64,000 bases of DNA from positions 35,778-99,777 of the forward strand of contig NPFB01000023.1 of the NCBI GenBank assembly GCA_014084085.1, read 5' to 3'. The notes below the pieces were generated by a model. That model did not search any database, was not told the origin of the DNA, and was given only the letters and a program-made list of their open reading frames with translations. Shown here one piece after another: positions 1-64,000 of the stretch. A program made the position numbers and the translations under genes. Positions within the stretch are counted from its first letter, which is position 1; the number at the start of each line of letters is the position of its first letter. The stretch is from Hondaea fermentalgiana (Eukaryota; Sar; Bigyra; Thraustochytrida; Thraustochytriidae).

Positions 1-986
1 GTCCGCAGGGCGCGCGTCCTGGCCAGGCCTGGCCCGCTCGGGCCGCGCGTTCGGCCGGCGGCGGCCGCGGCGCGGGACGCAGAGCGAGGCCGCGGCGTGC
101 GATGCGGCCGCGCTGCACGTGCAGAAAGACCGGCGCTTTTTCTTGGGCGGGAGCGAGGCGCGAGCGCAGGCGCGACGAGACACAGACACAGACACATGAT
201 ACGGACGGGAGACCTCGCGCGGCCGCGATGGGTCGCTCCGGCCGCGAGCGGCGCTGCCTGCAGCTGCACCGCGGGCTCGGGAGGCCTGTGCGGGCGGACC
301 TGGACCGCGCGCTGCGGTGCGATGGGATGGGATGTGGCAGGATGCGAGAGGCGAGAGGCGAGAGGCCCGAGGCAACGGGACGCGATGGGACGCGAGGCGA
401 GGCGAGGCGAGGCCGCAGGCCCGTAGCTTGCGCAGGCGAGCAGCCAGCTTGCGCGCAGGCCCGCGCGGAAGGAAGCTGGAGCTAGCTTGCTAGCTAGCTT
501 GCTTGCTCGCTTGCTTGTACGGGTCGGAAATGCGACGGCCAGGGCCGGCGATTTGGAAAAAGAGAAAGTATAAAAGTGCGAAAAGGCAGGCGCAAGAGAA
601 GCAGTCGCGCCGGCTTTGAGAAGCGGCCAGGCGGCTTGGAGAGGGCAAAGTTACTACTAGGCACTTACAGATAACCCGCCTAAGGTTAGTTGCGAGCTCT
701 GTTTCCTACACACGCCCTCTGTTTCCTACACGCGCCCGCGCACAGGCGCGCGCGAGCGGTGGCGGATGGCCCAGGCCCCAGCCTGCAGCTGCATTCATGC
801 CGGCCGCAGCAAGCAGGACTTGCACATCGGCGACCACGGCGGGTTGGTTGCTTTTTCTAAGAAGACGAAGGAAACAAACATGATGCTTATCGATTTGGCT
901 AGCAGGGAGACACGATGAAGACGACGACGACGACGACGACGACATTGTGGCTTGACGAAGAATGGGATTTGACAACCCTCTTCAGA
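1..986. other. GC-rich non-coding left edge, 3' flank of the LRR receptor gene
   Basis: No gene is supported here. The stretch holds simple-sequence blocks: a GATGG/GAGGC-rich block near 320-420, a TAGC/TTGC block near 480-520, and an imperfect tandem duplication near 696-738 (CTCTGTTTCCTACAC repeated). A (GAC)n run at about 917-943 lies just beyond the stop codon of the minus-strand LRR gene. A TATAAAA at 569-575 on the + strand has no supported gene downstream of it. A CTTACAG at 664-670 looks like a minus-strand splice donor, but I could not attach it to an exon. Confidence 0.6.
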
Positions 987-3729
987 CTACAAGTAAAAAA
1001 GGTCTTCCTCGTCCGATACGGGCTCGGCGACCGGAAGGGCGACAGGAAGGCCCTTCGCCGGAGTTTGCTGCTGTGCCTGTGCTCGAGTCATCAGGCCGCT
1101 TCTCATGGGTCGAGGACTGCCTGTTTGGGTGCTCATTGCGCCAGACTGCGCCTTGCGCTTCTTATGCAGCAGGTAGCGCCAAAGAAGGACCGCAGCAAAG
1201 AGAACAAAGGCACCAGCTGTGCCGGCGAGCACGTAGGGAATCGTAATGTCGGATTCTTTCTCTATGCTTGAGCTCGTACAGTTGTACACAAGGTCTCCGC
1301 TTGTCACATTGCTGGGTCGTGTCACGGAAACAGAATACTGGGTCAGGAGAAGAAGAAGGACAAGAAGAACAAGAAAGGTGGTTCTTCGACGGCGCCAACT
1401 ACCTAACTTACATGCTCGTGAGACGAGTCATATTTTGCACTGCGCACGGAAGCGTCTCGATTGGGTTTGAAGCGAGATTGAGACTTTGCAGCCTCGTCAA
1501 AAAGGTAACTGATTCAGGAAGTGTACTCAGCAAGTTATTGTACAGATCGCTGTCGCAGATAGAAGAGGTCAGGTGGATCACAAGCACTCAATTTTCATTC
1601 GCTTTCTTGAAACGTACAGATGGTAAAGACCTCGGAGGTACCTCAAATTGTCAGGTACGGAGGTCATCTCATTCGAGCTGCAATAACTGCGTCTTTATGT
1701 TGTGAGAAGGACGACCTTCGTTTGTTCGTTCGAAACAAGTCTAACGTACAGGTAGTACAGGGCGCTAGGCAATGTATCGGGGAGCGCAGAGAACTCATTC
1801 ACGTTGAGCGACCTTGAACATGCAAGAAAGCATTCATTTTTCCCGTCTGTCAATATGTGAATGTTGTTGATGCTGCTGCTGCTGTTGCTGCTGCATTGCT
1901 CAGACCGTCACCGTCAAGCTAACTTACAGCAAACGCAATGAAGACAGTCGGTAAAAGCGGCTCGGAAGGTCCGTCAACTGATTTGATGCAAGCGATCTTG
2001 AAAGAGGCATTCTTCTCGTTAGGCTCGATTTACCTTACTGTCACGCCGACAAAAAGCAAACGTACAGCGAAGTGAGAAGTGACAGGCTGCCTATCGACTC
2101 GGGAACGGAGCCAAGAGAATTTGACTCCAACGATCTGGACCATCAATCAGTACGACAGGTTTCATGTCAGTCAGTAAAAGGTTTCAGCCACTTACAGTGA
2201 TGTCAACCGTGACAGATAGCCGATGCCCTCGGGTAGCGCAGTGAGTTGATTCGATGCGAGAGTCCTGTGTCCAGCATTTCCCACAATCAGTATAATTTCT
2301 TTAGAAAACAAGAACATTGCTGAGCTGACTCGTGTCAGCATACACGTACATGTGAGTAAGCCACGTAAAGGTTGCGACGGAACTCGGTATCGAAGGCAGC
2401 TGGTTCGAGGCGAGTGCCCTGCGAAGAAAACGCGTCATTAGCATTGTTGCCTTTTGTGTATCAGGTTTTGGTCGCCATCAGTCAGCCACCCAACACTTAC
2501 AAAGTTCGTAGATTCGTAAAGGAGCTGATGCTCTCTGGCAAAGAAGCAATTTTGTTTCCTTCGAGACTCCTGCTAAAGTCGTCAGCGGTCTGAATAGTAC
2601 GCAGAGAACGCACCCACTCCACCTCTAGCTTCTCTCAGACGTACAGCGTCGAAAGGTAGAGGTAGTCTCCGATGTCGGCGGGCAGCGCAACGAGCTTGTT
2701 GTCGTTCATGTGCCTTTCATCACAACGCAAAAGTATCTTCATGTGAGACGCGAATCGCGGTCCTTGACGAGGTTGGCTTTGCAAGCACTAAAACTTACAG
2801 CGAATCCAGCCGAGAAAGCGCCAAAACTTCGCCAGGCACTGTCTCGAACTCGTTAGAGTTGAGCCGCCTGCGTTCATGATGTTGTTTTGTTAGTCTTCAA
2901 GTACGCTGAGCGTTGCACGAAATAGATCAAATAAACGCACAAAGAGTATAGGTCTGTGAGCCCCGTGAAGCTTTCAGGGATCGAGCTGAGGATGTTGCCG
3001 TTGAGATAGCTGTGTGCCGGACGTTAGCAAGACGACGTTGTGCAAACGCTCCATGCATTGCAAAACTTACACAAAGTGTAAGCTGGTGAGATTACCAATT
3101 TCTGCGGGGAGCGAGCTGAGCTGATTGTGAGCGAGGTTTCTGTGTCCGCTTCAAATCGTTAGCGAAATCGAGGCGCTGCATGCAGCACCAAAAGCCATAC
3201 GGCTTGCTCAACTTACAGATTGGAGAGAAGAGTAAGGTTGCCAATCTCGGGAGAAAGTGAGCTAATCTGATTGGATGCGAGGCTCCTAATGTACAGGCGT
3301 CAGTTTCAGTGCTCTTTCTCCAGATGATACTCTTACATCCATCCGAGTCATGCCATACTTCTAAAAAAAAGGACGTACAAAAGTCGCAGCGATGACAAGC
3401 CAAGGACACTTTCGGGGATGTCACTTAATTGTGCAGAATCGAAACGTCTGTGAGCATGTCGGCACAATGATCAGTGACCAAAATTTTGCGCAGGTTTCAA
3501 CAGAAGAAAAGCATGTTGCCGCTTACAAGTAGAGGAGGTTGGTCAGCTCCTCGAGGGGAGGAGACAAATCATCGAGGCTGGTCGCCGCCGAGCCCGAGCA
3601 GTCAAGATATGTCGTGCTCGCAGCAGTGCACGGCGCCGGCGCGCAAGAGCACGCCGCTTGCGACAAGGTAAAGGCCCAGCTCGCCGCCAGGAACGTCGCC
3701 AAGACGACTCGAAGCTGCCACGGTCCCAT
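987..3729 (-). CDS. Transmembrane LRR receptor-like protein, one repeat per exon (16 exons)
   Basis: Deduced exons on the minus strand: 3729-3527, 3447-3379, 3285-3217, 3139-3071, 3009-2941, 2867-2799, 2713-2645, 2569-2501, 2418-2350, 2264-2196, 2134-2066, 1996-1928, 1812-1750, 1677-1618, 1549-1412 and 1311-987. They sum to 1548 nt, an unbroken 515-residue frame. Every intron is phase 2, splitting the same Leu-type codon. Eleven consecutive exons are exactly 69 nt and each encodes one 23-residue LRR (for example SLASNQLTDLPSRF). Exon 15 carries two repeats (138 nt). Exon 1 gives a signal peptide (MGPWQLRVVLATFLAASWAF) and a Cys-rich cap. The last exon gives an NVTS/NCTS glycosylatable stalk, one membrane span (ITIPYVLAGTAGAFVLFAAV), a KKRK stop-transfer and a short tail of about 55 residues ending DEEDLFYL. 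There is no kinase, so it is receptor-protein rather than receptor-kinase. Donors are GTAAG, GTAC and one GTGCG. The ligand is unknown. The gene is divergent from the LRR-Roc-COR-TIR gene. Confidence 0.85.
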
Positions 3730-4510
3730 AGTTATTCTTTTCGTTCGCTCTTGAAGAGTCCTCGTAGCTCGTCAAGGGCACAGAAAGAACGAGCCCTGCT
3801 GAGCTCCCCTTGTCTCGATCTCGTCGCTCCACGGCACGTCGCACCGATACTTCACGGCGATGCGTGTTTGCTTTCTGTGCCGATGGGATGAGCGCGTGCA
3901 TTTTGTTTTGCTTCGCTTCGCATCGAATCTTGTAAGTGTGCACACTCTCACCACTCTTCCCAGCACGCGGCTCAATTTCACTGGCGAAGTCTTTGCGCAA
4001 AGCAATGGCGAGCCCAGAGGTTTGAGAGTGGAGCAAGTCGAAATGGTTGTTGTCGAGGTCCGAAACACTGCATGTCATCACGACCTTGTGACGGGTTCCT
4101 ATCACGCTGAAAAGCCTTCGTATCGCCACAGGTTTAATCTCTTCTCGGCATCATCTTGCGCCTGCCGCAGGCCTCGATGAACGATGATGGGCCGCCCGAG
4201 CTGGCTCGCTCTCCGTCGGCGGGCTCAAGGCTGCTTGCCAGTAAGTAGTAGAACGTCGCAAACCGACGAGCTCGAGGACGAGGATAGTTGCACCTGACAG
4301 TGTGGCGACGTCTTTTTCGTCACACCTCGCACAGACAAAGCCGCAAGGCTCGCAAACGAAGCGTCGCGAGAGAGATCCTCTCCGCGCGCGAGGACCCCGC
4401 GGCGCGCGAGCCTGCGCGTGCGACAGCGTGTTGTTCGCGCGCGGCCCTGGCCTCGGCAGCGCGAGCTCGCTCGGTAGCTGCGCGAGGAGTGCGTGCGAGA
4501 TCGACAAACG
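3730..4510. promoter_or_regulatory. Shared 781-bp intergenic region between the two divergent LRR genes
   Basis: It separates the start codons of the minus-strand LRR receptor and the plus-strand LRR-Roc-COR-TIR gene, so it must hold both 5' UTRs and promoters. I see no clear TATA box. The right half (about 4370-4500) is rich in GCGCG and CGAG. Long ORFs here on both strands have no recognisable domain and look like products of GC-rich composition. Confidence 0.6.
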
Positions 4511-7500
4511 ATGGCCGAAGGCGAAGACGCCGTGGCGTCCGCGCTGCAGGAGGTCGAGAGAAACGCAGACAGAGTCGAGTACGTTTTCGAGGAGAGATGG
4601 GCGGCCTGCGCGCCTGCCACTGCGGTGCGCGCGTATACTTTTGGTATCGCACACGAGGAACACGAGAAGAGTGATTTTGTTGACTTTGACGGAGACCTTC
4701 ATCAGCCTTCAAAATGCAGGTCTTGGCGACGCAGGTGTCCAGACGCTGGCCCTGGCCTTAAAGAAAACATCAGAGCTCAAGGCGATTTCGTACGTTAAAT
4801 CGTCTCTCTCTATCGCACACACGCACATTCGTTTCGCGATTGAAAAAGTCATGCTCACCACAAAGTATTGACGCGTACAGGCTTGGAGGTAACAACATTG
4901 GCATCCAAGGGACCTTGGCTCTCGCCGAGGCTTTAAAATTGAACGTCTCTTTGCTGGATCTCAAGTAGGTGTCGGACAAAAGAACACGCTTCTTTCTCTC
5001 TTTATTTCTTTAATCGCTCATCTGGAGTGAAGTGAACCTCCAGCTAACTCTTGTCGCTCGCGAGGACACAGTCTCTGGAAAAACAGCCTTGGACCAGAGG
5101 GCGCAAAGGCCCTAGCCGACGCACTCATACACAACACCTCATTACAGAGTCTCGAGTACGTGTGTCTTTTCTGACAGCATTACGGCGTGGAACACTTGTT
5201 TATACTGACCTCGAATTGATAGTCTGCGCCTCAATAACATCGGTGATAGAGGTGCTGTAGCGCTGTCCAGGGCGCTCGGCCAACCTTCGAGTTCTCTTCA
5301 AGTGCTCACGTAAGTTACGCCACCCTTTTCACAGGAATTCACTCTTGAACACGGCTAACGCAACGATGATTGTCGTGTGCCATTGTGTGCTGGAAATAGC
5401 CTCAACAGTAATAACCTTGGCGACGAGGGAACAAAGGCCTTAGCAGCAGCGCTGAAGCAGAACACTTCTCTGCAGGCTCTCAAGTATGTTGCATTTTACA
5501 AACACGCGGAAAAGAAAAATAGTATTCAGCCTCTGACACGCTCTCATTTTCCTGTAATCTCAATCGAAAACGAAAAGTCTCGGCGACAATAACGTTGGCG
5601 ATGAGGGAGCGAGCGCGCTAGCAGATTTCATTGAAGAGAGCTCCAATCTACACGAGGTTGAGTACGTTATGCTGAATTTTGTCTGCATGCAACAACAACA
5701 ACAACCACCACAACAACGAATTGCTCACTTCGACTTTTTTTTTTTGCCACACTCTGAAATACGAATTCTGTAGCCTCCAGTACAACAAAATTGGAGATGT
5801 AGGAGCACAAGCTCTGTCCAAGGCGCTTGGGCAAAATGTCTCTCTTCAAGTCCTCTAGTAAGTCTACTATCCGTACTCTGAAGAGTTGCATCCAGACATC
5901 GCGACTGACGGGAAAGAGCTGGAACTGGACCTTGCGCTTTTCTACCGGAATGATAACGCTCTGCATCTGCATGCAGTCTCCGGTACAACAATATCAAGGA
6001 TCAAGGCCTTCTTTCTCGAATTCATGACGCTCTTAAGCGCAACGAAGTGGCATCTCCACCGCGTGCACCCGTCTCAGACCTAGATAAAGAAGGCCTCGCT
6101 GTGGATCCCGCCGCATGGCTCGAAGCGGTAAGCGCTGCCATTACACAGGGTGATGCGCACGCGTGGGGACGCGCCAAGCTAATGGTGGTTGGGCGGGGTG
6201 CAGCTGGCAAGACTTCGACGGTGCGCTCCCTTCTTGGACAGGCGTCACGTGTCGAGCATCTCTCGACCGAAGTGGCTGACATTCATCGCACGCGCGCGCA
6301 AGACTGGCACCCTCTCGAATCAGATCACGGCGAATTTGATGCGCAGGTCCGGTATGCAGCGACACAACGTCTCGTGGCTGCAGCACGCAAGGGACAAGAG
6401 CTCTCCGCGTCGACGTCGGGCCAAAGTACCGGAGATGAGGCGACTGACCGTCCCTTGTCGCCATCTGGTTCCCCCAAGAGTGTCGGCGCCTCGGAATCGC
6501 CAGAGCCGCTGCTTGCACCCAAGGACGTAGCGCGTCGATTTTCCGTCAGCGCAAAAGAGCAAACACTATTATTGCAGGACTCGGCAGCAGACCGTAACGC
6601 GAGCTTTACAATATGGGACTATGGTGGCCAGCAGGTCTTTTACGCGCTTCATCACATTTTTCTCACGGACAAGGGTCTCTACCTGGTTGTCTTTGACATG
6701 CGCGAGATCATTGGCAAGGAGCAATTCAAAGATGGTCTTTCTCCCGACGAGTACGCCAAGCTGGCGACGCAAGACGAAGCCATTGAGTTCTTGCGCTTTT
6801 GGCTCAACAGCATCAAGCTCCATGCCCCTCGTTCCCCGGTTCTCTTGGTGGGGACGCACAAAGACGAGGTGCACGACTTGCATGCGGTGCAAAGTGTTCT
6901 CGGTAATCGCAAGGTCATCAACATACACGGCACCTTGGTCAGACCTCCGGGGAGCTCCTTTTTTGCCATCAACAATCGAAGCCCAGATCCGCATCGTGCC
7001 GCAGCGTTGCGTGCTGCCATTGCCAAAACGGCCGCGGCGCAGAGTTACGTACATGAACAAGTCCCCTTGGCCTGGCTGAAAATCCACGAAGACTTGCTCC
7101 AAAGTGATACGCCTTTTGTCACCTTTGAGAATGTTGTCGCGCGTGGTGCCGCATATGGACAGTCTCGCGCAGCCATTGAGAAGATGCTCGCTTACTTTCA
7201 CGGCCTCGGCGTGGTTGTACATCTTGGAGGTTCCGAGGTGCTGAAACGTGTGGTGGTAATTGACCCACAATGGCTTCTGGACAAGCTCGCTCGCGTCATT
7301 GCTGATGACATGCATGCCCAAAGTCTTTATCGCGATGAAGGGCTCTTAGCTGCTGAGTTGATGCCAGCCTTTGAGCGAATGCATGACCATGCGATTGCGT
7401 CGCGGCGGCTTCTCGAATGGCTCTGGGAAGACCAAGAAGTCGATTATCTCCTTGGTTTCATGGATGCCAACATGTTGCTGTGCCCTTGGCACTTTGATGA

Positions 7501-8668
7501 CGAAGACGAAGACAAAGAAGATGACGATGATGATGGCAAGAAGACGGACGCATACCTGATTTCTGGATTACTATCGGACGCTGTGGAAGACGTCAAAACG
7601 GAGCATTTTGAGCCAGGGCTCTCGTGCGAACTTGATTTTTCCGGCTTCTTTTTGCCCAATGGAGTCTTTCACCGACTGATTGCGCAATGCGCCAAGTACG
7701 CGGTCCGGCCAGAGGTAACGGGCGACGATGAACCCATGAAGCCAGCACTGGGACGCCGGCAGGCCATGCTGTCTTTTGGCATCAACGACTTTTTGCTCAC
7801 GGTAGATGGAGATGTCGTGCGGATCTGCGTCGACAAGAACGCTGAACGGCCTGCCATGGTCATCAAAGTTCTGGTCTCCATGCTTCGCGAACAGGCAGAG
7901 ACGGTCTTTGGTGGTCTTCCATGGGATTTGTTGCTCGTGAGCCCCACGACTCAGGTCGCGGTGGCGTATGCTAAGATCGTTGAGAAGCGCGAGGAAGGTC
8001 GCTTGGACGCACGTCTGCGCGGCCCGAATCGCAAAGTTGCCGCCGTGAGCGAGTTCGAGCCCTTTTTCACGGAGAAGATTGGCGCGCTCGACACCGATGA
8101 AGATGGCCCGTCGGTCCCTGCATTCGCGGACGTTCCTGCGCTGGCTCGTGGCGAAGACACGCACGTGTTTTTGAGTCACATCCAGTCAACCGGGGGCGAT
8201 TTGGCCGACATGTTGCGACTCAAGCTGGAAAATCGCGGTCTGCGAGTCTGGTTTGACCAGGCGCATCGCGCTGTGCTCAATCAGGAGGCCATGCTCGACG
8301 GCGTCCGTCGCGCGCGCACCTATGTGCTGATTTTGACGGCCGGGGTCTTTGCCAGCGACGCTGTCAAGGCGGAGCTTGAGTGCGCTTGTCGTTCCAACAA
8401 GCGCATCGTTGTGGTCCACGAGCCGGATACGCACCGCTCGAGCTACGTAAACTTTGGCGAATACATTGATGCCACTCCAAGCTTTTGCCCAGGTCTATTC
8501 AACGAGGAGGAGTCGCTGCCGGTGCGCCGCAAGTGGTATACGAGGAGGACGCCTTTTTCGATGAGTTTCTCCGCCGCTGTTTTCGATAATGAGCTCGCAG
8601 ACGAGAAGGAAAAGTACTATAGTATTTTGAAAAAGTATTTTCTGGCCTGTAGTACTACGTGTGGATGA
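4511..8668 (+). CDS. LRR-Roc-COR-TIR protein (ROCO-family GTPase with a C-terminal TIR-like domain)
   Basis: Deduced exons: 4511-4578, 4706-4789, 4881-4964, 5072-5155, 5223-5309, 5400-5483, 5578-5661, 5774-5857 and 5977-8668. They total 3351 nt, 1116 aa, and all introns are phase 2. Exons 2-8 each encode one 28-residue ribonuclease-inhibitor-type LRR (84 nt, one of 87), and exon 9 starts with a further one. A Roc GTPase follows: P-loop GRGAAGKTS at about 292-300, G3 WDYGGQ at about 433, and G4 THKD at about 513. The P-loop to G3 spacing is long because of a Ser/Pro-rich insert. A COR-type region starts near 585 (VPLAWLKIHEDLL; VVVIDPQWLLDKLARVI). It contains an acidic insert, DDEDEDKEDDDDDGKK. 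The TIR-like domain starts near 949 (THVFLSHIQSTGGDLADML, then GLRVWFDQ). The Glu of KAELECA (about 1020) sits where SARM1-type NADases have their catalytic Glu. The protein is probably cytosolic. A recognition or cell-death role is inference. Confidence 0.87.
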
Positions 8669-8678
8669 TAACGCAAGA

Positions 8679-8713
<35 letters not shown>

Positions 8714-10045
8714 GCCAAGTCCTTGTGGCCCCGGGGGCCACTAGTCCAAACACATGTGCGCACACACTCCGTACACACACGGACGGACACGCACGCGCGC
8801 CTGTCGCCGTTTTGTCCTCGCAGGCCCTCGCCGACCCTTTGACGGAGCACCGTCCGTCCGCTTGGCCGACCGGGCCAGTCACCAGCTCGGCCATTGTCAG
8901 ACCCAGCGCAGCCCAGCCCAGCGCAGCGCAGCACAGCACCGCACAGCACAGCACAGCGCAGCTCCAAGTCAGCAAGGATCAACCTGCCGAAAGGTCGTCG
9001 CGTGCCTAGCAGGAAGGGCATCGCTTTATAAGCCGCAGCCAACCAGCCCAGCCGCCAGTCTTGGCACCGATAGGCGCTCCTCGCCGGCCGCGGCGGCCAC
9101 CGCCTTGGCTTGACCTGGCTTCGAGTGGCTTGACTTGGCTTGACTTGGCTTGGCTTGGCTTGGCTTGGCTTGGCTTGGCTTGGCTTGGCCTGACGCGTCT
9201 TGCGGCGTCCAGCGCGCTGCAGCTCGAAGTACCACCTCGGTACACACGCCCTTTAGGGGCATCCCTGGCTGTTCGGTCCTAACGGAGGCGGTAGCGACAG
9301 CACTAGGGACGCGAGACGAGTGTCCATGGCGCGGCACGTGCCGGCAGCGACGGCGACGAAGAGCGCGAAGAAGGCGTCGCGGAGACGCGCGGCCTGTGCG
9401 GACAGGAACGACGGTCGCTTCGGCGATAAATTGTGCACGCACGCGCGGCCCGGGGGTGTGCGGGGTGGAATTGGTGGACGCCTGGGACAGAGAAATCTGG
9501 GTTTCTGATTGGGACCGCAGTGCCGCACCGAGTATTCATCATCTTGAAGCGGCTGCGGCCAGCTCGTCTCGAAAGTGAAGAGGCCGCTACGCGAGCCGCT
9601 TGCTAGGTCGGTTGGTATGGTGGGATTGGACAGTCGCGGTGTCCTAGACGCGCGACTCTCCGACCCGGGGCGCGAGTCAAGGCGACCGCGGCGGCCACAT
9701 GCGCTGCAGGCGAGTGCGTGCTTTTCTTGGTTTTCTCTTGCACGGGCAGTGTTTGGTTTACTTTGCTTTTTTTCCTTGCTTATACTTGCTTGCATGCTTG
9801 CCTGGCTCGGGTGCGTCGATGCATCAATCTTGAGAGTCGCTTCAAGTCGCGCGTGCTGGCCCGCGATTTGGATCTGCGCGGCGGCACGTTCGCGAATGGA
9901 GTGGCGGCGACGCGGACGCATCGTGGGCGCGCGGCTATGCCGGCTGCAGCAAAACCGAAACCTCGAGAGCCAAAAGCAAAACAACAACCTCAAGAATCAG
10001 CAAGACCAAGCAGAGCAAACCGCTAATTTCTAAAAGCAAAGGACA
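8669..10045. repeat. Intergenic region with CT, CAGCN and TTGGC microsatellites
   Basis: No gene is supported between the TIR protein and the small acylated protein. Direct reading shows a (CT)n run at about 8683-8710, a CAGCN pentamer-like tract at about 8902-8962, and a TTGGC/TTGAC pentamer array at about 9127-9189. Long ORFs on both strands (for example 9253-9993 minus) are low-complexity and lack any family signature. The last few hundred bases before 10046 are A-rich just upstream of the start codon and probably form the 5' UTR of the next gene. Confidence 0.65.
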
Positions 10046-10234
10046 ATGGGCTGCGTTCAGAGCATGATTGAGAAACTCCAGGACCCGGAGGCTGCTGCCC
10101 AGGCTGCCGCCGAGAAGGCCGCGGAGAAGGCTGCCGACAAGGCCGCCGACAAGGCCGCCCAAAAGGCTGCCCAGATGGTCGCCTCCAAGATGGAAGGCAA
10201 GGCTGGAAAGGAGCCCGAGGAGGATGAAGCCTGA
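10046..10234 (+). CDS. 62-residue Ala/Lys-rich helical protein with MGC acylation-type N-terminus
   Basis: It encodes MGCVQSMIEKLQDPEAAA followed by a regular helix built on a KAAx/AAEK tetrad (AAEKAAEKAADKAADKAAQ), then an acidic end (EPEEDEA). Gly2-Cys3 is the classic arrangement for N-myristoylation plus palmitoylation, so the protein is probably held on the cytosolic face of a membrane (inference from the motif). The start is preceded by AAGGACA, a good initiation context, and A-rich leader sequence. No homologous family is recognised. The low-complexity composition warrants caution, but the clean frame, MGC start and A-rich leader favour a real gene. A TATAAAAA at about 10313-10320 lies just downstream of the stop. 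Confidence 0.65.
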   Translation: MGCVQSMIEKLQDPEAAAQAAAEKAAEKAADKAADKAAQKAAQMVASKMEGKAGKEPEEDEA

Positions 10235-10390
10235 TGCACTCCCCGTTCTTCCCTCCAAAGAAGAGTGTGAGCATTCATCAGGCCTAAACCTTGCACACCG
10301 AACGTTGACTAGTATAAAAAGTCGCCAGTAATATTTCCTTTTTGTGTGACTTACTAAGGCTTCTACTTGCTGAGAGCGATTTACATTAAC

Positions 10391-11884
10391 TTAGGCAACT
10401 GAAACCACGTGCAGGTGATCGTCGGCGTCAACGTTCACCGACGGCGACTTGCTCTTTGGAAGGGCCATATTGAAACGCACTGCAGATGCATCCCTTGAGC
10501 ATGTCGACTGCTCTTGCCGCGGCCGTGCCCTGTGCTGACTTTTCCGCGCAAGCGGGGAGCGAAAAGCAGTGATCTTGAGGTAAGACTCGCCGGCCAGGGT
10601 GAGAAAAGTAGTGACAAAGACAAATCCACGGCCAGGTGGCGAATAGGATACATCATGCCCTGACAAGAGTATGGAGATGGATGACACAACCATCAAGAGC
10701 GCGGAGCCGAGTAGTTTGCGCGTCATGCGTAGCGAGGCGTCTTGGGATCGCCAGAGGTCCAGCGCCCGAGCGCGAAATGTCATTGTTGAGGTTTCGTCCT
10801 TGACAATTGTAGTTTCAGCCAGTCGACGCCGGACAGCACGGAGGACCCGCGTGAAACGCCATCCTGCAGCAACAAAAAGCACGGCGACGCCAAAGTTGAC
10901 CAGAGAAATTATGAGAGGTCCCAACTCTGCCAAGACGACACCCTGGAACGCGGCGACTCCCGTCAGGCTCACATCGACCACAAAGAAGCAAATGGCAAAA
11001 GCGACAAAGAGAATTCGACCTCGTTGCGAAAGCGTTGCCGTCTCGTTAGCTCGTAGCTTGAGCGTGGCGCGGGTCAAATCGTCCCATGCCAAAAACATGA
11101 CTGTCGAGCCCAGCCAGCTCAGTGGCATGCTTATGGTGAGCAGGAAGCGGCCCTGTGAGTATGTAAAGACGCCGCGTGTCCACACAGGGTCCACCCCGGC
11201 GTAGATTGCCCGCAGCAATGAAGCAACGATTTCGAGCGAAATGCAAGCTGTTGCATTGGAGGCCAAACGTTGGCCGCGCAGCCGCAAGGCACCCGCGCCC
11301 GCGACAGCTACATTTGCAATCGTGACAATGATTTGACACGCAATGAGACCCGAGGCGTAATATGCAGTCCACGTACTGGGTGTGCTCGTCAACGACACTT
11401 TGGTCCCTGGTTCAAGAAATGGAGTCACCGTGGACGAATACTCGAGCGCAATCATACCGCTTGCGCGGGCCTCTTCCCAAACATCATAATTTTGCACCAC
11501 GAGAAACTCGTGTCCAATCTGATCGTTGGAGATACGCAAGAGCGCTACGCTGCCCACTTGTTCGGCCATGAGCGTGAGCCGTGCGTAGCCGCAAAAGAAG
11601 CAAGACGAATCGAAACTAGAGAGCACCAAGGCCATATTTTCAGTTGCAGAGTACGCGTGTCGATCATCGTCAGATGGGCCTTGGCAGCCTTGCTCGCACC
11701 ACGCCAGATCGAATGCTGCAAGCGTCACGTTTAAGTCTGACACCTCGGGGCTAAATTCCAATCTTGTCGTTTCGATTTCCAGCGCGACAGTGTTGCCGTC
11801 TGCCGTAAAGATGCGCGATGCATGCGCCCCGCTCGCGTTGATCAGAACTAGACACGCCGCTATCGGAGCGGCGCTTCGCAGCAT
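10391..11884 (-). CDS. Seven-transmembrane protein with an N-terminal luminal/extracellular domain
   Basis: It is 497 aa starting at MLRSAAPIAACLVLINASGA, the first ATG giving a signal peptide. An upstream in-frame ATG at 12028-12026 would add 48 charged residues and bury the signal, so it is less likely. About 165 residues of ectodomain with several Cys (WCEQGC, SSCFFCGY) precede seven hydrophobic spans. These begin at YYASGLIACQIIVTIANV, ATACISLEIVASLLRAI, RFLLTISMPLSWLGSTVMF, RILFVAFAICFFVVDVSL, LAELGPLIISLVNFGVAVLF, LLGSALLMVVSSISILL and GFVFVTTFLTLAGESYL. The layout is receptor-like (GPCR or TOM1/THH1-like), but no diagnostic motif such as DRY or NPxxY was seen, so the family is left open. 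The C-terminal tail is short and basic. Confidence 0.75.
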   Translation of the reverse strand: MLRSAAPIAACLVLINASGAHASRIFTADGNTVALEIETTRLEFSPEVSDLNVTLAAFDLAWCEQGCQGPSDDDRHAYSATENMALVLSSFDSSCFFCGYARLTLMAEQVGSVALLRISNDQIGHEFLVVQNYDVWEEARASGMIALEYSSTVTPFLEPGTKVSLTSTPSTWTAYYASGLIACQIIVTIANVAVAGAGALRLRGQRLASNATACISLEIVASLLRAIYAGVDPVWTRGVFTYSQGRFLLTISMPLSWLGSTVMFLAWDDLTRATLKLRANETATLSQRGRILFVAFAICFFVVDVSLTGVAAFQGVVLAELGPLIISLVNFGVAVLFVAAGWRFTRVLRAVRRRLAETTIVKDETSTMTFRARALDLWRSQDASLRMTRKLLGSALLMVVSSISILLSGHDVSYSPPGRGFVFVTTFLTLAGESYLKITAFRSPLARKSQHRARPRQEQSTCSRDASAVRFNMALPKSKSPSVNVDADDHLHVVSVA

Positions 11885-12528
11885 GGTATAGACGTATGTT
11901 CTTTGTTTTTGTAAAATAATAGCGCTCTGCCCTCGTTGCGCGTCAGGCCCGAGAGAGCTCTTCTCGAAATCACTTACTTTGTTGACGGGAATCGGACCCT
12001 GCATTGTCTTTATCTCTTTTTTCTTCACACGACTTTCCCAGCCTTGACATCACGCATGCTCAGGGCGGCTCTTCTGACAAAGTGGTCGTGCTCCCTCCTC
12101 AAATGTCCCTCTCTCCGCCTCCGCATCCTTTCCTTTTTTCTTTCTTTGCTTTCTTTTTCTCTCCTCCCTCTCTGTGCAGCTCCCTGTCCTCTCTGCGTGT
12201 GGGTGGTCCATGGCTGCCGGCGGACAGTTTGTAAAAATTCGCACGCAGGCAGAGGGCGAAAAGGGCCACCGAGGAGGTGCGCAAGCAGACTGAACACGGT
12301 CCCTGAGCTGGCGAGAGGCCCGTGACGACGGTGACCGTGCTCGCGACCGTAAATCGTGGGGGATGATCGTAAATCGTGGGGGATGATCGAAAACGGATCG
12401 ATCGATCGATCGATCGATCGATCGGGAGGATCTTGGTACAATGAGACAAACAGAGACGCATGATGCTCTACTACACGTGTTTACACTTTTCTTCTATCAA
12501 CGCCCAACCCGTCAGATGTCCCCAAGGA
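11885..12528. repeat. Intergenic region with a 20-bp tandem duplication and a (GATC)n array
   Basis: It lies upstream of the 7TM gene and downstream of the OTU gene, both minus strand. It holds a pyrimidine-rich stretch (about 12090-12190), two perfect copies of a 20-bp unit at 12348-12367 and 12368-12387 (CGTAAATCGTGGGGGATGAT), and, eight bases on, a (GATC)n array at about 12396-12424. No gene is supported. Confidence 0.75.
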
Positions 12529-14376
12529 TCACCAGCCACGCCTCCGCTGCTTGCCCCGGGAAAGGCCTCGCATCTTATCGCGATCGCGCCGAGCGATGAA
12601 AGATTGAGCCTTGAGACCCTTGGCCCCACGCGAAGCCGACAGCGAGGCGAGCTTGAAGCTTTTGCTCTTCTTGTGCAGCACCTTTTTCGGTCCCCGCGCG
12701 ACAGAGAGAGAAGGCGAAATCCGTTGTTTGGCACCATGGATCTCGAGCGCATCGTAGTGAATACCTCCGCAGTAGAGCACACTTATGCAACGTTTTGGTT
12801 CACGCGGCGCGAGAAAGCAGGAAATGCGCTTGAAGCCACCACGCGAACGCTCATACACGTCCACCTGGATGCCGAAAAGTCGCGAAAACGCCGCCATCTC
12901 AATGCCGCCTCCCCACGCGTAGCTCTGCATTCGTCTGCAGTATGTCTCTACAGAACATTGTGCGTCCCACCGGACCCATTCATTGACGGGTGTATCAGCA
13001 ATCTTTACGTTTGCATTGTTGCGCACCCAGCGTGCGAGGGCCTGGCGCAACGCGTGAGTTGACGATGGGCCTTCGCCACGAAGCCCGCGGAACATGGAGT
13101 GGTACAAGCAACTCCCGTCACCAGGTTGTGGAAACACGCGTGCGTCTTTGGCTGCGACAAACATATTTCCGCCCGCACCACCAAGGCCTGCAATAGCCTT
13201 GCGTCGCTGTGCGTCGGGGTGTTTCTCGCGTGATTTCTTGTAGTGCGGGCAACGCTGCGTCTCGTGCGCGCCGTCGCACTTGTCGCACACTAGCGGCCCC
13301 TCTGACTGTTTCGCGTTGGCCTTCGTTTCTTCTTTCTTTTTCTTCTTTACCGTCTTGGCCTTTTTCTCGGCCTTCTTCTTCTTTACGTGGTTTGTCTCTT
13401 CCTCCTCGTCCGACGAAATCGACGACGTAGAAGAATGGGAGGATGAAGACGCAATCTTGGCCTTCGCGCCGCCTTCGCTGTCGTTGCTATCCACGCTTGA
13501 TGAACGCGCCCGTTTCCGTTTCTTCCCGTCCTTTTTCAAGGTTGGCTCAGCAGCAGTCTTCTCTGCCTTTTTGTTCTTGGCGACCTCCTTTTCGAGATGC
13601 TTGACGAGAAATTCATATCTGTTTTCGAATTTCCGGAGAATGGACGAAGCAAGTTTCGGCGTGAAATAGTCAAGTTCACAGAGTAATTCCTTGGCTCGGG
13701 AGAGGAGCTCCGCCTTGTCACTACTGACTTTGGTCTCTTTTGCATCTGTTGCTGCAGAATCTGCAGACTTGACGGCGGGTCCAAAGGACGTTGCCTTGGA
13801 CTTTGTTCGAGGCTCTGCGGTCTGGTTTGTTCCACTTTGGGCCAGCTTCTTGAGTTTTGCGAGCGACAGACCTTCCACTTGGGTCTTGCAACTCGGTCCG
13901 TAGACCTGGACGATTTTCTTCAAGTATTTTTCGCGCAAAGCTTTCGCAGGGTCGTCCGCCGGACTTACCGTTGCTTCCTCCTTTTCACGAGGCAGCATCT
14001 TGGCGGCGCCAGTCTCCGTTGCCGAAAGCGAAGAGTCTGAGTCAAAGTCCTGTGTGTGACTCACCGAAATTGGCGAGCCCTCGGACTCCACGGGAGACTT
14101 GCCGGCAGACAAGCTCTTTTTGGCGCTCATTCTGTGCTCTGCTGCGTCCTCAGTTCGCCGAAGACCCTTCTTCGTCTCTCCATGCGCCTCGCGCGTCGGC
14201 TTGCCCGTCATCTCCGAGCTCTTCGCCGTGGTTGGCGCCTCGCCGGCCTCCACCTGGGCAGCCTGCACGCAAGGTTTGCATTTCCGAGCCTCCCGCTTGC
14301 GCAGCTGCGACTTGCTAAAGCTCGACTTCGCGCAGTCCACGGCGCACCTCGCGCACCTCAGCTCCTCCGCGCTCAT
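12529..14376 (-). CDS. OTU-domain cysteine protease with N-terminal Cys4 motif and zinc-knuckle-like motif
   Basis: It is 615 aa from the first ATG of its frame (MSAEELRCARCAVDCAKSSF). The N-terminus has paired CxxC motifs (CARC ... CKPC) around SKSQLRKREARKC, resembling Stc1-type zinc modules. The middle is charged, Ser/Lys-rich and probably disordered. A knuckle-like CDKCDGAHETQRCPHY follows. The C-terminal third is an OTU deubiquitinase-type domain: the nucleophile context GDGSCLYHSM, a WGGGIEMAAFS block and the histidine context GGIHYDALEIHG are all present, so the Cys/His pair appears intact. The expected activity is hydrolysis of ubiquitin or ubiquitin-like conjugates (family knowledge). 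Substrate and linkage preference are unknown. After the OTU domain about 60 basic residues remain. Confidence 0.85.
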   Translation of the reverse strand: MSAEELRCARCAVDCAKSSFSKSQLRKREARKCKPCVQAAQVEAGEAPTTAKSSEMTGKPTREAHGETKKGLRRTEDAAEHRMSAKKSLSAGKSPVESEGSPISVSHTQDFDSDSSLSATETGAAKMLPREKEEATVSPADDPAKALREKYLKKIVQVYGPSCKTQVEGLSLAKLKKLAQSGTNQTAEPRTKSKATSFGPAVKSADSAATDAKETKVSSDKAELLSRAKELLCELDYFTPKLASSILRKFENRYEFLVKHLEKEVAKNKKAEKTAAEPTLKKDGKKRKRARSSSVDSNDSEGGAKAKIASSSSHSSTSSISSDEEEETNHVKKKKAEKKAKTVKKKKKEETKANAKQSEGPLVCDKCDGAHETQRCPHYKKSREKHPDAQRRKAIAGLGGAGGNMFVAAKDARVFPQPGDGSCLYHSMFRGLRGEGPSSTHALRQALARWVRNNANVKIADTPVNEWVRWDAQCSVETYCRRMQSYAWGGGIEMAAFSRLFGIQVDVYERSRGGFKRISCFLAPREPKRCISVLYCGGIHYDALEIHGAKQRISPSLSVARGPKKVLHKKSKSFKLASLSASRGAKGLKAQSFIARRDRDKMRGLSRGKQRRRGW

Positions 14377-15375
14377 CCTCCCTGCGCCTGCGCGCGCGGC
14401 CGCGCGTCTGCGTCCGCCGCGGTCCTGGCCAGCCGTCGGCAGCCTCGGCGCCGTGAGCGCCACCCGATGATGGCCACCTCGCGCGGCCTTCGGGGAAGAC
14501 CCCCACCGACCGACCGCCGCCGAGGACCCGACCGGCCGAAGGCTTCTGCGCCGAGGCGCGGCCGCCGCTGCCGGGCGCGCTCGTCCGCGCAGCGCTCGCG
14601 AGCTGGCGAGCTGCCTCGCCGCGCGCGTCTGGCTCCGGGTACGTGGTATGTAGTACGTGGTGCGGCCACTCGCTCGCCCGCCTCTCCAGAGCACAGCCGG
14701 ACCCGTACCGGACCCGGGGGGAGAGAAAGCGGCGGTGTAGGGTGGATGCCGCCGGGTCGCGTGCGCGGGACCGGCCGTCGTGGCGTTTCGCGAGATGCGG
14801 TGCAGAGTAGTGCACCGGGTTGGATGAGGAGCCGCAGCCGGTGGCGATGAGGAGTGGCTTTCGAGAATGAGGGACGTGGCATGCGGTGCCCGGCAGGTTT
14901 CTCTTTGCGCGGGGAAGACGGTCTTCGCGGCGTGTCTGGACGAAGAAGAAGAAGAAGGGGAGGAGAAGAGGTGACAGAGTTGTGCAGGATGTCCTCGCAA
15001 GCCTGTTCCGACAACAAACGGATGAGAAAAGAGAGAAGATGCGAAGACGAATCCAAACGAATCGAGACGAGAGCGGAGAGGAAAATCGAGCGTTTGATCC
15101 TGCTAGATGAGCGGGAGATTTGCAGCGTGCAATACGACGAAGAAAAACAACACGGAAAGAAAGAAAGAAAGAAATCGAAAGGCAACAATTTTCGAGGAGA
15201 GATGAGCCATCGTCAACGTTCACACCACATCAAAGATCGCGCGCGCAGAAGAAAAAGAGAGTCATGCTGCCCCAAAACATAGCAGGAACCAGCCCAACGA
15301 GTAGAAAGTTGACAGAAGGAAGTCACCTTGCAGGCGGACAATCGGAGAAAACAAAAAGACACAGCAGACCATGAC
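14377..15375. other. Intergenic region between two minus-strand genes
   Basis: It holds the 5' region of the OTU gene and the 3' region of the basic coiled-coil gene. The half near the OTU gene is very GC-rich. A partly palindromic GTACGTGG/TAGTACGTGG repeat lies at about 14639-14660. Long overlapping ORFs on both strands are compositionally biased, and no domain was recognised in them. Confidence 0.55.
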
Positions 15376-16197
15376 TCACAGGGTCGACTGTTCTCGACGA
15401 CGCTTGCGAATCTCCGCGTAGCGAGCTTGCACACGCTCGCGCATTTGCTCGAGCTGCAGCTTTTCGTAGTCAGATTTCTTTCCGCCTTGCGCACCGCTGC
15501 TCGAGCTGCTTCCGCCCGTAGGTACAGCGAAGCTCAGCTTTGCAAAACGGTCTCGGTTCGTCGACGGATTCGATGCATGCTTCCGTAGCATGTGAGAGGC
15601 CTCAAACTCGGGAGGCGCGTCGGCCACATCGTTGACGCGGCGACGCTTGCTGCGCTCCTCCTGCTGATAAATGCGACGCTCGCGTTCATCCATGTCGCCC
15701 TCGCGCTCACGTTGCTTATTCAACTTGCGCTCCCTTTCCTTCTCCTTCTTGCGTCGAAGATACTCCTTGCCCTTGGCGGAAGCTCGCGTTGTGCCCTTGC
15801 GCTGACGCGTAAGCTCTTCTTGCGTGGCTCGGTTCACGCGCGCATGAAATTCACGAAACGACTCGTTCTTCCGCTTGCCTTCGATCTTGAAGCCTGCAGG
15901 GTCCATTTCAATTCTTCCAGCATTGTCGCTGTTCTTGCCGTTTGTCTTCTTGTTGCCACGTCGCGCGGCAGCCTCTAGCTTTCTTTTCTTGCGTTCCTCG
16001 AGGTTGGGGCCGCTGAGCGGTTCGCCGTTCGCATCAAATTTGAGCAAGAGCTTTCCTCGCGCCGCGCGCGCGTCTTTTCCGCGTGGCCGCGCTTCAGCCT
16101 TTTCCGAGATCGGGTCGTCCCGCGAGCTCACCTTCCCGAACAGATTCTCCACGTCAAAGGTCTGCTTCGCGCGCTTGTACCTGGACACGCGGCCCAT
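15376..16197 (-). CDS. Basic nuclear/nucleolar-type coiled-coil protein, CCDC137-like (tentative)
   Basis: It is 273 aa and very Lys/Arg/Glu-rich. It begins MGRVSRYKRAKQTFDVENLF, continues with an NLS-like EERKKRKLEAAARR stretch, a KNESFREFHARVNRATQEEL segment and long charged helices (EYLRRKKEKERERKLNKQR). The FREFHARVNRAT segment recalls the central conserved motif of CCDC137 proteins, which work in the nucleolus or at chromosomes. This match is from memory of the family and is weak. No enzymatic motif is present. The gene is divergent from the EF-hand-like gene at 16811, with about 610 bp between start codons. Confidence 0.7.
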   Translation of the reverse strand: MGRVSRYKRAKQTFDVENLFGKVSSRDDPISEKAEARPRGKDARAARGKLLLKFDANGEPLSGPNLEERKKRKLEAAARRGNKKTNGKNSDNAGRIEMDPAGFKIEGKRKNESFREFHARVNRATQEELTRQRKGTTRASAKGKEYLRRKKEKERERKLNKQREREGDMDERERRIYQQEERSKRRRVNDVADAPPEFEASHMLRKHASNPSTNRDRFAKLSFAVPTGGSSSSSGAQGGKKSDYEKLQLEQMRERVQARYAEIRKRRREQSTL

Positions 16198-16810
16198 GGT
16201 CCTCGCCTCGTTCTCCTCTGCCGGTTCCGCGAGCTGCTCGCTTTCCTCTTTCCCCGCCCTCGGCGGCGCGCGGCCGGGAAGGGGGAAGCGAAGGTTGACG
16301 CGAGCGTCCTCGTCTTCCGCCCAGCTGCGTCTTCACGCGGTACGCGGCGCCGCTCTCCCCGCGCAGGTCGCCGCCAACGCGCACGGCGTCTCGAGTCTGC
16401 TGCACCACCACCCACCCAGTCACCTCGCGGCGTGCGCAACCCTTTTTCCGTGAAGAGTGCGCAACCCTTTTCTATTCTATTTCCTTCCTTTTTTATTCTA
16501 GAGGGCGGATGGTTCGTTCGCACCGCGCCCCAAAGGGGGTGTGCACGCGTGCTCGACTCTTCGTTGGGAACGTGCGCCTGGGCGGGCCGTCGCGCGGAGG
16601 CTATTGGCGCGAGGAAAAGGAGGCTCGAAAGTGGCGCAGGCGCCGAGGCAATTTGCGAGTTGCGAGAGGGCGTGTTGGGAGACGGTCGGCTCGGTGGGCG
16701 AGTCAGGCTCGCTTTACTCTGCTTCTCGAGCGGGTATCGTGTGTCGTGGAGAGACATCGGTGACGTGTTTTGGCACTGCGCGCGCAAACTAGCCTGTCAA
16801 GAAGAGCAGG
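16198..16810. promoter_or_regulatory. Divergent promoter region
   Basis: About 610 bp separate the start codons of the CCDC137-like gene (-) and the EF-hand-like gene (+). A short direct repeat, GTGCGCAACCCTTTT, occurs at about 16433-16446 and again at about 16458-16471. No gene is supported. Confidence 0.55.
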
Positions 16811-18154
16811 ATGGGCGACCTTGAGCTCGAAAGCAAATTGCAGAGCATGGACGCCGTCGACGAGAGATCCTCGGAGGAGATTAAGGCGTCGGAAAAGAGC
16901 CCGCAAGAGATTTATGGCGAACTCGGGCCGACGGCGCTCTTTTTGCGAACCACAACTGCACGCAAAGCGGCAGTCGTCGCGGCGAGCAAGGCTGCAAAAG
17001 AACAAGAAGAAGAGAACGCACGACGCGCTGCTGAAGCGAGACGCAGACACATGGAGAAACAGCTCCGACAAGGAAGTCTGTGCGGACTCTTTGAGCTCAA
17101 ACCAACGCTTCCGCGCATGCAAAATGGCGAAAGCGAGTGGGAGCCCTTTCTTCAGCGTCGAAGTGTGCTTGGACTCGAGTTTGTCGACTTGCTTGTCCGA
17201 AAGAACGCCCAGACGCAGGCCCGTCGTAGTAGCGACCCATTCCGCTCCAAAGCGAGTGTCGTGGAGGACGAGGCGCCCGAAGTCTACCCCACGCCAAGCT
17301 GGCTCGCAGACATGAATGCCGACTACATCAGGTCCGCAAAGCGTCGTCTCTCTTTCGATGACCTCAAATCGCACGACTCGAGCTTTGACGCCGACATTCT
17401 GGCTCTCTTTGGCCACCGGCCCAAAGTGCGCGATATCCGTCGCCGCATTCAAGACTTTATCGAGAACAATGATTCCGTGCTCAAAGAAAAACGCGCAGCG
17501 TTGAGCCGGTCTTTCGCCTCGGACCGCGCAGTGCTCATGCGGGAGTCCTTTCGCGAGAGTCCGCAGTTCAATGCTCTTGTTACGCTCTTTTGGCTTGCAG
17601 CCGACATTGATGAAAACAATACGCTCTCGCGAGAAGGATATCTGCTTTTGTGTCGAAAACTGCAGATTGCCATTCTCGGCTACCACGACGCAGGCTACGG
17701 CTACGAGCTCGCCGAGCGAGACTGGGCACTCGATGCGCAGGGCAAAGACACGCTGACCTTTGCCAAGCTTTCTGCTTCCTTTTTCTTGCTTGCCGACATG
17801 TTCGTCAACAAGCTCGACGAGCACGCCTACTGCGGCTTTGTCCACGCATTAGCCCAACGAGTGCTTCGTGTCGATGCTGCAACACACTCCATTCTCGAGT
17901 TCCGGACGGACGCAAACATCATTTCCCGCAAGGCTTTTGCCTTTCTCCAGCACGAGTTTCCCAGCTGGGAAGCTCTTGATGCGCTCGACACCCCGCGCGC
18001 CACGCGCAAGTTCTTTGGTCGCAACACTTTCCAGGTTGAGGACATTTGCGGTCCACAGCCTCGTGACGCAGCTCGCAAGGGTCATCTAGCAGCAACGATT
18101 CAAGGCGGGCTCGAACGAAAGCGAGCTGTTCGAGGGAACGAGTCCTTCGCATGA
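16811..18154 (+). CDS. EF-hand-like protein of protist/flagellar type, function unknown
   Basis: It is 447 aa and uninterrupted. An N-terminal charged helix (about residues 50-85, KAAKEQEEENARRAAEARRR) precedes a mostly helical body. Around 255-345 the segment LAADIDENNTLSREGYLLLC matches an EF-hand loop (D-x-D-x-N-x-T...E). It is followed by WALDAQGKDTLTFAKLSASF, a second degenerate loop, and FFLLADMFVNKLDEHAYCGF. Paired loops followed by an F-x-LAD-x-F block recur in EF-hand/IQ proteins of flagellated protists (family recollection). A calcium-sensing or axonemal role is therefore only a suggestion. Near the C-terminus GHLAATIQGGLERKR resembles part of an IQ motif. The start ATG at 16811 is preceded by GCAGG. 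Confidence 0.75.
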   Translation: MGDLELESKLQSMDAVDERSSEEIKASEKSPQEIYGELGPTALFLRTTTARKAAVVAASKAAKEQEEENARRAAEARRRHMEKQLRQGSLCGLFELKPTLPRMQNGESEWEPFLQRRSVLGLEFVDLLVRKNAQTQARRSSDPFRSKASVVEDEAPEVYPTPSWLADMNADYIRSAKRRLSFDDLKSHDSSFDADILALFGHRPKVRDIRRRIQDFIENNDSVLKEKRAALSRSFASDRAVLMRESFRESPQFNALVTLFWLAADIDENNTLSREGYLLLCRKLQIAILGYHDAGYGYELAERDWALDAQGKDTLTFAKLSASFFLLADMFVNKLDEHAYCGFVHALAQRVLRVDAATHSILEFRTDANIISRKAFAFLQHEFPSWEALDALDTPRATRKFFGRNTFQVEDICGPQPRDAARKGHLAATIQGGLERKRAVRGNESFA

Positions 18155-18448
18155 TCATTCGTCAAAACAACCAAGTATAACCTTTTCTTAACTTTCCCTG
18201 AACCTTTTCATAGGCTTGCCAACAACCAAACACCCTCTTCCTTGTTTTTTCGCTTTTCGTCTAAAGATCTAGTGGTTGGCATTTTGCGCAATCGCTTTAC
18301 TAACCCCACTTCCCCCCCCAAACCACTCTCCTCAAGCTTCTCCTTGTTTTCCTTGTCCTCCTTTTGTTTATTTGGTCAAGCCGAGCCAAACCTTTGGCAA
18401 GCGGGAGCAAGCAAGCAAAAGCAAGCAAACCCCGAATTCTCGAAAACT

Positions 18449-21400
18449 ATGGAGGATGCGACGGCCTTTGTTCGGTCCGAAGCGGCGCGCGGAGCAAGCG
18501 CAGACGAGCTCCGCGCGCACTGCGAGCGCTCACTGGAGCTCCTGCGCGCAGAGCTCGCGGCACGACGCGAGGCGGAGCCCATGAACAATGTTGACAAGAC
18601 GACCGGCCCAACGCCGCCGCCTTCGCAGGTGCCCAAGGAGGCCATGGTTAGCGTGGCACAACAGGTCAGCGTGCAGGTGTTGCTTGAAATACTCCTGTGC
18701 TGGACAGTATATCCATATTTAGCGCTAGCATCAGACCAGGGCGTCTTTGGCCTCGAACCAGACCCAACGGTGTGGTCAACGGGGCGCGACACACCGTCCT
18801 CGCTCAAGCTCGATGAGACGATCCGAAATCGAGGTTTTGCAAAATACTTTAGCAATCGCAGCTTGTGCGAGGACACCGCTCAAGTCCTTGACGCATTTTG
18901 TCAGACACCCATGTATGCACAATTTCTCCAAGACCGATATCTTGGGGACAGATGCCTCATTGCAGTGGCGCTCGGACATCCCGTGCTTGAGGAGATTCGA
19001 GGCACAAGATTGCACGTCACTGGTTATTTACGCGCGTTGCAACTGCAGGCCAAGTATGCGCAGACACTTTTGACTGCCGGTAAATCTTCGCCGCGCCAAA
19101 GTGCTTTGCGCGGCGCACTAGGTAGGCGACTCTCGGCCTTGGTGCCCAAGCGCGGGGGCGTGCTCGCAGTCATGACCACGATGCTTACCAACGTTCCGCA
19201 TGGCAACATTCAAGCCTTCCAGCAAGTTTCTGGTCTTCTTGTGCAAAAACCCGAAAGTCGTCCAGCCGTTGCCGGCCAGCTCGTGGATCTCATTCGCGGC
19301 AGTTTGCAAGACACAGACAAGACGCGCGGCGCACTCGTACGTCGCTCTGCAGTCATGACCGTCAACGAACTCGCGCGCGTTGATGCTGGCCTGGCTTCAG
19401 AGCAAGTGTTACAGCCGCTGGTCAAGGCGCTCGGTCAGCCAAGCGAGGAGACGGCCATCTTGCAGGCGCTCGAATTTGCCCGCATTCTCATGGCTGCTGC
19501 CCCACCAGATCCTGCCCTTCTCAAAATCCTCGAGGTGGTTTTGACGCCTGCATTGGAAATCATGCACTTTGCTTCAATCAAGAACTGTCGCGGCGAAGGT
19601 GAGGCACAGGCACTTGTACGACTTTGGCTCGACCACGTTGATGCAAATGCTGGTGTACGCCTTGTGCGCAAGTTTGCTGCCATTTCGGGTGCGTCTGGCT
19701 GGTACACAGAGGGCAAGACCCGCCGGCTCGCGCTGCGTCGATCGCCTTCGGGTGGCCTCGTGCTGCTCGAAAGTTTGGCAACAAGCGAGGACGACGCCTC
19801 ATTGCTAGGACATGCGCCGTCCATTTCTGTCAGTGACGGGATTCTTCCAGAGCATGATGACAATGAGGATGTCGCCTATACGGAGGGATTGGATCCCACC
19901 TCGCGTGCGCATCTCGTCTTGCAAGTTGTCGGCCGACACTCACGCGCCGCAGCGCTTCAAAATGGTCTTTTTGCGCAGTCTTTGGAAGGCATTGCGCGGA
20001 TCCTTGACGATCAAAACCAGGGCGATGCCGAGCTTGATCCCCAAGTTGCCGCTGATGTGGCGTTGGTGCAGGGCTTGCTCGAGGTGCAGTCTACCTTTGC
20101 CCTTTCGCGTGATCATGTTGATGTGGAATCTGTCGCGCGCGGAATCGCACGTCTGCTTCGTGCATGTGCGCACGCGCTCGGTCTTTGGCGCCATGAAGAC
20201 GCAGCCTATCAGGAAACGGAGAATCGCCACGCGGGGTCGGGCGGTCGCGCCGGTTTCGCGCTCGAGATTGCTCCGGTGGCGCTGGCCATGGCTGCGTCGC
20301 TGGCATCAGGGGATGCCAACGCAGACTTGTGGCCGGACGTCCCTCGGTCAAAGGACATCTCAAAGACGGATGCGGCACCAACGTCACAGTTCTCGCGATT
20401 CCGGGTCCTTGAGGAAATGCTAGCGCCTCTGTCGGCGCTTGGACGTATGGGTGAACCCGACGTGGTCGACCAAATCATCGGACAGCAGCAGCATCAGCAG
20501 CGGGGACAACAGCGAGTGGACAAGAATATCGTCGGATCGATCGACCCTTTGCATGCCCAAGAAAACGCGCAAGCATCCGTTCGCGCCCTGGCTGGGGAAA
20601 TTGCCGAACTTGCTGGTGCAGTTCGCGTAGCTATTTTGACAACGCCGACGCAGCGTCATGGCGGCGACGGTGAATCGCGGTGGACCCCGCAGAACCGACG
20701 CGCCGAAGCATCGGACGAAGTTGAAACGATTGATCCGATCGGTCGTCGCATTGCCGAGGCAGACAACGACCTCCGTAGCAAAGACCCGCCCGTGCGTGCC
20801 ATGGGCCTCGACAAGCTCTCGGCGATAATGACAGGGTCCTTGCGGCCGAGTGAGCAGCACTTTGAAGGCATTGTCAATACCTTGGTCGCCACGCTTCAAG
20901 ATGACGACTCGTACGTTTACCTGACGTGCGTGCGTGCCATTGCGACGGCGAGCACGCGTTACCCGCGCGACTTGTTTCCCAAGCTTGTCGATCTCTTTGT
21001 GGACGAGAACAGCGTCCCAATCACGGTTCGAATACGCCTGGGCGAAGCTTTGGCGAGCGCGGCAAAGCGCGCTGGCGAAATGCTCCCTGCGTTCGCGCCT
21101 CGGCTGATTCGTGCTTTTTGCCTCGGGACCTCAGGTCGAACGGCGGTTGCTTCGACGCAAGGTTCCGGGCACGTGGATGCTCAGGGACGTTATGTGACCT
21201 CGTCGGCTGGAACGAGGCGGGAACGCCCTGTCGCCAAGCCTCCTGCGGAGCTGGCCGACATGTACCGCACGAGCTGTCTCTCGAATCTGGCGGATCTCTG
21301 CGCCTTGGCGCCCTGGGCTGCCTTTCAGTTCGCGCAAGGCGCCGTGGCGCTTGCCAAGGGCGTCATGACGTTTGACAAGTCTGTCTCTGCGCGACGCGCC

Positions 21401-21655
21401 GCAGCCTATGTGCTGCTCAAGGTGGTCGAAGGCGCTGCTGCCGTCGAGGGAACGCAGGGCTTGCAAGAAATCCCTGCGGACCTTCGCGAGGCCATGCGCA
21501 TCATCAATGACACGGGCGATCGTGATGAGGACCGCGTGGTGCGGTTTCATTGCGACCGTGCTCGCGGTGTGCTCGATGGCCTCATGCGCAGATTCGCCTT
21601 TCCGGACCAGCAGGACAAGGTGCTTCGCGTCAGTCTCGGCATTGAGGAGCTCTAG
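18449..21655 (+). CDS. TANGO6: TANGO6/RTP1-like HEAT-repeat protein
   Basis: It is 1068 aa from the first ATG of the frame (MEDATAFVRSEAARG). The protein is all-helical with HEAT-like repeats. The region around residues 805-860 (LVATLQDDDSYVYLTCVRAI, then RYPRDLFPKLVDLFVDE) matches the conserved RTP1 C-terminal domain 1. The C-terminal block around 1040 (RFHCDRARGVLDGLMRRFAF) is compatible with domain 2. Length is close to the human protein (about 1,100 aa). Yeast Rtp1 helps assembly and nuclear import of RNA polymerase II, and the animal protein was named for a Golgi-organisation phenotype (family knowledge). A Gln/His-rich insert (GQQQHQQRGQQR) lies near residue 677. Confidence 0.82.
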   Translation: MEDATAFVRSEAARGASADELRAHCERSLELLRAELAARREAEPMNNVDKTTGPTPPPSQVPKEAMVSVAQQVSVQVLLEILLCWTVYPYLALASDQGVFGLEPDPTVWSTGRDTPSSLKLDETIRNRGFAKYFSNRSLCEDTAQVLDAFCQTPMYAQFLQDRYLGDRCLIAVALGHPVLEEIRGTRLHVTGYLRALQLQAKYAQTLLTAGKSSPRQSALRGALGRRLSALVPKRGGVLAVMTTMLTNVPHGNIQAFQQVSGLLVQKPESRPAVAGQLVDLIRGSLQDTDKTRGALVRRSAVMTVNELARVDAGLASEQVLQPLVKALGQPSEETAILQALEFARILMAAAPPDPALLKILEVVLTPALEIMHFASIKNCRGEGEAQALVRLWLDHVDANAGVRLVRKFAAISGASGWYTEGKTRRLALRRSPSGGLVLLESLATSEDDASLLGHAPSISVSDGILPEHDDNEDVAYTEGLDPTSRAHLVLQVVGRHSRAAALQNGLFAQSLEGIARILDDQNQGDAELDPQVAADVALVQGLLEVQSTFALSRDHVDVESVARGIARLLRACAHALGLWRHEDAAYQETENRHAGSGGRAGFALEIAPVALAMAASLASGDANADLWPDVPRSKDISKTDAAPTSQFSRFRVLEEMLAPLSALGRMGEPDVVDQIIGQQQHQQRGQQRVDKNIVGSIDPLHAQENAQASVRALAGEIAELAGAVRVAILTTPTQRHGGDGESRWTPQNRRAEASDEVETIDPIGRRIAEADNDLRSKDPPVRAMGLDKLSAIMTGSLRPSEQHFEGIVNTLVATLQDDDSYVYLTCVRAIATASTRYPRDLFPKLVDLFVDENSVPITVRIRLGEALASAAKRAGEMLPAFAPRLIRAFCLGTSGRTAVASTQGSGHVDAQGRYVTSSAGTRRERPVAKPPAELADMYRTSCLSNLADLCALAPWAAFQFAQGAVALAKGVMTFDKSVSARRAAAYVLLKVVEGAAAVEGTQGLQEIPADLREAMRIINDTGDRDEDRVVRFHCDRARGVLDGLMRRFAFPDQQDKVLRVSLGIEEL

Positions 21656-22516
21656 TTAGCTAGCTAGATAAAGAACCTTTTTTTTGGCATCCGTATTCTT
21701 CGCATGCAACCAATCGCGCCAACCGACTTGAACCTGCCATCTTCAACAGTTAGGGCTGTTATCCCTGCGCTGCTGCAGCCTTGGTCGCCTCCTCCGCTTC
21801 CGTTCGCATTATGGCCTCGTATCACGCGAGGTTGGATCAAAAGTCCTTTCCGGCGTCGCATACTTGCACATGCATGCATGCATGCATGCATCACACTTTA
21901 CCACTGCACGGCCGGGATGCTTTTCCCGACTGACAGTGAACCCACGCACCCAAGCAAGCCAAGGCGACGAGTTGGAGTTTCTCGACTCCAATTTTGGTGG
22001 GTGGTCACCGAGGCAAGCCTCGGCGCGCCAAGCCCAAGTTTTCCGTCCAAAGTTGCCTTTCTTTCCTCGAACTGATTGACGCACGTGCCCTTCTTCCTGC
22101 AGCCTGCGCCGCCAACGGAAGCCGTGTTCCCCGACCTCGCCGCCGGTGTCGGAGAAGACGCCGCCGCTCTCGGAGACGCGAGGAGCGATTCCTGCGTGTT
22201 ATATGTATGCACGGTGTGCGAGGCGAGGAGCAGGAGCGCGCCGGAGAGGATGGCGGTCTCGAGCGCGGAGAACCAGTAGTAGAACCAGTACTTCTGGAGC
22301 AGGAGCAAGGCCAGGGGCAAGGGCAGGAGCAAGGGTGGATGTTGAATAGGCGCGACGACAGCCTTTGCGACAGCCCCGGCACGCTGGTATCGCCTTCGCA
22401 GACCGGTGGCGGAGGGCTAGCAAACGCGCTTCAGAGAAGCGGCGAGGCAAGCGCGGCGAGCGCGGGTCCCGGCCGGGGAAGGCGGCGCGCGGCAAGTGGC
22501 AAGCGGCGCGAAGAAG
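21656..22516. other. Intergenic region, 3' flank of TANGO6-like gene and MATE promoter
   Basis: It holds TAGCTAGCTAG just after the TANGO6-like stop, an (ATGC)n run at about 21868-21892, and a GC-rich CAGGAGCAAGGCCAGGGGCAAG-like stretch near 22300-22340. Long ORFs on both strands are repetitive and unsupported. Confidence 0.55.
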
Positions 22517-24142
22517 ATGATGTTGGCGTCAAGCTCGGGCAGGGATGAAGAGGAACTCGAGATGGCGGCACTGACGGACCTTGGAGCGACGACGCGCGGG
22601 TCCGAGGCAGCCACCGAGCAGGATGTGGAGAATGCAGACCTGTTGGCCAAGGAGGGCGCAGGGAAGAAGGCAGCGATTGGAAAAGGAATTGTCAAGGCCG
22701 ATTTCGAGGAAGAGGAGGAGCCGAGCGCTGCGGCCGTCATGGCCGAGTTCAAGCTCTTTGGCAAACTTGCGCTGCCAGCGGTGCTGATCCAGCTGTCCTT
22801 CTCGCTGCAGAACACGTACACGTCAACCTACGTGGGACGACACTTTGGCACGGTGGCACTGACGGGATTCTCCCTCGCGAACCTGAGCGGTAATCTCGTG
22901 GTGCTTTCGTTGGTGATGGGCTTGCTGAGCGCCGCGGAGACGTTGACGCCGCAGGCCTTTAGCCTCAAGCAGTACCGGGAAGTGGGCCAGATCTGCGCGC
23001 GATCCTTTTTCTTGTGTCTCTTCCTTCTCACGCCGTTGGGCCCCATTCTCATGTACATGGACAAGATTTTGGTCTTTCTCGGCCAGCCAGAGGAATCCGC
23101 AGCGCTGGCCAAGGAGTTTTTAGACATTTACGCCTTTGCGTACCCTGCGTTGGTGTTTTGCGAGTGTGCTCTTCGTTTCTACCGCGCGCAGAACGTCACG
23201 CTCCCTTTTGTGTGGTTATACGTTTTTGTTTTGTGCATGCACCCTGTCTATGTGCATCTTTTTGCGGAGGTTTTCGAGTTCGGATTTCAGGGCGCACCAA
23301 TGGCGCACGTTGCTTCCATGAACACCTTGGCGTTGCTCATTTTTATTCTCTTTCGCTTCGGCAAGCAGCACCATCCAGAAACCTTTCCGGCAAGTTTCGA
23401 TGTGGAGTTCTGGCGCAAAGCTCTGCTGGACAAAAAGGGCGCCTGGCTCGTCGTTCAGCTTGGTATTCCGGGGATCATGTCGAACTCAGAGTGGTGGTTT
23501 TGGGAGGTTGTATGCTTTATAACGGGTCAGGCTGGCACCGCCTCCCTTGCGGCGCACACGATTGCGTACTCGCTCATTCCTCTGGCCTTTATGATTCCGC
23601 TCGGCTATGCCATTGGACTTTCTTCGCAGGTGGGCCAGCTTTTGGCGGTTGGCAAGGTGTTACTAGCGAAGAAAGTGGCGCGCATTGGTACGATTGCGTG
23701 TTGCCTTACAACGACCACCTTTAGTGTCTGCATTTTCATATTCCGCGACGCTATCGTGAGTAGCTTTACGGATGATCCTCAGGTCAAGGAGCAGGCGAAC
23801 GCTATTTGGCCCTGGGTGTGCGTCTTTTTGCTGGGTGACGCCATCTTTGGCGTCACGACGGGACTTATCCGCGCGCTAGCACTCCAAGCGCAAATGTCTT
23901 ATGCGGTTCTCTTGTCGCTGTGGATGCTTGGGATGCCATTGGTACTCTTCACTTTCAAGTATCTCGATCGTGGCGTGCTAGGCATTTGGCAGAGCATGCC
24001 TGTGATTTACTTTTTGCTCGATTCGCTGCTGGTGATTTGCGTCCTTCGCAAGGACTGGCGGGAGTATTCGCGCTCGATTTCTGCCAAGTTCGACAACACC
24101 GACGATTCGTACGAGGCTAAGAACCTCGCCACCCTCGCCTGA
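22517..24142 (+). CDS. MATE-family multidrug/toxic compound extrusion transporter
   Basis: It is 541 aa. The first ATG of the frame is at 22517 (MMLASSSGRDEEE). About 75 acidic N-terminal residues precede a canonical MATE fold of about 12 spans. It opens with LPAVLIQLSFSLQNTYTSTY and VGRHFGTVALTGFSLANL, continues with METLTPQAF-like (AAETLTPQAFSLKQY) and LGQPEESAALAKEFLDIYAF, and resumes in the second half with PGIMSNSEWWFWEVVCFITG and GYAIGLSSQVGQLLA. MATE proteins exchange organic cations or metabolites against H+ or Na+ at plasma or vacuolar membranes. The substrate cannot be read from sequence. Length is slightly above the usual 450-500 because of the N-terminal extension. Confidence 0.93.
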   Translation: MMLASSSGRDEEELEMAALTDLGATTRGSEAATEQDVENADLLAKEGAGKKAAIGKGIVKADFEEEEEPSAAAVMAEFKLFGKLALPAVLIQLSFSLQNTYTSTYVGRHFGTVALTGFSLANLSGNLVVLSLVMGLLSAAETLTPQAFSLKQYREVGQICARSFFLCLFLLTPLGPILMYMDKILVFLGQPEESAALAKEFLDIYAFAYPALVFCECALRFYRAQNVTLPFVWLYVFVLCMHPVYVHLFAEVFEFGFQGAPMAHVASMNTLALLIFILFRFGKQHHPETFPASFDVEFWRKALLDKKGAWLVVQLGIPGIMSNSEWWFWEVVCFITGQAGTASLAAHTIAYSLIPLAFMIPLGYAIGLSSQVGQLLAVGKVLLAKKVARIGTIACCLTTTTFSVCIFIFRDAIVSSFTDDPQVKEQANAIWPWVCVFLLGDAIFGVTTGLIRALALQAQMSYAVLLSLWMLGMPLVLFTFKYLDRGVLGIWQSMPVIYFLLDSLLVICVLRKDWREYSRSISAKFDNTDDSYEAKNLATLA

Positions 24143-26307
24143 TTTACGACTTGTCAGAAAGTACGCAAGCCTGGTTTTTGTTTGTTGACTGGCATCTGCC
24201 GTGCCTGAGCTCGGTATGCCCTTATAAAGTACCCTTTACGAAGAAACCACGAAAAAAGCTAAAGATTTAGGTCCCGTCTCTTTGCACTTGCGCGCATGGG
24301 GAACAACATTCTTGTCCCCAAATTTCGACCCTCCTTCCCTCCTTTTCCCCTTGTTGGTGCAGGAAAAGAGAGGAGAAGCAATTTTGCAGTGGGCTTGATT
24401 CTGTGTCGGTTATACTTGGCCTGAAAGACTTCATTTTCACCGTTGCCAGTCGCGAGGGACGGAGAGGGGGACGATTGTCAAATCTGTGTGGTCGCGTGCA
24501 TGGCCACCCCCTCTCTTTGTACTCCATTCTTTCTCTCCCCCTCCCCCTTCCCCTCGGGCTACTTACTACCTGCAACCGAGACGAAACGCCTCGATCAGAT
24601 TGGACTGCTTCTCACGGGCTTACAACTTCTGAGCTGCAGTTGGGCAGTGCAGTTCCTGCTGCTGCCGAGGGGGCCAGAAGCTGCAGCTGCCGCCGCGATG
24701 GTTTCGGGCAGCAGTGCAGACAGGTCGCTCACGGGAACACCAGCCAGCAGTGGAAACCTCTTCGCTCGCCTAAGCGTCATTCGCGCAGCGCCCGCCACCA
24801 GAGTGACAGTGAGTGTCTTTCAGGGCTCGAGCTGCCAAAGGTGGAAGTTCCTACTTCATGGTATACGCTGCCTTTTTAACGGTCATCTTATGGCACACGC
24901 ATCTTGCTTGACCCTTTTGCGAGCGAGGCGAGGCGAGGCGAGGCGATTGCGACCCCATCCCATGCCAAGCTACGCACGCCACCTCGACCCACTTCGATTC
25001 GTGGCGCTCAGCGCCTCAGGCGACGCGAAGTGCTCTGCAGCAGCGGCAGCGGGCCCGGGGCGGTCGCGGAAGGCGTTTTCATTTTCCCCCGTCTTTTGGT
25101 AAGCGAGCAAGCAAGCTAGAGCAAGCAGTGCAGGCCTCGCGGCGTGGACGATCTTCTTCGCACGCCGAACGCCCTCCGTCGAGCGGCTGCACTGCAACCA
25201 ACGAACCCCGACAAGCCACCCGTCGAGGAAGCCGCGGTACTCGCCCAGACGCGGCGTCCGTTGCGGGCCCGTGCCAGGAGGCTTGGCTCTGCCGTTTCTG
25301 GCCCAGCGTCTGGGACGAACTCTGCGCCACTTCGAGTGCCGCAAGTCTGCCGCCTCGACGCCGCCGCGCGGGGCCAGGCGGGCGAGCGGAGGGAGGGAGG
25401 GAGGGAAGGGGGGAGGAAGCGAGGCCTGGGCGCGGGCCCAACGACTCTCGCGGCCGGCAGCGGGGCGAGGGCAGCGACCAGCCAGCCAGCGAGCTAGCGA
25501 GCGAGCTAGCCCCTACTCGCAGCCCATCCGCCAAACCCGAACTCGAACCCGCACGCTCGCACGCGCCCGCGGCAGCGACGCGACGCGCCCGACCCGCGCC
25601 GCGCCGCGCCTCGGCTCNNNNNNNNNNNNNNNNNNNNNNNNNNNNNNNNNNNNNNNNNNNNNNNNNNNNNNNNNNNNNNNNNNNNNNNNNNNNNNNNNNN
25701 NNNNNNNNNNNNNNNNNCGAGCCTCCCAGCCCAGCCCGCCCGCCCAGCCCGCCCAGCCGGTCCGCGAGGCCGCGCAGCGCACGGGTGCGCCGGCAGCGTG
25801 CGCTGGGTCCTCCGTTCGATCGTTCATTCATTCACTCCATCGTGTTCGCGCGGCGCGTTCCCTCTCGTCGAGGCGGGCGGTCGCGGCGCAGCGGAGGCGG
25901 CAGAACCGCAAGGCAGGGCAGGAGCGGAGAGGAGCGGGAAGGAAGAGAGGAGCGGAGAGGAGAGGAGAGGAGAGGGAGAAGAGCCTCGCGCGGAAACGAG
26001 TTCGACGATCGCAAAAGGAGGGAGGCCTGACTGCCTGCCTGACGCACGCACGCTGATCGCACGCACGCACGCACGCACGCTCGCTCGCTCGCTCGCACGC
26101 TCGCACGCTCGAGGGCGAGGACGCGAAGCGGAGCGCGTGGCAGAGCGGAGCAGAGGTGCAGAGCAGAAGCAGAAGCAGAAGCAGGAGCAGAGGCTCGGGC
26201 GGCCGCCTCCCCGTGACTGTGCGGAGGGAGAAGAGGCCGGCACGCGAAGCCCCGCACGAAGCCCGGCGCGAGGGCGAGCAGACACGGGAGAACTGAGGCG
26301 AGCGAGG
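24143..26307. other. 2.2-kb intergenic region with an assembly gap
   Basis: No supported gene. It contains a TATAAAG at about 24224, pyrimidine-rich stretches (24320-24560), GGCGA tandem units near 24925-24945, GGGA repeats near 25392-25412, the 100-N gap, GGAGA repeats near 25930-25980 and (CGCA)n/(CGCT)n runs near 26056-26110. Open frames crossing the gap on both strands are artefacts of N translation and GC-rich composition. The last part is presumably the promoter and 5' UTR of the gene at 26308. Confidence 0.6.
25618..25717. other. Assembly gap (100 N)
   Basis: Exactly 100 Ns, which is usually a placeholder length. The flanks are extremely GC-rich (CGCCGCGCC on the left, CCCGCCCGCC on the right), so the break is probably a sequencing drop-out in GC-rich DNA. 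Confidence 0.95.
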
Positions 26308-27378
26308 ATGCGAGCCTCGGCGGCGTGGTGGGCGGCGGTCGCCGCGGTGGCGGTGGCGGCCCTGCCCGCGGGCGCGCACGCAGAGGTGACGAACCTCGCG
26401 GACCTGGTGCACATGCTGAGGCAGAAGCCTTTCAAGCCCAAACGTGTGCAGGTCGTCGCGCACCTCCCGGATGACGCGACCATGGAGGAGATCGCAGCGA
26501 CCGTGCATGAGATGGAGTCCATGGCGATGATGTTCTTCGCGGACGAAGAACGACTCGTCGACGACGTCATCCCCCCGCACGCGAAGACCCATCCGCCACG
26601 CGTCCGACTGCGTGGGTACGCCCGCATTGGCCACATGGAGAAGCAGGAGATCTTCGTCGCGCCCAAATGGTCCACTGAGGCAATGCGAGGCCAAATCGCA
26701 TACAAACGAAACGACGGCCCCAGGCTGAGCGCATGCCACAACGAAATCCTCGATCTCTGCGAACCTGAACTTCCCTGGGACATGGGCGAGAGGGCTCTCA
26801 CCGCGGGCGAGGTGACCGGCATCATCTCCTGCCTGCGCGACTTCCGACAAGAGGTCAGCAAGACCTGCGCGACCTCGCTCGACCGCCTCCAAATCACCAA
26901 CTACTGCAAAGATGACGTTCTCTCCTTTTGCGACGACATCCAACTCGGCGGCGGCCGCGTGCACAAGTGCCTCATGACGCATGCCGCGGAGCTTTCTGGA
27001 CAATGCAGGAACTACTTTGCGGCCAAAAAGGAACAATTGACCCAAGCAAACTTTGAACAGGGTGCGGATGGCCCGCGCTCGTACGTGATCCACGGCGTTG
27101 TGGCGATGCTCTCAACGCTCCAAAAGTCACAACTCCATTACCGAGCAAGGTACTACATCGCCTTTGCCAGCGCGCTCGTCGCTGCCTGGGCTGCTGCTGT
27201 TGTCCTCTTCCTCGCGATGCGCATGATCTACCGCGAGTTGTGCCCTGCTTCCACCGCAGTAAACAAGGAGGACCGAAGCGACCCTGCTGCCGCATACACC
27301 CTGGGAGACGACGATTCGAGCAAGAAACCGCTTCTTGAAACGGACGATCGTCCGTCCCACCATGCTCTTGTAAACTGA
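26308..27378 (+). CDS. Single-pass membrane protein with GLG1-type Cys-rich repeats
   Basis: It is 356 aa from the only ATG of its frame upstream of the signal peptide (MRASAAWWAAVAAVAVAALP). The luminal part has two units resembling Golgi apparatus protein 1/ESL-1 cysteine repeats: ACHNEILDLCEPEL...GIISCLRDFRQEVSKTC and NYCKDDVLSFCDDI...VHKCLMTHAAELSGQC. A membrane span (YIAFASALVAAWAAAVVLFL) and a cytosolic tail of about 55 residues containing KKPLLETDD follow. The LL preceded by charged residues could act as a dileucine-type sorting signal. GLG1 proteins carry about 16 such repeats, so this is a miniature relative. A Golgi/endosomal location is inferred. Confidence 0.8.
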   Translation: MRASAAWWAAVAAVAVAALPAGAHAEVTNLADLVHMLRQKPFKPKRVQVVAHLPDDATMEEIAATVHEMESMAMMFFADEERLVDDVIPPHAKTHPPRVRLRGYARIGHMEKQEIFVAPKWSTEAMRGQIAYKRNDGPRLSACHNEILDLCEPELPWDMGERALTAGEVTGIISCLRDFRQEVSKTCATSLDRLQITNYCKDDVLSFCDDIQLGGGRVHKCLMTHAAELSGQCRNYFAAKKEQLTQANFEQGADGPRSYVIHGVVAMLSTLQKSQLHYRARYYIAFASALVAAWAAAVVLFLAMRMIYRELCPASTAVNKEDRSDPAAAYTLGDDDSSKKPLLETDDRPSHHALVN

Positions 27379-28133
27379 GTCCTCCTCCCTTCTTTCTCCC
27401 CAAATCCGAGCCTCTGCGGCTGATTCGATGTGCACCATGTCTGCTTTAAATCCAGCAATGCCCGGCAAGCAGGCAAAGCAAGGACCTAGCTCCAACCAAG
27501 CGTAGAAGCTTTTTGCGTCCCGGTTCTGTACATGACCAATGGCAACGGCATCAGCCAGCACACGTGTCTCAGGATGTCGTCTTCTTTTTTTATGTCTTCT
27601 TCTTCTTGTCTTTACTTGCATGACGTCCGCCTGTGTGTATCTGTCGATGACGTACTCCATGCCTTGTTTCGCTTGTTCTCAGCGTTGCATACGCCTTTAC
27701 CTCTTTATTTGGGTCTTGCTGGCAAGCGTCTTGGCCGCATTCTTGGTTCCGACTGCTTTGACAATCAATGTAAGGAAAAAGTGCCTTCTCTTGACTCACA
27801 GCTAGCTTTCGTTTGCTCGTCGTTGCCCTCTGGCGACTTCTTCTTCTTCTTCTTCTTCTTCTTCTCTTTAAACTTGTCTGCGTCGATCTGCGTTTTCAAT
27901 TTTCATGTTGTGTGTCAGGCCGTTTGGCACAATCATTTTCCCCCATCTCGCCCCACCCCACTAACAACAAAAAAAGGACCAAGTCAATCAGAACCTTATC
28001 AAGCGTCTCGACGATACGCACCCGAAGACGAGGCCAGCGACGCGCGTCGTACACGTGCGCGCCGCCCGGCTCCGTACGCAGAGTACATACCCGTGATCGC
28101 TTCGTGCAAACCGCTCATCGACGGGCGCAAGCC
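27379..28133. other. Intergenic region with (CTT)n tract
   Basis: It contains the 3' flank of the GLG1-like gene and the promoter of the dynein light chain gene. A (TTC)n run lies at about 27838-27865. The + strand is T-rich and C-rich. ORFs seen here (for example 27532-28137) run over the repeat and into the real exon in another frame, so they are rejected. Confidence 0.6.
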
Positions 28134-28692
28134 ATGACGGCCGGGGCCGAGACGTTTGCTGCCCTGCGAGACAGAGCCGCCGAGCTTGCGCGTGCGAGCT
28201 TGGAAACGACATTGCAAGGACACGACAAATATCATGCAGCCCAGGTACGTTTGCTTCAAGTCGTCGGCCGAGAAGACGAGCAAGACAAGGCGCAAAGGAA
28301 ATTGAGCGACCGCTGACGCCCCGGGCCAAACGATCAAAGATGCAGGAAATTGCAGAACAGGTGCCTGCTACCATCGCAGGCGAACTCGAGCAGCTTTCCG
28401 CCAATTTTAAGTTTGTTGGTAAGTTAAGACTCGCTTGTTCGCCACTGCTCGCCACATTGTCGCGACAAAAACAGCATGAAAAGAGTCTCCCAAACCTACT
28501 TGCTAACACGCGCGCATATATGGCCGAGCAGTCACATGCCAGATCGTGCCGAAAGCTCAAGCTGGACGCTTTGGTATGCACGCCAGTAGCTCCTGCGTAT
28601 TCGACGCCGCCAAAGATGGCGCGTGCACCGTACAATGGGAAAACAGCGCTATCTTTTGCCTAGTGAACATTTTTGGTCTACATTTGCAATAA
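28134..28692 (+). CDS. DYNLT: Tctex-type dynein light chain, three exons
   Basis: Deduced exons: 28134-28244 (phase 0), then 28346-28418 (or from 28340 with the alternative acceptor), then 28532-28692. The joined protein is about 114-116 aa, the family's usual size. Exon 1 begins MTAGAETFAALRDRA. Exon 2 carries EIAEQVPATIAGELEQLSAN. Exon 3 holds the family hallmark end: CQIVPKAQAGRFGMHAS, DGACTVQWENSAIFCLVNIF. The family binds dynein intermediate chains as a homodimer and links cargo to cytoplasmic or axonemal dynein. The exon-3 reading frame is visible only after splicing (GTTG|GTAAG ... GAGCAG|TCACA). It is convergent with the LRR-coiled-coil gene, with 290 bp between stop codons. Confidence 0.87.
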
Positions 28693-28758
28693 AGGATCCG
28701 AAGTGAAATGACAAGTCTTTTGTGCTCGAGCGGACTCTAGCCTGGCCATCTCGCGCTT

Positions 28759-28902
28759 GCGCGCTTGCTTGCTTGTTTTCTTGTTTCCTTGCTTTTTTGC
28801 TTGTTTCCTTGCTTTTTTGCTTGCTTCTTTGCTTCTTTGCTTGCTTCTTTGCTTCTTTGCTTGCTTCTTTGCTTCTTTGCTTGCTTTTTTGCTTGCTTGC
28901 TC
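28759..28902. repeat. CTTG/CTTT-rich repeat with three perfect 20-bp units
   Basis: It lies between the convergent dynein light chain and LRR-coiled-coil genes. Units TTGCTTCTTTGCTTCTTTGC sit at 28821-28840, 28841-28860 and 28861-28880, flanked by imperfect CTTGTTTCCTTGCTTTTTTG copies. On the minus strand it is purine-rich (AAGC/AAAG). Confidence 0.9.
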
Positions 28903-28982
28903 ATTCGATAGCACTGGAAGCGAAGCTTATGCTGGAAGGGTTTGCCGCTTCCTACCTTCGAGAATTCTCTTTGATTCATCGC

Positions 28983-31412
28983 TCACGCGCCGCGACCATC
29001 CGCCATGGCTTGCCCGAGGAGCATCTCGAGGATTCTGTCCTCGTCATCATCGTCGCTCGCAGACGCGCTTGCGGCATCTGCATCGTCCAAAAGTCCAAGA
29101 ATACTTGCGCTCATTGCAGCTGATTCCACGGGTCTCCTTTCTTCTTGCGTTCCCTCAGGTCTCGATGGGCGAGCGTTCTCGGTGAGACTCGTGGCCCCAT
29201 TTTCCACTTCACTTTCTGACGCCACCTGTGGTCGCTTAATCGGAGCCGCAAGACCCAAGCCAGGCAAGAGGCCTCTCCGCTCCGCATCCCGCAGCGTCCC
29301 AAGCAAGGCATTGCGCTCCCTGCGCAAGTTCTGGACCTCGGTGTCCTTTCGACGTAACCGGTCTTCGAGAAAGGCGACCCGGCTCGCCTCTTCGCGTGCA
29401 GCCTCGTCCACAAGACGAGCGAGCTCCCGCTCCTGCTGTTTAACACAAACACGGGCCGATGAAAGCTCAGCCTCCAATGCCGCTCGCGTATCCTCGAGTT
29501 CCTTGTGCTGCTCAGAGGATTTTGCTTCCATATCCTCAATCGTGGCTCGCAGATTCTTTTCTGCTTCGCTCTGGGTTCGGGCGAGAGTTTGCTCCAACTC
29601 GACAATCCGACACTCAAGGCTGTCGACCCGTGCAGACTTCTCTGCCAAATGATTGCGGGCAACGCTAAGCTTTTCACTTAGATCTGCCATCTTTTCAAAT
29701 GCGCGAGCTATCTCCTTTTCTGCAGCTGTCCGTGCAGCGCGCTCCCTCCTCCAGGCGTCCTTCGCGTCAGCCACCCGAAGCGCCAGTTCCCGAAGTTTCA
29801 AAGGCAAGAGCTGCAAGCGATCCTCGTATCGCTTTACACGGTTCAGTACGGCGCCCAGCGTTACTGTATCGCCATCGACCTTTGCCGCCACAGCAAGCAT
29901 TGTTTCTTTTGCGCGAAAGACTTCTGTCATTCTTCGTTGCGAAGTCATGGTCGCTTCGTGACAGCTGCGCTCCAGGCCGCGTGCCTGCGCCACGCTCGTG
30001 TCTCGCTCCCGACGCAAACGTTCGCATGTCTGTTGAGAAGCTTCGAGCTCTTTGCGAAGTTCTTCCAGCTCCTGCGTGTGCCTTGTCCCCGTGCGTTTGG
30101 CCTCGAGACGCGCGGCTCGATCTTGGATGAGGAGGGCAAACACTTTTTCGCGCCAGGCCGCTACCAGCGTGTCGGCGCTTGCGTCTTCGCCTCGCTCTCG
30201 TGAGTTGACAATTGCTCGCTCTTGCGCCACGAGCAAGCCTTCGAGGGCTTCGAGGCGCGACTCTTCCCGGAATCCTTTGCGCTGGGCCTGCAATGTGAGC
30301 GTCGCATTCTCCTTGCGCATTTGCTTCAATGCGCCCTCGCTCTCGCGTAAACGCTCCTTCCAATCAGACAATTCGCACTGAGACTCATGCAGTTTTGCTT
30401 CGAGCTCGTTGGCGCGATGCTTTGCTGCCTCTGCCGAGGCTGTGGCTTCTGCAACTGCGTTCTGTAGCCGCAAAGTCTCAAGCTGGAAAGTGTCTTGCGT
30501 TTGGACCGAGGCATTGTGATGATCAACTGTCCACGTCTGCGCAGAAGCCCGTGCCTCACGAGGCGAGGTACCTACGGCAATTTCTGTCGTGGGCCTTTTG
30601 GAGGCACTCACGATCACAGAGGTCTCGTTGCCCAAAGACGCTTGAGATTCCTCGTCAGGGCCAACAACGTCCTGCACATATGACTGCGCCCGACGTTGCC
30701 CCGGGCGCTGGACCTCTTGTTGCGCGCGGACAGCCTCAAGTTGTTGCAATACTTGCGTCACAAGCGCTCGTTCCTCGGCCATGGCGGCACGTTCGCGCTC
30801 CATTGCACGTCTGGCTTCTTGAATGTGCTCATTCTCTTCTCGCAGCTGTCTTGACGTTGCAGAGCGAGCAGGCCGTGGTGGCGGTACTAGGCGCATGGGC
30901 GAATCGGTTTGTGCGCCAAAGTCACGTCCAAATGAGGCTTGAACGCTGACTTCTTCCCGTGCAACGGAATGCGCTGCAACTCTCGCTGGTGCGTCTCTTG
31001 CAATAGGGACGCCATCAAGTTGCCAAAGCCACGGAAAGCGCGCAGCCACCTTGGCACGATAGTCTGGGTGTCGCGAAAGTGGACAACCAGCTAATGACAC
31101 TGACTCGAGAGAGGTTTTCCAGGCGTCAAGGCCATGGAGCGCTTCGACATCTGCAATCGCGTTGAAACTTAGATCGACTTTGCGTAACGAGGGGTTTATC
31201 GGAAACTGGCCTCCGCTGACAACTTGGATGTGGTTTCGTGCAAGGTTAAGCGTTTCTAATGCGCGAAGGCATTCCACACTGCGCACATCAAAACTGCCAA
31301 TCTGGTTGCCGGCGAGGTCCAGAATGATCAAGGTGGGCAGCAGCTCAAGGTTTTCCACCACGGCGATTTCTGTTTTTAGATGCGAAAGTACAGCAGAGTA
31401 AATGTAGTTCGT
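28983..31412 (-). CDS. LRR and coiled-coil protein (5' exon unresolved), cytoskeletal/centrosomal type
   Basis: The main exon has no usable ATG at its 5' end: the apparent start codon at 31361 is GTG. Reading upstream in frame gives TNYIYSAVLSHLKTEIAVVENLELL, so the exon probably starts after an acceptor AG at about 31412 or 31415 and an upstream exon supplies the start. An ATG-containing frame at 31704-31560 (MMQTHSSRSAF...GLGWLDLSEH) is a candidate, but I could not find a phase-compatible junction. The first 120 residues are SDS22-like LRRs with an LRR cap (FPWLWQLDGVPI). The remaining 650 are almost continuous coiled coil (for example LHESQCELSDWKERLRESEG), ending DEDRILEMLLGQAMADGRGA. This architecture is shared by centrosomal and basal-body LRR-coiled-coil proteins. 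A specific orthologue is not claimed. Confidence 0.75.
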   Translation of the reverse strand, partial: TNYIYSAVLSHLKTEIAVVENLELLPTLIILDLAGNQIGSFDVRSVECLRALETLNLARNHIQVVSGGQFPINPSLRKVDLSFNAIADVEALHGLDAWKTSLESVSLAGCPLSRHPDYRAKVAARFPWLWQLDGVPIARDAPARVAAHSVAREEVSVQASFGRDFGAQTDSPMRLVPPPRPARSATSRQLREENEHIQEARRAMERERAAMAEERALVTQVLQQLEAVRAQQEVQRPGQRRAQSYVQDVVGPDEESQASLGNETSVIVSASKRPTTEIAVGTSPREARASAQTWTVDHHNASVQTQDTFQLETLRLQNAVAEATASAEAAKHRANELEAKLHESQCELSDWKERLRESEGALKQMRKENATLTLQAQRKGFREESRLEALEGLLVAQERAIVNSRERGEDASADTLVAAWREKVFALLIQDRAARLEAKRTGTRHTQELEELRKELEASQQTCERLRRERDTSVAQARGLERSCHEATMTSQRRMTEVFRAKETMLAVAAKVDGDTVTLGAVLNRVKRYEDRLQLLPLKLRELALRVADAKDAWRRERAARTAAEKEIARAFEKMADLSEKLSVARNHLAEKSARVDSLECRIVELEQTLARTQSEAEKNLRATIEDMEAKSSEQHKELEDTRAALEAELSSARVCVKQQERELARLVDEAAREEASRVAFLEDRLRRKDTEVQNLRRERNALLGTLRDAERRGLLPGLGLAAPIKRPQVASESEVENGATSLTENARPSRPEGTQEERRPVESAAMSASILGLLDDADAASASASDDDDEDRILEMLLGQAMADGRGA

Positions 31413-31990
31413 CTTCTTTTGTCAGTCTTGCTTTATTGCTTTTAATTTCGCCACCGTACCAATCGCGAACGTGTCTGGCTGGTCGTGCTGCGCTCGCTGG
31501 CTTGGTGTTGTAGTTTTTTTTTCCCGCCTTGATGGCATGCTCGAAAGCAGCGGCTGGCAACGTACGGTGTTCAGAGAGATCCAGCCACCCGAGGCCCGGA
31601 TAGTCCGTGCGTATCTCGGTGACGAGCGCATGCGAGATTTCCCGTAGCACCTTGCTACCGCGCTGCGCGCTAAAAGCGCTCCTGCTCGAGTGTGTTTGCA
31701 TCATCGTTTGTTTAATGGTTTGTTTGTTTGTTTGTTTGTTTGTCTGTCTGTCTGTCTGTTTGCGTGGAAATAAAAATTTGAAAATGAAAACGGCCGGCGG
31801 TTCACGAAACGACGCTTAACGACCAGACAACTCATTGTCACATGCACAGTCAGGCACTGTCGTGGCCCCAGAAAAGGACTTCTCTGCAAGCATTCGAAAT
31901 TATGCCAAGCCATCAATTGCTCTTTTCTTCCTTTTCCTCATTATACTAAAGTCAATAAAACAAAGGGCATCATGATTTGGATGCCAATAA
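31413..31990. other. Upstream region of the LRR-coiled-coil gene with GTTT/GTCT microsatellite
   Basis: It may hold the missing first exon of the LRR-coiled-coil gene (frame 31704-31560, minus). A (GTTT)n run passing into (GTCT)n lies at about 31719-31762. The remainder, 31763-31990, is the 3' flank of the DENN gene, with no feature seen. Confidence 0.55.
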
Positions 31991-34069
31991 TCATGAACGA
32001 CCCGGTGAATTCGACGAAGCCTCGAGGTCGCACCATTGCATGAAAAGCTGCGTGGTTTGCAAGCGCGCTAGATATTGCCACGGAGGCGAAATGGCAAGAT
32101 TTCGTTTGAGCAAGGGAACAAAACTGGCAAGAGTTTGATCCGCCTCCTCAATTGCAGCGTGCGGCGATGGCAATGAACTTGTGACGGCAAGATTGCCCAC
32201 GGATCGCCCAAAGCAGTGGCAAGCTCGTAGTAAACCAGTTACATGGTCCTGAACGAGACTTAAAAGCACAGTCGGATCCTCGACATCGCGCGTCGCAAGA
32301 TAAAGCTCGCTAAGCCCAGGAAGTTTGAGTGCATGATACGAGGTCGAAAGAGCTTCGCTCAGGTCGAGTCGGCCCTGGTCCAAACGAACAACGACGGCCT
32401 CTTGGCGGCCATTATCACGACATGGGGAATGCATTGAGCCATCAATATCTCGGACTTCCGACGGTACTTCGGCTGCACCCACTAGCACCGGCACCGGGGC
32501 ATCACACACGACGCTCAGACTCGGTGGCAAAAGCGGGATAAACGGCTGCACCCAGGCGCACGGTCGGAGAAAGGGCAGCAAAGCAAAGGCGGCGGACGTG
32601 ACTCGACGCAAATCGGAGCTAACGAGAACCACTTTGAGCTCAAGAAGAAGACATCCCACAAGAAAGAGAAGTTGATCAAGTGGCATTGTCTCGAGCAGGG
32701 TTGGGAGCCCCCATTCAACAAAGAGGTCGAGCCTCGTCGCGCAGCGTTCGGGCCACATCCAGCGAACCTGGTCATCAACAGCTGTAAACTTCCATCCCGG
32801 CCCGATGTGAGCCACATTCACCTTGGCAGCACTTTCTGTCAATGCGCTCAAAAACGCAGAGCGGTCGTCCTCGCCAAGTCCGTACATGGCACGCAAGACC
32901 TGCTCGAGGAGACGGAACAGGGGCTTCTTGGTGAGAATGCACTCGCAAGTAGTTCCATCCGAGAGACAGATCCCATACGTGGCATTATCGAGGCATGAAA
33001 ATCCCCGTGTCAGAGGTGTCGAGCACTCACCGCTGAGCATAAAGACAAAACTTGCTGGCGTTGCGACAGAGCCCGCCAAAAAGCAAAATTGTTCGACATT
33101 GGGCGGGACGGAGGATCGCGCAGACAGAGGCCAGCACGAAGTCAGCTCCTTGCTTTTATCGATCGTAATCACATGTGTAAAGAGCTCGCAGCGCGTCAAC
33201 TGCGTGTTTTCGGGAGGCGGGCTTCGGTCCACATTGACGCGGAGTGGACTGTTGCTCGGTGTTGTATCCGAGCCTACCTGCTCAGGCCCAACTGACTCAA
33301 TAAGTCCCTCTTCATCAACTGTCCGGAGCGCCACCAAGGGTGTAGAAAGCTGCGGCGAATCAGCTGCAGAATTTCTAGCGGTGGAATCGGGAGTGGTGGA
33401 CCACCAGGGTTGCGGAGAATGAAGGGTGGACACGGGAGAGACCCGCTCGAGAAGAGCGGCCTGAGCGCTGAGCTTTTCCTCGAGATCCTTGATTTCATTT
33501 TCAAGCACCTCGCTCTGTGCTCGCCAGCGCTTGCTGCGTTTGCCTAGCTCTTTGTTGACTGCCTTTTCCTGCTCGTACTTTCGCTTCCAACGCCGTCCAT
33601 TCTCGCGAAGCATTGCATTTTCTTGCTCAAGTCTCCGCAGCCGCTCTGCAAAGCGGGCCTCAGCGAGGGCGACTGCAGAGCTCGTACAATCATCGTCGCC
33701 AAAGACTTCGCTGCAACAGCTGCTCGTGCTGCTGGAGTTGCTGTCGATCCAAAAGACCTCATTTCTTGCCCCAGCTTCTCGCGAATGGTCATGGTCGGAA
33801 GCCTGGCGACGAAGTCGCTGGCGGCGGCGCAGACGAGTTTTTTCGATGCGAGCTTCTGCTGTGCGCGGCGCGGGTTTTTCTGTCGCGCGTCGGGCCTTGA
33901 CGGGCGTCTTGACGAGATTCCCCGCAAGTGCGTGGTCATTCTCGTCCCCGTCCGCGCGCCAACGGGGCCGTCTGACCTCGGCTTTGCGGGAAACCCGATT
34001 CTCCAAGGCACTGGGCTCGAACGCACTCGTTGATTGGGTACGCCGACGACCATTCAGGAGCTCGTCCAT
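31991..34069 (-). CDS. DENN-domain protein (candidate Rab GEF) with N-terminal coiled coil
   Basis: It is 692 aa. MDELLNGRRRTQ is the first ATG of the frame; the more upstream apparent start is GTG. The N-terminal 100 residues are basic and disordered. A coiled coil (about 140-200, RLRRLEQENAMLRENGRRWK) and a Ser/Thr/Pro linker follow. Then come uDENN-like (VPPNVEQFCFLAGSVATPAS), cDENN (MPLDQLLFLVGCLLLELKVV with LVSSDLRRVTSAAFALLPFL, then QPFIPLLPPSLSVV and VPVLVGAAEV) and a short dDENN-like tail. DENN modules catalyse GDP/GTP exchange on Rab GTPases in membrane traffic (family knowledge). The Rab partner cannot be predicted. No other catalytic domain is fused. Confidence 0.88.
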   Translation of the reverse strand: MDELLNGRRRTQSTSAFEPSALENRVSRKAEVRRPRWRADGDENDHALAGNLVKTPVKARRATEKPAPRTAEARIEKTRLRRRQRLRRQASDHDHSREAGARNEVFWIDSNSSSTSSCCSEVFGDDDCTSSAVALAEARFAERLRRLEQENAMLRENGRRWKRKYEQEKAVNKELGKRSKRWRAQSEVLENEIKDLEEKLSAQAALLERVSPVSTLHSPQPWWSTTPDSTARNSAADSPQLSTPLVALRTVDEEGLIESVGPEQVGSDTTPSNSPLRVNVDRSPPPENTQLTRCELFTHVITIDKSKELTSCWPLSARSSVPPNVEQFCFLAGSVATPASFVFMLSGECSTPLTRGFSCLDNATYGICLSDGTTCECILTKKPLFRLLEQVLRAMYGLGEDDRSAFLSALTESAAKVNVAHIGPGWKFTAVDDQVRWMWPERCATRLDLFVEWGLPTLLETMPLDQLLFLVGCLLLELKVVLVSSDLRRVTSAAFALLPFLRPCAWVQPFIPLLPPSLSVVCDAPVPVLVGAAEVPSEVRDIDGSMHSPCRDNGRQEAVVVRLDQGRLDLSEALSTSYHALKLPGLSELYLATRDVEDPTVLLSLVQDHVTGLLRACHCFGRSVGNLAVTSSLPSPHAAIEEADQTLASFVPLLKRNLAISPPWQYLARLQTTQLFMQWCDLEASSNSPGRS

Positions 34070-34575
34070 CGTCACGTCGACGCAAAGATGCAGAAAGCCT
34101 GGCAAGACCTTGTAGAGCTGAGTGGTGATGCTCTCGACTCTTGACTCTACTCGACTTCGACTCCACTCGCCTCTGGCGCGCTCTCGTGCGCGTTTGCTTG
34201 AGCTCAAGCACTGGAAGAGCTTTGCAGAAACCTTTCGGACCACGATCAATCCCAGAGTTTGGCTTCGACTTGGGTGACTACCACCCACTACTAGTAGTAC
34301 AAGTAACTGGGGCGATTCAACGGAAATATTAGATGACGTGGGCTTGCTTGTTGTCCCATCGATTGGCACTGGCTGTGGTTGGTGGCTGGTGGCTATCCAT
34401 GGCGAGGTGTTTGAGCTTCATGCGATATTGTTCTCGAGATCATGACACGAGAAATCGGCGCGTGCGGCCGTCGAGTATTGCATCAGGTTCATAATGGAAC
34501 GCAATAATCTTGAGAATCTCTCCGGAGCAACCAAAAAAAAAAAAAGAGAGAAAGAGATGCGTGCAATCCATTTGT
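34070..34575. other. Intergenic region between DENN and NOL11-like genes
   Basis: It is the DENN promoter and the 3' flank of the NOL11-like gene. It includes an A-run (about 34534-34545) and an ACTACTAGTAGTAC inverted-repeat stretch near 34288-34301. No gene is seen. Confidence 0.5.
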
Positions 34576-37146
34576 CTAAAAGTTAACTGTCTCAATGGCA
34601 TAGTCGCCGATGGTGCTCGAGGGCGTAAAGTCGCGGTTCATGCGCAGGCAAAAGCCAAGCGGCTGTTGAATAGCAGAAAGACGCTCCGAAAAGGCAGCAG
34701 TCTGGTGCGAAATGCTGGAAATGCGCTCCAGCGTCTGCCGAGCAGCCTTGGAGTGCGTGGATTCATTGATAATGACCTTGAGACCGGCGTCGAGCAGCGC
34801 AGAGACCCATGATACAACATGGCTGGCACTTGGAATAAGTAGGGCGCTGCGACCCTTGTAACTGTGCGGGTTAAATGCGTAGCCCCTGGACTTGAGCGGA
34901 AGACCCTCGTAGAAGACGAGCAACGAGGCGGCTCCTTCAAAGAGGCTCGAGACGCACTCTGCAGGAAGTGAGCGCGCGGCGCGAACGAAAAAGACCTCGT
35001 TGCGAAGATTGCACATAACCGCCATGGCGAGATAGTGCACAGCCAGTTGCTCGTCCGTGAGTTCAGCAAAAAAGTTGGCAACGCCCTCGTAGTGCTCCTT
35101 TCGAACAGCATTCTGAGACGCCTTTTTCGCGGCCTTGAACAAGGCGGCAATTTCCGCCTTTCTTGCGCCCCGCTCCTTGGGCTTGAGGCTAGCCACCGCC
35201 GCGTTTGCCTTCTTCAAGGAAGCCCAGGCAGCAACTGCGGCATCGTTGCCCTCAATTGCTTCGACGATGCTTTTGATTTCAGAGGTGAAGTCGGCAAGAG
35301 CAGCGCCACTGCAGGACGACAGCGCGAAACGCAAGATGCGCACCATGTCGCTCTCACCGAGATCACTCACATACATGATGCACAGATAGAGGAGCATGAC
35401 CTTTTCGGCGCGAAGGAGCGCCGGGAGGACTTCGGGGTTCGTGGATGTCGACACGAGGCCCTCCCGAATCGCCTCCTCGAGCGCAGACCAGTCCTTTCGG
35501 TCAATCAGACTTGCGATGTGGCTTCGCACATATTCAACTGAGTGATGGGCGACTTCGGGCTCCTGTTTGGAAGAGGCATCACCAGCATCGGTTTCGCTGG
35601 CCTTCGAGCTCTTCTTCTTTTTCTTCTTGGCCGAAGGAGCAGCCTTGCCATTTGCGTCCGAGTTCGTATCAGCACGCACGGAAGTCAGTGCGTCAGACCA
35701 GGCAGAAGAATCAACAACGTCCGCACCTGATAAAAGTGCCGAGACATCGCCATGCAGCGGAAGGCTTGCCGAAGGCGATCGGGGACGCTTGCGCATGCGG
35801 CGGCGCTCGGCAGCGTCGACAAGGCGCGACGGGCGCGTAACTGCAGCAAAGGCTCCGTCCGCAGGCGCCAGGGCACCGAGAAAGTCGACGTACACGTTGC
35901 CGCTTTCAAGCACGAAAGCGACCAGAGCGCCGTCATCTTCTTGCTTTTGGAGCGCAGTCGCGAGAGATATCGCTTTGATGCTTTCCTCAAAAGAATCGGC
36001 ACCAAGCTCCACACCGAGACTGGCGTCCCACGCCACGAGACGCGAACCTGCTCCAAGAAGAACAATCGAGCTATCTGCGCTTGGCACTGCATCACAGCAA
36101 GTCACTTTGGCCTGCTTCACGCCAGACACCTCCATCGGTGTGGCGAGCGCCGGCTCGCCCTGCGCCGAGCGGCGAAGGGCGGCAGCCGCACAGGCGCCAG
36201 ACTTCCAGACCAAACTGAGGCGGCCAGCAGCACTTGGGACAGCCGCGAGAAGACCATCGGCATCAAAACTCGCGCCAACGTCAATCGATTGGGTACGCGA
36301 ATGTCCAAAGCCGTGAGGGTGGAGATCCACGGCCCGAGCACGCAGCGCCGGAGTTGCCGTCGGAACCGTCTCGGTGCACAGCACGCTCCAGAGGTTGCTG
36401 GCCGTTTGGACGAGACGAGCACTCACCACAGTTCCCTTTTGCATATCATCGTCATCATCATCGTCGGCGTCGGGTGCAGCCAATGAGGCAATTTCCGAAT
36501 CCTTGGATCGAAGCGCGAGCGCGCCGTCACTGTAAATCGCCACAAAGAGGCCCACAAGCGCAGGGCTCGTCGCGAGCTCGACGACCGTGCGTTTGGATTT
36601 CTTAGAGCCGCGCTTGCGACCGCGGGCTTTGGCGTTTATGGCAGGACCGAGCGCAGCAGACCCTTGCGCGGGCAGCTGGAGTCCTTCCTGGAAATAGTCC
36701 CACTGCATGAGCTGGTTGTCTTCGTCGAGAGCAACGAGCGTCGATGTACCAGGGAGAATCTGAGCGGCGCTTGCAAGTGTGCGGCCGCCATCTTGCGTTG
36801 ACCAGGACTTCAGGCACACCCAGTCCTCCACAGAGTACACGGAGACGGCGTCGGCGCTGGTGATGACGAGCACGCCGCCGTTTTCGCGCTGATCGGCCGC
36901 GAGGCGTTTCCTCAGCGCGTTTTCTTGCTTGCTACCGGGAAGAGAGTGTTTGCCGCGGGCCTTTCCCTGCGTTGCGGCCTCGACAGCAGCATCGACGAGG
37001 CTTTGCGCCATGGACGCCATGGCCTGCGAAGGCCTCGCTGCCCACGAGGCCCCCAGCACTTGGCCATGGCTGGCTGCTGCGCCCTCTCCTGCGAGTCCGG
37101 AGGCCTCGACGCCGGCAGCCTGCACGAGTCTGGCGCTCTTGCCCAT
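34576..37146 (-). CDS. Large nucleolar-type WD/beta-propeller-like protein, NOL11-like (tentative)
   Basis: It is 856 aa starting with a true ATG (MGKSARLVQAAGVEASG). The N-terminal half is beta-rich with WD-like strands (VLVITSADAVSVYSVEDWVC, SWSTQDGGRT, STLVALDEDNQLMQWDYF). A basic KARGRKRGSKKSKR stretch and an acidic ADDDDDDD tract are present. A KKKKKKSSK nuclear-localisation-like run precedes a helical C-terminal domain (AEKVMLLYLCIMYVSDLGES ... SHVVSWVSALLDAGLKVIIN). The layout of propeller, basic linker and helical tail ending in a wall of L/I near SALLDAG is that of NOL11/Utp-type small-subunit processome proteins. The assignment to NOL11 is by layout and faint motifs only. Confidence 0.72.
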   Translation of the reverse strand: MGKSARLVQAAGVEASGLAGEGAAASHGQVLGASWAARPSQAMASMAQSLVDAAVEAATQGKARGKHSLPGSKQENALRKRLAADQRENGGVLVITSADAVSVYSVEDWVCLKSWSTQDGGRTLASAAQILPGTSTLVALDEDNQLMQWDYFQEGLQLPAQGSAALGPAINAKARGRKRGSKKSKRTVVELATSPALVGLFVAIYSDGALALRSKDSEIASLAAPDADDDDDDDMQKGTVVSARLVQTASNLWSVLCTETVPTATPALRARAVDLHPHGFGHSRTQSIDVGASFDADGLLAAVPSAAGRLSLVWKSGACAAAALRRSAQGEPALATPMEVSGVKQAKVTCCDAVPSADSSIVLLGAGSRLVAWDASLGVELGADSFEESIKAISLATALQKQEDDGALVAFVLESGNVYVDFLGALAPADGAFAAVTRPSRLVDAAERRRMRKRPRSPSASLPLHGDVSALLSGADVVDSSAWSDALTSVRADTNSDANGKAAPSAKKKKKKSSKASETDAGDASSKQEPEVAHHSVEYVRSHIASLIDRKDWSALEEAIREGLVSTSTNPEVLPALLRAEKVMLLYLCIMYVSDLGESDMVRILRFALSSCSGAALADFTSEIKSIVEAIEGNDAAVAAWASLKKANAAVASLKPKERGARKAEIAALFKAAKKASQNAVRKEHYEGVANFFAELTDEQLAVHYLAMAVMCNLRNEVFFVRAARSLPAECVSSLFEGAASLLVFYEGLPLKSRGYAFNPHSYKGRSALLIPSASHVVSWVSALLDAGLKVIINESTHSKAARQTLERISSISHQTAAFSERLSAIQQPLGFCLRMNRDFTPSSTIGDYAIETVNF

Positions 37147-37806
37147 CTTGCGTTGATTCTCCGTCTTGTCTCTGCGCCCGCTACGTCTTGCACGAGCGCC
37201 CTCGTGCGCGCGTCAACCGGGTCCACCGGGCAAGGGGTCTCGGGTCTGTGCGCTCCAAGCCACCCACCCGGAGTAGGACCCTTAAATGTGGATTTGGGGG
37301 ACCTGCTCTTTTTGCCATTGTATACTGGGGACATGGGGCTATAGCTTGCTTGCTTTGTGGCATGGTGGTCGCGGAGAAAGCTGAAGAAACCGATTCAGTC
37401 TAGCTAGCGCGAGGAAGAGAAAGAACGTGCAGTTGCAGGCACAAGCTTGCTATACGAGCTTTGCTGCTGCTATGAGTCCGTCTACCTGAAAAGTTATCAA
37501 CACCTTGAAAACATTACGATTTCAATGCCTTGCTCGTACATTGTGCAACCTGACAAGAGGAGACAAGAGACCGGCGTGCCTGAAAGATGTAGGCACGCTC
37601 ACGCTTTCTGTTCTCGATCAATCGATCGATCGATCGATCGATCGACCAACTGACTGACCATAAAGTGAACGACGACCTTTTTCTCAACCTTTACTCATTC
37701 TCGCCCTTGTTTTACTACAAGAGTCTTCGATTTGACTTTGCTTCGTGTTCGTGCGTCGGCTTCGAAGTTTTTATCAGAACCCTTATCGAGTAGGCATTCC
37801 GTCATC
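37147..37806. promoter_or_regulatory. Divergent promoter region with a (GATC)n array
   Basis: It lies between the NOL11-like gene (-) and the CS-domain gene (+). A GATCAATC run leading into (GATC)n occupies about 37616-37645, the second such array in the window. The left part is GC-rich and the right part AT-richer. No gene is supported. Confidence 0.6.
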
Positions 37807-38877
37807 ATGAAGACCGCGGCGGGCGCGGCGGCAGCGGTGGCGTGCGTGGCGCTGGTGCCCGCGTCGCGCTTCCTCGCGGCGGGTTTGCGGCTGGCATGGA
37901 CCGCCATGGGCAGCAGCAGCAGCAGGTCACAGGCTGCCGAGACCGAGAGCGCGAAGAAGGCCGCCGCGCTGCAAAAGGCCCGCACGACGCCCTCGCTTGT
38001 GGCCGCGGAAGTGGCCGCGGGCGCCGTGGCCGCCTCCGCGCTAGCCTTTGCAGGTAGCGAGAGGATCTCGTGGTCGCTGGCGGCATTGGCCGTGCAGGTG
38101 GCGACCTGCTGGGAGCTTTGGTTTTCACGAGACGAGGCCTCAAATGCGGGCCGGGGCGCAGCTCTCAAGCTGGGCATCTTCATGCTCATAGCGGCATCTA
38201 TGCACGCCATCCAGCTAGCGCTCGCTATCGAGATCGGATGGGTCGGCAATGAAAAACTCATGGCCGCCATGGTCGCTGCAGGCGGTGTCTTGGGCTTCGG
38301 ACTGGCAGTGGCCTTTCCCGTTCCACGCAGCGGAAGTGAAGGCCAGCCTGCACGTCGCTTTACAGATGGCGGCGGCGGCGTTGTGCGAACCAACGGCGTT
38401 CGTGGTTCTTCTGCAACGAGTGCAGCAAGCAATGCCACCGATAGTGCCCTGCGCGAAAACATCCAGCGCAAGGGCGAGCACTCGTATTACTACGCACATG
38501 CCAAGACCCCAACGCGGGAAAATCTCAATCGCGGAGGCGACCCAGTTCGTCTCGAGGACGAAGCACTTGCGCAAGCCAATCGAGGTCAAACGACGTATCG
38601 CGCGATTCGCGACTATGCATTTGCGGACGGCTCGAATGTTTCCGTGTACGTGGACCTGTCAAAGCTGGACCTCGAGGACGACGAGGTCCGCCACAAAGTA
38701 GAGTATAGTAGTACCTCAGCGCGTCTCATTGTCTGCGAGCGATACGCTCTTAACCTCCCGACGCTTGCTCATCCTATCAAGAGTGCTCGATCCAAGCTCA
38801 ACAGCTCAGGAACGCGCATTAGTCTCATTCTGAAAAAAGAGGACCCCTCGCAAACCTGGGCCAAACTCCTTGGCTAG
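37807..38877 (+). CDS. Membrane protein with C-terminal CS (p23/SGT1-like) domain
   Basis: It is 356 aa from the first ATG (MKTAAGAAAAVACVALVPAS). The N-terminal hydrophobic stretch, then AAEVAAGAVAASALAFAG, ISWSLAALAVQVATCWELWF, LGIFMLIAASMHAIQLALAI and LMAAMVAAGGVLGFGLAVAF, suggest four or five spans. A Gly-rich linker leads to GEHSYYYAHAKTP, then a beta-sandwich-like end: FADGSNVSVYVDLSKLDLED, a RLIVCERYALNLPTL strand pair and SLILKKEDPSQTWAKLLG. The last half resembles the CS domain of CacyBP/SGT1, an Hsp90-cochaperone fold ending in a conserved Trp. A CS domain fused to multiple spans is unusual. An ER-membrane chaperone-adaptor role is inference. Confidence 0.75.
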   Translation: MKTAAGAAAAVACVALVPASRFLAAGLRLAWTAMGSSSSRSQAAETESAKKAAALQKARTTPSLVAAEVAAGAVAASALAFAGSERISWSLAALAVQVATCWELWFSRDEASNAGRGAALKLGIFMLIAASMHAIQLALAIEIGWVGNEKLMAAMVAAGGVLGFGLAVAFPVPRSGSEGQPARRFTDGGGGVVRTNGVRGSSATSAASNATDSALRENIQRKGEHSYYYAHAKTPTRENLNRGGDPVRLEDEALAQANRGQTTYRAIRDYAFADGSNVSVYVDLSKLDLEDDEVRHKVEYSSTSARLIVCERYALNLPTLAHPIKSARSKLNSSGTRISLILKKEDPSQTWAKLLG

Positions 38878-39589
38878 GCGCCGAGGCATCCGTGACACCA
38901 AGCCAGCCAGCCAGCCAGCCAGCTTGCCACCAGGTAGCCCAGTCTGAACGAATGACCTTCACGATCAACAACACCCAAAACAGTACTATCATAATATCAC
39001 CACCACTCTAGCACGCGGCCGGCGCGTCTCATCAGTCTCGTCATCGAGAGCGGCCGTCCGTCTGGCGTACGAGCGACATCGAGTAGGCTCGACCTCACTT
39101 CCTTTTCCTCGCCCTTGACACCACGAAGATAGTTGCGCTGTGCTGCTGCTGCTGCTTGCTCCTGCTGATGCCCCTCCCACATTTGTTACTACCATGACGC
39201 AGGCACAGCGAGCCTTGGTCGCCCTCGTCGCCTCGGCGTCTGCCTCGCCACGTGTCGAGCGAGCCCTGCCCCGGGGCAGCCGCCCGCGACCCGCGCAAGA
39301 GCTCGCGCTCTCGCTCGCTCGCTCTCGCCGCCGCTGCTGCTGCCTCTGGCCGGCGTGCGGCGCCAGGCGGCGGCGTCGTCGCGGCAGCGCAGCGCAGCGC
39401 GTGCGCGGCCGCGGCGCGTGCTCGCGCCTGCGATGACGCCACGATGATGGCGTGTTCAAGGCCGCTGCGGAGCCCAAGCAAGCTCGGGCGCGGTGTGCGC
39501 AGCAGGCGGCGGCAGCAAAGCGGGAAGGCGAGCGGAGCGAGGGAGCGAGCGGAGAGCGAGCGGCGAGCGGAGCGCAGGCTAGCGAGAAG
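38878..39589. other. MVD promoter and 3' flank of the CS-domain gene
   Basis: A (CCAG)n run lies at about 38904-38921. CTGCTG repeats lie near 39142-39165, and a GAGCGAGCGG-rich leader runs up to the MVD start. The long minus-strand ORF over 39095-40747 is the shadow of MVD plus GC-rich leader. Confidence 0.5.
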
Positions 39590-40828
39590 ATGGCGGGCCA
39601 CGGGGAGGTGCTGGTGAGCACGGCGAGCGCGCCGACGAACATCGCGGTGGTCAAGTACTGGGGCAAGCGCGACACCAAGCTCAACCTGCCGATCAACTCG
39701 TCGCTGTCGGTGACGCTGCACCAGGAGGACCTGCAGACGATCACCTCGGTGGCGATCGGCAAGGACTTTGAGGGCGGCGACCGCGTGTGGCTCAATGGCA
39801 AGGAGGAGACCGACCTCGCCAGCAACAAGCGCATGCAGGGCGTCTTCAGCGCCATCCGCGAGCGCGCCGGCGACGTCGTCGACGAGGCCAGCGGCGAGGT
39901 CCTCGTGCCTAGCGCCGAGCTCAAGACGTACAAGATCCACGTCGTCTCGCGGAACTCCTTCCCCACCGCCGCAGGCCTTGCCTCGTCGGCCTCTGGCTAC
40001 GCGTGCCTCGTCAAGGCGCTCTCGCAGGTCTTTCGCGTCAAGGAGGCCCACGAGGGTGAGCTCACCGAGATCGCCCGTGCCGGCTCTGGCAGCGCGTCGC
40101 GCAGCCTCTATGGCGGCTACGTCAAGTGGGAGATGGGCACGCGTGACGACGGCGTCGACTCGCGCGCCTACCAGGTCAAGCCCGAGGAGCACTGGCCCAA
40201 CATGCACGCTCTCATCTGCGTTGTCTCTGACCACAAGAAGACGACCAGCAGCACCGGCGGCATGATCGACTCCGTGCGCACCAGCGAACTGCTCAAGTTC
40301 CGCGCCGAAAACGTCGTCCCCGCTCGCATGAAGGCAATGGAGGAGGCCATCGCCGCCAAGGATTTCCCCGCCTTTGCCGAGCTCACCATGCGCGACAGCA
40401 ACCAGTTCCATGCCACCTGCCTCGACACGTACCCGCCCATCGCGTACATGACAGACACCTCGCACAACGTCTCGCGCCTTGTGCACGCCATCAACAACGA
40501 GAGCTCGAGTGGCCCCATCTGCGCTTACACCTTCGACGCGGGCCCCAACGCTGTCATCTTCCTTGAGGAGGACCACGTCGAAAAGGTGCTCAAGGCCCTT
40601 CTCGCTGACTTTGGACCTGACTCCGCCGAGTCTTCGGAGCCTTTTGTGCGCGGTCAGACCACTCTTCCTGCTGCTGACTGCATGGAGGCACACCCACTGT
40701 CTGACGCCAACAAACACCTTCGCGGCAACCTCAAGTACATCATCCACACTCGCGTTGGACCCGGAGCCCTCGAGGTCACCGAAGAGGAAAAGGTTCTCGT
40801 CGACAGTGCCACTGGCTTGCCCAAGTAA
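39590..40828 (+). CDS. MVD: Diphosphomevalonate decarboxylase (mevalonate pathway)
   Basis: It is 412 aa (human about 400). MAGHGEVLVS is the first ATG. GHMP-kinase-superfamily landmarks are intact: SAPTNIAVVKYWGKRDTKLN near residue 12, the phosphate loop FPTAAGLASSASGYAC around 125-138, the catalytic-Arg context GSGSASRSLYGGYVKW around 165-180, and the catalytic-Asp context YTFDAGPNAVIF near 315. The enzyme converts mevalonate 5-diphosphate, with ATP, to isopentenyl diphosphate plus CO2, feeding sterols, carotenoids and quinones. Codons are markedly more C/G-ending than in neighbouring genes, which fits strong expression (inference). There is no targeting sequence, so the enzyme is probably cytosolic. 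This argues for a classical mevalonate pathway in the organism. Confidence 0.96.
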   Translation: MAGHGEVLVSTASAPTNIAVVKYWGKRDTKLNLPINSSLSVTLHQEDLQTITSVAIGKDFEGGDRVWLNGKEETDLASNKRMQGVFSAIRERAGDVVDEASGEVLVPSAELKTYKIHVVSRNSFPTAAGLASSASGYACLVKALSQVFRVKEAHEGELTEIARAGSGSASRSLYGGYVKWEMGTRDDGVDSRAYQVKPEEHWPNMHALICVVSDHKKTTSSTGGMIDSVRTSELLKFRAENVVPARMKAMEEAIAAKDFPAFAELTMRDSNQFHATCLDTYPPIAYMTDTSHNVSRLVHAINNESSSGPICAYTFDAGPNAVIFLEEDHVEKVLKALLADFGPDSAESSEPFVRGQTTLPAADCMEAHPLSDANKHLRGNLKYIIHTRVGPGALEVTEEEKVLVDSATGLPK

Positions 40829-42229
40829 GTCTTGGATCTACCGATGTCTACGAAAGAGAGGAGCTCTCGGCAACTACAATAAATGCTCTAGATTAGATTA
40901 GGGAGAGCACCGGTCGCATCCAAATGAAAGAGTCGATAGAATAACCCTGCGGCCAATAACAATCCTGTCGAGTACGCTCGCTTTGAATGTTTCAAGATGC
41001 TTTGCTTTCTCTTTCTAGAGGTGGAAAGGGAGTGACGGAGGCGGGAAAAAGGAAGACATCTTGTAAGCTTGTGCTTGCTCCTCGTGCCGAACCCGCAAGA
41101 TACGACTGATTACTAACTTACAGTTAGGCCAATCTTGTTTCTTTGTGAGGAACGAAAGCATGGCAGGTGTACCTAGATCTCTTGCGTCTTACTGTCTCTC
41201 GACAGTCAAAAGGAAGGAAATGGGAAAGAAGACGGCCAAGGCGCAAGGCAATAAGATCCTGTTAGCGACGTAGTTGCCGCAATCAAGAATTCTCTCTTCA
41301 AGAAAACGATAGGCCTAGAAGAGAAAAAGAGTGATCAACATGTTCATGAGCCATTTTAAGACCGTCTTTTTATAAGAGCAGGAGCAAAAATATACGGAGA
41401 TTTGACAGACCCGAAAATCCGCACTTGCGTTTCGCAGACCGCGGCGAGGGCGCCTGGCTTCGGCTCGGCCTGGAGAGCGCGAATCTGGTCTTTTCGAGCC
41501 ACGAAATTTCGTAGACGAAAAGTTATCGCGTTTGCGGGCCGCGCGGGGTGGTGGTAATAGGCGCTAATATGGGCAGAGAGTTCCAAGTCGTAATAGGGCA
41601 AAGGTAGACGCAAAAGCGTCTAATAAGGTACCAATGACTGTTGAAACTCCCAGCATCCTGAACAAGCTCCTGGTATGGTAAGCGATGACGTTTTGTTCGA
41701 GGGACCGCTTTGGGGAGTACACTTGCTAAATGTGTTTTGTCGTGGCATAGTTTGTGGTTCTCGTCAGCCTGGGCGTCATGCTTCACCGGGCGATGCAACA
41801 AACGAATACTCCGACAGCTTGTCAGACCAACATCGATCGCAGCAGCAAGCACAACAGCAACGATCGNNNNNNNNNNNNNNNNNNNNNNNNNNNNNNNNNN
41901 NNNNNNNNNNNNNNNNNNNNNNNNNNNNNNNNNNNNNNNNNNNNNNNNNNNNNNNNNNNNNNNNNNTCGATGATTAGACGCATGAGGTGAAAAAAGGGGG
42001 GTGACACAACTTTACAACGAAGGCTTGCACGGCCGTGCCGCCGGGTGTTCTGGGCAGCCAGGCGGCGGCGGAGCGAGCCTGCGCGCCGGCGAGGCGATTG
42101 GCGGAAGTGCGGAATATCGCGAGTGCCAAATCTCCGTACACCAATATGGGAAATCGTCTCCTGGTCTTACGTGGAGACGGTCTTAAAAAAAAGACTTTTG
42201 TGACAAAAAGGCAAACGAGGCACAATTTA
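40829..42229. other. 1.4-kb convergent intergenic region with an assembly gap
   Basis: It lies between MVD (+) and the tandem PH-like gene (-), both ending here. The DNA is AT-richer than average and contains no convincing gene. A TTTTTATAAGAG lies at about 41366-41377. Short ORFs (for example 41356-41613 minus) have no recognisable features. Confidence 0.6.
41867..41966. other. Assembly gap (100 N) inside a GATC-type repeat
   Basis: It is exactly 100 Ns. The left flank ends CAACGATCG and the right flank starts TCGATGATT, so the missing sequence is probably another (GATC)n array of unknown length. Confidence 0.9.
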
Positions 42230-43960
42230 TCAGTCCTCGCTCGAAATAACGTCCACCAAACGTCCCTCCGCCGAGAGCACCTCTGCGGCTTCCTCGGACT
42301 CGAGCCAAGCGTCGACGCTCATTGGCTCCTTGATGCTCCCATACGGCCACTGAACTGGTTTGAAAGACTCAAGCGGAGCTCCGGTTACCTTCTCGATTCC
42401 AGCCGTCCAATACATGGCTTGGCGGACCTTGTCGAACTTGAGCACCCACGGCTTGTGACCCATCTTTCGCAAGTACAAAATGGGCCCCGATGTGCACGCT
42501 AATTCAAGCTCAACAGTACGGTCGAGGACGAGACCGCGCGAAACGTGATTGTACGCGTGATCCAACTCTGTCTCGCTGTAGGTGAGTTCGACTTGTACCG
42601 TGGCGACCCCATCCGACCCCTTGGCCACTACGGCATCAAGGGAGAAAAACCGCCTTACCCAAGCGCTCCCCAACGAAAGATGATGCTTGAGACGCAGAAC
42701 GTTTCCATTCAAGAAGTTCTTTCGAAAGAGAATATCCTTTGCGTCATGCAAGGCGCCCTGCACCACAAAAGTTTCCTCGTCCTGCGACAAGGGAGACTGC
42801 GCGTTTTCACGGAGCCGCCGAAGGCTACGCATTTTGGGGTCAACACTCAGCCAAATATCAGCACTTGGTGCTGGTCTCAGCCGAGGGTAAGGCCACACCA
42901 TATAAGACCCCGTTTCGACCTCGATTCCGGTGATGCCCTGCAGACCGAGCGCCCAGTACGTGGCCCAATCGATGTCTTTTGTGCGAAGGGTCCAACACTT
43001 GCTGTCGGTTTTGATCCACATGGTCGATCTTCGACCAAGTCCAAGCCGAATTACAGTCTTGCCCTTTTCAAGTGCAATCGTGCTCTTGATTAGCCCCTCA
43101 ATGAATTCATCCTCGTCTTTGGCATAGGCAAGCTCGACACGCGCCGTGAGGACACCGTCACTGGGCGCTTGGCTCACGAGCACACGCACACCAAAGTACC
43201 GCTTGACCCAAGGGCTGCTGCCCGTTAGCTCTCGACTCAGTCCGTGCTCTGTAAGGCGTTCCAGGTATCCGCACTGTAGCACATGCTTGCGCACAATATG
43301 CTTCGCGTTTACGTTTCCTCGCAAGACGGGTGCAAAATCTATGTCCTCGAGCACTTCTGTGGCCAAGTCCTCCATTCCAAGAGCGTTCTCGGCCCCGCTC
43401 TTTGTAGCATGCTCTTGTGCTCCTTTCTTGGTCCGACCAAACGACTTCGAGGAAAACGATAATGATGATGCGCTTTTGCTCTCGTCTTCAATAGAGGAGT
43501 CATCTTTCTGCTCCAAGTTGCTGTTGTCTTCAATGTCACTTCTTTCAAGATCCTCGAGCGGGTTTTGTTCATCAGCAGAATCATGAGCGTGCTTGAAAAC
43601 ATCTTCGTCGGCGTCAGGCTTGCTGGAACTTTTCTTTCGCGACCTGCTCTTGCTTTCGCTTAGATTCTTGTCCTTGTCCTTGCTCTTCTTCTTTTTGTCC
43701 TTTTTCTTTTTATCCTTTTTCTTCTTGTCCTTCTTCTTGCTGCTCTTCTTTCTTTTCTTGTCGTCGTCGCCGCGGCTATCATGCGTTTTCTTTCTCGCAT
43801 GCGAACTAGCATCCAGCGCGCGTTCGGCGTCATCTGCATCATCCTCGGCGTCCGAGTTCAATTGCGGCATCGAATCCAATCCTGAGCCGTCTCGGCGCGA
43901 GCTGCGTCGAGTGCCCGGATGCTTGTGCGCAATATCGGTCGCCTCAACAGACGACATCAT
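42230..43960 (-). CDS. Protein with Lys-rich tract and two tandem PH-like domains
   Basis: It is 576 aa from the first ATG pair (MMSSVEATDIAHKHPG). The apparent upstream start at 44089 is GTG. An acidic N-terminus (DAEDDADDAE) leads to a striking Lys tract at about 68-95, built on repeated KKKKD units (KKKDKKKKDKKKKDKKKK), and a Ser/Asp-rich linker. Two homologous units of about 140 residues follow: GYLERLTEHGL...SPWVKRYFGVRV...WTLRTKDIDWATYWALGLQG, and GNVLRLKHHL...SAWVRRFFSLDA...PWVLKFDKVRQAMYWTAGIE. Both fit a divergent PH pattern (W-V-x-R-[YF]-F early, W near the last helix) and both end WPYP/WPYG. Phosphoinositide binding is suggested, not shown. The gene is divergent from the giant channel. 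Confidence 0.75.
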   Translation of the reverse strand: MMSSVEATDIAHKHPGTRRSSRRDGSGLDSMPQLNSDAEDDADDAERALDASSHARKKTHDSRGDDDKKRKKSSKKKDKKKKDKKKKDKKKKSKDKDKNLSESKSRSRKKSSSKPDADEDVFKHAHDSADEQNPLEDLERSDIEDNSNLEQKDDSSIEDESKSASSLSFSSKSFGRTKKGAQEHATKSGAENALGMEDLATEVLEDIDFAPVLRGNVNAKHIVRKHVLQCGYLERLTEHGLSRELTGSSPWVKRYFGVRVLVSQAPSDGVLTARVELAYAKDEDEFIEGLIKSTIALEKGKTVIRLGLGRRSTMWIKTDSKCWTLRTKDIDWATYWALGLQGITGIEVETGSYMVWPYPRLRPAPSADIWLSVDPKMRSLRRLRENAQSPLSQDEETFVVQGALHDAKDILFRKNFLNGNVLRLKHHLSLGSAWVRRFFSLDAVVAKGSDGVATVQVELTYSETELDHAYNHVSRGLVLDRTVELELACTSGPILYLRKMGHKPWVLKFDKVRQAMYWTAGIEKVTGAPLESFKPVQWPYGSIKEPMSVDAWLESEEAAEVLSAEGRLVDVISSED

Positions 43961-45490
43961 TACAAACACTCTGGTGCGTCCTGTGACCTGACGCGCACTG
44001 ACGCGCTCGACCGCCCGCTCGCGCAAGCGCAAGTCAGGCTGCACGAGGCTGTTGAGCCAAGTTCGTGATTTCTCTTCTGGCACGCACACACCTTTGCCCC
44101 ACTTGCTTGCCTGCTTGCTTGCTGGCTTGCTTGCTTGCTTGTTTTGTCTGCAGGCTCAAGCACAATGTTGATGTGCATTACTTACTTTTAGAATTGGAAA
44201 CACTTGCTGTCTAGCTCTTGCTGTTACTGCTTGACTAGGCTTTGAGAAAGGAAGAATGGTAGGGCATCAGCATCTGAGGTGCTCACCACCCGAGGTACGC
44301 ATGCCTTTACGACAGTCAGGTCGATCCTCGCGTCGTGCCCTTTTTTCCCCTCCCTCCTTCCCCCTTTCCCCAACACCGCGTCAAATGGCCGACCGACGGA
44401 CTGGTGAGCTTGCGGACATCGCTCGTTCAAGGACGCGGGTTCCTACCTTGTGAGGCAAGCCTTGCCGTCTCATCATTTCGAGTCGGCCGTGGCCGCAGAT
44501 GTCTTGAACGAGATAATAATAATCCGTCCAGCCTAGGTTTAGCCTAGATAGTAATCAACGCCGCTCAACGGAACTTAACGCACTTTTCCCTCTCACATTC
44601 CCATTCCTGGCACACCGCACGTGTATACCTGCACACCCGCATGCATGGAGGCATGCGTGCGTGCGTGCGTGCGTGCGCGCAAATGTCACCTTTTTTCCAT
44701 TCATTAGCCCTGGCCAGCCAGCCAGCAGCAGCGTGCGGTCGCTCGGCCCACCCGCCCGCCCGATCGACGGCACGACGCATGAGCGAGCGACATGGTTCCC
44801 GAGGCCAAAGACGGCCGCAGGCAGCCAGCCGGCCAGGATACTGACGCAGGTCGCAAAGTGCTGGCGCTAGCCTCGATTCCGGCAAAAGGTCGATCGATGG
44901 CGGGTCGGAAGCTGGGTCGTCCGCGCATCCATCGTCTGTCCTGCCCACGCGCGCTGGAGCGAGCTCTAGCGAGCTGCATACATATTATACTGTGCCACGG
45001 GACGACCAAGACTCGCAGTCGCAAGCAGCGAGAGGCGCGCGGCCCTGGACAGCGAGAGTAACGTCTAGAAGAGGAAGCAGCAGCAACGCAAATAAGAAGA
45101 GCCGCGGCGGCAGTGGTGGCGGCCCGTTGAGCGCCAACGGGTAGAAAAAGTCTAGCACAAGAAGCGGGGGGGGGCAAGTAAGCAAGCTCTGGGCCAAGAA
45201 CGAAGAAAGGAACCTACTTGCCTAGCCTGCGGCCTACGAGCTACGACCCATAAGTCAGCTGCCCTGGATGAGGGAGGCCAACGAACGACCTGGAATACGT
45301 CGTAGAACGAAATTGTGGCTTCGCTGCCCCAGGGTCGGGGCGGAGGCCCCGGTGGCGGCCGGCTGTGAGAGCCCGGCCGCCGGACGTGCGCGTGCGCGTG
45401 TGCGTGTGCGTGCATAGCGCGCGGAAGAGAGAGAGAGAGAGAAAGGGAGAGCTCGCGCCCCATAAACCGGAGTGAGCGAGGATCAGCCCG
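43961..45490. promoter_or_regulatory. 1.5-kb divergent intergenic region upstream of the four-repeat channel
   Basis: It contains (CTTG)n at about 44101-44142, (CGTG)n near 44655-44676, CCAG/CAGC repeats near 44710-44730, (GT/GC)n near 45390-45412 and (GA)n at about 45427-45442, close to the channel start. Large ORFs on both strands (for example 44704-45177 minus) follow these repeats and have no domain. Confidence 0.55.
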
Positions 45491-48400
45491 ATGAACATGA
45501 GCTTTGCTGCCCGCGCATCTGGCAAGCTCAAAGGCACTGAGCGACGTGATAACATGCAGACAAGAGATCGACTCAATAGCGTCTTTTTCAGCAGCTCGCC
45601 AGCGCCAACATCAACCTGGAAACAATCGTTCATGGTCGATCCCATTGGCTATTTCCGAGCATCACAGGAACAAAGGGCGCTCAACAGAAGAAATTCGAGT
45701 GTATCTGGACAGCTCTCGCAACTAACTCGAGCTCTTGATGCTCCCGAGTCGTCTCTCTACGGGTCATCAAGCCAGCAGCGCAAACGAAAAATTAGCCGCG
45801 TCTTTCCCTTTCAGACACTCTTCCAGGCTTCATCAGAATTTTCCATTCTCGATGCGACCAAGACCATGTCAAATGGCCGGGAATCATCAGGAGCACGATC
45901 ACGAGCCATCGCTGGAGGAATAACTCTTGTTTTCTTTGCATTTAGTCTCTTCGCCGTCCTTGTCTCTCTCGTTGTTCTCTGCTTCCCAACAAGCGTGTCC
46001 GAGGAAGCTGCAGGTCTACTTCTCGCGAGTAAAGTCACAGACGGCGTCTTTGGATGCAAGACCTATGCAAGTCTTTTCCATCGCCGCCTTAGCTCCAAAG
46101 ACAGGGCCACCCCCGTCACGTACGCCTTGCAGCCGCGTTGTCGCAAAGCGAATTTTTTTCAGAAAACTCTGCTTCTCGATCTCCTTCTCACTGCGCCTCT
46201 CATGACATTTGGTCTTCTCGGACAAAAGCAAAGTCTAGTGGTCTGCGGCGCAATTATAAGGCTGCTGGCCTTCATTCCAGTCGTACAAGCCGAGAGCGCA
46301 ATATATTCCACAATCGATTTAGCTTTCGGGGCTCATCGAGGTATCGCGAGACGTGTAGTGCGCATTCTGTTGCGTCTCCTCGCTCTCTGTTTTCTGTTGT
46401 GTGTGATCTTTTACGCAGCTTCATTTAAGGCCATACAATCGGAAGAAGAAGAGCTTCGCGAGGTGCAGATTGCTGACAGGAGTAGAACGAGACCGTTCAC
46501 CTTTTCTGCATTCAATGTCTCGACCGACTTGCTCACTGCGTTCTATTTCATCTTGCAGACTCTTCTCACGGTAGGGTATGGTGACGTGCTCCCCGATCCA
46601 AAGAATCCGCATCAGCTTCAATTTGTCTTACTGTGCATTTGCTTTGCCATTGGCGTCCACGCTCTCCTCCTTGCACACATGACGGCGCTTTTGAAGAACC
46701 TCAACGTCACCACGACACATTTCAAGCACCATATGGAAATGATCACTAGGTATCTGCGCGCAAGACAAATCACGCCAGAGGTGCGTCTCAAGGTGGCCAT
46801 CTACTTTGAGTTTTTGTGGGACCGCCAGCGAGGGCGACTCGAGTCTCAGATTCTGAACCCATTACCCGCCGACTTACGGGACAAAATTAGTCAGGGGCGC
46901 CGCAGCGCCCTACTCAATATTCCAGTCTTCCAGAATCGCGACATGGCGTTTCTCGATGCCATCGCAACGTCCCTGGAGCCGCAGATTATCAGTCCTGGGG
47001 ACTTTCTGTGTCTGCGCAACACCCCTGTCGATGCTATGTGGATTTTGGGCGAGGGTTTGCTTGAAGTTCTTACGGCAGGCCGTGGCGATGGTGTGAGCTC
47101 TCGCCACGGAGCTATGCGATCGCAGCAGTCGCGCAAGCATTCTGGCTTTCGACTCCCTTGGTCAAAGGGTCAGGGCCAACCTGAACATAAAGCAGCTAAT
47201 CGCGGAGAAAGTCACTCCTCGGCTCAGGCAAAGGTTGTGGAGACCATTCGTCCGGGAGTCAAGGGTTTTTATGGGGAGGAGATTCTTTTTTCGACGAGAT
47301 TCAGGCACAAGTTCTCCGTCCGCGCCGCGCAGGTCTGTGAAGTGCAATGTCTCGATATTGAGACCTTTCTCTTTGTTCTTGAAATCTTTGGCGCTCACAG
47401 ACACGAGGATCTCTTCGATGACCAATCGCAAGTATCCACGCCCGTCTCTGGACACGAGGCGGAAGTGAGCGAGGTTGCAAGCTCCATTGGCTCTCGGATG
47501 AGCCTCCTGTCTGGGTTAACGAAGCCAAAAACAAAGGGCAAAGATGCGGGCGCAGGCACAGGCGGAGGTGAGCCCGACGGGAAGGACAAAATTCAAATGA
47601 GTCTGCAGCAAGCTCGTTTTGGGCGCGGCGAGAGGAGGAACAGGAGCTCCATGGTATCTGCAGAAGTCATTCAAGATATCATTGCGCCGCCCATTCTCCG
47701 CGATCGCAGCGGAGGAAATGTAAGTAGCATTCCTACGCTTCGATCGCCCGGTCCGAGTGCGACTACATTGATGTCTTCCGAACAATCTGCAACAGCCAGT
47801 CGCCCAAAATCATTTCTTTCCAGGAGGCTTGCAAGTTTTGCTACTACGCGGCTCTTGCGTGCTGGAGCATCGCCAGCAGAAAATCTAGAGCAACGGGCAA
47901 CGAGGTCGCGCTCGCGGTCGATCCGTCAAAACTCATTGTTCCGCTCTGCAGCAACAACAACTAAGCTGATTCTGCCACCGATTCCTCATCACGTCGACCT
48001 CGCAGGTCCCAGCGAGGCTGGGAAAGTTGAGGTGCTCGTCCAGGACTCCAACGTCATTCGCACCGTGCGCGAATGGAAAGAGCGTGACGCCAAGAGATTG
48101 GAGAATGCCAAGAAGAAGGCGGTGCCCAAACGCGCGTTTACGCTACGCTCCTTGAGCATGGCCGCGAGTTCGGTGGATCGGTGCCAAGCTCTCTTTTCCG
48201 TAATTCGTTTCCTTGCTGGTATTTTGTCTGCATCGTGGAGCGCTGTGCGCAGAAATTATTGGTCGCAAATTAGCTGGAATGCGGCTGTTATCGTTGCGCA
48301 TCTCGCGCTTTGTATCCTCCCTCCTCTGGACCTCGTGCTGCTGGCGCGTGGCTCAAGTAACGCTCTTCCTTGGCATGTCTACGCCATGTCGGATGTTATT

Positions 48401-51400
48401 GTATTCGTGAACGTTGTTTGTGTCCCCCATTTTCAAGCCAAGTCCTCCGCTGGTGGGTCCTCCGCGGGAGTGGCGAACAAGGAGCATGCAGGAGGGAACG
48501 AAAGTACGCTCGTCAAGTCGAGCTCGACAAATCAACGTACCTCGGGACTCAAATTTGCGCAAGGAACGCTTGCACATCGAGGGCGAGGACAGCTTTTGCT
48601 TTACGGAACGCTAGGCGTCATTGCTCTCTGTGCTTACGGTGTGCGTGCTAGCAGAGAGCTGTTTATGCATATCTGGGCACCTCTTCGCTTGACCTCGATT
48701 GTGTTGTTTTGGCCTCTTCTCTTTGAAGAGATCCAGCGCTTTGGTCATCGTTTCGAATGGTTCCGTCGACGAAGTGCACTTCAAATCGTAGCGCTCAACG
48801 TGGCGTTTGCCATTGCAGTCACAGTGCATTGGTCTTCGTGCATTGCTTCGTGCTTGAGCAGCCGCGGCGACTGGGTGATTCCAGAGGCGCATCTTTTACT
48901 TTACGACAGTCCTGACTTGCGCGAAAATGAATTGACGTACTGGCACGCTTTTTACTGGACGGTTATTACTATGACAACGGTAGGCTATGGTGACATCACT
49001 CCGCGTGACGACCTTTCGCGTCTTGCGTCCCTAATCGTCATGATTTCGGGCGTTCTCTTGTACGCGGGTTTTATTTCCATTGTCGCAGCCATCACGAGGA
49101 ACGCCAGCGGTGTTGATCACGAATTGGAACAATTTGAGGACTGCTGCAAGCATTATTTGGCACAGCGCGAGGTCCCGCGCAAGCTTACGAGTGACTGTTG
49201 CTTGTATCTGGAGTATCTAGGAGCGCACCAACAGCGTCTCCAGGAGCTCACCATGTTAGCCAACGGATTCCCGCAGTCCTTGGAAGACTGTATCCGCGAG
49301 GACATATTGAGCAAGACATTCTTTGGCAGCGGATCGATCTTTGCAGACGCACCTCAATCCTTTGTGCGCTGCCTACAGCGGCGCATGCACAAAGACGTCT
49401 TTCTGCCTGAACACATTATCACCTGTGGGTTTGACCCTGCCTCAGGCAGGAAGCGCAATGATCCGGAGAACCGCGGGATCACGGATGCCATGATCTTCCT
49501 CGAGGAAGGACAGGCAAATATCGTGGGTTTTGTCGAGGATGGGGAAGTCCAAAAAAATATGGGTCTTCTGGGAAGCGGGCGAGCCTTTGCAGCTGTGGCG
49601 CTCTTTGATCCTTCGTTGCAGCACCACATGCTTCGCGCCAAGACAACGTGTGAGGTCTGGTTTCTTTCTCGAAGAGAACTCGAACTCTGCGTCAAAGAGC
49701 ACGAGAGCGGCGCGCATGATCTCGCTGGCGCCGCACACGGTGCATCGGGCGCATCCACGCCAAATACGGCGGCATCCCAAGATCTTGACCCCGAGACCCC
49801 AACTTCATCACGCAGCTCGCGTGATGACCTTCGCCACTTCGTGTATGAGACGGTTCGCGAGCGAGCTGAAAAGGCGACGCATAACGCAGAGAATGTCGCC
49901 AAGAATCTTGGAAACGCCAAGCTCAACAAGTTCATGATGTCTACTCGAAACGTGACAGAGACCACAAGCGACTGGGGCGTTTGCTTGCCCGAGGCTCGCG
50001 AGCAAGCCATGTGGAGCCTCGTAATGGCGATTGTCACAGCATACAATATTCTCACAGCGTCGTACCGCATCGGGATCGGGTTTGGAGCGGTTGGTGATCA
50101 GCTCGTCACAATGTCGGTTCTCGATGCGGTAGCTGACATCTGCTTGCTCTGCAATGTGGTGCTTCGAGATCGCATTTTTGCCATTGAAGTGGACGGCGTC
50201 GCGATCACACGGCGGGGAGCAATCTCCAAGGCATATCGGATGACTGACGCCCGGAGAGACCTCGTGTACAGTCTTCCTCTTTCGCTTGTGGCGCGCTTGA
50301 TCGCTCCAGGTCTTGCAGTGCAAGTCTATGCCGGTCTGAGACTCAATACATGCCTGATGACATACAGAATGCAGACGTGGCTATCGACAATTGCTAGCAA
50401 GGTTGGATCTCGTCATCACAGTGTAGCAACGCTGATTTTACTGTTTGTGGTGGTCCTCGTTTGTGCGCATGTGAGTGGGAGCCTTTTCTTAGGAGTCGCG
50501 CGTTGGAATCTCGCTCAGGGCAGCGAGGTCTCATGGGCGACCAGCTCGGAAGAAGTTGCGCTTCTCACAATTCATAATCTCACTGGTACGGAGAGCGTCG
50601 AGCCGACAGACGACACGTACATTCGAAGCGTCTATTGGGCCGTGGCAACGCTGACGACCGTGGGGTATGGCGACTACGCGCCAGTGAAGGACTCTGAGAT
50701 CGCGTACACGTTACTGCTTTTGCTTTGCGGAGGATTTCTGTACGCGTTGATTCTCAACAATCTCGAGGAAATTATTGCGCAGTCGGACAACTGCTCGATC
50801 CTCTTTCAGCGCAAGGTCGACGCGATGGCGACTTATATGAAGAGGAGAACACTCCCGAGCTCTGTGGTGCACCAAGTGACCTCCTATTACAAGACGCTCT
50901 GGATTCGGCAAAAGGGCGTTGAGGAATCCTGGATTCAGGACCGCCTTCCCCTAACGATTCGACGCTCCATTCGCGCCGATCTCATTGGCCCACGGGCTCT
51001 TCAAGCCTTTCCTCTCTTTGCACAGTGGGACGAGACCGAGAAATTGCTTGACTTGCTGCGGCCGAGCATGGTGATGGAGGACGCCATCATCTTCATGGAA
51101 GGCCAACTCATCCTGAAATGCTACTTTGTTGGTCGCGGCCAAGTTGAATACGTTTCAGGCGATGCTAAGCAGGTGTGCACGTCCTTTAGCAGTGGCGACA
51201 GCTTTGGAGAAATTCAATTCTTCTTCAATGAGCCCACAGAGTGTATTGCGCGGGCGAAAGAGCGCACCGACCTCTTGGTATTGCATCGTCTTGACTTTGA
51301 CAATTTTGTTCAAGAGCGCCCGTCGCTTGCGACGCGTTTTTCGCAAGACCTTTCGGCGATAGAAGGTGATTTGCGCAAGCGTGCATCGCTCGAAGCCTTT

Positions 51401-54070
51401 ACGCGAAATCTAGGGCGCAGCAAGGTGAATAAACTCTTTCGCGTCGACACGGACTCGGCCACCAAGCCGCGCTGGTTGTTGTGGAACGGCGAAAAGCTCC
51501 TACCTCCGCACAATATCTACCGCCGTCTTTGGGACTTGCTGGTCTTTACCGTGGTTCTGTATAACATAGTTGGAGGAACTTATCGAATGGCATTTCTACG
51601 AGAATCGGTCATTGGAAGCAGAGCTGCAAGCGATGCCATGAGCTTTCTGGGACTGGATGTTCTTGCAGACTTTATCATTGTTTTGGACGCCATATTTCAT
51701 GCGACCCTTTTCGCGGCAGTGACCCCGACCTCGATCCTGTGGGATCGTTCGCATGTTCGCGCCAATTTTTTCCGCCGCCAGCTCATCATGTACATTGCGA
51801 TACTTTTACCAATGGACTATGCTCTTCGACTCGGGGCGTTTCGTTCTCGTATGGCGCAAAATTTTGGTGCTGCATTCTTGATGAATCCGCCTCCGCATGT
51901 GATTGCGATGGGTCGAGCATCCCGACTCTTACTGCTGCCTCGCCAGCCTTCGCTAGAACGGTCCGTGCAGTCGTTGATTGAGGAACGCGGCGTGGTGATC
52001 AGCTCGGGGAACAAGCAAATTCTGCGTCTTGCTTTTCGAGCAATCATTCTGGTTCATCTCATGGCTTGCGTCAAGTGCGCCTTGAGCTCGCGGTTTTTGG
52101 AACTCATGGGGAGCGAACACCGCGCGTTAGACGCATACATGCTCTGCTTGTACTGGGCAGTATATACAATCTCTACGGTAGGATACGGCGATATACCAGT
52201 CGACGCCCCAACCTTTGCCATCGTGTGCATTATTCTGGGAAATTTTCTTTGCGATGCTGGCTTGACCGCAACAGTCTCAAATATTCTCTCGAATCGAGAG
52301 ACTAAACTCAGCGACGCGAAGCGACATCGAACAGCACTGGTGCAATACATGAAATCGCACCGCATCGACGCCGAGACGCGCCTGGAGGTGCTGGACTTTG
52401 TCGATTTTCGAGTCTCGGCGCTCGGAAGTCTCGACGAGGCAAGTTTGCTTGACGAGGCAAACGTACCCTCGTACGTGCGCGCGCAAATTGCCGCTTGCAT
52501 CGCCCTCCAGTCCGCTCCTCACCTTGGAGCACATCCGATGTTCAAGGGTTTTTCGCTTGGTCTTGTTCAAAGCATGGCGCTGATGTTATCCCCAGTGGTC
52601 CTGGCGCGAGGTCACAAACTCATCAGCAATGACTCAAGCAAGCCAGGAATGGTGTATACTAGCGGCAAAGCACGGCGTCCGAGCCGTCCCAAGAATGAGG
52701 ACAGCGAAGATGGAAACGGCGAGGGTAAGGCGTCGGGCAAAATTCCTCGAGGAGGGCTCAAGTACGTATCGAGCCGCACATACGGCCTGTCTCCTCCAGC
52801 AGAGAGCGGCGGTGGCTCGTCCGTGGCGTATCGCAAGATGGACGAGATGCCAGAGCTCGCGTCGCTCGACTTTTTGCGTCAGGCAAAGTTGACGGACCCT
52901 AGCAAGTCTTTGCATCTGGCGTCCCACGCCAACGTGGGCTGGCGGCGGTATCCTGCAAGCGCAGATGACGACAATTTGTACTTTTTGGTGTCTGGCAGAG
53001 TGCGCGTCACCTCGGGGCTTGAGAGCAAGACGATTCGTCGGGGTCTGATATGTCGAGCAAGCGGAATCGATGGCGCTGTTGCCCTTTCACATTGCGAGGC
53101 CTTTGTTCTCGAGGTCGCCCAGTTCCGTGTGCTCGCACAGTACTCGGCGCACATTGGCAATGGCATCTTTAAAGACTTTATAGAGCTTCTGCGGGATCGT
53201 GATGGCTACGCTGCCGTTGAACAGTTTCTGACTGTGCGCAAGAATGGCGACTACATTTCTGATATCCGTTTTTGGCGCGCGTGCGAAACCTACGAGGCAT
53301 CCCCGACGCGTTCAGCTGCTGTTGCGATCGGACGCGAATTTGTGTATGGTCCGGAATGTCTCTTGGACTTTGGCCCGCTGGCGCGGAAGATCAAGGAAAC
53401 GCTCGCTGAGGGTCATTCTCGTGACCTCTTTTCTCAGGCCAAGAGGGACATTTACCATCGTCTGGAACTCGTCGTCAAGCCTCGATTCCTTGCAAGCGCG
53501 GAATTCGCGGATCTCCTCGTCAAGAAAGCGAATGGCAAGACCTCGAGTCGATCCCAACCCACAAAGGATGACGGTGACCAATCCGCCGAAACGATACGTT
53601 CTGTCCCCGAAGGCTCCGCTGTTACTGAGGGGGTAGCCACGGGTGTTGCTGACAATGTTCAGAGGGCGCGCAGCTCGAGCGCGCTTGATGTTACCTTGGA
53701 CGATGTCGACGAAAGGAAGGATGAGGTAGTACCACCGGCAGACGATGTCGAGGTTGGCATGAACGAGGCGGCAGATGATGAGGAGGTGACGCAGAGCGCT
53801 CGACCTCCTCCTTCTAATAGTCGGCCTGCGCGTGCGTCCTCCTTTCTTGTTTCTCTACCAACAATGCCTCGTACGCAAACTGAGCACGCCAATCTTGACG
53901 CCGCGACGCCTTCGATTCTTCTCAGCAATCGCTTTGCCCAAGAGGAAAAAGACCATCTCGATCCGATTGTCTCGCCTGACTCGGAGCCGTCAGACGACGA
54001 AGTGGACGCGCTCCAGCCCGTCATTCCCGAGCTCGACCGCTTCGCCACCGAGGAGGATGATCTTGCCTGA
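45491..54070 (+). CDS. Four-repeat single-chain K+ channel with CNBD-like regions (CNGK/tetraKCNG type)
   Basis: It is 2859 aa in one uninterrupted exon. Four homologous units each contain transmembrane segments, a K+ selectivity filter and a CNBD-like segment. Filters are TVGYGDV at 360-365, TVGYGDI at 1163-1168, TVGYGDY at 1723-1728 and TVGYGDI at 2229-2234, with pore helices such as AFYWTVITMTTVGYGD. CNBD-like segments follow near 478, 1277, 1900 and 2347. Repeat 3 keeps the best signature (SGDSFGEIQFFF), repeat 1 has GFYGEEILF, and repeats 2 and 4 are eroded. S4 segments are poor in regularly spaced Arg; the clearest is RGIARRVVRILLRLLAL in repeat 1. One polypeptide would form the whole pore, as in Na+ and Ca2+ channels but K+-selective, the plan of sea urchin sperm CNGK. 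The C-terminal 300 residues are acidic, Ser-rich and probably disordered. Confidence 0.92.
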   Translation: MNMSFAARASGKLKGTERRDNMQTRDRLNSVFFSSSPAPTSTWKQSFMVDPIGYFRASQEQRALNRRNSSVSGQLSQLTRALDAPESSLYGSSSQQRKRKISRVFPFQTLFQASSEFSILDATKTMSNGRESSGARSRAIAGGITLVFFAFSLFAVLVSLVVLCFPTSVSEEAAGLLLASKVTDGVFGCKTYASLFHRRLSSKDRATPVTYALQPRCRKANFFQKTLLLDLLLTAPLMTFGLLGQKQSLVVCGAIIRLLAFIPVVQAESAIYSTIDLAFGAHRGIARRVVRILLRLLALCFLLCVIFYAASFKAIQSEEEELREVQIADRSRTRPFTFSAFNVSTDLLTAFYFILQTLLTVGYGDVLPDPKNPHQLQFVLLCICFAIGVHALLLAHMTALLKNLNVTTTHFKHHMEMITRYLRARQITPEVRLKVAIYFEFLWDRQRGRLESQILNPLPADLRDKISQGRRSALLNIPVFQNRDMAFLDAIATSLEPQIISPGDFLCLRNTPVDAMWILGEGLLEVLTAGRGDGVSSRHGAMRSQQSRKHSGFRLPWSKGQGQPEHKAANRGESHSSAQAKVVETIRPGVKGFYGEEILFSTRFRHKFSVRAAQVCEVQCLDIETFLFVLEIFGAHRHEDLFDDQSQVSTPVSGHEAEVSEVASSIGSRMSLLSGLTKPKTKGKDAGAGTGGGEPDGKDKIQMSLQQARFGRGERRNRSSMVSAEVIQDIIAPPILRDRSGGNVSSIPTLRSPGPSATTLMSSEQSATASRPKSFLSRRLASFATTRLLRAGASPAENLEQRATRSRSRSIRQNSLFRSAATTTKLILPPIPHHVDLAGPSEAGKVEVLVQDSNVIRTVREWKERDAKRLENAKKKAVPKRAFTLRSLSMAASSVDRCQALFSVIRFLAGILSASWSAVRRNYWSQISWNAAVIVAHLALCILPPLDLVLLARGSSNALPWHVYAMSDVIVFVNVVCVPHFQAKSSAGGSSAGVANKEHAGGNESTLVKSSSTNQRTSGLKFAQGTLAHRGRGQLLLYGTLGVIALCAYGVRASRELFMHIWAPLRLTSIVLFWPLLFEEIQRFGHRFEWFRRRSALQIVALNVAFAIAVTVHWSSCIASCLSSRGDWVIPEAHLLLYDSPDLRENELTYWHAFYWTVITMTTVGYGDITPRDDLSRLASLIVMISGVLLYAGFISIVAAITRNASGVDHELEQFEDCCKHYLAQREVPRKLTSDCCLYLEYLGAHQQRLQELTMLANGFPQSLEDCIREDILSKTFFGSGSIFADAPQSFVRCLQRRMHKDVFLPEHIITCGFDPASGRKRNDPENRGITDAMIFLEEGQANIVGFVEDGEVQKNMGLLGSGRAFAAVALFDPSLQHHMLRAKTTCEVWFLSRRELELCVKEHESGAHDLAGAAHGASGASTPNTAASQDLDPETPTSSRSSRDDLRHFVYETVRERAEKATHNAENVAKNLGNAKLNKFMMSTRNVTETTSDWGVCLPEAREQAMWSLVMAIVTAYNILTASYRIGIGFGAVGDQLVTMSVLDAVADICLLCNVVLRDRIFAIEVDGVAITRRGAISKAYRMTDARRDLVYSLPLSLVARLIAPGLAVQVYAGLRLNTCLMTYRMQTWLSTIASKVGSRHHSVATLILLFVVVLVCAHVSGSLFLGVARWNLAQGSEVSWATSSEEVALLTIHNLTGTESVEPTDDTYIRSVYWAVATLTTVGYGDYAPVKDSEIAYTLLLLLCGGFLYALILNNLEEIIAQSDNCSILFQRKVDAMATYMKRRTLPSSVVHQVTSYYKTLWIRQKGVEESWIQDRLPLTIRRSIRADLIGPRALQAFPLFAQWDETEKLLDLLRPSMVMEDAIIFMEGQLILKCYFVGRGQVEYVSGDAKQVCTSFSSGDSFGEIQFFFNEPTECIARAKERTDLLVLHRLDFDNFVQERPSLATRFSQDLSAIEGDLRKRASLEAFTRNLGRSKVNKLFRVDTDSATKPRWLLWNGEKLLPPHNIYRRLWDLLVFTVVLYNIVGGTYRMAFLRESVIGSRAASDAMSFLGLDVLADFIIVLDAIFHATLFAAVTPTSILWDRSHVRANFFRRQLIMYIAILLPMDYALRLGAFRSRMAQNFGAAFLMNPPPHVIAMGRASRLLLLPRQPSLERSVQSLIEERGVVISSGNKQILRLAFRAIILVHLMACVKCALSSRFLELMGSEHRALDAYMLCLYWAVYTISTVGYGDIPVDAPTFAIVCIILGNFLCDAGLTATVSNILSNRETKLSDAKRHRTALVQYMKSHRIDAETRLEVLDFVDFRVSALGSLDEASLLDEANVPSYVRAQIAACIALQSAPHLGAHPMFKGFSLGLVQSMALMLSPVVLARGHKLISNDSSKPGMVYTSGKARRPSRPKNEDSEDGNGEGKASGKIPRGGLKYVSSRTYGLSPPAESGGGSSVAYRKMDEMPELASLDFLRQAKLTDPSKSLHLASHANVGWRRYPASADDDNLYFLVSGRVRVTSGLESKTIRRGLICRASGIDGAVALSHCEAFVLEVAQFRVLAQYSAHIGNGIFKDFIELLRDRDGYAAVEQFLTVRKNGDYISDIRFWRACETYEASPTRSAAVAIGREFVYGPECLLDFGPLARKIKETLAEGHSRDLFSQAKRDIYHRLELVVKPRFLASAEFADLLVKKANGKTSSRSQPTKDDGDQSAETIRSVPEGSAVTEGVATGVADNVQRARSSSALDVTLDDVDERKDEVVPPADDVEVGMNEAADDEEVTQSARPPPSNSRPARASSFLVSLPTMPRTQTEHANLDAATPSILLSNRFAQEEKDHLDPIVSPDSEPSDDEVDALQPVIPELDRFATEEDDLA

Positions 54071-54525
54071 TTCATAATTCCAATTTTTCCTTTCCATTTT
54101 TGATCCGCCGTGCCCACCGGCAGCTTCAAATTTCCCTCGTTCGGGCCTGACACCGTGCCAGCGGCAGCGGCGTTCTCGACTTCGTTCGTCTCCCGCCCGC
54201 GGCTGCGTCTCCGATCGCAGCCGCATCAGCAGCAGCAGCAGCCGCGCCGAATTCTATCCCTCGGAGCCCTTCTTTCTTTAGGTGTGCATCCCTGGATCCC
54301 GCACAGCATGGCTGGCCATGCCGTGCCAGTCGCGCGGCTTGCGACCCTAAACGGCGCCGCGCCTTCTTTACATAGGGGAAAGGGGAAGAGTCCCGCGCGC
54401 GCCTTGTACCTTCCTGGCCCTCCGGTCGACGCGTCCCAGCTCTAGCCGAGGTCTAGGCCGTCCTAGGCCGCGCATCGTTGTGGTGGGGTCCGATGACTGG
54501 AGAGGATTGTTTTCTTTCCGACTTG

Positions 54526-54576
<51 letters not shown>

Positions 54577-54678
54577 NNNNNNNNNNNNNNNNNNNNNNNN
54601 NNNNNNNNNNNNNNNNNNNNNNNNNNNNNNNNNNNNNNNNNNNNNNNNNNNNNNNNNNNNNNNNNNNNNNNNNNNNTG

Positions 54679-54730
<52 letters not shown>

Positions 54731-55349
54731 GAGGTCGCAGTCGCAGCGGTGGCATGACGGTGCGGAGAGCGCGGCGGCACGCGCGTGGACTTTCGCCTCG
54801 CCTTCGGCAGCTTATCGACCTTCGTCGTCTCGCCTTGCCAGTGAATTTTGTCTAGCCTTGACGTGAGTTGACTCGGCAGAGACTGCTGGCTTGTGTCTTC
54901 CGCGCCCAGCTCGCTGCCGTGCGCTCTCGCCTCGCCCCGCCCTCGCTGCCATGCCATGCCATGCATGCATGCCATGCATGCCATGCCATCATGCCGTGCC
55001 ACGCCGTGCCACGCCGCCTCGAGCCCGCCCGCCCCGCCCGACGCGGCCCCCGCGCGGCGCGACGCCTGCGCGGGCGGCGCCGGCCGGGCTGAGAGCGGGT
55101 CCTCGATGGCATGGCGGTCCAGGACCGAGTGCGCTGCGCACCTGAAGCGCGACGCGGCGCGTACGTACCGGATAGGTACGTACGTACGGCGCGCGACCTG
55201 GGCGCGCAGCGCAGGGCTGCGCAGGGCTGCGCGGCGAGGCAGTCCCCGAGCTCGCCGAGGCCGCGGAGCGAGCGGCGGCGGCGGAGGAGAGCTGGAGGTC
55301 GAGCTGGAGCAGGCAGGACGGGCGGCTCGCGAGGAGAGGGGAGGAGAGG
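54071..55349. other. 1.3-kb intergenic region with a TGCC microsatellite and assembly gap
   Basis: No gene is supported between the channel and the tetraspanin-like gene. It includes (CAG)n near 54225-54240, the TGCC array with its gap, (CATGC)n near 54949-54990, and GTACGTACC repeats at about 55161-55188. ORFs of 100-337 aa on either strand are repeat-driven. Confidence 0.6.
54525..54730. repeat. (TGCC)n microsatellite interrupted by an assembly gap
   Basis: About 13 units of TGCC/CTGC lie before and about 13 after a block of exactly 100 N (54577-54676). The array is therefore longer than could be assembled and its true length is unknown. Confidence 0.93.
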
Positions 55350-56785
55350 ATGGTGGTCTCTGAGGAGGACGTGCCGAGGTACAGGAGCGTGCGGAGCGAG
55401 CTCAAGTCGCTGGAGAGCGAGGTGCACGGCACGGTGAGCACGGCGGTGGTCGTCATTAGCATCTTGACAGGAGCCTGCGGCGCCGTGTCGCTGTTCTTCG
55501 CGCAGCAGGTCAAGTCGGATGCCTTCTACACGTTTGCGGGCTATGTGATCAAGGTCATGGACCAGCCGCAGTACATGGACCAGCTCACCTTTGGGGCCTT
55601 TCTGTCGAGCTTCGCAACCTTCTTTTTCAGTTTTTGCCTCATGCTCGTGTCTCTCTTTCAGAAACGACGCTTGGCCTTCTTCTTTTTGGTCATGGTTGTT
55701 GTGGCAGCTATCTTGGAGATCTGCGGCGGCGCGATTATTCTTGACTATATTGGAAACCTCGATGAAAGCACCAACGGAGGCACGGTGCAGGAGAACAATG
55801 CAGCTCGCCAGCTCCAGGATTTCTCCATTGCAATGTACGAACAGTGCTGCCGCCTGCCTGGCCATGTGGGCCCGAATGCCGCGATCACTCGCCTATCCAT
55901 CGAACCTGACGACCAGCGGTAAGTCTTGCCCTCGTTTCGAAATCGAAATACAAAAACAGACGAAACGAAGTAATGAGCGTACGTGTTTGCATCAACGAGG
56001 ACTAACGAAGGTGGAATGGAATGAATGTGTGGCACAAACAAACAAAACAATCAAACAATCAAACAATCAATGAAAAATGGAGCAGCTGGGACAATATCGT
56101 TACGTGCGACGAGTTTTACAGTGGAGGATATTATACGTCTCTGACAGACATTGAGAAAGTGTCAGAATCCTGTATTGGAAGTATCGCGCATGTGCAATGG
56201 TTCGAGTACGCGGTCACGGATTATGTTTGCTCAACCCTGAACAGCACCATTGTCGACGTTGCAGGTGAGACGCTTGGCACGCTTTCGATTGAGCAACTCA
56301 CTGCGCCCACGACACTTATTCCTATCGCCGGCGAAGCTAGCCAGCCTATTTACGGCTGCGGTGGCGGCAAAATCAGATCCTTTCAGTACATGAACTACGT
56401 CTGGCTCTTGAATGTGTGTCGCCCTGCGGCGATTGCGCTTATTTCAACAGGGTCTCTCGCGTTTATTCTTGGGCTCTTGGCATGTGCGTCCTTGGGACTC
56501 ACCTCTTCCGGTGAGGCTGACCTTAACATGTTGCTTTTCAACTCGTACGTCGAGGAAAATCTGCACCCGCGCCACAGTACTCAGATTGGGTCTTACCGTG
56601 TCAGTGTTGATGCGAATCGTCTCAGCGCCAGCCAGGCTGCCCAGGCGAATCGTCTAAGTACCGGCCAGGCCGCTCAGGCAACACGAAGTAGCCAAACAGA
56701 ATCTGCACGTCGGAGCATTGAGCTTAACAGAGCAAGTGTTGGCGGAGCTGTCGATGATGCTGTAATTGTGGGCGAGAGGATCTAG
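55350..56785 (+). CDS. Tetraspanin-like four-pass membrane protein, two exons
   Basis: Deduced exons 55350-55918 and 56083-56785 (phase-2 intron, donor GCG|GTAAGT, acceptor GGAG|CAGCTGG) give 423 aa. Spans are VSTAVVVISILTGACGAVSL, LTFGAFLSSFATFFFSFCLM, FFFLVMVVVAAILEICGGAI and PAAIALISTGSLAFILGLLA. Between spans 3 and 4 lies a loop of about 145 residues with MYEQCCRLPG (the tetraspanin CC position) and further Cys (VTCDEF, ESCIGS, DYVCST, YGCGGG). Topology and loop Cys fit tetraspanins, which organise membrane microdomains. The strict CCG motif is CCR here. The cytosolic tail holds an 11-residue tandem repeat (ANRLSASQAAQ / ANRLSTGQAAQ). An acceptor choice other than 56083 would break the frame. 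Confidence 0.78.
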
Positions 56786-57419
56786 CTGTTTTTGAACAAA
56801 GTTCTTTTCGTGTTTAAGTATGCACAGATGTTTTGTTTATTCTTTCAGTTGTGCATCTTCCATTCTTTTTCTTTTTTTTGGGGGGGGGGGGAGAGATGAG
56901 GATGTCGCGCCCGGAAGAGCACTATGTTTCATAAACAACAAAAGTTTTTTGGCTGGTGCCCAATCTATTATTTTCTCCCATCGTCGATGTCATCTTGATA
57001 CCGCAATCAAGAGTCCTCTTTCCTCTTCAACCCCCCCCCCCCCCCTCTTTCCTGTCCCTTCCTCTCTCCATTTTTTCGACAAGACCTTCCTCCAAGCTCG
57101 AGTGTTTTTGACTCACAGTCACTTCGTGACTTGTATTCATTCATGAAACTCGCTCGCCATGCCAAACCTCTCGACCTCGAATTTGAGCCATTGGCAACTA
57201 TACACTCACTGTCACATCGCTATAATAATAAGGCGGCTTTGGAGTTTTGTAACGGCAACATGGTGGGGACTCTGCGATTGAGTCCCTTTACGCAATCGTT
57301 TGTTTACTTTGGCTTCGACGTGGACTTGCAGACCTCGTCAGCACACGAAGAGCTGCGCAGTGTGGCGCAGCGCTACCCCGCTCCTTGAAGCAAGCCAAGC
57401 GTGTTGGTCTCGAAAGAAG
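56786..57419. other. Intergenic region with homopolymer G and C tracts
   Basis: T8 runs directly into about G12 (56872-56891), and a C15 run lies at 57031-57045. The rest is the promoter and 5' UTR of the class C GPCR gene. The upstream apparent start of that frame at 57300 is TTG, and no separate gene is supported. Confidence 0.6.
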
Positions 57420-60400
57420 ATGGGGGCCGTCCTAAGGGCGATTGGCGCGCTCCTGCTCCTGTCTGCCACTACGCTCAAGCGCGGGTTCGCAGTGACGACC
57501 ACCAAGGTTCGCGTGGGCGTCTTTGTCGAGGTCACAGGCCCGAGCGACGATGACCAGAGCTGGAAGTCAGTCTTGGCGGCAGCCGCGCTTGCCACCTCGC
57601 ACTTCAACGAGCGAGATGACAGCATTATTCAAGACTTTGTCGATGTAGGAAATTGTGCGCCAGACCTCGACACGGTTCTCATCCGCGTGACAAACTGCGC
57701 GCAAGGAGCGCTCGAGGACTACATCTTGCAAAATGGTTTGCACATTGTTGTAGGAGGAGACGTTTGCACCGATGACACAGATGCCGATGCCGCTTTGGCC
57801 TCGGCCGCCGATGCTGTCGGACTTCCGTTCCTTGCCCTCGATAGCCTTCGGCCTCGAGACGTGAGCGAGGGCACAAGTGAAAGAGATGACGAAGCGCTCA
57901 GCATGACTGCGCCCACGCACGCCTCGGCAAACGCAATTGTTGACATGTACGCAAGACTCGGCCATACAAACATTGTCTTTCTCTACGAAGACGGCCAAGC
58001 AGGGCGCGCCTGGCGAGAAAGTCTCGAGCGCGTAACCTTGCGTTCGCCAACGTTAAAGATTCTTTCCCTTAGGATCGACCCTGACAACACGGAAACCATT
58101 GGGGTGGCTCTGAACGCCGCTCAACGAAGCGGGCTACGATCCATCTTCGCCGCGGTCGGAGCCGACACAGTTTCGGAACTCCTGCAAGGCGCCAACCAGC
58201 AAGATATGCTTGGGCCAAAGTGGGTCTGGGTGTTTACCGACATGGTTAGCCTTGAGACATTACAGCTCTCAGGACAGCCGCTCCAAGGTTCACTCTTTGT
58301 GGAAAGAGGCGGTCTGGAAAACAGCATCCATCAGGATCGAAGAGAATGGGAGCTTTTGGCGCAGTGGTTTGACAACAGCTTTCCAGAGGCGATCGAAGCA
58401 CTCGTCAATGCTTCCGGATACGAGGTCGACCTGGCTCTGGGCGATGCTGCAAGCCTTGCATTTGACGCAATCAGCGCCATTGGTCTCAGTCTATGCGCGG
58501 GAGGAGGCGAACCGGCGATGAGCGGGTTCGCCCAGACATCTTTTCACGGTACCTCGGGACTTGTCGTATTTGATGAATATGGTCGTCGCCAAGAGGCTTC
58601 GATGACGCTCTTTCTTCGAAACATTGCCGAGGGCGACAATTTAGGGATGCGCCAAATCTACCTCGGTGAATGGGTTGGTGAAACCTGGGTGTTTTCGCAA
58701 AACGCAACGTTTGCAAATGGACTGCAGACGCCTCCGCGCGACGGGACCAGCATTTTGACTTCCTCTTCTCCCAATGCATCGGGCTACTATCTTGGCAATC
58801 TTCAAGAGCCCTCGTGCTGGGTCACCTATAGTGATCCTCAGCATGCAAAGTACAATCAAGGCAAGGCGGTCTTGCTGCCGTCGTGTCCACAGGGGCTACA
58901 GATGACGACAACTGTGGACGGTCCATCGACGGACAAGGCGGGTCCATCCATTCGCGCAAACGTTCGTCTCGAGGTTGGCTCAGACGCATGTCCGAACGAG
59001 ATTGGCAACTGCGAAGCGGCTGTCATTGCTCCAGAGACCGCCTTTGCGAGTCAACTTCCGACGGTACAGGTGCGGGCCTGCAAACAGTCGCAGCGTCACT
59101 ACTGTTCTCCTGTGCTGACGGAGGATGGAAGCACGTTGAGCGATCCTCGAAGCGATGCTGTTGCTTTCACGCTTCTCAGTGCAAGCTCTTCCTACACTGC
59201 GCAAATCGACTATACTTTGGAGGGCGACGATGCTGTTGTCCTTGTGCACAGCCAAATAGTGACCCGCGACGGTGCTCGCTACAGCATTGCGAGCGTCATC
59301 AGCCAACCTGGCGGCACCTCCTCTTCCCCGTCTCTTCCCGACGCGCCGCGAGAGGATTCCCACGCGCAGAGCGACAGGGTTATATGTAAATCATTCGGAA
59401 AAACTCAGGACTGCCCAGAAGGCCTTGCACTCGAAGTCGAATTCGCAGCGACACCAAAGAAGGATGACGGCGCTACTCGAGTCAAAGACAGCCCAACGAG
59501 TCTTTTGGCAGGTGTGCCTCGCGTAGTGCGTTTGCGGGTCGATCTTGGAAGCGTGACAGCGTCCGAGTGGACTTCGCTCGCCACCGCTGATCTCGCGTAT
59601 TGCGGATCCGGAGCCTCTTCGTGCACGTCAGAAAATATTGTGGAACTTGTCACCATGCACGCTGTCTCCTCTCCTTCTCCTTCTTCTGCGTCAGACGATA
59701 TATTTTACGAGGGTTCGCTCTTCATTCCAACGTCTGGTGACTTCATGGTCATGGTATCAGCATCTCTTGCCGACGCGGATGACGCGCAGCGCATTACAGC
59801 ATCTCGAACGATCGCCGTACATGTTATGGCATCCGAGGGAATCCATCTGGCTACTTCGCAGACGGTCTTATCCTCAAAAATTTCGCAGCACGGCTACCAC
59901 GTCGGAAACTTCGACGAAAGTATCTGTTGGAAAGCAGCCGTGCCCTCGGGCATGTCGTACTCAGTGCTTGAAACTTTAAAGCTCGTGAGTGAGCAGGAGC
60001 CAATATGCCCCCGCGGTATCCGTCTTGAATATACAAGACGACCAAAGAGGCTAACGAGACGATCAGAACTTGGCGCTTTTCCTGTCAGCGCCGAGGTAGA
60101 GCTTGGTTCGCCAGAATTTCCTGTGGCTCTTGGTGACCATGGAGAGTATCCTCTCTCCTACATTTACGGCGCAGACATTCCGCACGTGAACTTCCATTTT
60201 TGCGATCGAGCCATCCGCTTTTGCACGCCCCTCCTGCGAGGCCTCGGAACTGATGTATACTCGACCACTGCTCCGGTTCAGTTTAGCCGCGAAGACAAGA
60301 CCTCGCCACTTCGATTCGCCTTTGAAAGCGAAGCTCTCAACCTCACCGAGGGAATGTACACGGTACTTGTGCACGCTCGCTTCTACTCCAACGAAGGCGC

Positions 60401-61580
60401 ATTACAATGGGACGTTGCCACAGCCTTTCCCCTCGAGGTGGGCGACACAGCCACAGATGACCTCTCGCTCATCCCACGTACACTCTTCGTTGTCGGGCTT
60501 GGAGCTGTTGGTCTGCTTTTGCTTGTCACAGGTAGCCTGGCAGTTTGGGTTGTCCGAAATCGAGCGCATATCGTACTGCAAATTGCACAAGGCCGCTTCT
60601 TGGGCGTTTTTCTTGCAGGAATTTTCTTTATTGGGATCAACGTGGCTCTGCATGGAATTGAAGACTCTCCAGCGGACCGCGCGGACGCATCGGGGGGCAA
60701 CGCGTTGGCGGACGTAGGCTGCATGGCCAACATCGTGACATATTGCCTTGGCTTTGTGTTGAGCTTTAGTCCGCTCCTCGCCAAACTTCGAAAGACGCTT
60801 GCGGATTATCAAGGGCAGCCATTGCGCCGTATCACTGTAACAAAACGGCAGCTCGTGCGAACGTGCGGATGCTTTTTGGGCCTCGACGCGGTCATTTGCT
60901 TCATTTGGATGCTCCACGACCCGCCTGTATTCTCGCGCAAAGACGTTGTCACAGACGCAATGGGCTTTCCGGTCAAGAGCTCGGGACAGTGTACATCGGC
61001 GCACTTTACGACATACATTTTGCTGTTGCTCGCCATCCATGGCTCGACAGCTACAATTGGGGCATTGTACGCATTCCGAACAATCAACTATAAGACCGCC
61101 TTTAGCGAGGCGCGTTATGTGAGTATCGCACTACTTGCGGCCATTGTACCCTATGCATTCCTGGTGCCGATTCTCTTTCTGGTGGAAAGCTCTTCTTCGG
61201 CCCGTTTTGCTTTGGTCTCTGTCTTTGCGCTTGTCAGCAGCTTCACAGCACTCTTTATCGTATTTTTCCCCAAGCTCGTCTTTGTGCAGGGATCCAAGAC
61301 CAACGCTTTGCGCCGATCTCTGGAAATTGACGAAACGTACGAGGCCAAGGTGAGCCCCGTCAATTCGCCGGCTGGATCTCCACATCATCCTTTTCCGGCC
61401 AAACGGCAGGCAGCCCAACCTCAATCGGAACAGCGGCCCAAGACGTTGGGTTTTGCAGTGACTCCCGTGGATGGGCTCTCCACACTGTCAATTCGGCCCA
61501 TTGCCTCGGACTGGATTGACCCCGACTCCGACGATGATGACCAGGCAAATCTTGAACCCATTTACAAGTCCGCGATCTAG
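57420..61580 (+). CDS. GABA-B-like class C GPCR with extra cysteine modules in the ectodomain
   Basis: It is 1386 aa. MGAVLRAIGALLLLSA is the first ATG and starts a signal peptide. Residues about 30-400 form a Venus-flytrap ligand-binding domain (VRVGVFVEVTGPSDDDQSW, then NIVFLYEDGQAGRAWRESLE). Three related segments follow, each centred on a C...CP-x-G-[LI]-x-[LM] motif: SGYYLGNLQEPSCW...CPQGLQM near 453, VICKSFGKTQDCPEGLALEV near 652, and YHVGNFDESICW...CPRGIRLEY near 823. The 7TM region runs from about 1019 to 1290. It begins PRTLFVVGLGAVGLLLLVTG and includes LLAKLRKTLADYQ, SEARYVSIALLAAIVPYAFL and IVFFPKLVFVQG, all fitting class C receptors of GABA-B type. The cytosolic tail is about 100 residues and acidic at its end. 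The ligand is unknown. It is convergent with the glycosyltransferase, only 75 bp between coding ends. Confidence 0.88.
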   Translation: MGAVLRAIGALLLLSATTLKRGFAVTTTKVRVGVFVEVTGPSDDDQSWKSVLAAAALATSHFNERDDSIIQDFVDVGNCAPDLDTVLIRVTNCAQGALEDYILQNGLHIVVGGDVCTDDTDADAALASAADAVGLPFLALDSLRPRDVSEGTSERDDEALSMTAPTHASANAIVDMYARLGHTNIVFLYEDGQAGRAWRESLERVTLRSPTLKILSLRIDPDNTETIGVALNAAQRSGLRSIFAAVGADTVSELLQGANQQDMLGPKWVWVFTDMVSLETLQLSGQPLQGSLFVERGGLENSIHQDRREWELLAQWFDNSFPEAIEALVNASGYEVDLALGDAASLAFDAISAIGLSLCAGGGEPAMSGFAQTSFHGTSGLVVFDEYGRRQEASMTLFLRNIAEGDNLGMRQIYLGEWVGETWVFSQNATFANGLQTPPRDGTSILTSSSPNASGYYLGNLQEPSCWVTYSDPQHAKYNQGKAVLLPSCPQGLQMTTTVDGPSTDKAGPSIRANVRLEVGSDACPNEIGNCEAAVIAPETAFASQLPTVQVRACKQSQRHYCSPVLTEDGSTLSDPRSDAVAFTLLSASSSYTAQIDYTLEGDDAVVLVHSQIVTRDGARYSIASVISQPGGTSSSPSLPDAPREDSHAQSDRVICKSFGKTQDCPEGLALEVEFAATPKKDDGATRVKDSPTSLLAGVPRVVRLRVDLGSVTASEWTSLATADLAYCGSGASSCTSENIVELVTMHAVSSPSPSSASDDIFYEGSLFIPTSGDFMVMVSASLADADDAQRITASRTIAVHVMASEGIHLATSQTVLSSKISQHGYHVGNFDESICWKAAVPSGMSYSVLETLKLVSEQEPICPRGIRLEYTRRPKRLTRRSELGAFPVSAEVELGSPEFPVALGDHGEYPLSYIYGADIPHVNFHFCDRAIRFCTPLLRGLGTDVYSTTAPVQFSREDKTSPLRFAFESEALNLTEGMYTVLVHARFYSNEGALQWDVATAFPLEVGDTATDDLSLIPRTLFVVGLGAVGLLLLVTGSLAVWVVRNRAHIVLQIAQGRFLGVFLAGIFFIGINVALHGIEDSPADRADASGGNALADVGCMANIVTYCLGFVLSFSPLLAKLRKTLADYQGQPLRRITVTKRQLVRTCGCFLGLDAVICFIWMLHDPPVFSRKDVVTDAMGFPVKSSGQCTSAHFTTYILLLLAIHGSTATIGALYAFRTINYKTAFSEARYVSIALLAAIVPYAFLVPILFLVESSSSARFALVSVFALVSSFTALFIVFFPKLVFVQGSKTNALRRSLEIDETYEAKVSPVNSPAGSPHHPFPAKRQAAQPQSEQRPKTLGFAVTPVDGLSTLSIRPIASDWIDPDSDDDDQANLEPIYKSAI

Positions 61581-61655
61581 CTGACTTGGCCAATCAGTAA
61601 TTTTTCCTCATTTTCTACTCCAGTTGTGTTCATGCAAATACCAACATCTGCCTCA

Positions 61656-63629
61656 CTACTCAACGAAAGCAAGGTACTTTGCGGTCATTGACGCGAGACT
61701 AAACTTTCGGGCTGTCTTTCGCGCACCGATGGAAAGCACATCTCGCATCTTCAGAGCAAGTTGTACGCCGCGCGCGAGACCGTGACCACTGACTTCATCA
61801 ACAAGGATGCCGTTGACGCCATGCTCCAGGTAGTCTGAGACTCCACCTGCGCCAAAACTCACGAGCGGTATTCCAAGGGCCATAGCTTCAATATTGACAA
61901 TGCAAAATGTCTCGGTCTCGGATGTGGAAGGATTCACGATGACATACATGCGAGCCATCATGAACGGCAAGGCGTCTCCGTGGAGCATGCCCGTAAAGTG
62001 TATCTTGTGCTGCACGCCAAGTTTACGCGCGAGCATGCGAAGCGAGGAAAACATTGATCCGTCTCCGACAATGACAAAGTCGCATGCAGTAGTGTGCAAC
62101 TTTGTCACCATGTCGATAAATAGTCCTGCAGACTTTTCTGGCTCGAGACGCGCAACAAAGCCGATCACGCAACGCGGAGGCAGCCTGACGTTTTGCGCAA
62201 TAGCAAAACGGTCGAGGTCAGCGCCTGGATAAATTACCATTTTAGCGCCGGCGAGACGCTTCACTGAAGTTTCACGAAGCGTTGCCCGCGAGGGGGCAAC
62301 AACAATATCTGGGCTGATCTCGGGGTGCGGGTCCGTATTGGGCAAGTCCATGATGATGCGCCCAATACCTGCCAGACGTGCTGTCTCTACGAGGAGGACG
62401 TCTGTAAATTCCTTGCTGTTTGCAAAAAAGAGAATGTCAGCGCCTTCAAAGGCACCAACCATGCGATGAATAAGATCCACTCCAAATGCAGGAAGATATA
62501 AGGTACATTGGCGATGCAGCAAAGCTGAGCACTGCGTTCTGCATGATTGCCCGGTGCACTGTAGTCTTGCCGTGAGGCTCTTGATTGAGTCTACGAGGAC
62601 GCGAAGAAGATTCGTGAGTGGAATGTCTTCGCGTGGCACGTTTAGCTCAAGTGGAACGTGATCGAACCAAGCGCCTACTTCCTCAAGAATATTAAGGAAT
62701 GGTCCGTGATGCTGACCGTGTTTGTGGCCTCGGTCAGTAAAGCTCACAAATGTTGAACTGACGCTTGCTTTCTGTTGGAGCGCGCGTAAAAGGCTCGACC
62801 AAATGACTTTCTGACCGTCCCAGTTCAGTGTGCCCACCAAGACGATTTGCATCATGCTTTTGCCCGTGACGTTGGTTGTCTCGAATTTTTCCAATGCCTC
62901 ATGTGCTCCCTCTTCAAACTCAATTTCGCCCCCAATGCCTAGACGTGCTATACTAGAAGGAATTGTCTCAATCATGAAGAGCGGAATTGGAGAGAGAGAA
63001 CCCGCGCGAATCTGAAAACTGTGCGTTCCAGGAAGAATTTGATGCAAGGTGACAAGGCCCGAGCAGTCGCCTGAAACCTTTTCACACGAGAGTCCAGCAT
63101 CGATTGGGACCCACGATGCACTACGCTTCATGTGGCGTATGGATACGCTCGCATGTTTCTGGGCAACAGGAGCACAGTCATAGAGAGCAAATTTTAACAC
63201 AACTGGCGCATCCTCTGGTCTTATCGTTGCGCCGAAGCGCGGTGAGATGCGCTCGAAGCGACAAGATGGGCTTTTCTTCATTGAAGCGGTGGATGGTGCA
63301 GCCGGGCGCCACCAAATTCGTCTAAAGTTTGCTTCGTCGGCGTCGCGAATATGGAACTCGTTCGTCTCGTCCGATATTGGGGCGTCAAAGCGCATGTCCC
63401 TCTGCGCGCGCATACAGGACGTCTGACCGAATGAGGTGACCAAACAGACGCTGTCTCCTGCATCCTCAGCAGCACGAAGGTCTCTCCACCCCTGCACCTG
63501 GAGTTGCACGGTTTCCAGGCCGGCCACCGCTCGTAGTAATACCGCAGCAAACGCCCAAGCCCATGGTCGCTTTCTCGAGCGAGAGCCTTTACGCTCACGC
63601 GGTGCACGTTGACGCGAGCGGCAGCGCAT
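61656..63629 (-). CDS. GT4-family glycosyltransferase with N-terminal signal/anchor
   Basis: It is 657 aa. The first ATG is at 63629 (MRCRSRQRAPRERKGSRSRK); the apparent start at 63680 is GTG. A basic N-terminus and WAWAFAAVLLRAVAGL form a signal or type II anchor, pointing to the secretory pathway. About 200 residues of unrecognised, possibly beta-rich sequence follow. The rest is a GT-B fold: an acceptor-side half (QIVLVGTLNWDGQKVIWSSL), then VVAPSRATLRETSVKRL, GAKMVIYPGADLDRF, VIGFVARLEPEKSAGLFIDM, VIVGDGSMFSSL and KIHFTGMLHG. The GT4 E-x7-E motif is intact in ETFCIVNIEAMALGIP. These are retaining, nucleotide-sugar-dependent transferases. Donor and acceptor are unknown. Confidence 0.88.
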   Translation of the reverse strand: MRCRSRQRAPRERKGSRSRKRPWAWAFAAVLLRAVAGLETVQLQVQGWRDLRAAEDAGDSVCLVTSFGQTSCMRAQRDMRFDAPISDETNEFHIRDADEANFRRIWWRPAAPSTASMKKSPSCRFERISPRFGATIRPEDAPVVLKFALYDCAPVAQKHASVSIRHMKRSASWVPIDAGLSCEKVSGDCSGLVTLHQILPGTHSFQIRAGSLSPIPLFMIETIPSSIARLGIGGEIEFEEGAHEALEKFETTNVTGKSMMQIVLVGTLNWDGQKVIWSSLLRALQQKASVSSTFVSFTDRGHKHGQHHGPFLNILEEVGAWFDHVPLELNVPREDIPLTNLLRVLVDSIKSLTARLQCTGQSCRTQCSALLHRQCTLYLPAFGVDLIHRMVGAFEGADILFFANSKEFTDVLLVETARLAGIGRIIMDLPNTDPHPEISPDIVVAPSRATLRETSVKRLAGAKMVIYPGADLDRFAIAQNVRLPPRCVIGFVARLEPEKSAGLFIDMVTKLHTTACDFVIVGDGSMFSSLRMLARKLGVQHKIHFTGMLHGDALPFMMARMYVIVNPSTSETETFCIVNIEAMALGIPLVSFGAGGVSDYLEHGVNGILVDEVSGHGLARGVQLALKMRDVLSIGARKTARKFSLASMTAKYLAFVE

Positions 63630-64000
63630 AGCCTCGCGGATCGGCTTCGCGCTTTGCGGCGCGCCAGCGCCAACGCACACGGCCTGGGCGCGCGAGGTCG
63701 TTTAGATTTTTATCCATGACATTCGCAGAAGTTTGGCGAAATCAACGGGAAGGCCAAGGAAAATGAGTTGCGCACCTCAGAAAAAGGGTTGTTCACGGCC
63801 ACTCCAGGGACAGCCAAAGTTCAAATTCAAATCCAAATCCAAATTCAAATTCAAATTCAAAACTGTAAAACCCTCAGCGGTCGAGCGACTTGCGAGGAGC
63901 GTGAGGGAGAGCAGCACAATACGTGTATCGCGGAGAGAGGAAGGTGGAGTGGGAAAGAGCTTGTGCGCCAAAAGATTGCCAGCTGTTCGGTTGCGTCTAC
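63630..64000. repeat. Right edge with a TCAAAT hexamer repeat
   Basis: It is the upstream region of the glycosyltransferase gene. About seven copies of TCAAAT/CCAAAT occupy about 63820-63860. No gene is supported to the end of the window. A minus-strand ORF at 63777-63971 translates the repeat as an L/N-alternating stretch and is not accepted. Confidence 0.7.

Follow-up and report, generated by a model that had tools for sequence, protein, structure and literature searches.

Domain order, family setting, and receptor-like features of a predicted LRR-Roc-COR-TIR gene in the thraustochytrid Hondaea fermentalgiana

Gene model and domain order

The window, that is, the whole 64,000-nucleotide stretch of DNA analysed here, comes from the thraustochytrid Hondaea fermentalgiana and carries on its forward strand (4511-8668) a predicted gene of nine exons encoding 1,116 amino acids. 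In the spliced model, four domains follow one another above their Pfam cut-offs: LRR_6 (E-value 7e-33), Roc (5e-15), COR-A (2e-11), and TIR_2 (1.8e-8). The eight predicted introns are all GT-AG and phase 2. Exon 1 (4511..4578) provides the start codon and an N-terminal leader, and seven LRRs each occupy a phase-2 exon of their own: exon 2 (4706..4789), exon 3 (4881..4964), exon 4 (5072..5155), exon 5 (5223..5309), exon 6 (5400..5483), exon 7 (5578..5661), and exon 8 (5774..5857), all of 84 bp except exon 5, which is 87 bp. Exons 3 to 8 were recovered by both the gene model and an LRR-exon pattern search; exon 2 was missed by the stricter form of the pattern. Exon 9 (5977..8668), delimited by the open reading frame, Pfam, and the gene model, is a single open frame that contains the final LRR, Roc, COR, TIR, and the stop codon. 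An earlier note, made from the sequence of the window, had placed LRRs, Roc, COR, and TIR in one frame. The domains and their order were borne out, and Roc, COR, and TIR do share one unbroken exon, but the LRRs are split over separate exons and joined to the others by predicted splicing, so that the single frame holds only for the spliced product.

The predicted protein has the features of a ROCO GTPase: a Roc domain with the P-loop GRGAAGKT (residues 292-299, 6191..6214; GRGAAGKTS from residue 292), the G3 motif DYGGQ (residues 434-438, 6617..6631), and the G4 motif THKD (residues 513-516, 6854..6865), with COR directly C-terminal of Roc. COR-A (residues 583-683, 7064..7366) scored 44.6 bits against a cut-off of 35.3; Pfam gave no COR-B match at E 0.01 and no kinase domain after COR in this protein. 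We rejected the database label 'LRR serine/threonine-protein kinase 1' (P0001) for a gene that has no kinase domain; the same annotation leaves out LRR exons and carries a different end from our model.

The TIR domain and its candidate catalytic Glu

The TIR domain spans residues 944-1076 (8147..8545). The earlier note's call of a TIR-like domain was upheld by profile search: TIR_2 matched with 35.4 bits in the spliced protein and 39.5 bits when the domain was scored by itself (cut-off 28), and the best PDB matches were NAD+ hydrolases. The TIR profile gave 34 matches in the PDB, of which the top 11 were AbTIR-like, tir-1, and SARM1 entries. When just the TIR region served as query, only four proteins came up, each of them from the family to which the window gene belongs. 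That the TIR is a chance open reading frame or an annotation fusion was rejected on the grounds that it shares an exon with Roc-COR and that the same order recurs at 30 sites in the genome.

Glu 1019 (8372..8374), within KAELECA, is the candidate catalytic residue, and the earlier note had equated it with the SARM1-type Glu. It lies opposite the Glu of tir-1 WVHKE (DWVHKE) in two tir-1 alignments and opposite that of AbTIR DWTNYE in the PDB match alignment, but the single SARM1 alignment printed has a different register, in which Glu 1019 does not face the WVHKE Glu. The Glu is retained in 36 of 38 non-redundant TIRs, and its column ranks within the top eight of 162 by conservation. In one paralogue from the same group as the window gene (L031/P0005), it is replaced by Gln. 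The catalytic Glu of TIR domains stands in the context WxxxE or CxxE. The window TIR has Ala at -4, where tir-1 has Trp, and Val at -3, with no aromatic residue or Cys at either position; a Trp four residues before the Glu was found in none of 60 aligned residues. From these sequence comparisons, we infer that Hondaea ROCO-TIRs may cleave NAD+.

The window copy departs from its relatives at the end of this domain, a point missed by the earlier note. Its frame is shifted after RRKWY (base 8539) relative to all 31 rows compared, which include some genes twice, from two sources. The homologue of the last TIR helix is read at 8542 to 8586 in another frame, which scored higher for 31/31 rows, and the C-terminal tail (8540..8668) is in a frame that differs from the family. 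The window copy may be impaired because the frame breaks in this last helix. This break and the loss of the Glu in L031/P0005 would fit a decaying pseudogene; GT-AG borders throughout the model of the window gene, an open frame of 873 codons, and the presence of every Roc motif argue otherwise, and a base error in the assembly would give the identical picture. We regard decay as unlikely, if a serious candidate, and it would be compatible with the receptor reading of the remaining family given below.

The ROCO-TIR family and its LRR surface

A profile search of the 36-Mb genome showed that 30 of 33 COR-A matches have a TIR on the same strand 553-1,372 bp downstream. The N-terminal sensor differs between members, being LRR, WD40, or, once, actin-like. 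NB-ARC had no match in the profile search of the genome or in Pfam analysis of the window protein; NACHT had eight genome matches, none of them near a TIR match, and none in the window protein. One database model (P0031) has Roc-COR ending in SAM instead of TIR, as judged from that model only. Two protein database searches, covering the best 7,996 and the best 8,000 candidates by shared words, returned 45 and 64 proteins, respectively. Whether the fusion is of prokaryotic origin was probed by a contig scan with two short peptide patterns (alignment A2), a weak test, which gave no relative.

Purifying selection acts on both Roc-COR and TIR in the five paralogues compared: over their ten pairs, dN/dS was 0.15-0.29 for Roc-COR and 0.06-0.27 for TIR. 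The type of TIR is discordant with Roc-COR descent, which means that the TIR was exchanged or regained after COR.

A pattern search over 21 sequences detected 59 LRR exons that are 84/87 bp long and bounded in phase 2. They lay in 7 of the sequences, and the antisense strand gave none of that length and phase; the pattern was derived from the window exons, and overlapping 84/87-bp matches were favoured on both strands. Two loci held 14 further LRR exons. In one paralogue (L010), an exon-intron unit of 259 bp is repeated in 8.8 tandem copies. Across four units of this one gene, variable sites made up 9/12 of the ligand-facing codons, 6/72 of the remaining exon, and 12/175 of the intron (Fisher 2.4e-6 against the remaining exon and 8.4e-8 against the intron; permutation p 0.005). 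In the window gene, pN/pS was 0.84 at the two facing codons versus 0.40 elsewhere and so did not exceed 1, and the facing values of further loci (L012-L016) were 0.7-1.3. The likeness to NLR sensors drawn in the earlier note gained from these results: a family of about 30 members, rapid evolution of the LRR faces in a single paralogue, and selective constraint on both the switch and the TIR.

A receptor-like reading and its alternatives

On balance, we lean towards the view that this thraustochytrid has an expanded family of intracellular receptors of the sensor-switch-effector type, to which the window gene belongs as one copy, with a TIR that most likely cleaves NAD+ or a related dinucleotide. 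The best reading of the family is that it is NLR-like in plan and built on a ROCO GTPase. A swappable N-terminal sensor (RI-type LRRs in the window gene, WD40 or actin-like in others) would bind a ligand, presumably of pathogen origin, and pass the binding to the Roc-COR GTPase, whose GTP/GDP state would set the oligomeric state. The change in Roc-COR would in turn free or cluster, and thereby gate, the C-terminal TIR, which, by analogy with TIR-NLRs and bacterial TIR systems, would most likely cleave NAD+ or a related dinucleotide, leading to a signal or to death of the infected cell. It is because some 30 genes share a common switch and TIR, and at least one has a fast-changing binding surface, that they look like an immune-receptor system. 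RNA and DNA viruses of thraustochytrids are described in PMC4512727.

The TIR could instead be a non-enzymatic homotypic scaffold of the MyD88 type, with the ROCO switch recruiting further TIR proteins, which are numerous in this genome: for 43 of 73 TIR_2 matches, the 5 kb upstream contain no COR-A match, a set that includes ANK-TIR proteins along with fragments and loci that have unread bases. The lack of Trp before the Glu in every aligned row, and of any aromatic residue or Cys at that place in the window protein, is also as a scaffold would have it. To our knowledge, animal scaffold TIRs are without the catalytic Glu, and its retention in nearly all TIRs compared, together with NAD+ hydrolases as the nearest solved structures, makes this alternative rather improbable. 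We give still less credence to the idea that the family consists of developmental or stress-signalling GTPases that arose by ordinary duplication, with drift in the LRRs. Facing pN/pS does not exceed 1 in most arrays, and PMC11378527 describes responses to other stresses for many of the ROCO genes of brown algae, but drift would not give facing codons in L010 with about ten times the variable-site share of the adjoining introns. The interchangeable sensors likewise speak against it, as does the similar signal described in PMC11378527 for brown-algal LRR-ROCO candidate receptors.

Returning to the receptor reading, a wider form of it is tentative, and we would put it somewhat short of an even chance: a unicellular stramenopile may have a complete immune repertoire of NLR-like kind, with ROCO in place of the STAND switch and a C-terminal TIR as NAD+-cleaving executioner. 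Its sensors would be swappable: LRR arrays enlarged through the duplication of exons, propellers of the WD40 type, and an actin-like bait comparable to the decoys integrated in plant NLRs. If true, an immune-receptor-like system has been assembled from parts other than the animal and plant ones. Large diversifying receptor families are usually linked to multicellular hosts. The brown-algal ROCO study (PMC11378527) likewise ties them to multicellularity. Some 30 ROCO-TIR genes in a unicellular member of SAR run contrary to that link and uncouple receptor diversity from multicellularity. A further question that these genes make testable is whether a Roc-COR GTPase, the core of LRRK2, can gate a TIR enzyme.

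Plant TIR-NB-ARC-LRR proteins and animal NLRs consist of a sensor, an NTPase switch, and an effector, and have diversifying LRR faces. The Hondaea proteins differ from both in having a Roc-COR GTPase instead of a STAND ATPase and a TIR at the C terminus. The window protein, being without a STAND NTPase domain, is not an NLR, but it may be NLR-like in working.

LRR-ROCO candidate immune receptors of brown algae have been reported (Teng et al., 2024, PMC11378527; Zambounis et al., 2012, as cited there), and both these and a red-algal TPR-ROCO-TIR are already published (PMC11378527), so that the Hondaea LRR-ROCO-TIR family is a new variant thereof. As far as PMC11378527 describes them, the brown-algal genes resemble it in being LRR-Roc-COR genes of stramenopiles, in carrying a single LRR in each phase-2 exon, and in having expanded in number. 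Their exons measure 72 bp and their sole architecture is LRR-ROC-COR, in contrast to the 84/87-bp RI-type exons, TIR after COR, varying sensors, and unicellular host of the Hondaea family. For brown-algal LRR-ROCO, the concave face is reported there to be under positive selection; in Hondaea, a comparable signal was seen in L010, the window gene remaining at the value given above. The same source counts at most four ROCOs in unicellular SAR relatives, and Hondaea is absent from the portion of its text on which we rely. The TPR-ROCO-TIR of Chondrus crispus (PMC11378527) likewise combines ROCO and TIR, but with a TPR sensor and in a species with five ROCOs. In Salpingoeca rosetta, PTSG_08933 (P0060) has LRR_6/ANK, Roc, COR, and TIR in the order of the window gene, but it belongs to a very distant Roc-COR branch and has extra ankyrin repeats. 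These two cases indicate that the ROCO-TIR plan is not unique to Hondaea.

Compared with tir-1/SARM1, the Hondaea TIR is coupled to a Roc-COR switch instead of ARM-SAM. LRRK1/LRRK2 and bacterial Roco proteins have the same Roc-COR core, to which the window gene adds no kinase. In this group, the best PDB matches were a bacterial LRR protein (4wnr) and the Roc domain of LRRK2.

Domain order in the window gene and its family

The window belongs to contig C136 of the 36.0-Mb genome, and its gene at 4511-8668 (+) was modelled with nine predicted exons bounded by GT-AG borders, and all eight introns are in phase 2. Exons 2-8 (84, 84, 84, 87, 84, 84, and 84 bp) each encode one LRR, and exon 9 (2,692 bp) encodes the final LRR together with Roc, COR, and TIR. 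In a Pfam profile search of the predicted 1,116-aa product, LRR_6, Roc, COR-A, and TIR_2 all scored above the cut-offs, bearing out the earlier note's proposal that one gene unites the four elements. Its further statement that they are joined in one frame holds within exon 9 and, for the separate LRRs of exons 2-8, only after the predicted splicing. The database model of this protein (P0001; Hondaea fermentalgiana, a thraustochytrid) skips LRR exons and ends differently. Its public name, 'LRR serine/threonine kinase', was rejected because Pfam detected no kinase domain.

A six-frame profile search of the genome gave, as lower bounds, at least 73 TIR_2, at least 93 Roc, and at least 33 COR-A matches; many Roc matches were in frames of about 200 codons resembling ordinary small GTPases. 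A same-strand TIR follows 553-1,372 bp downstream of COR-A in 30 of the 33 cases. Of the remaining three, one (locus L031) has a TIR at 24.6 bits, below cut-off, one abuts unread bases, and the third match is partial and weak. The same search found no NB-ARC match at E 0.001, and none of its eight NACHT matches was near a TIR. The order Roc, COR-A, TIR_2 was detected by Pfam in the last-exon frames of the paralogues L010, L013, and L015. The database model P0051 lacks a TIR, and its matching genomic frame, L015, has one. Another Hondaea model, P0031, carries a C-terminal SAM domain instead of the TIR after Roc-COR; this gene model may be wrong.

The TIR domain and its candidate glutamate

Among solved structures, those closest to the window TIR by sequence search were tir-1 and SARM1 (E about 1e-4). 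With a profile of nine TIR sequences, the best 11 of 34 PDB matches (E 3e-8 to 3e-7) were tir-1, SARM1, and the AbTIR entries 7uwg and 8g83, the former titled 'Molecular chaperone Tir'. The Glu of KAELECA (Glu 1019), previously equated with the SARM1-type Glu, stands opposite the Glu of DWVHKE in two printed tir-1 alignments and that of DWTNYE in the AbTIR alignments, both of which we take to be catalytic. In the third printed alignment, ungapped there and made with SARM1 itself, the register differs and Glu 1019 does not face the SARM1 Glu.

Across an alignment of 61 TIR rows, drawn from ROCO proteins and other TIRs and including some genes twice, 58 of the 60 non-gap residues in this column are Glu; at 80% non-redundancy the count is 36 of 38, and the column ties for fifth to eighth in conservation among 162. 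Only P0034 and P0005 lack it. P0034 is an annotated model with a TIR start identical to the one at locus L010, where the Glu is present, and P0005 has Gln. P0005 is identical to L031:617-3097 (+), a paralogue of the window's group with a weak TIR score, and its sequence makes a natural catalytic-dead copy possible. The residue three ahead of the Glu is Val in 40 rows and Cys in 19; four ahead, Trp occurs in none (of 60 residues, Ala 33, Asn 13, Tyr 5).

The frame of the window gene departs downstream of RRKWY: in comparisons with 31 rows, the other-frame tail from 8542 outscored the in-frame one every time, rows with short tails or no RRxxx motif having been left out. Glu 1019 lies upstream of this break, which may reflect decay of the window copy or an assembly error.

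Several other TIR frames were observed. L011, L017, and L026 combine ankyrin repeats with a C-terminal TIR keeping (Y/F)CxxE, and may represent a second TIR-based repertoire. The 661-aa frame L009:1797-3779 (-) includes a TIR, while its N-terminal portion has no Pfam match at E 0.001. Besides its C-terminal TIR, P0017 has another, weak TIR-like stretch at residues 185-255.

Sensor regions and their divergence

A pattern derived from the window exons found 59 phase-2 LRR exons of 84/87 bp in 7 of 21 sequences scanned and none on the opposite strand, overlapping hits being resolved toward 84/87 bp on both strands alike. Additional exons of these lengths were found in L029 (12) and L031 (2). The longest scanned array is in L015, with at least 16 upstream of Roc. 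L028 holds LRR-Roc-COR-TIR in a single frame (COR-A below cut-off). Other sensors differ: in L033, L034, and L035 Pfam WD40 repeats share a frame with the Roc P-loop, Roc and TIR matches reporting one frame length each (1273, 1233, and 1307). The database model P0008 likewise has WD40, Roc, COR-A, and TIR_2. One 1,757-codon frame, L030:657-5927 (-), has actin matches (four stretches, E 5e-84) followed by Roc, COR-A, and a TIR_2 below cut-off (21.3); purely as an idea, the actin part could be an integrated bait fused to the receptor. In the window, a frame at 28983-31358 (-) has an N-terminal LRR run with no Roc or TIR match.

In L010, a 259-bp exon-plus-intron unit is repeated 8.8 times (86% matches), and the introns of four units differ by 2-5%. 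Among these four units, bases vary at 9 of 12 positions in the ligand-facing codons (four, including the intron-split one), at 6 of 72 in the remaining exon, and at 12 of 175 intron positions. Fisher p values for the facing excess (2.4e-6 and 8.4e-8; remaining exon versus intron, 0.79) are optimistic because the codons, assigned by LRR consensus, were fixed after entropies had been seen and the units are non-independent. Permuting the position labels, without the split codon and with one extra facing position, gave p 0.005. For the two codons that follow the conserved Leu, pN/pS in L010 was 2.07 versus 0.39 elsewhere. The other arrays also showed raised values there, but most of these did not exceed 1 and synonymous differences were high (L013 1.18, L014 1.32, L016 0.99, L015 0.90, L012 0.78, window 0.84; elsewhere 0.40-0.51). 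In the ten pairwise comparisons among five paralogues (L010, L012, L013, L014, and L016; window gene left out), Roc-COR had a dN/dS of 0.15-0.29 and the TIR one of 0.06-0.27, versus up to 0.99 ahead of Roc and 0.76 in the C-terminal tail.

Descent, proposed cycle, and relatives

In a quick Roc-COR tree (59 rows), the Hondaea sequences fall into three main groups, with P0013 apart. One contains the window gene, the second also has LRRs, and the third numbers 20, among them eight database models labelled WD40. The TIR tree (37 rows) has two types (split support 100/99). The second LRR group has the TIR type of ANK-TIR proteins, and its Roc-COR lies among carriers of the other type. Forcing all first-type carriers together on a quick Roc-COR tree of 34 rows was rejected (AU p 0.006), for a group defined after the trees were seen and with long branches present. 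Models lacking a TIR (P0040, P0041, P0044, and P0055) also intervene between groups, and therefore exchange, loss, and separate gain of the TIR are all possible. Under each, a TIR comes to lie after COR, which argues that the TIR is the wanted output.

We think the most likely scheme is a cycle in which the sensor face would bind a ligand, the nucleotide and oligomeric state of Roc-COR would change, and the TIRs would cluster and then cleave NAD+. Only its anatomy, the constraint, and sensor diversification in one paralogue are direct observations. As the Glu register finds no support in the printed alignment to SARM1, our confidence in this scheme is slightly lowered. The scheme has three rivals: that the TIR acts as a scaffold, that the family serves non-immune signalling, and that the window gene, with its frame break, may be a decayed copy.

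Most relatives with a species name are from Hondaea; others are Mucochytrium quahogii (P0025), Aplanochytrium stocchinoi (P0043), for which the listing shows no TIR, and, more distantly, Salpingoeca rosetta, Patiria miniata, and Prorocentrum cordatum. The S. rosetta protein P0060 has a comparable order, LRR_6/ANK-Roc-COR-TIR, and P0068 has LRR-Roc-COR with a TIR slightly below cut-off. No published description of the Hondaea ROCO-TIR family was found among top-ranked open-licence literature matches. The excerpted text of PMC11378527 describes brown algal LRR-Roc-COR proteins whose LRR exons are 72 bp long and in phase 2, with four concave sites under positive selection, a TPR-ROCO-TIR in Chondrus, and at most four ROCOs in unicellular SAR relatives. 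In the excerpts of an eLife 2020 article (PMC7159879), ROC-COR, ROCO, and LRRK appear in the reference list only.

Elsewhere in the window, 12529-14997 (-) is an 822-aa frame with an OTU-like cysteine protease domain, and 57300-61577 (+) is a class C GPCR-like gene with ANF_receptor and 7tm_3.
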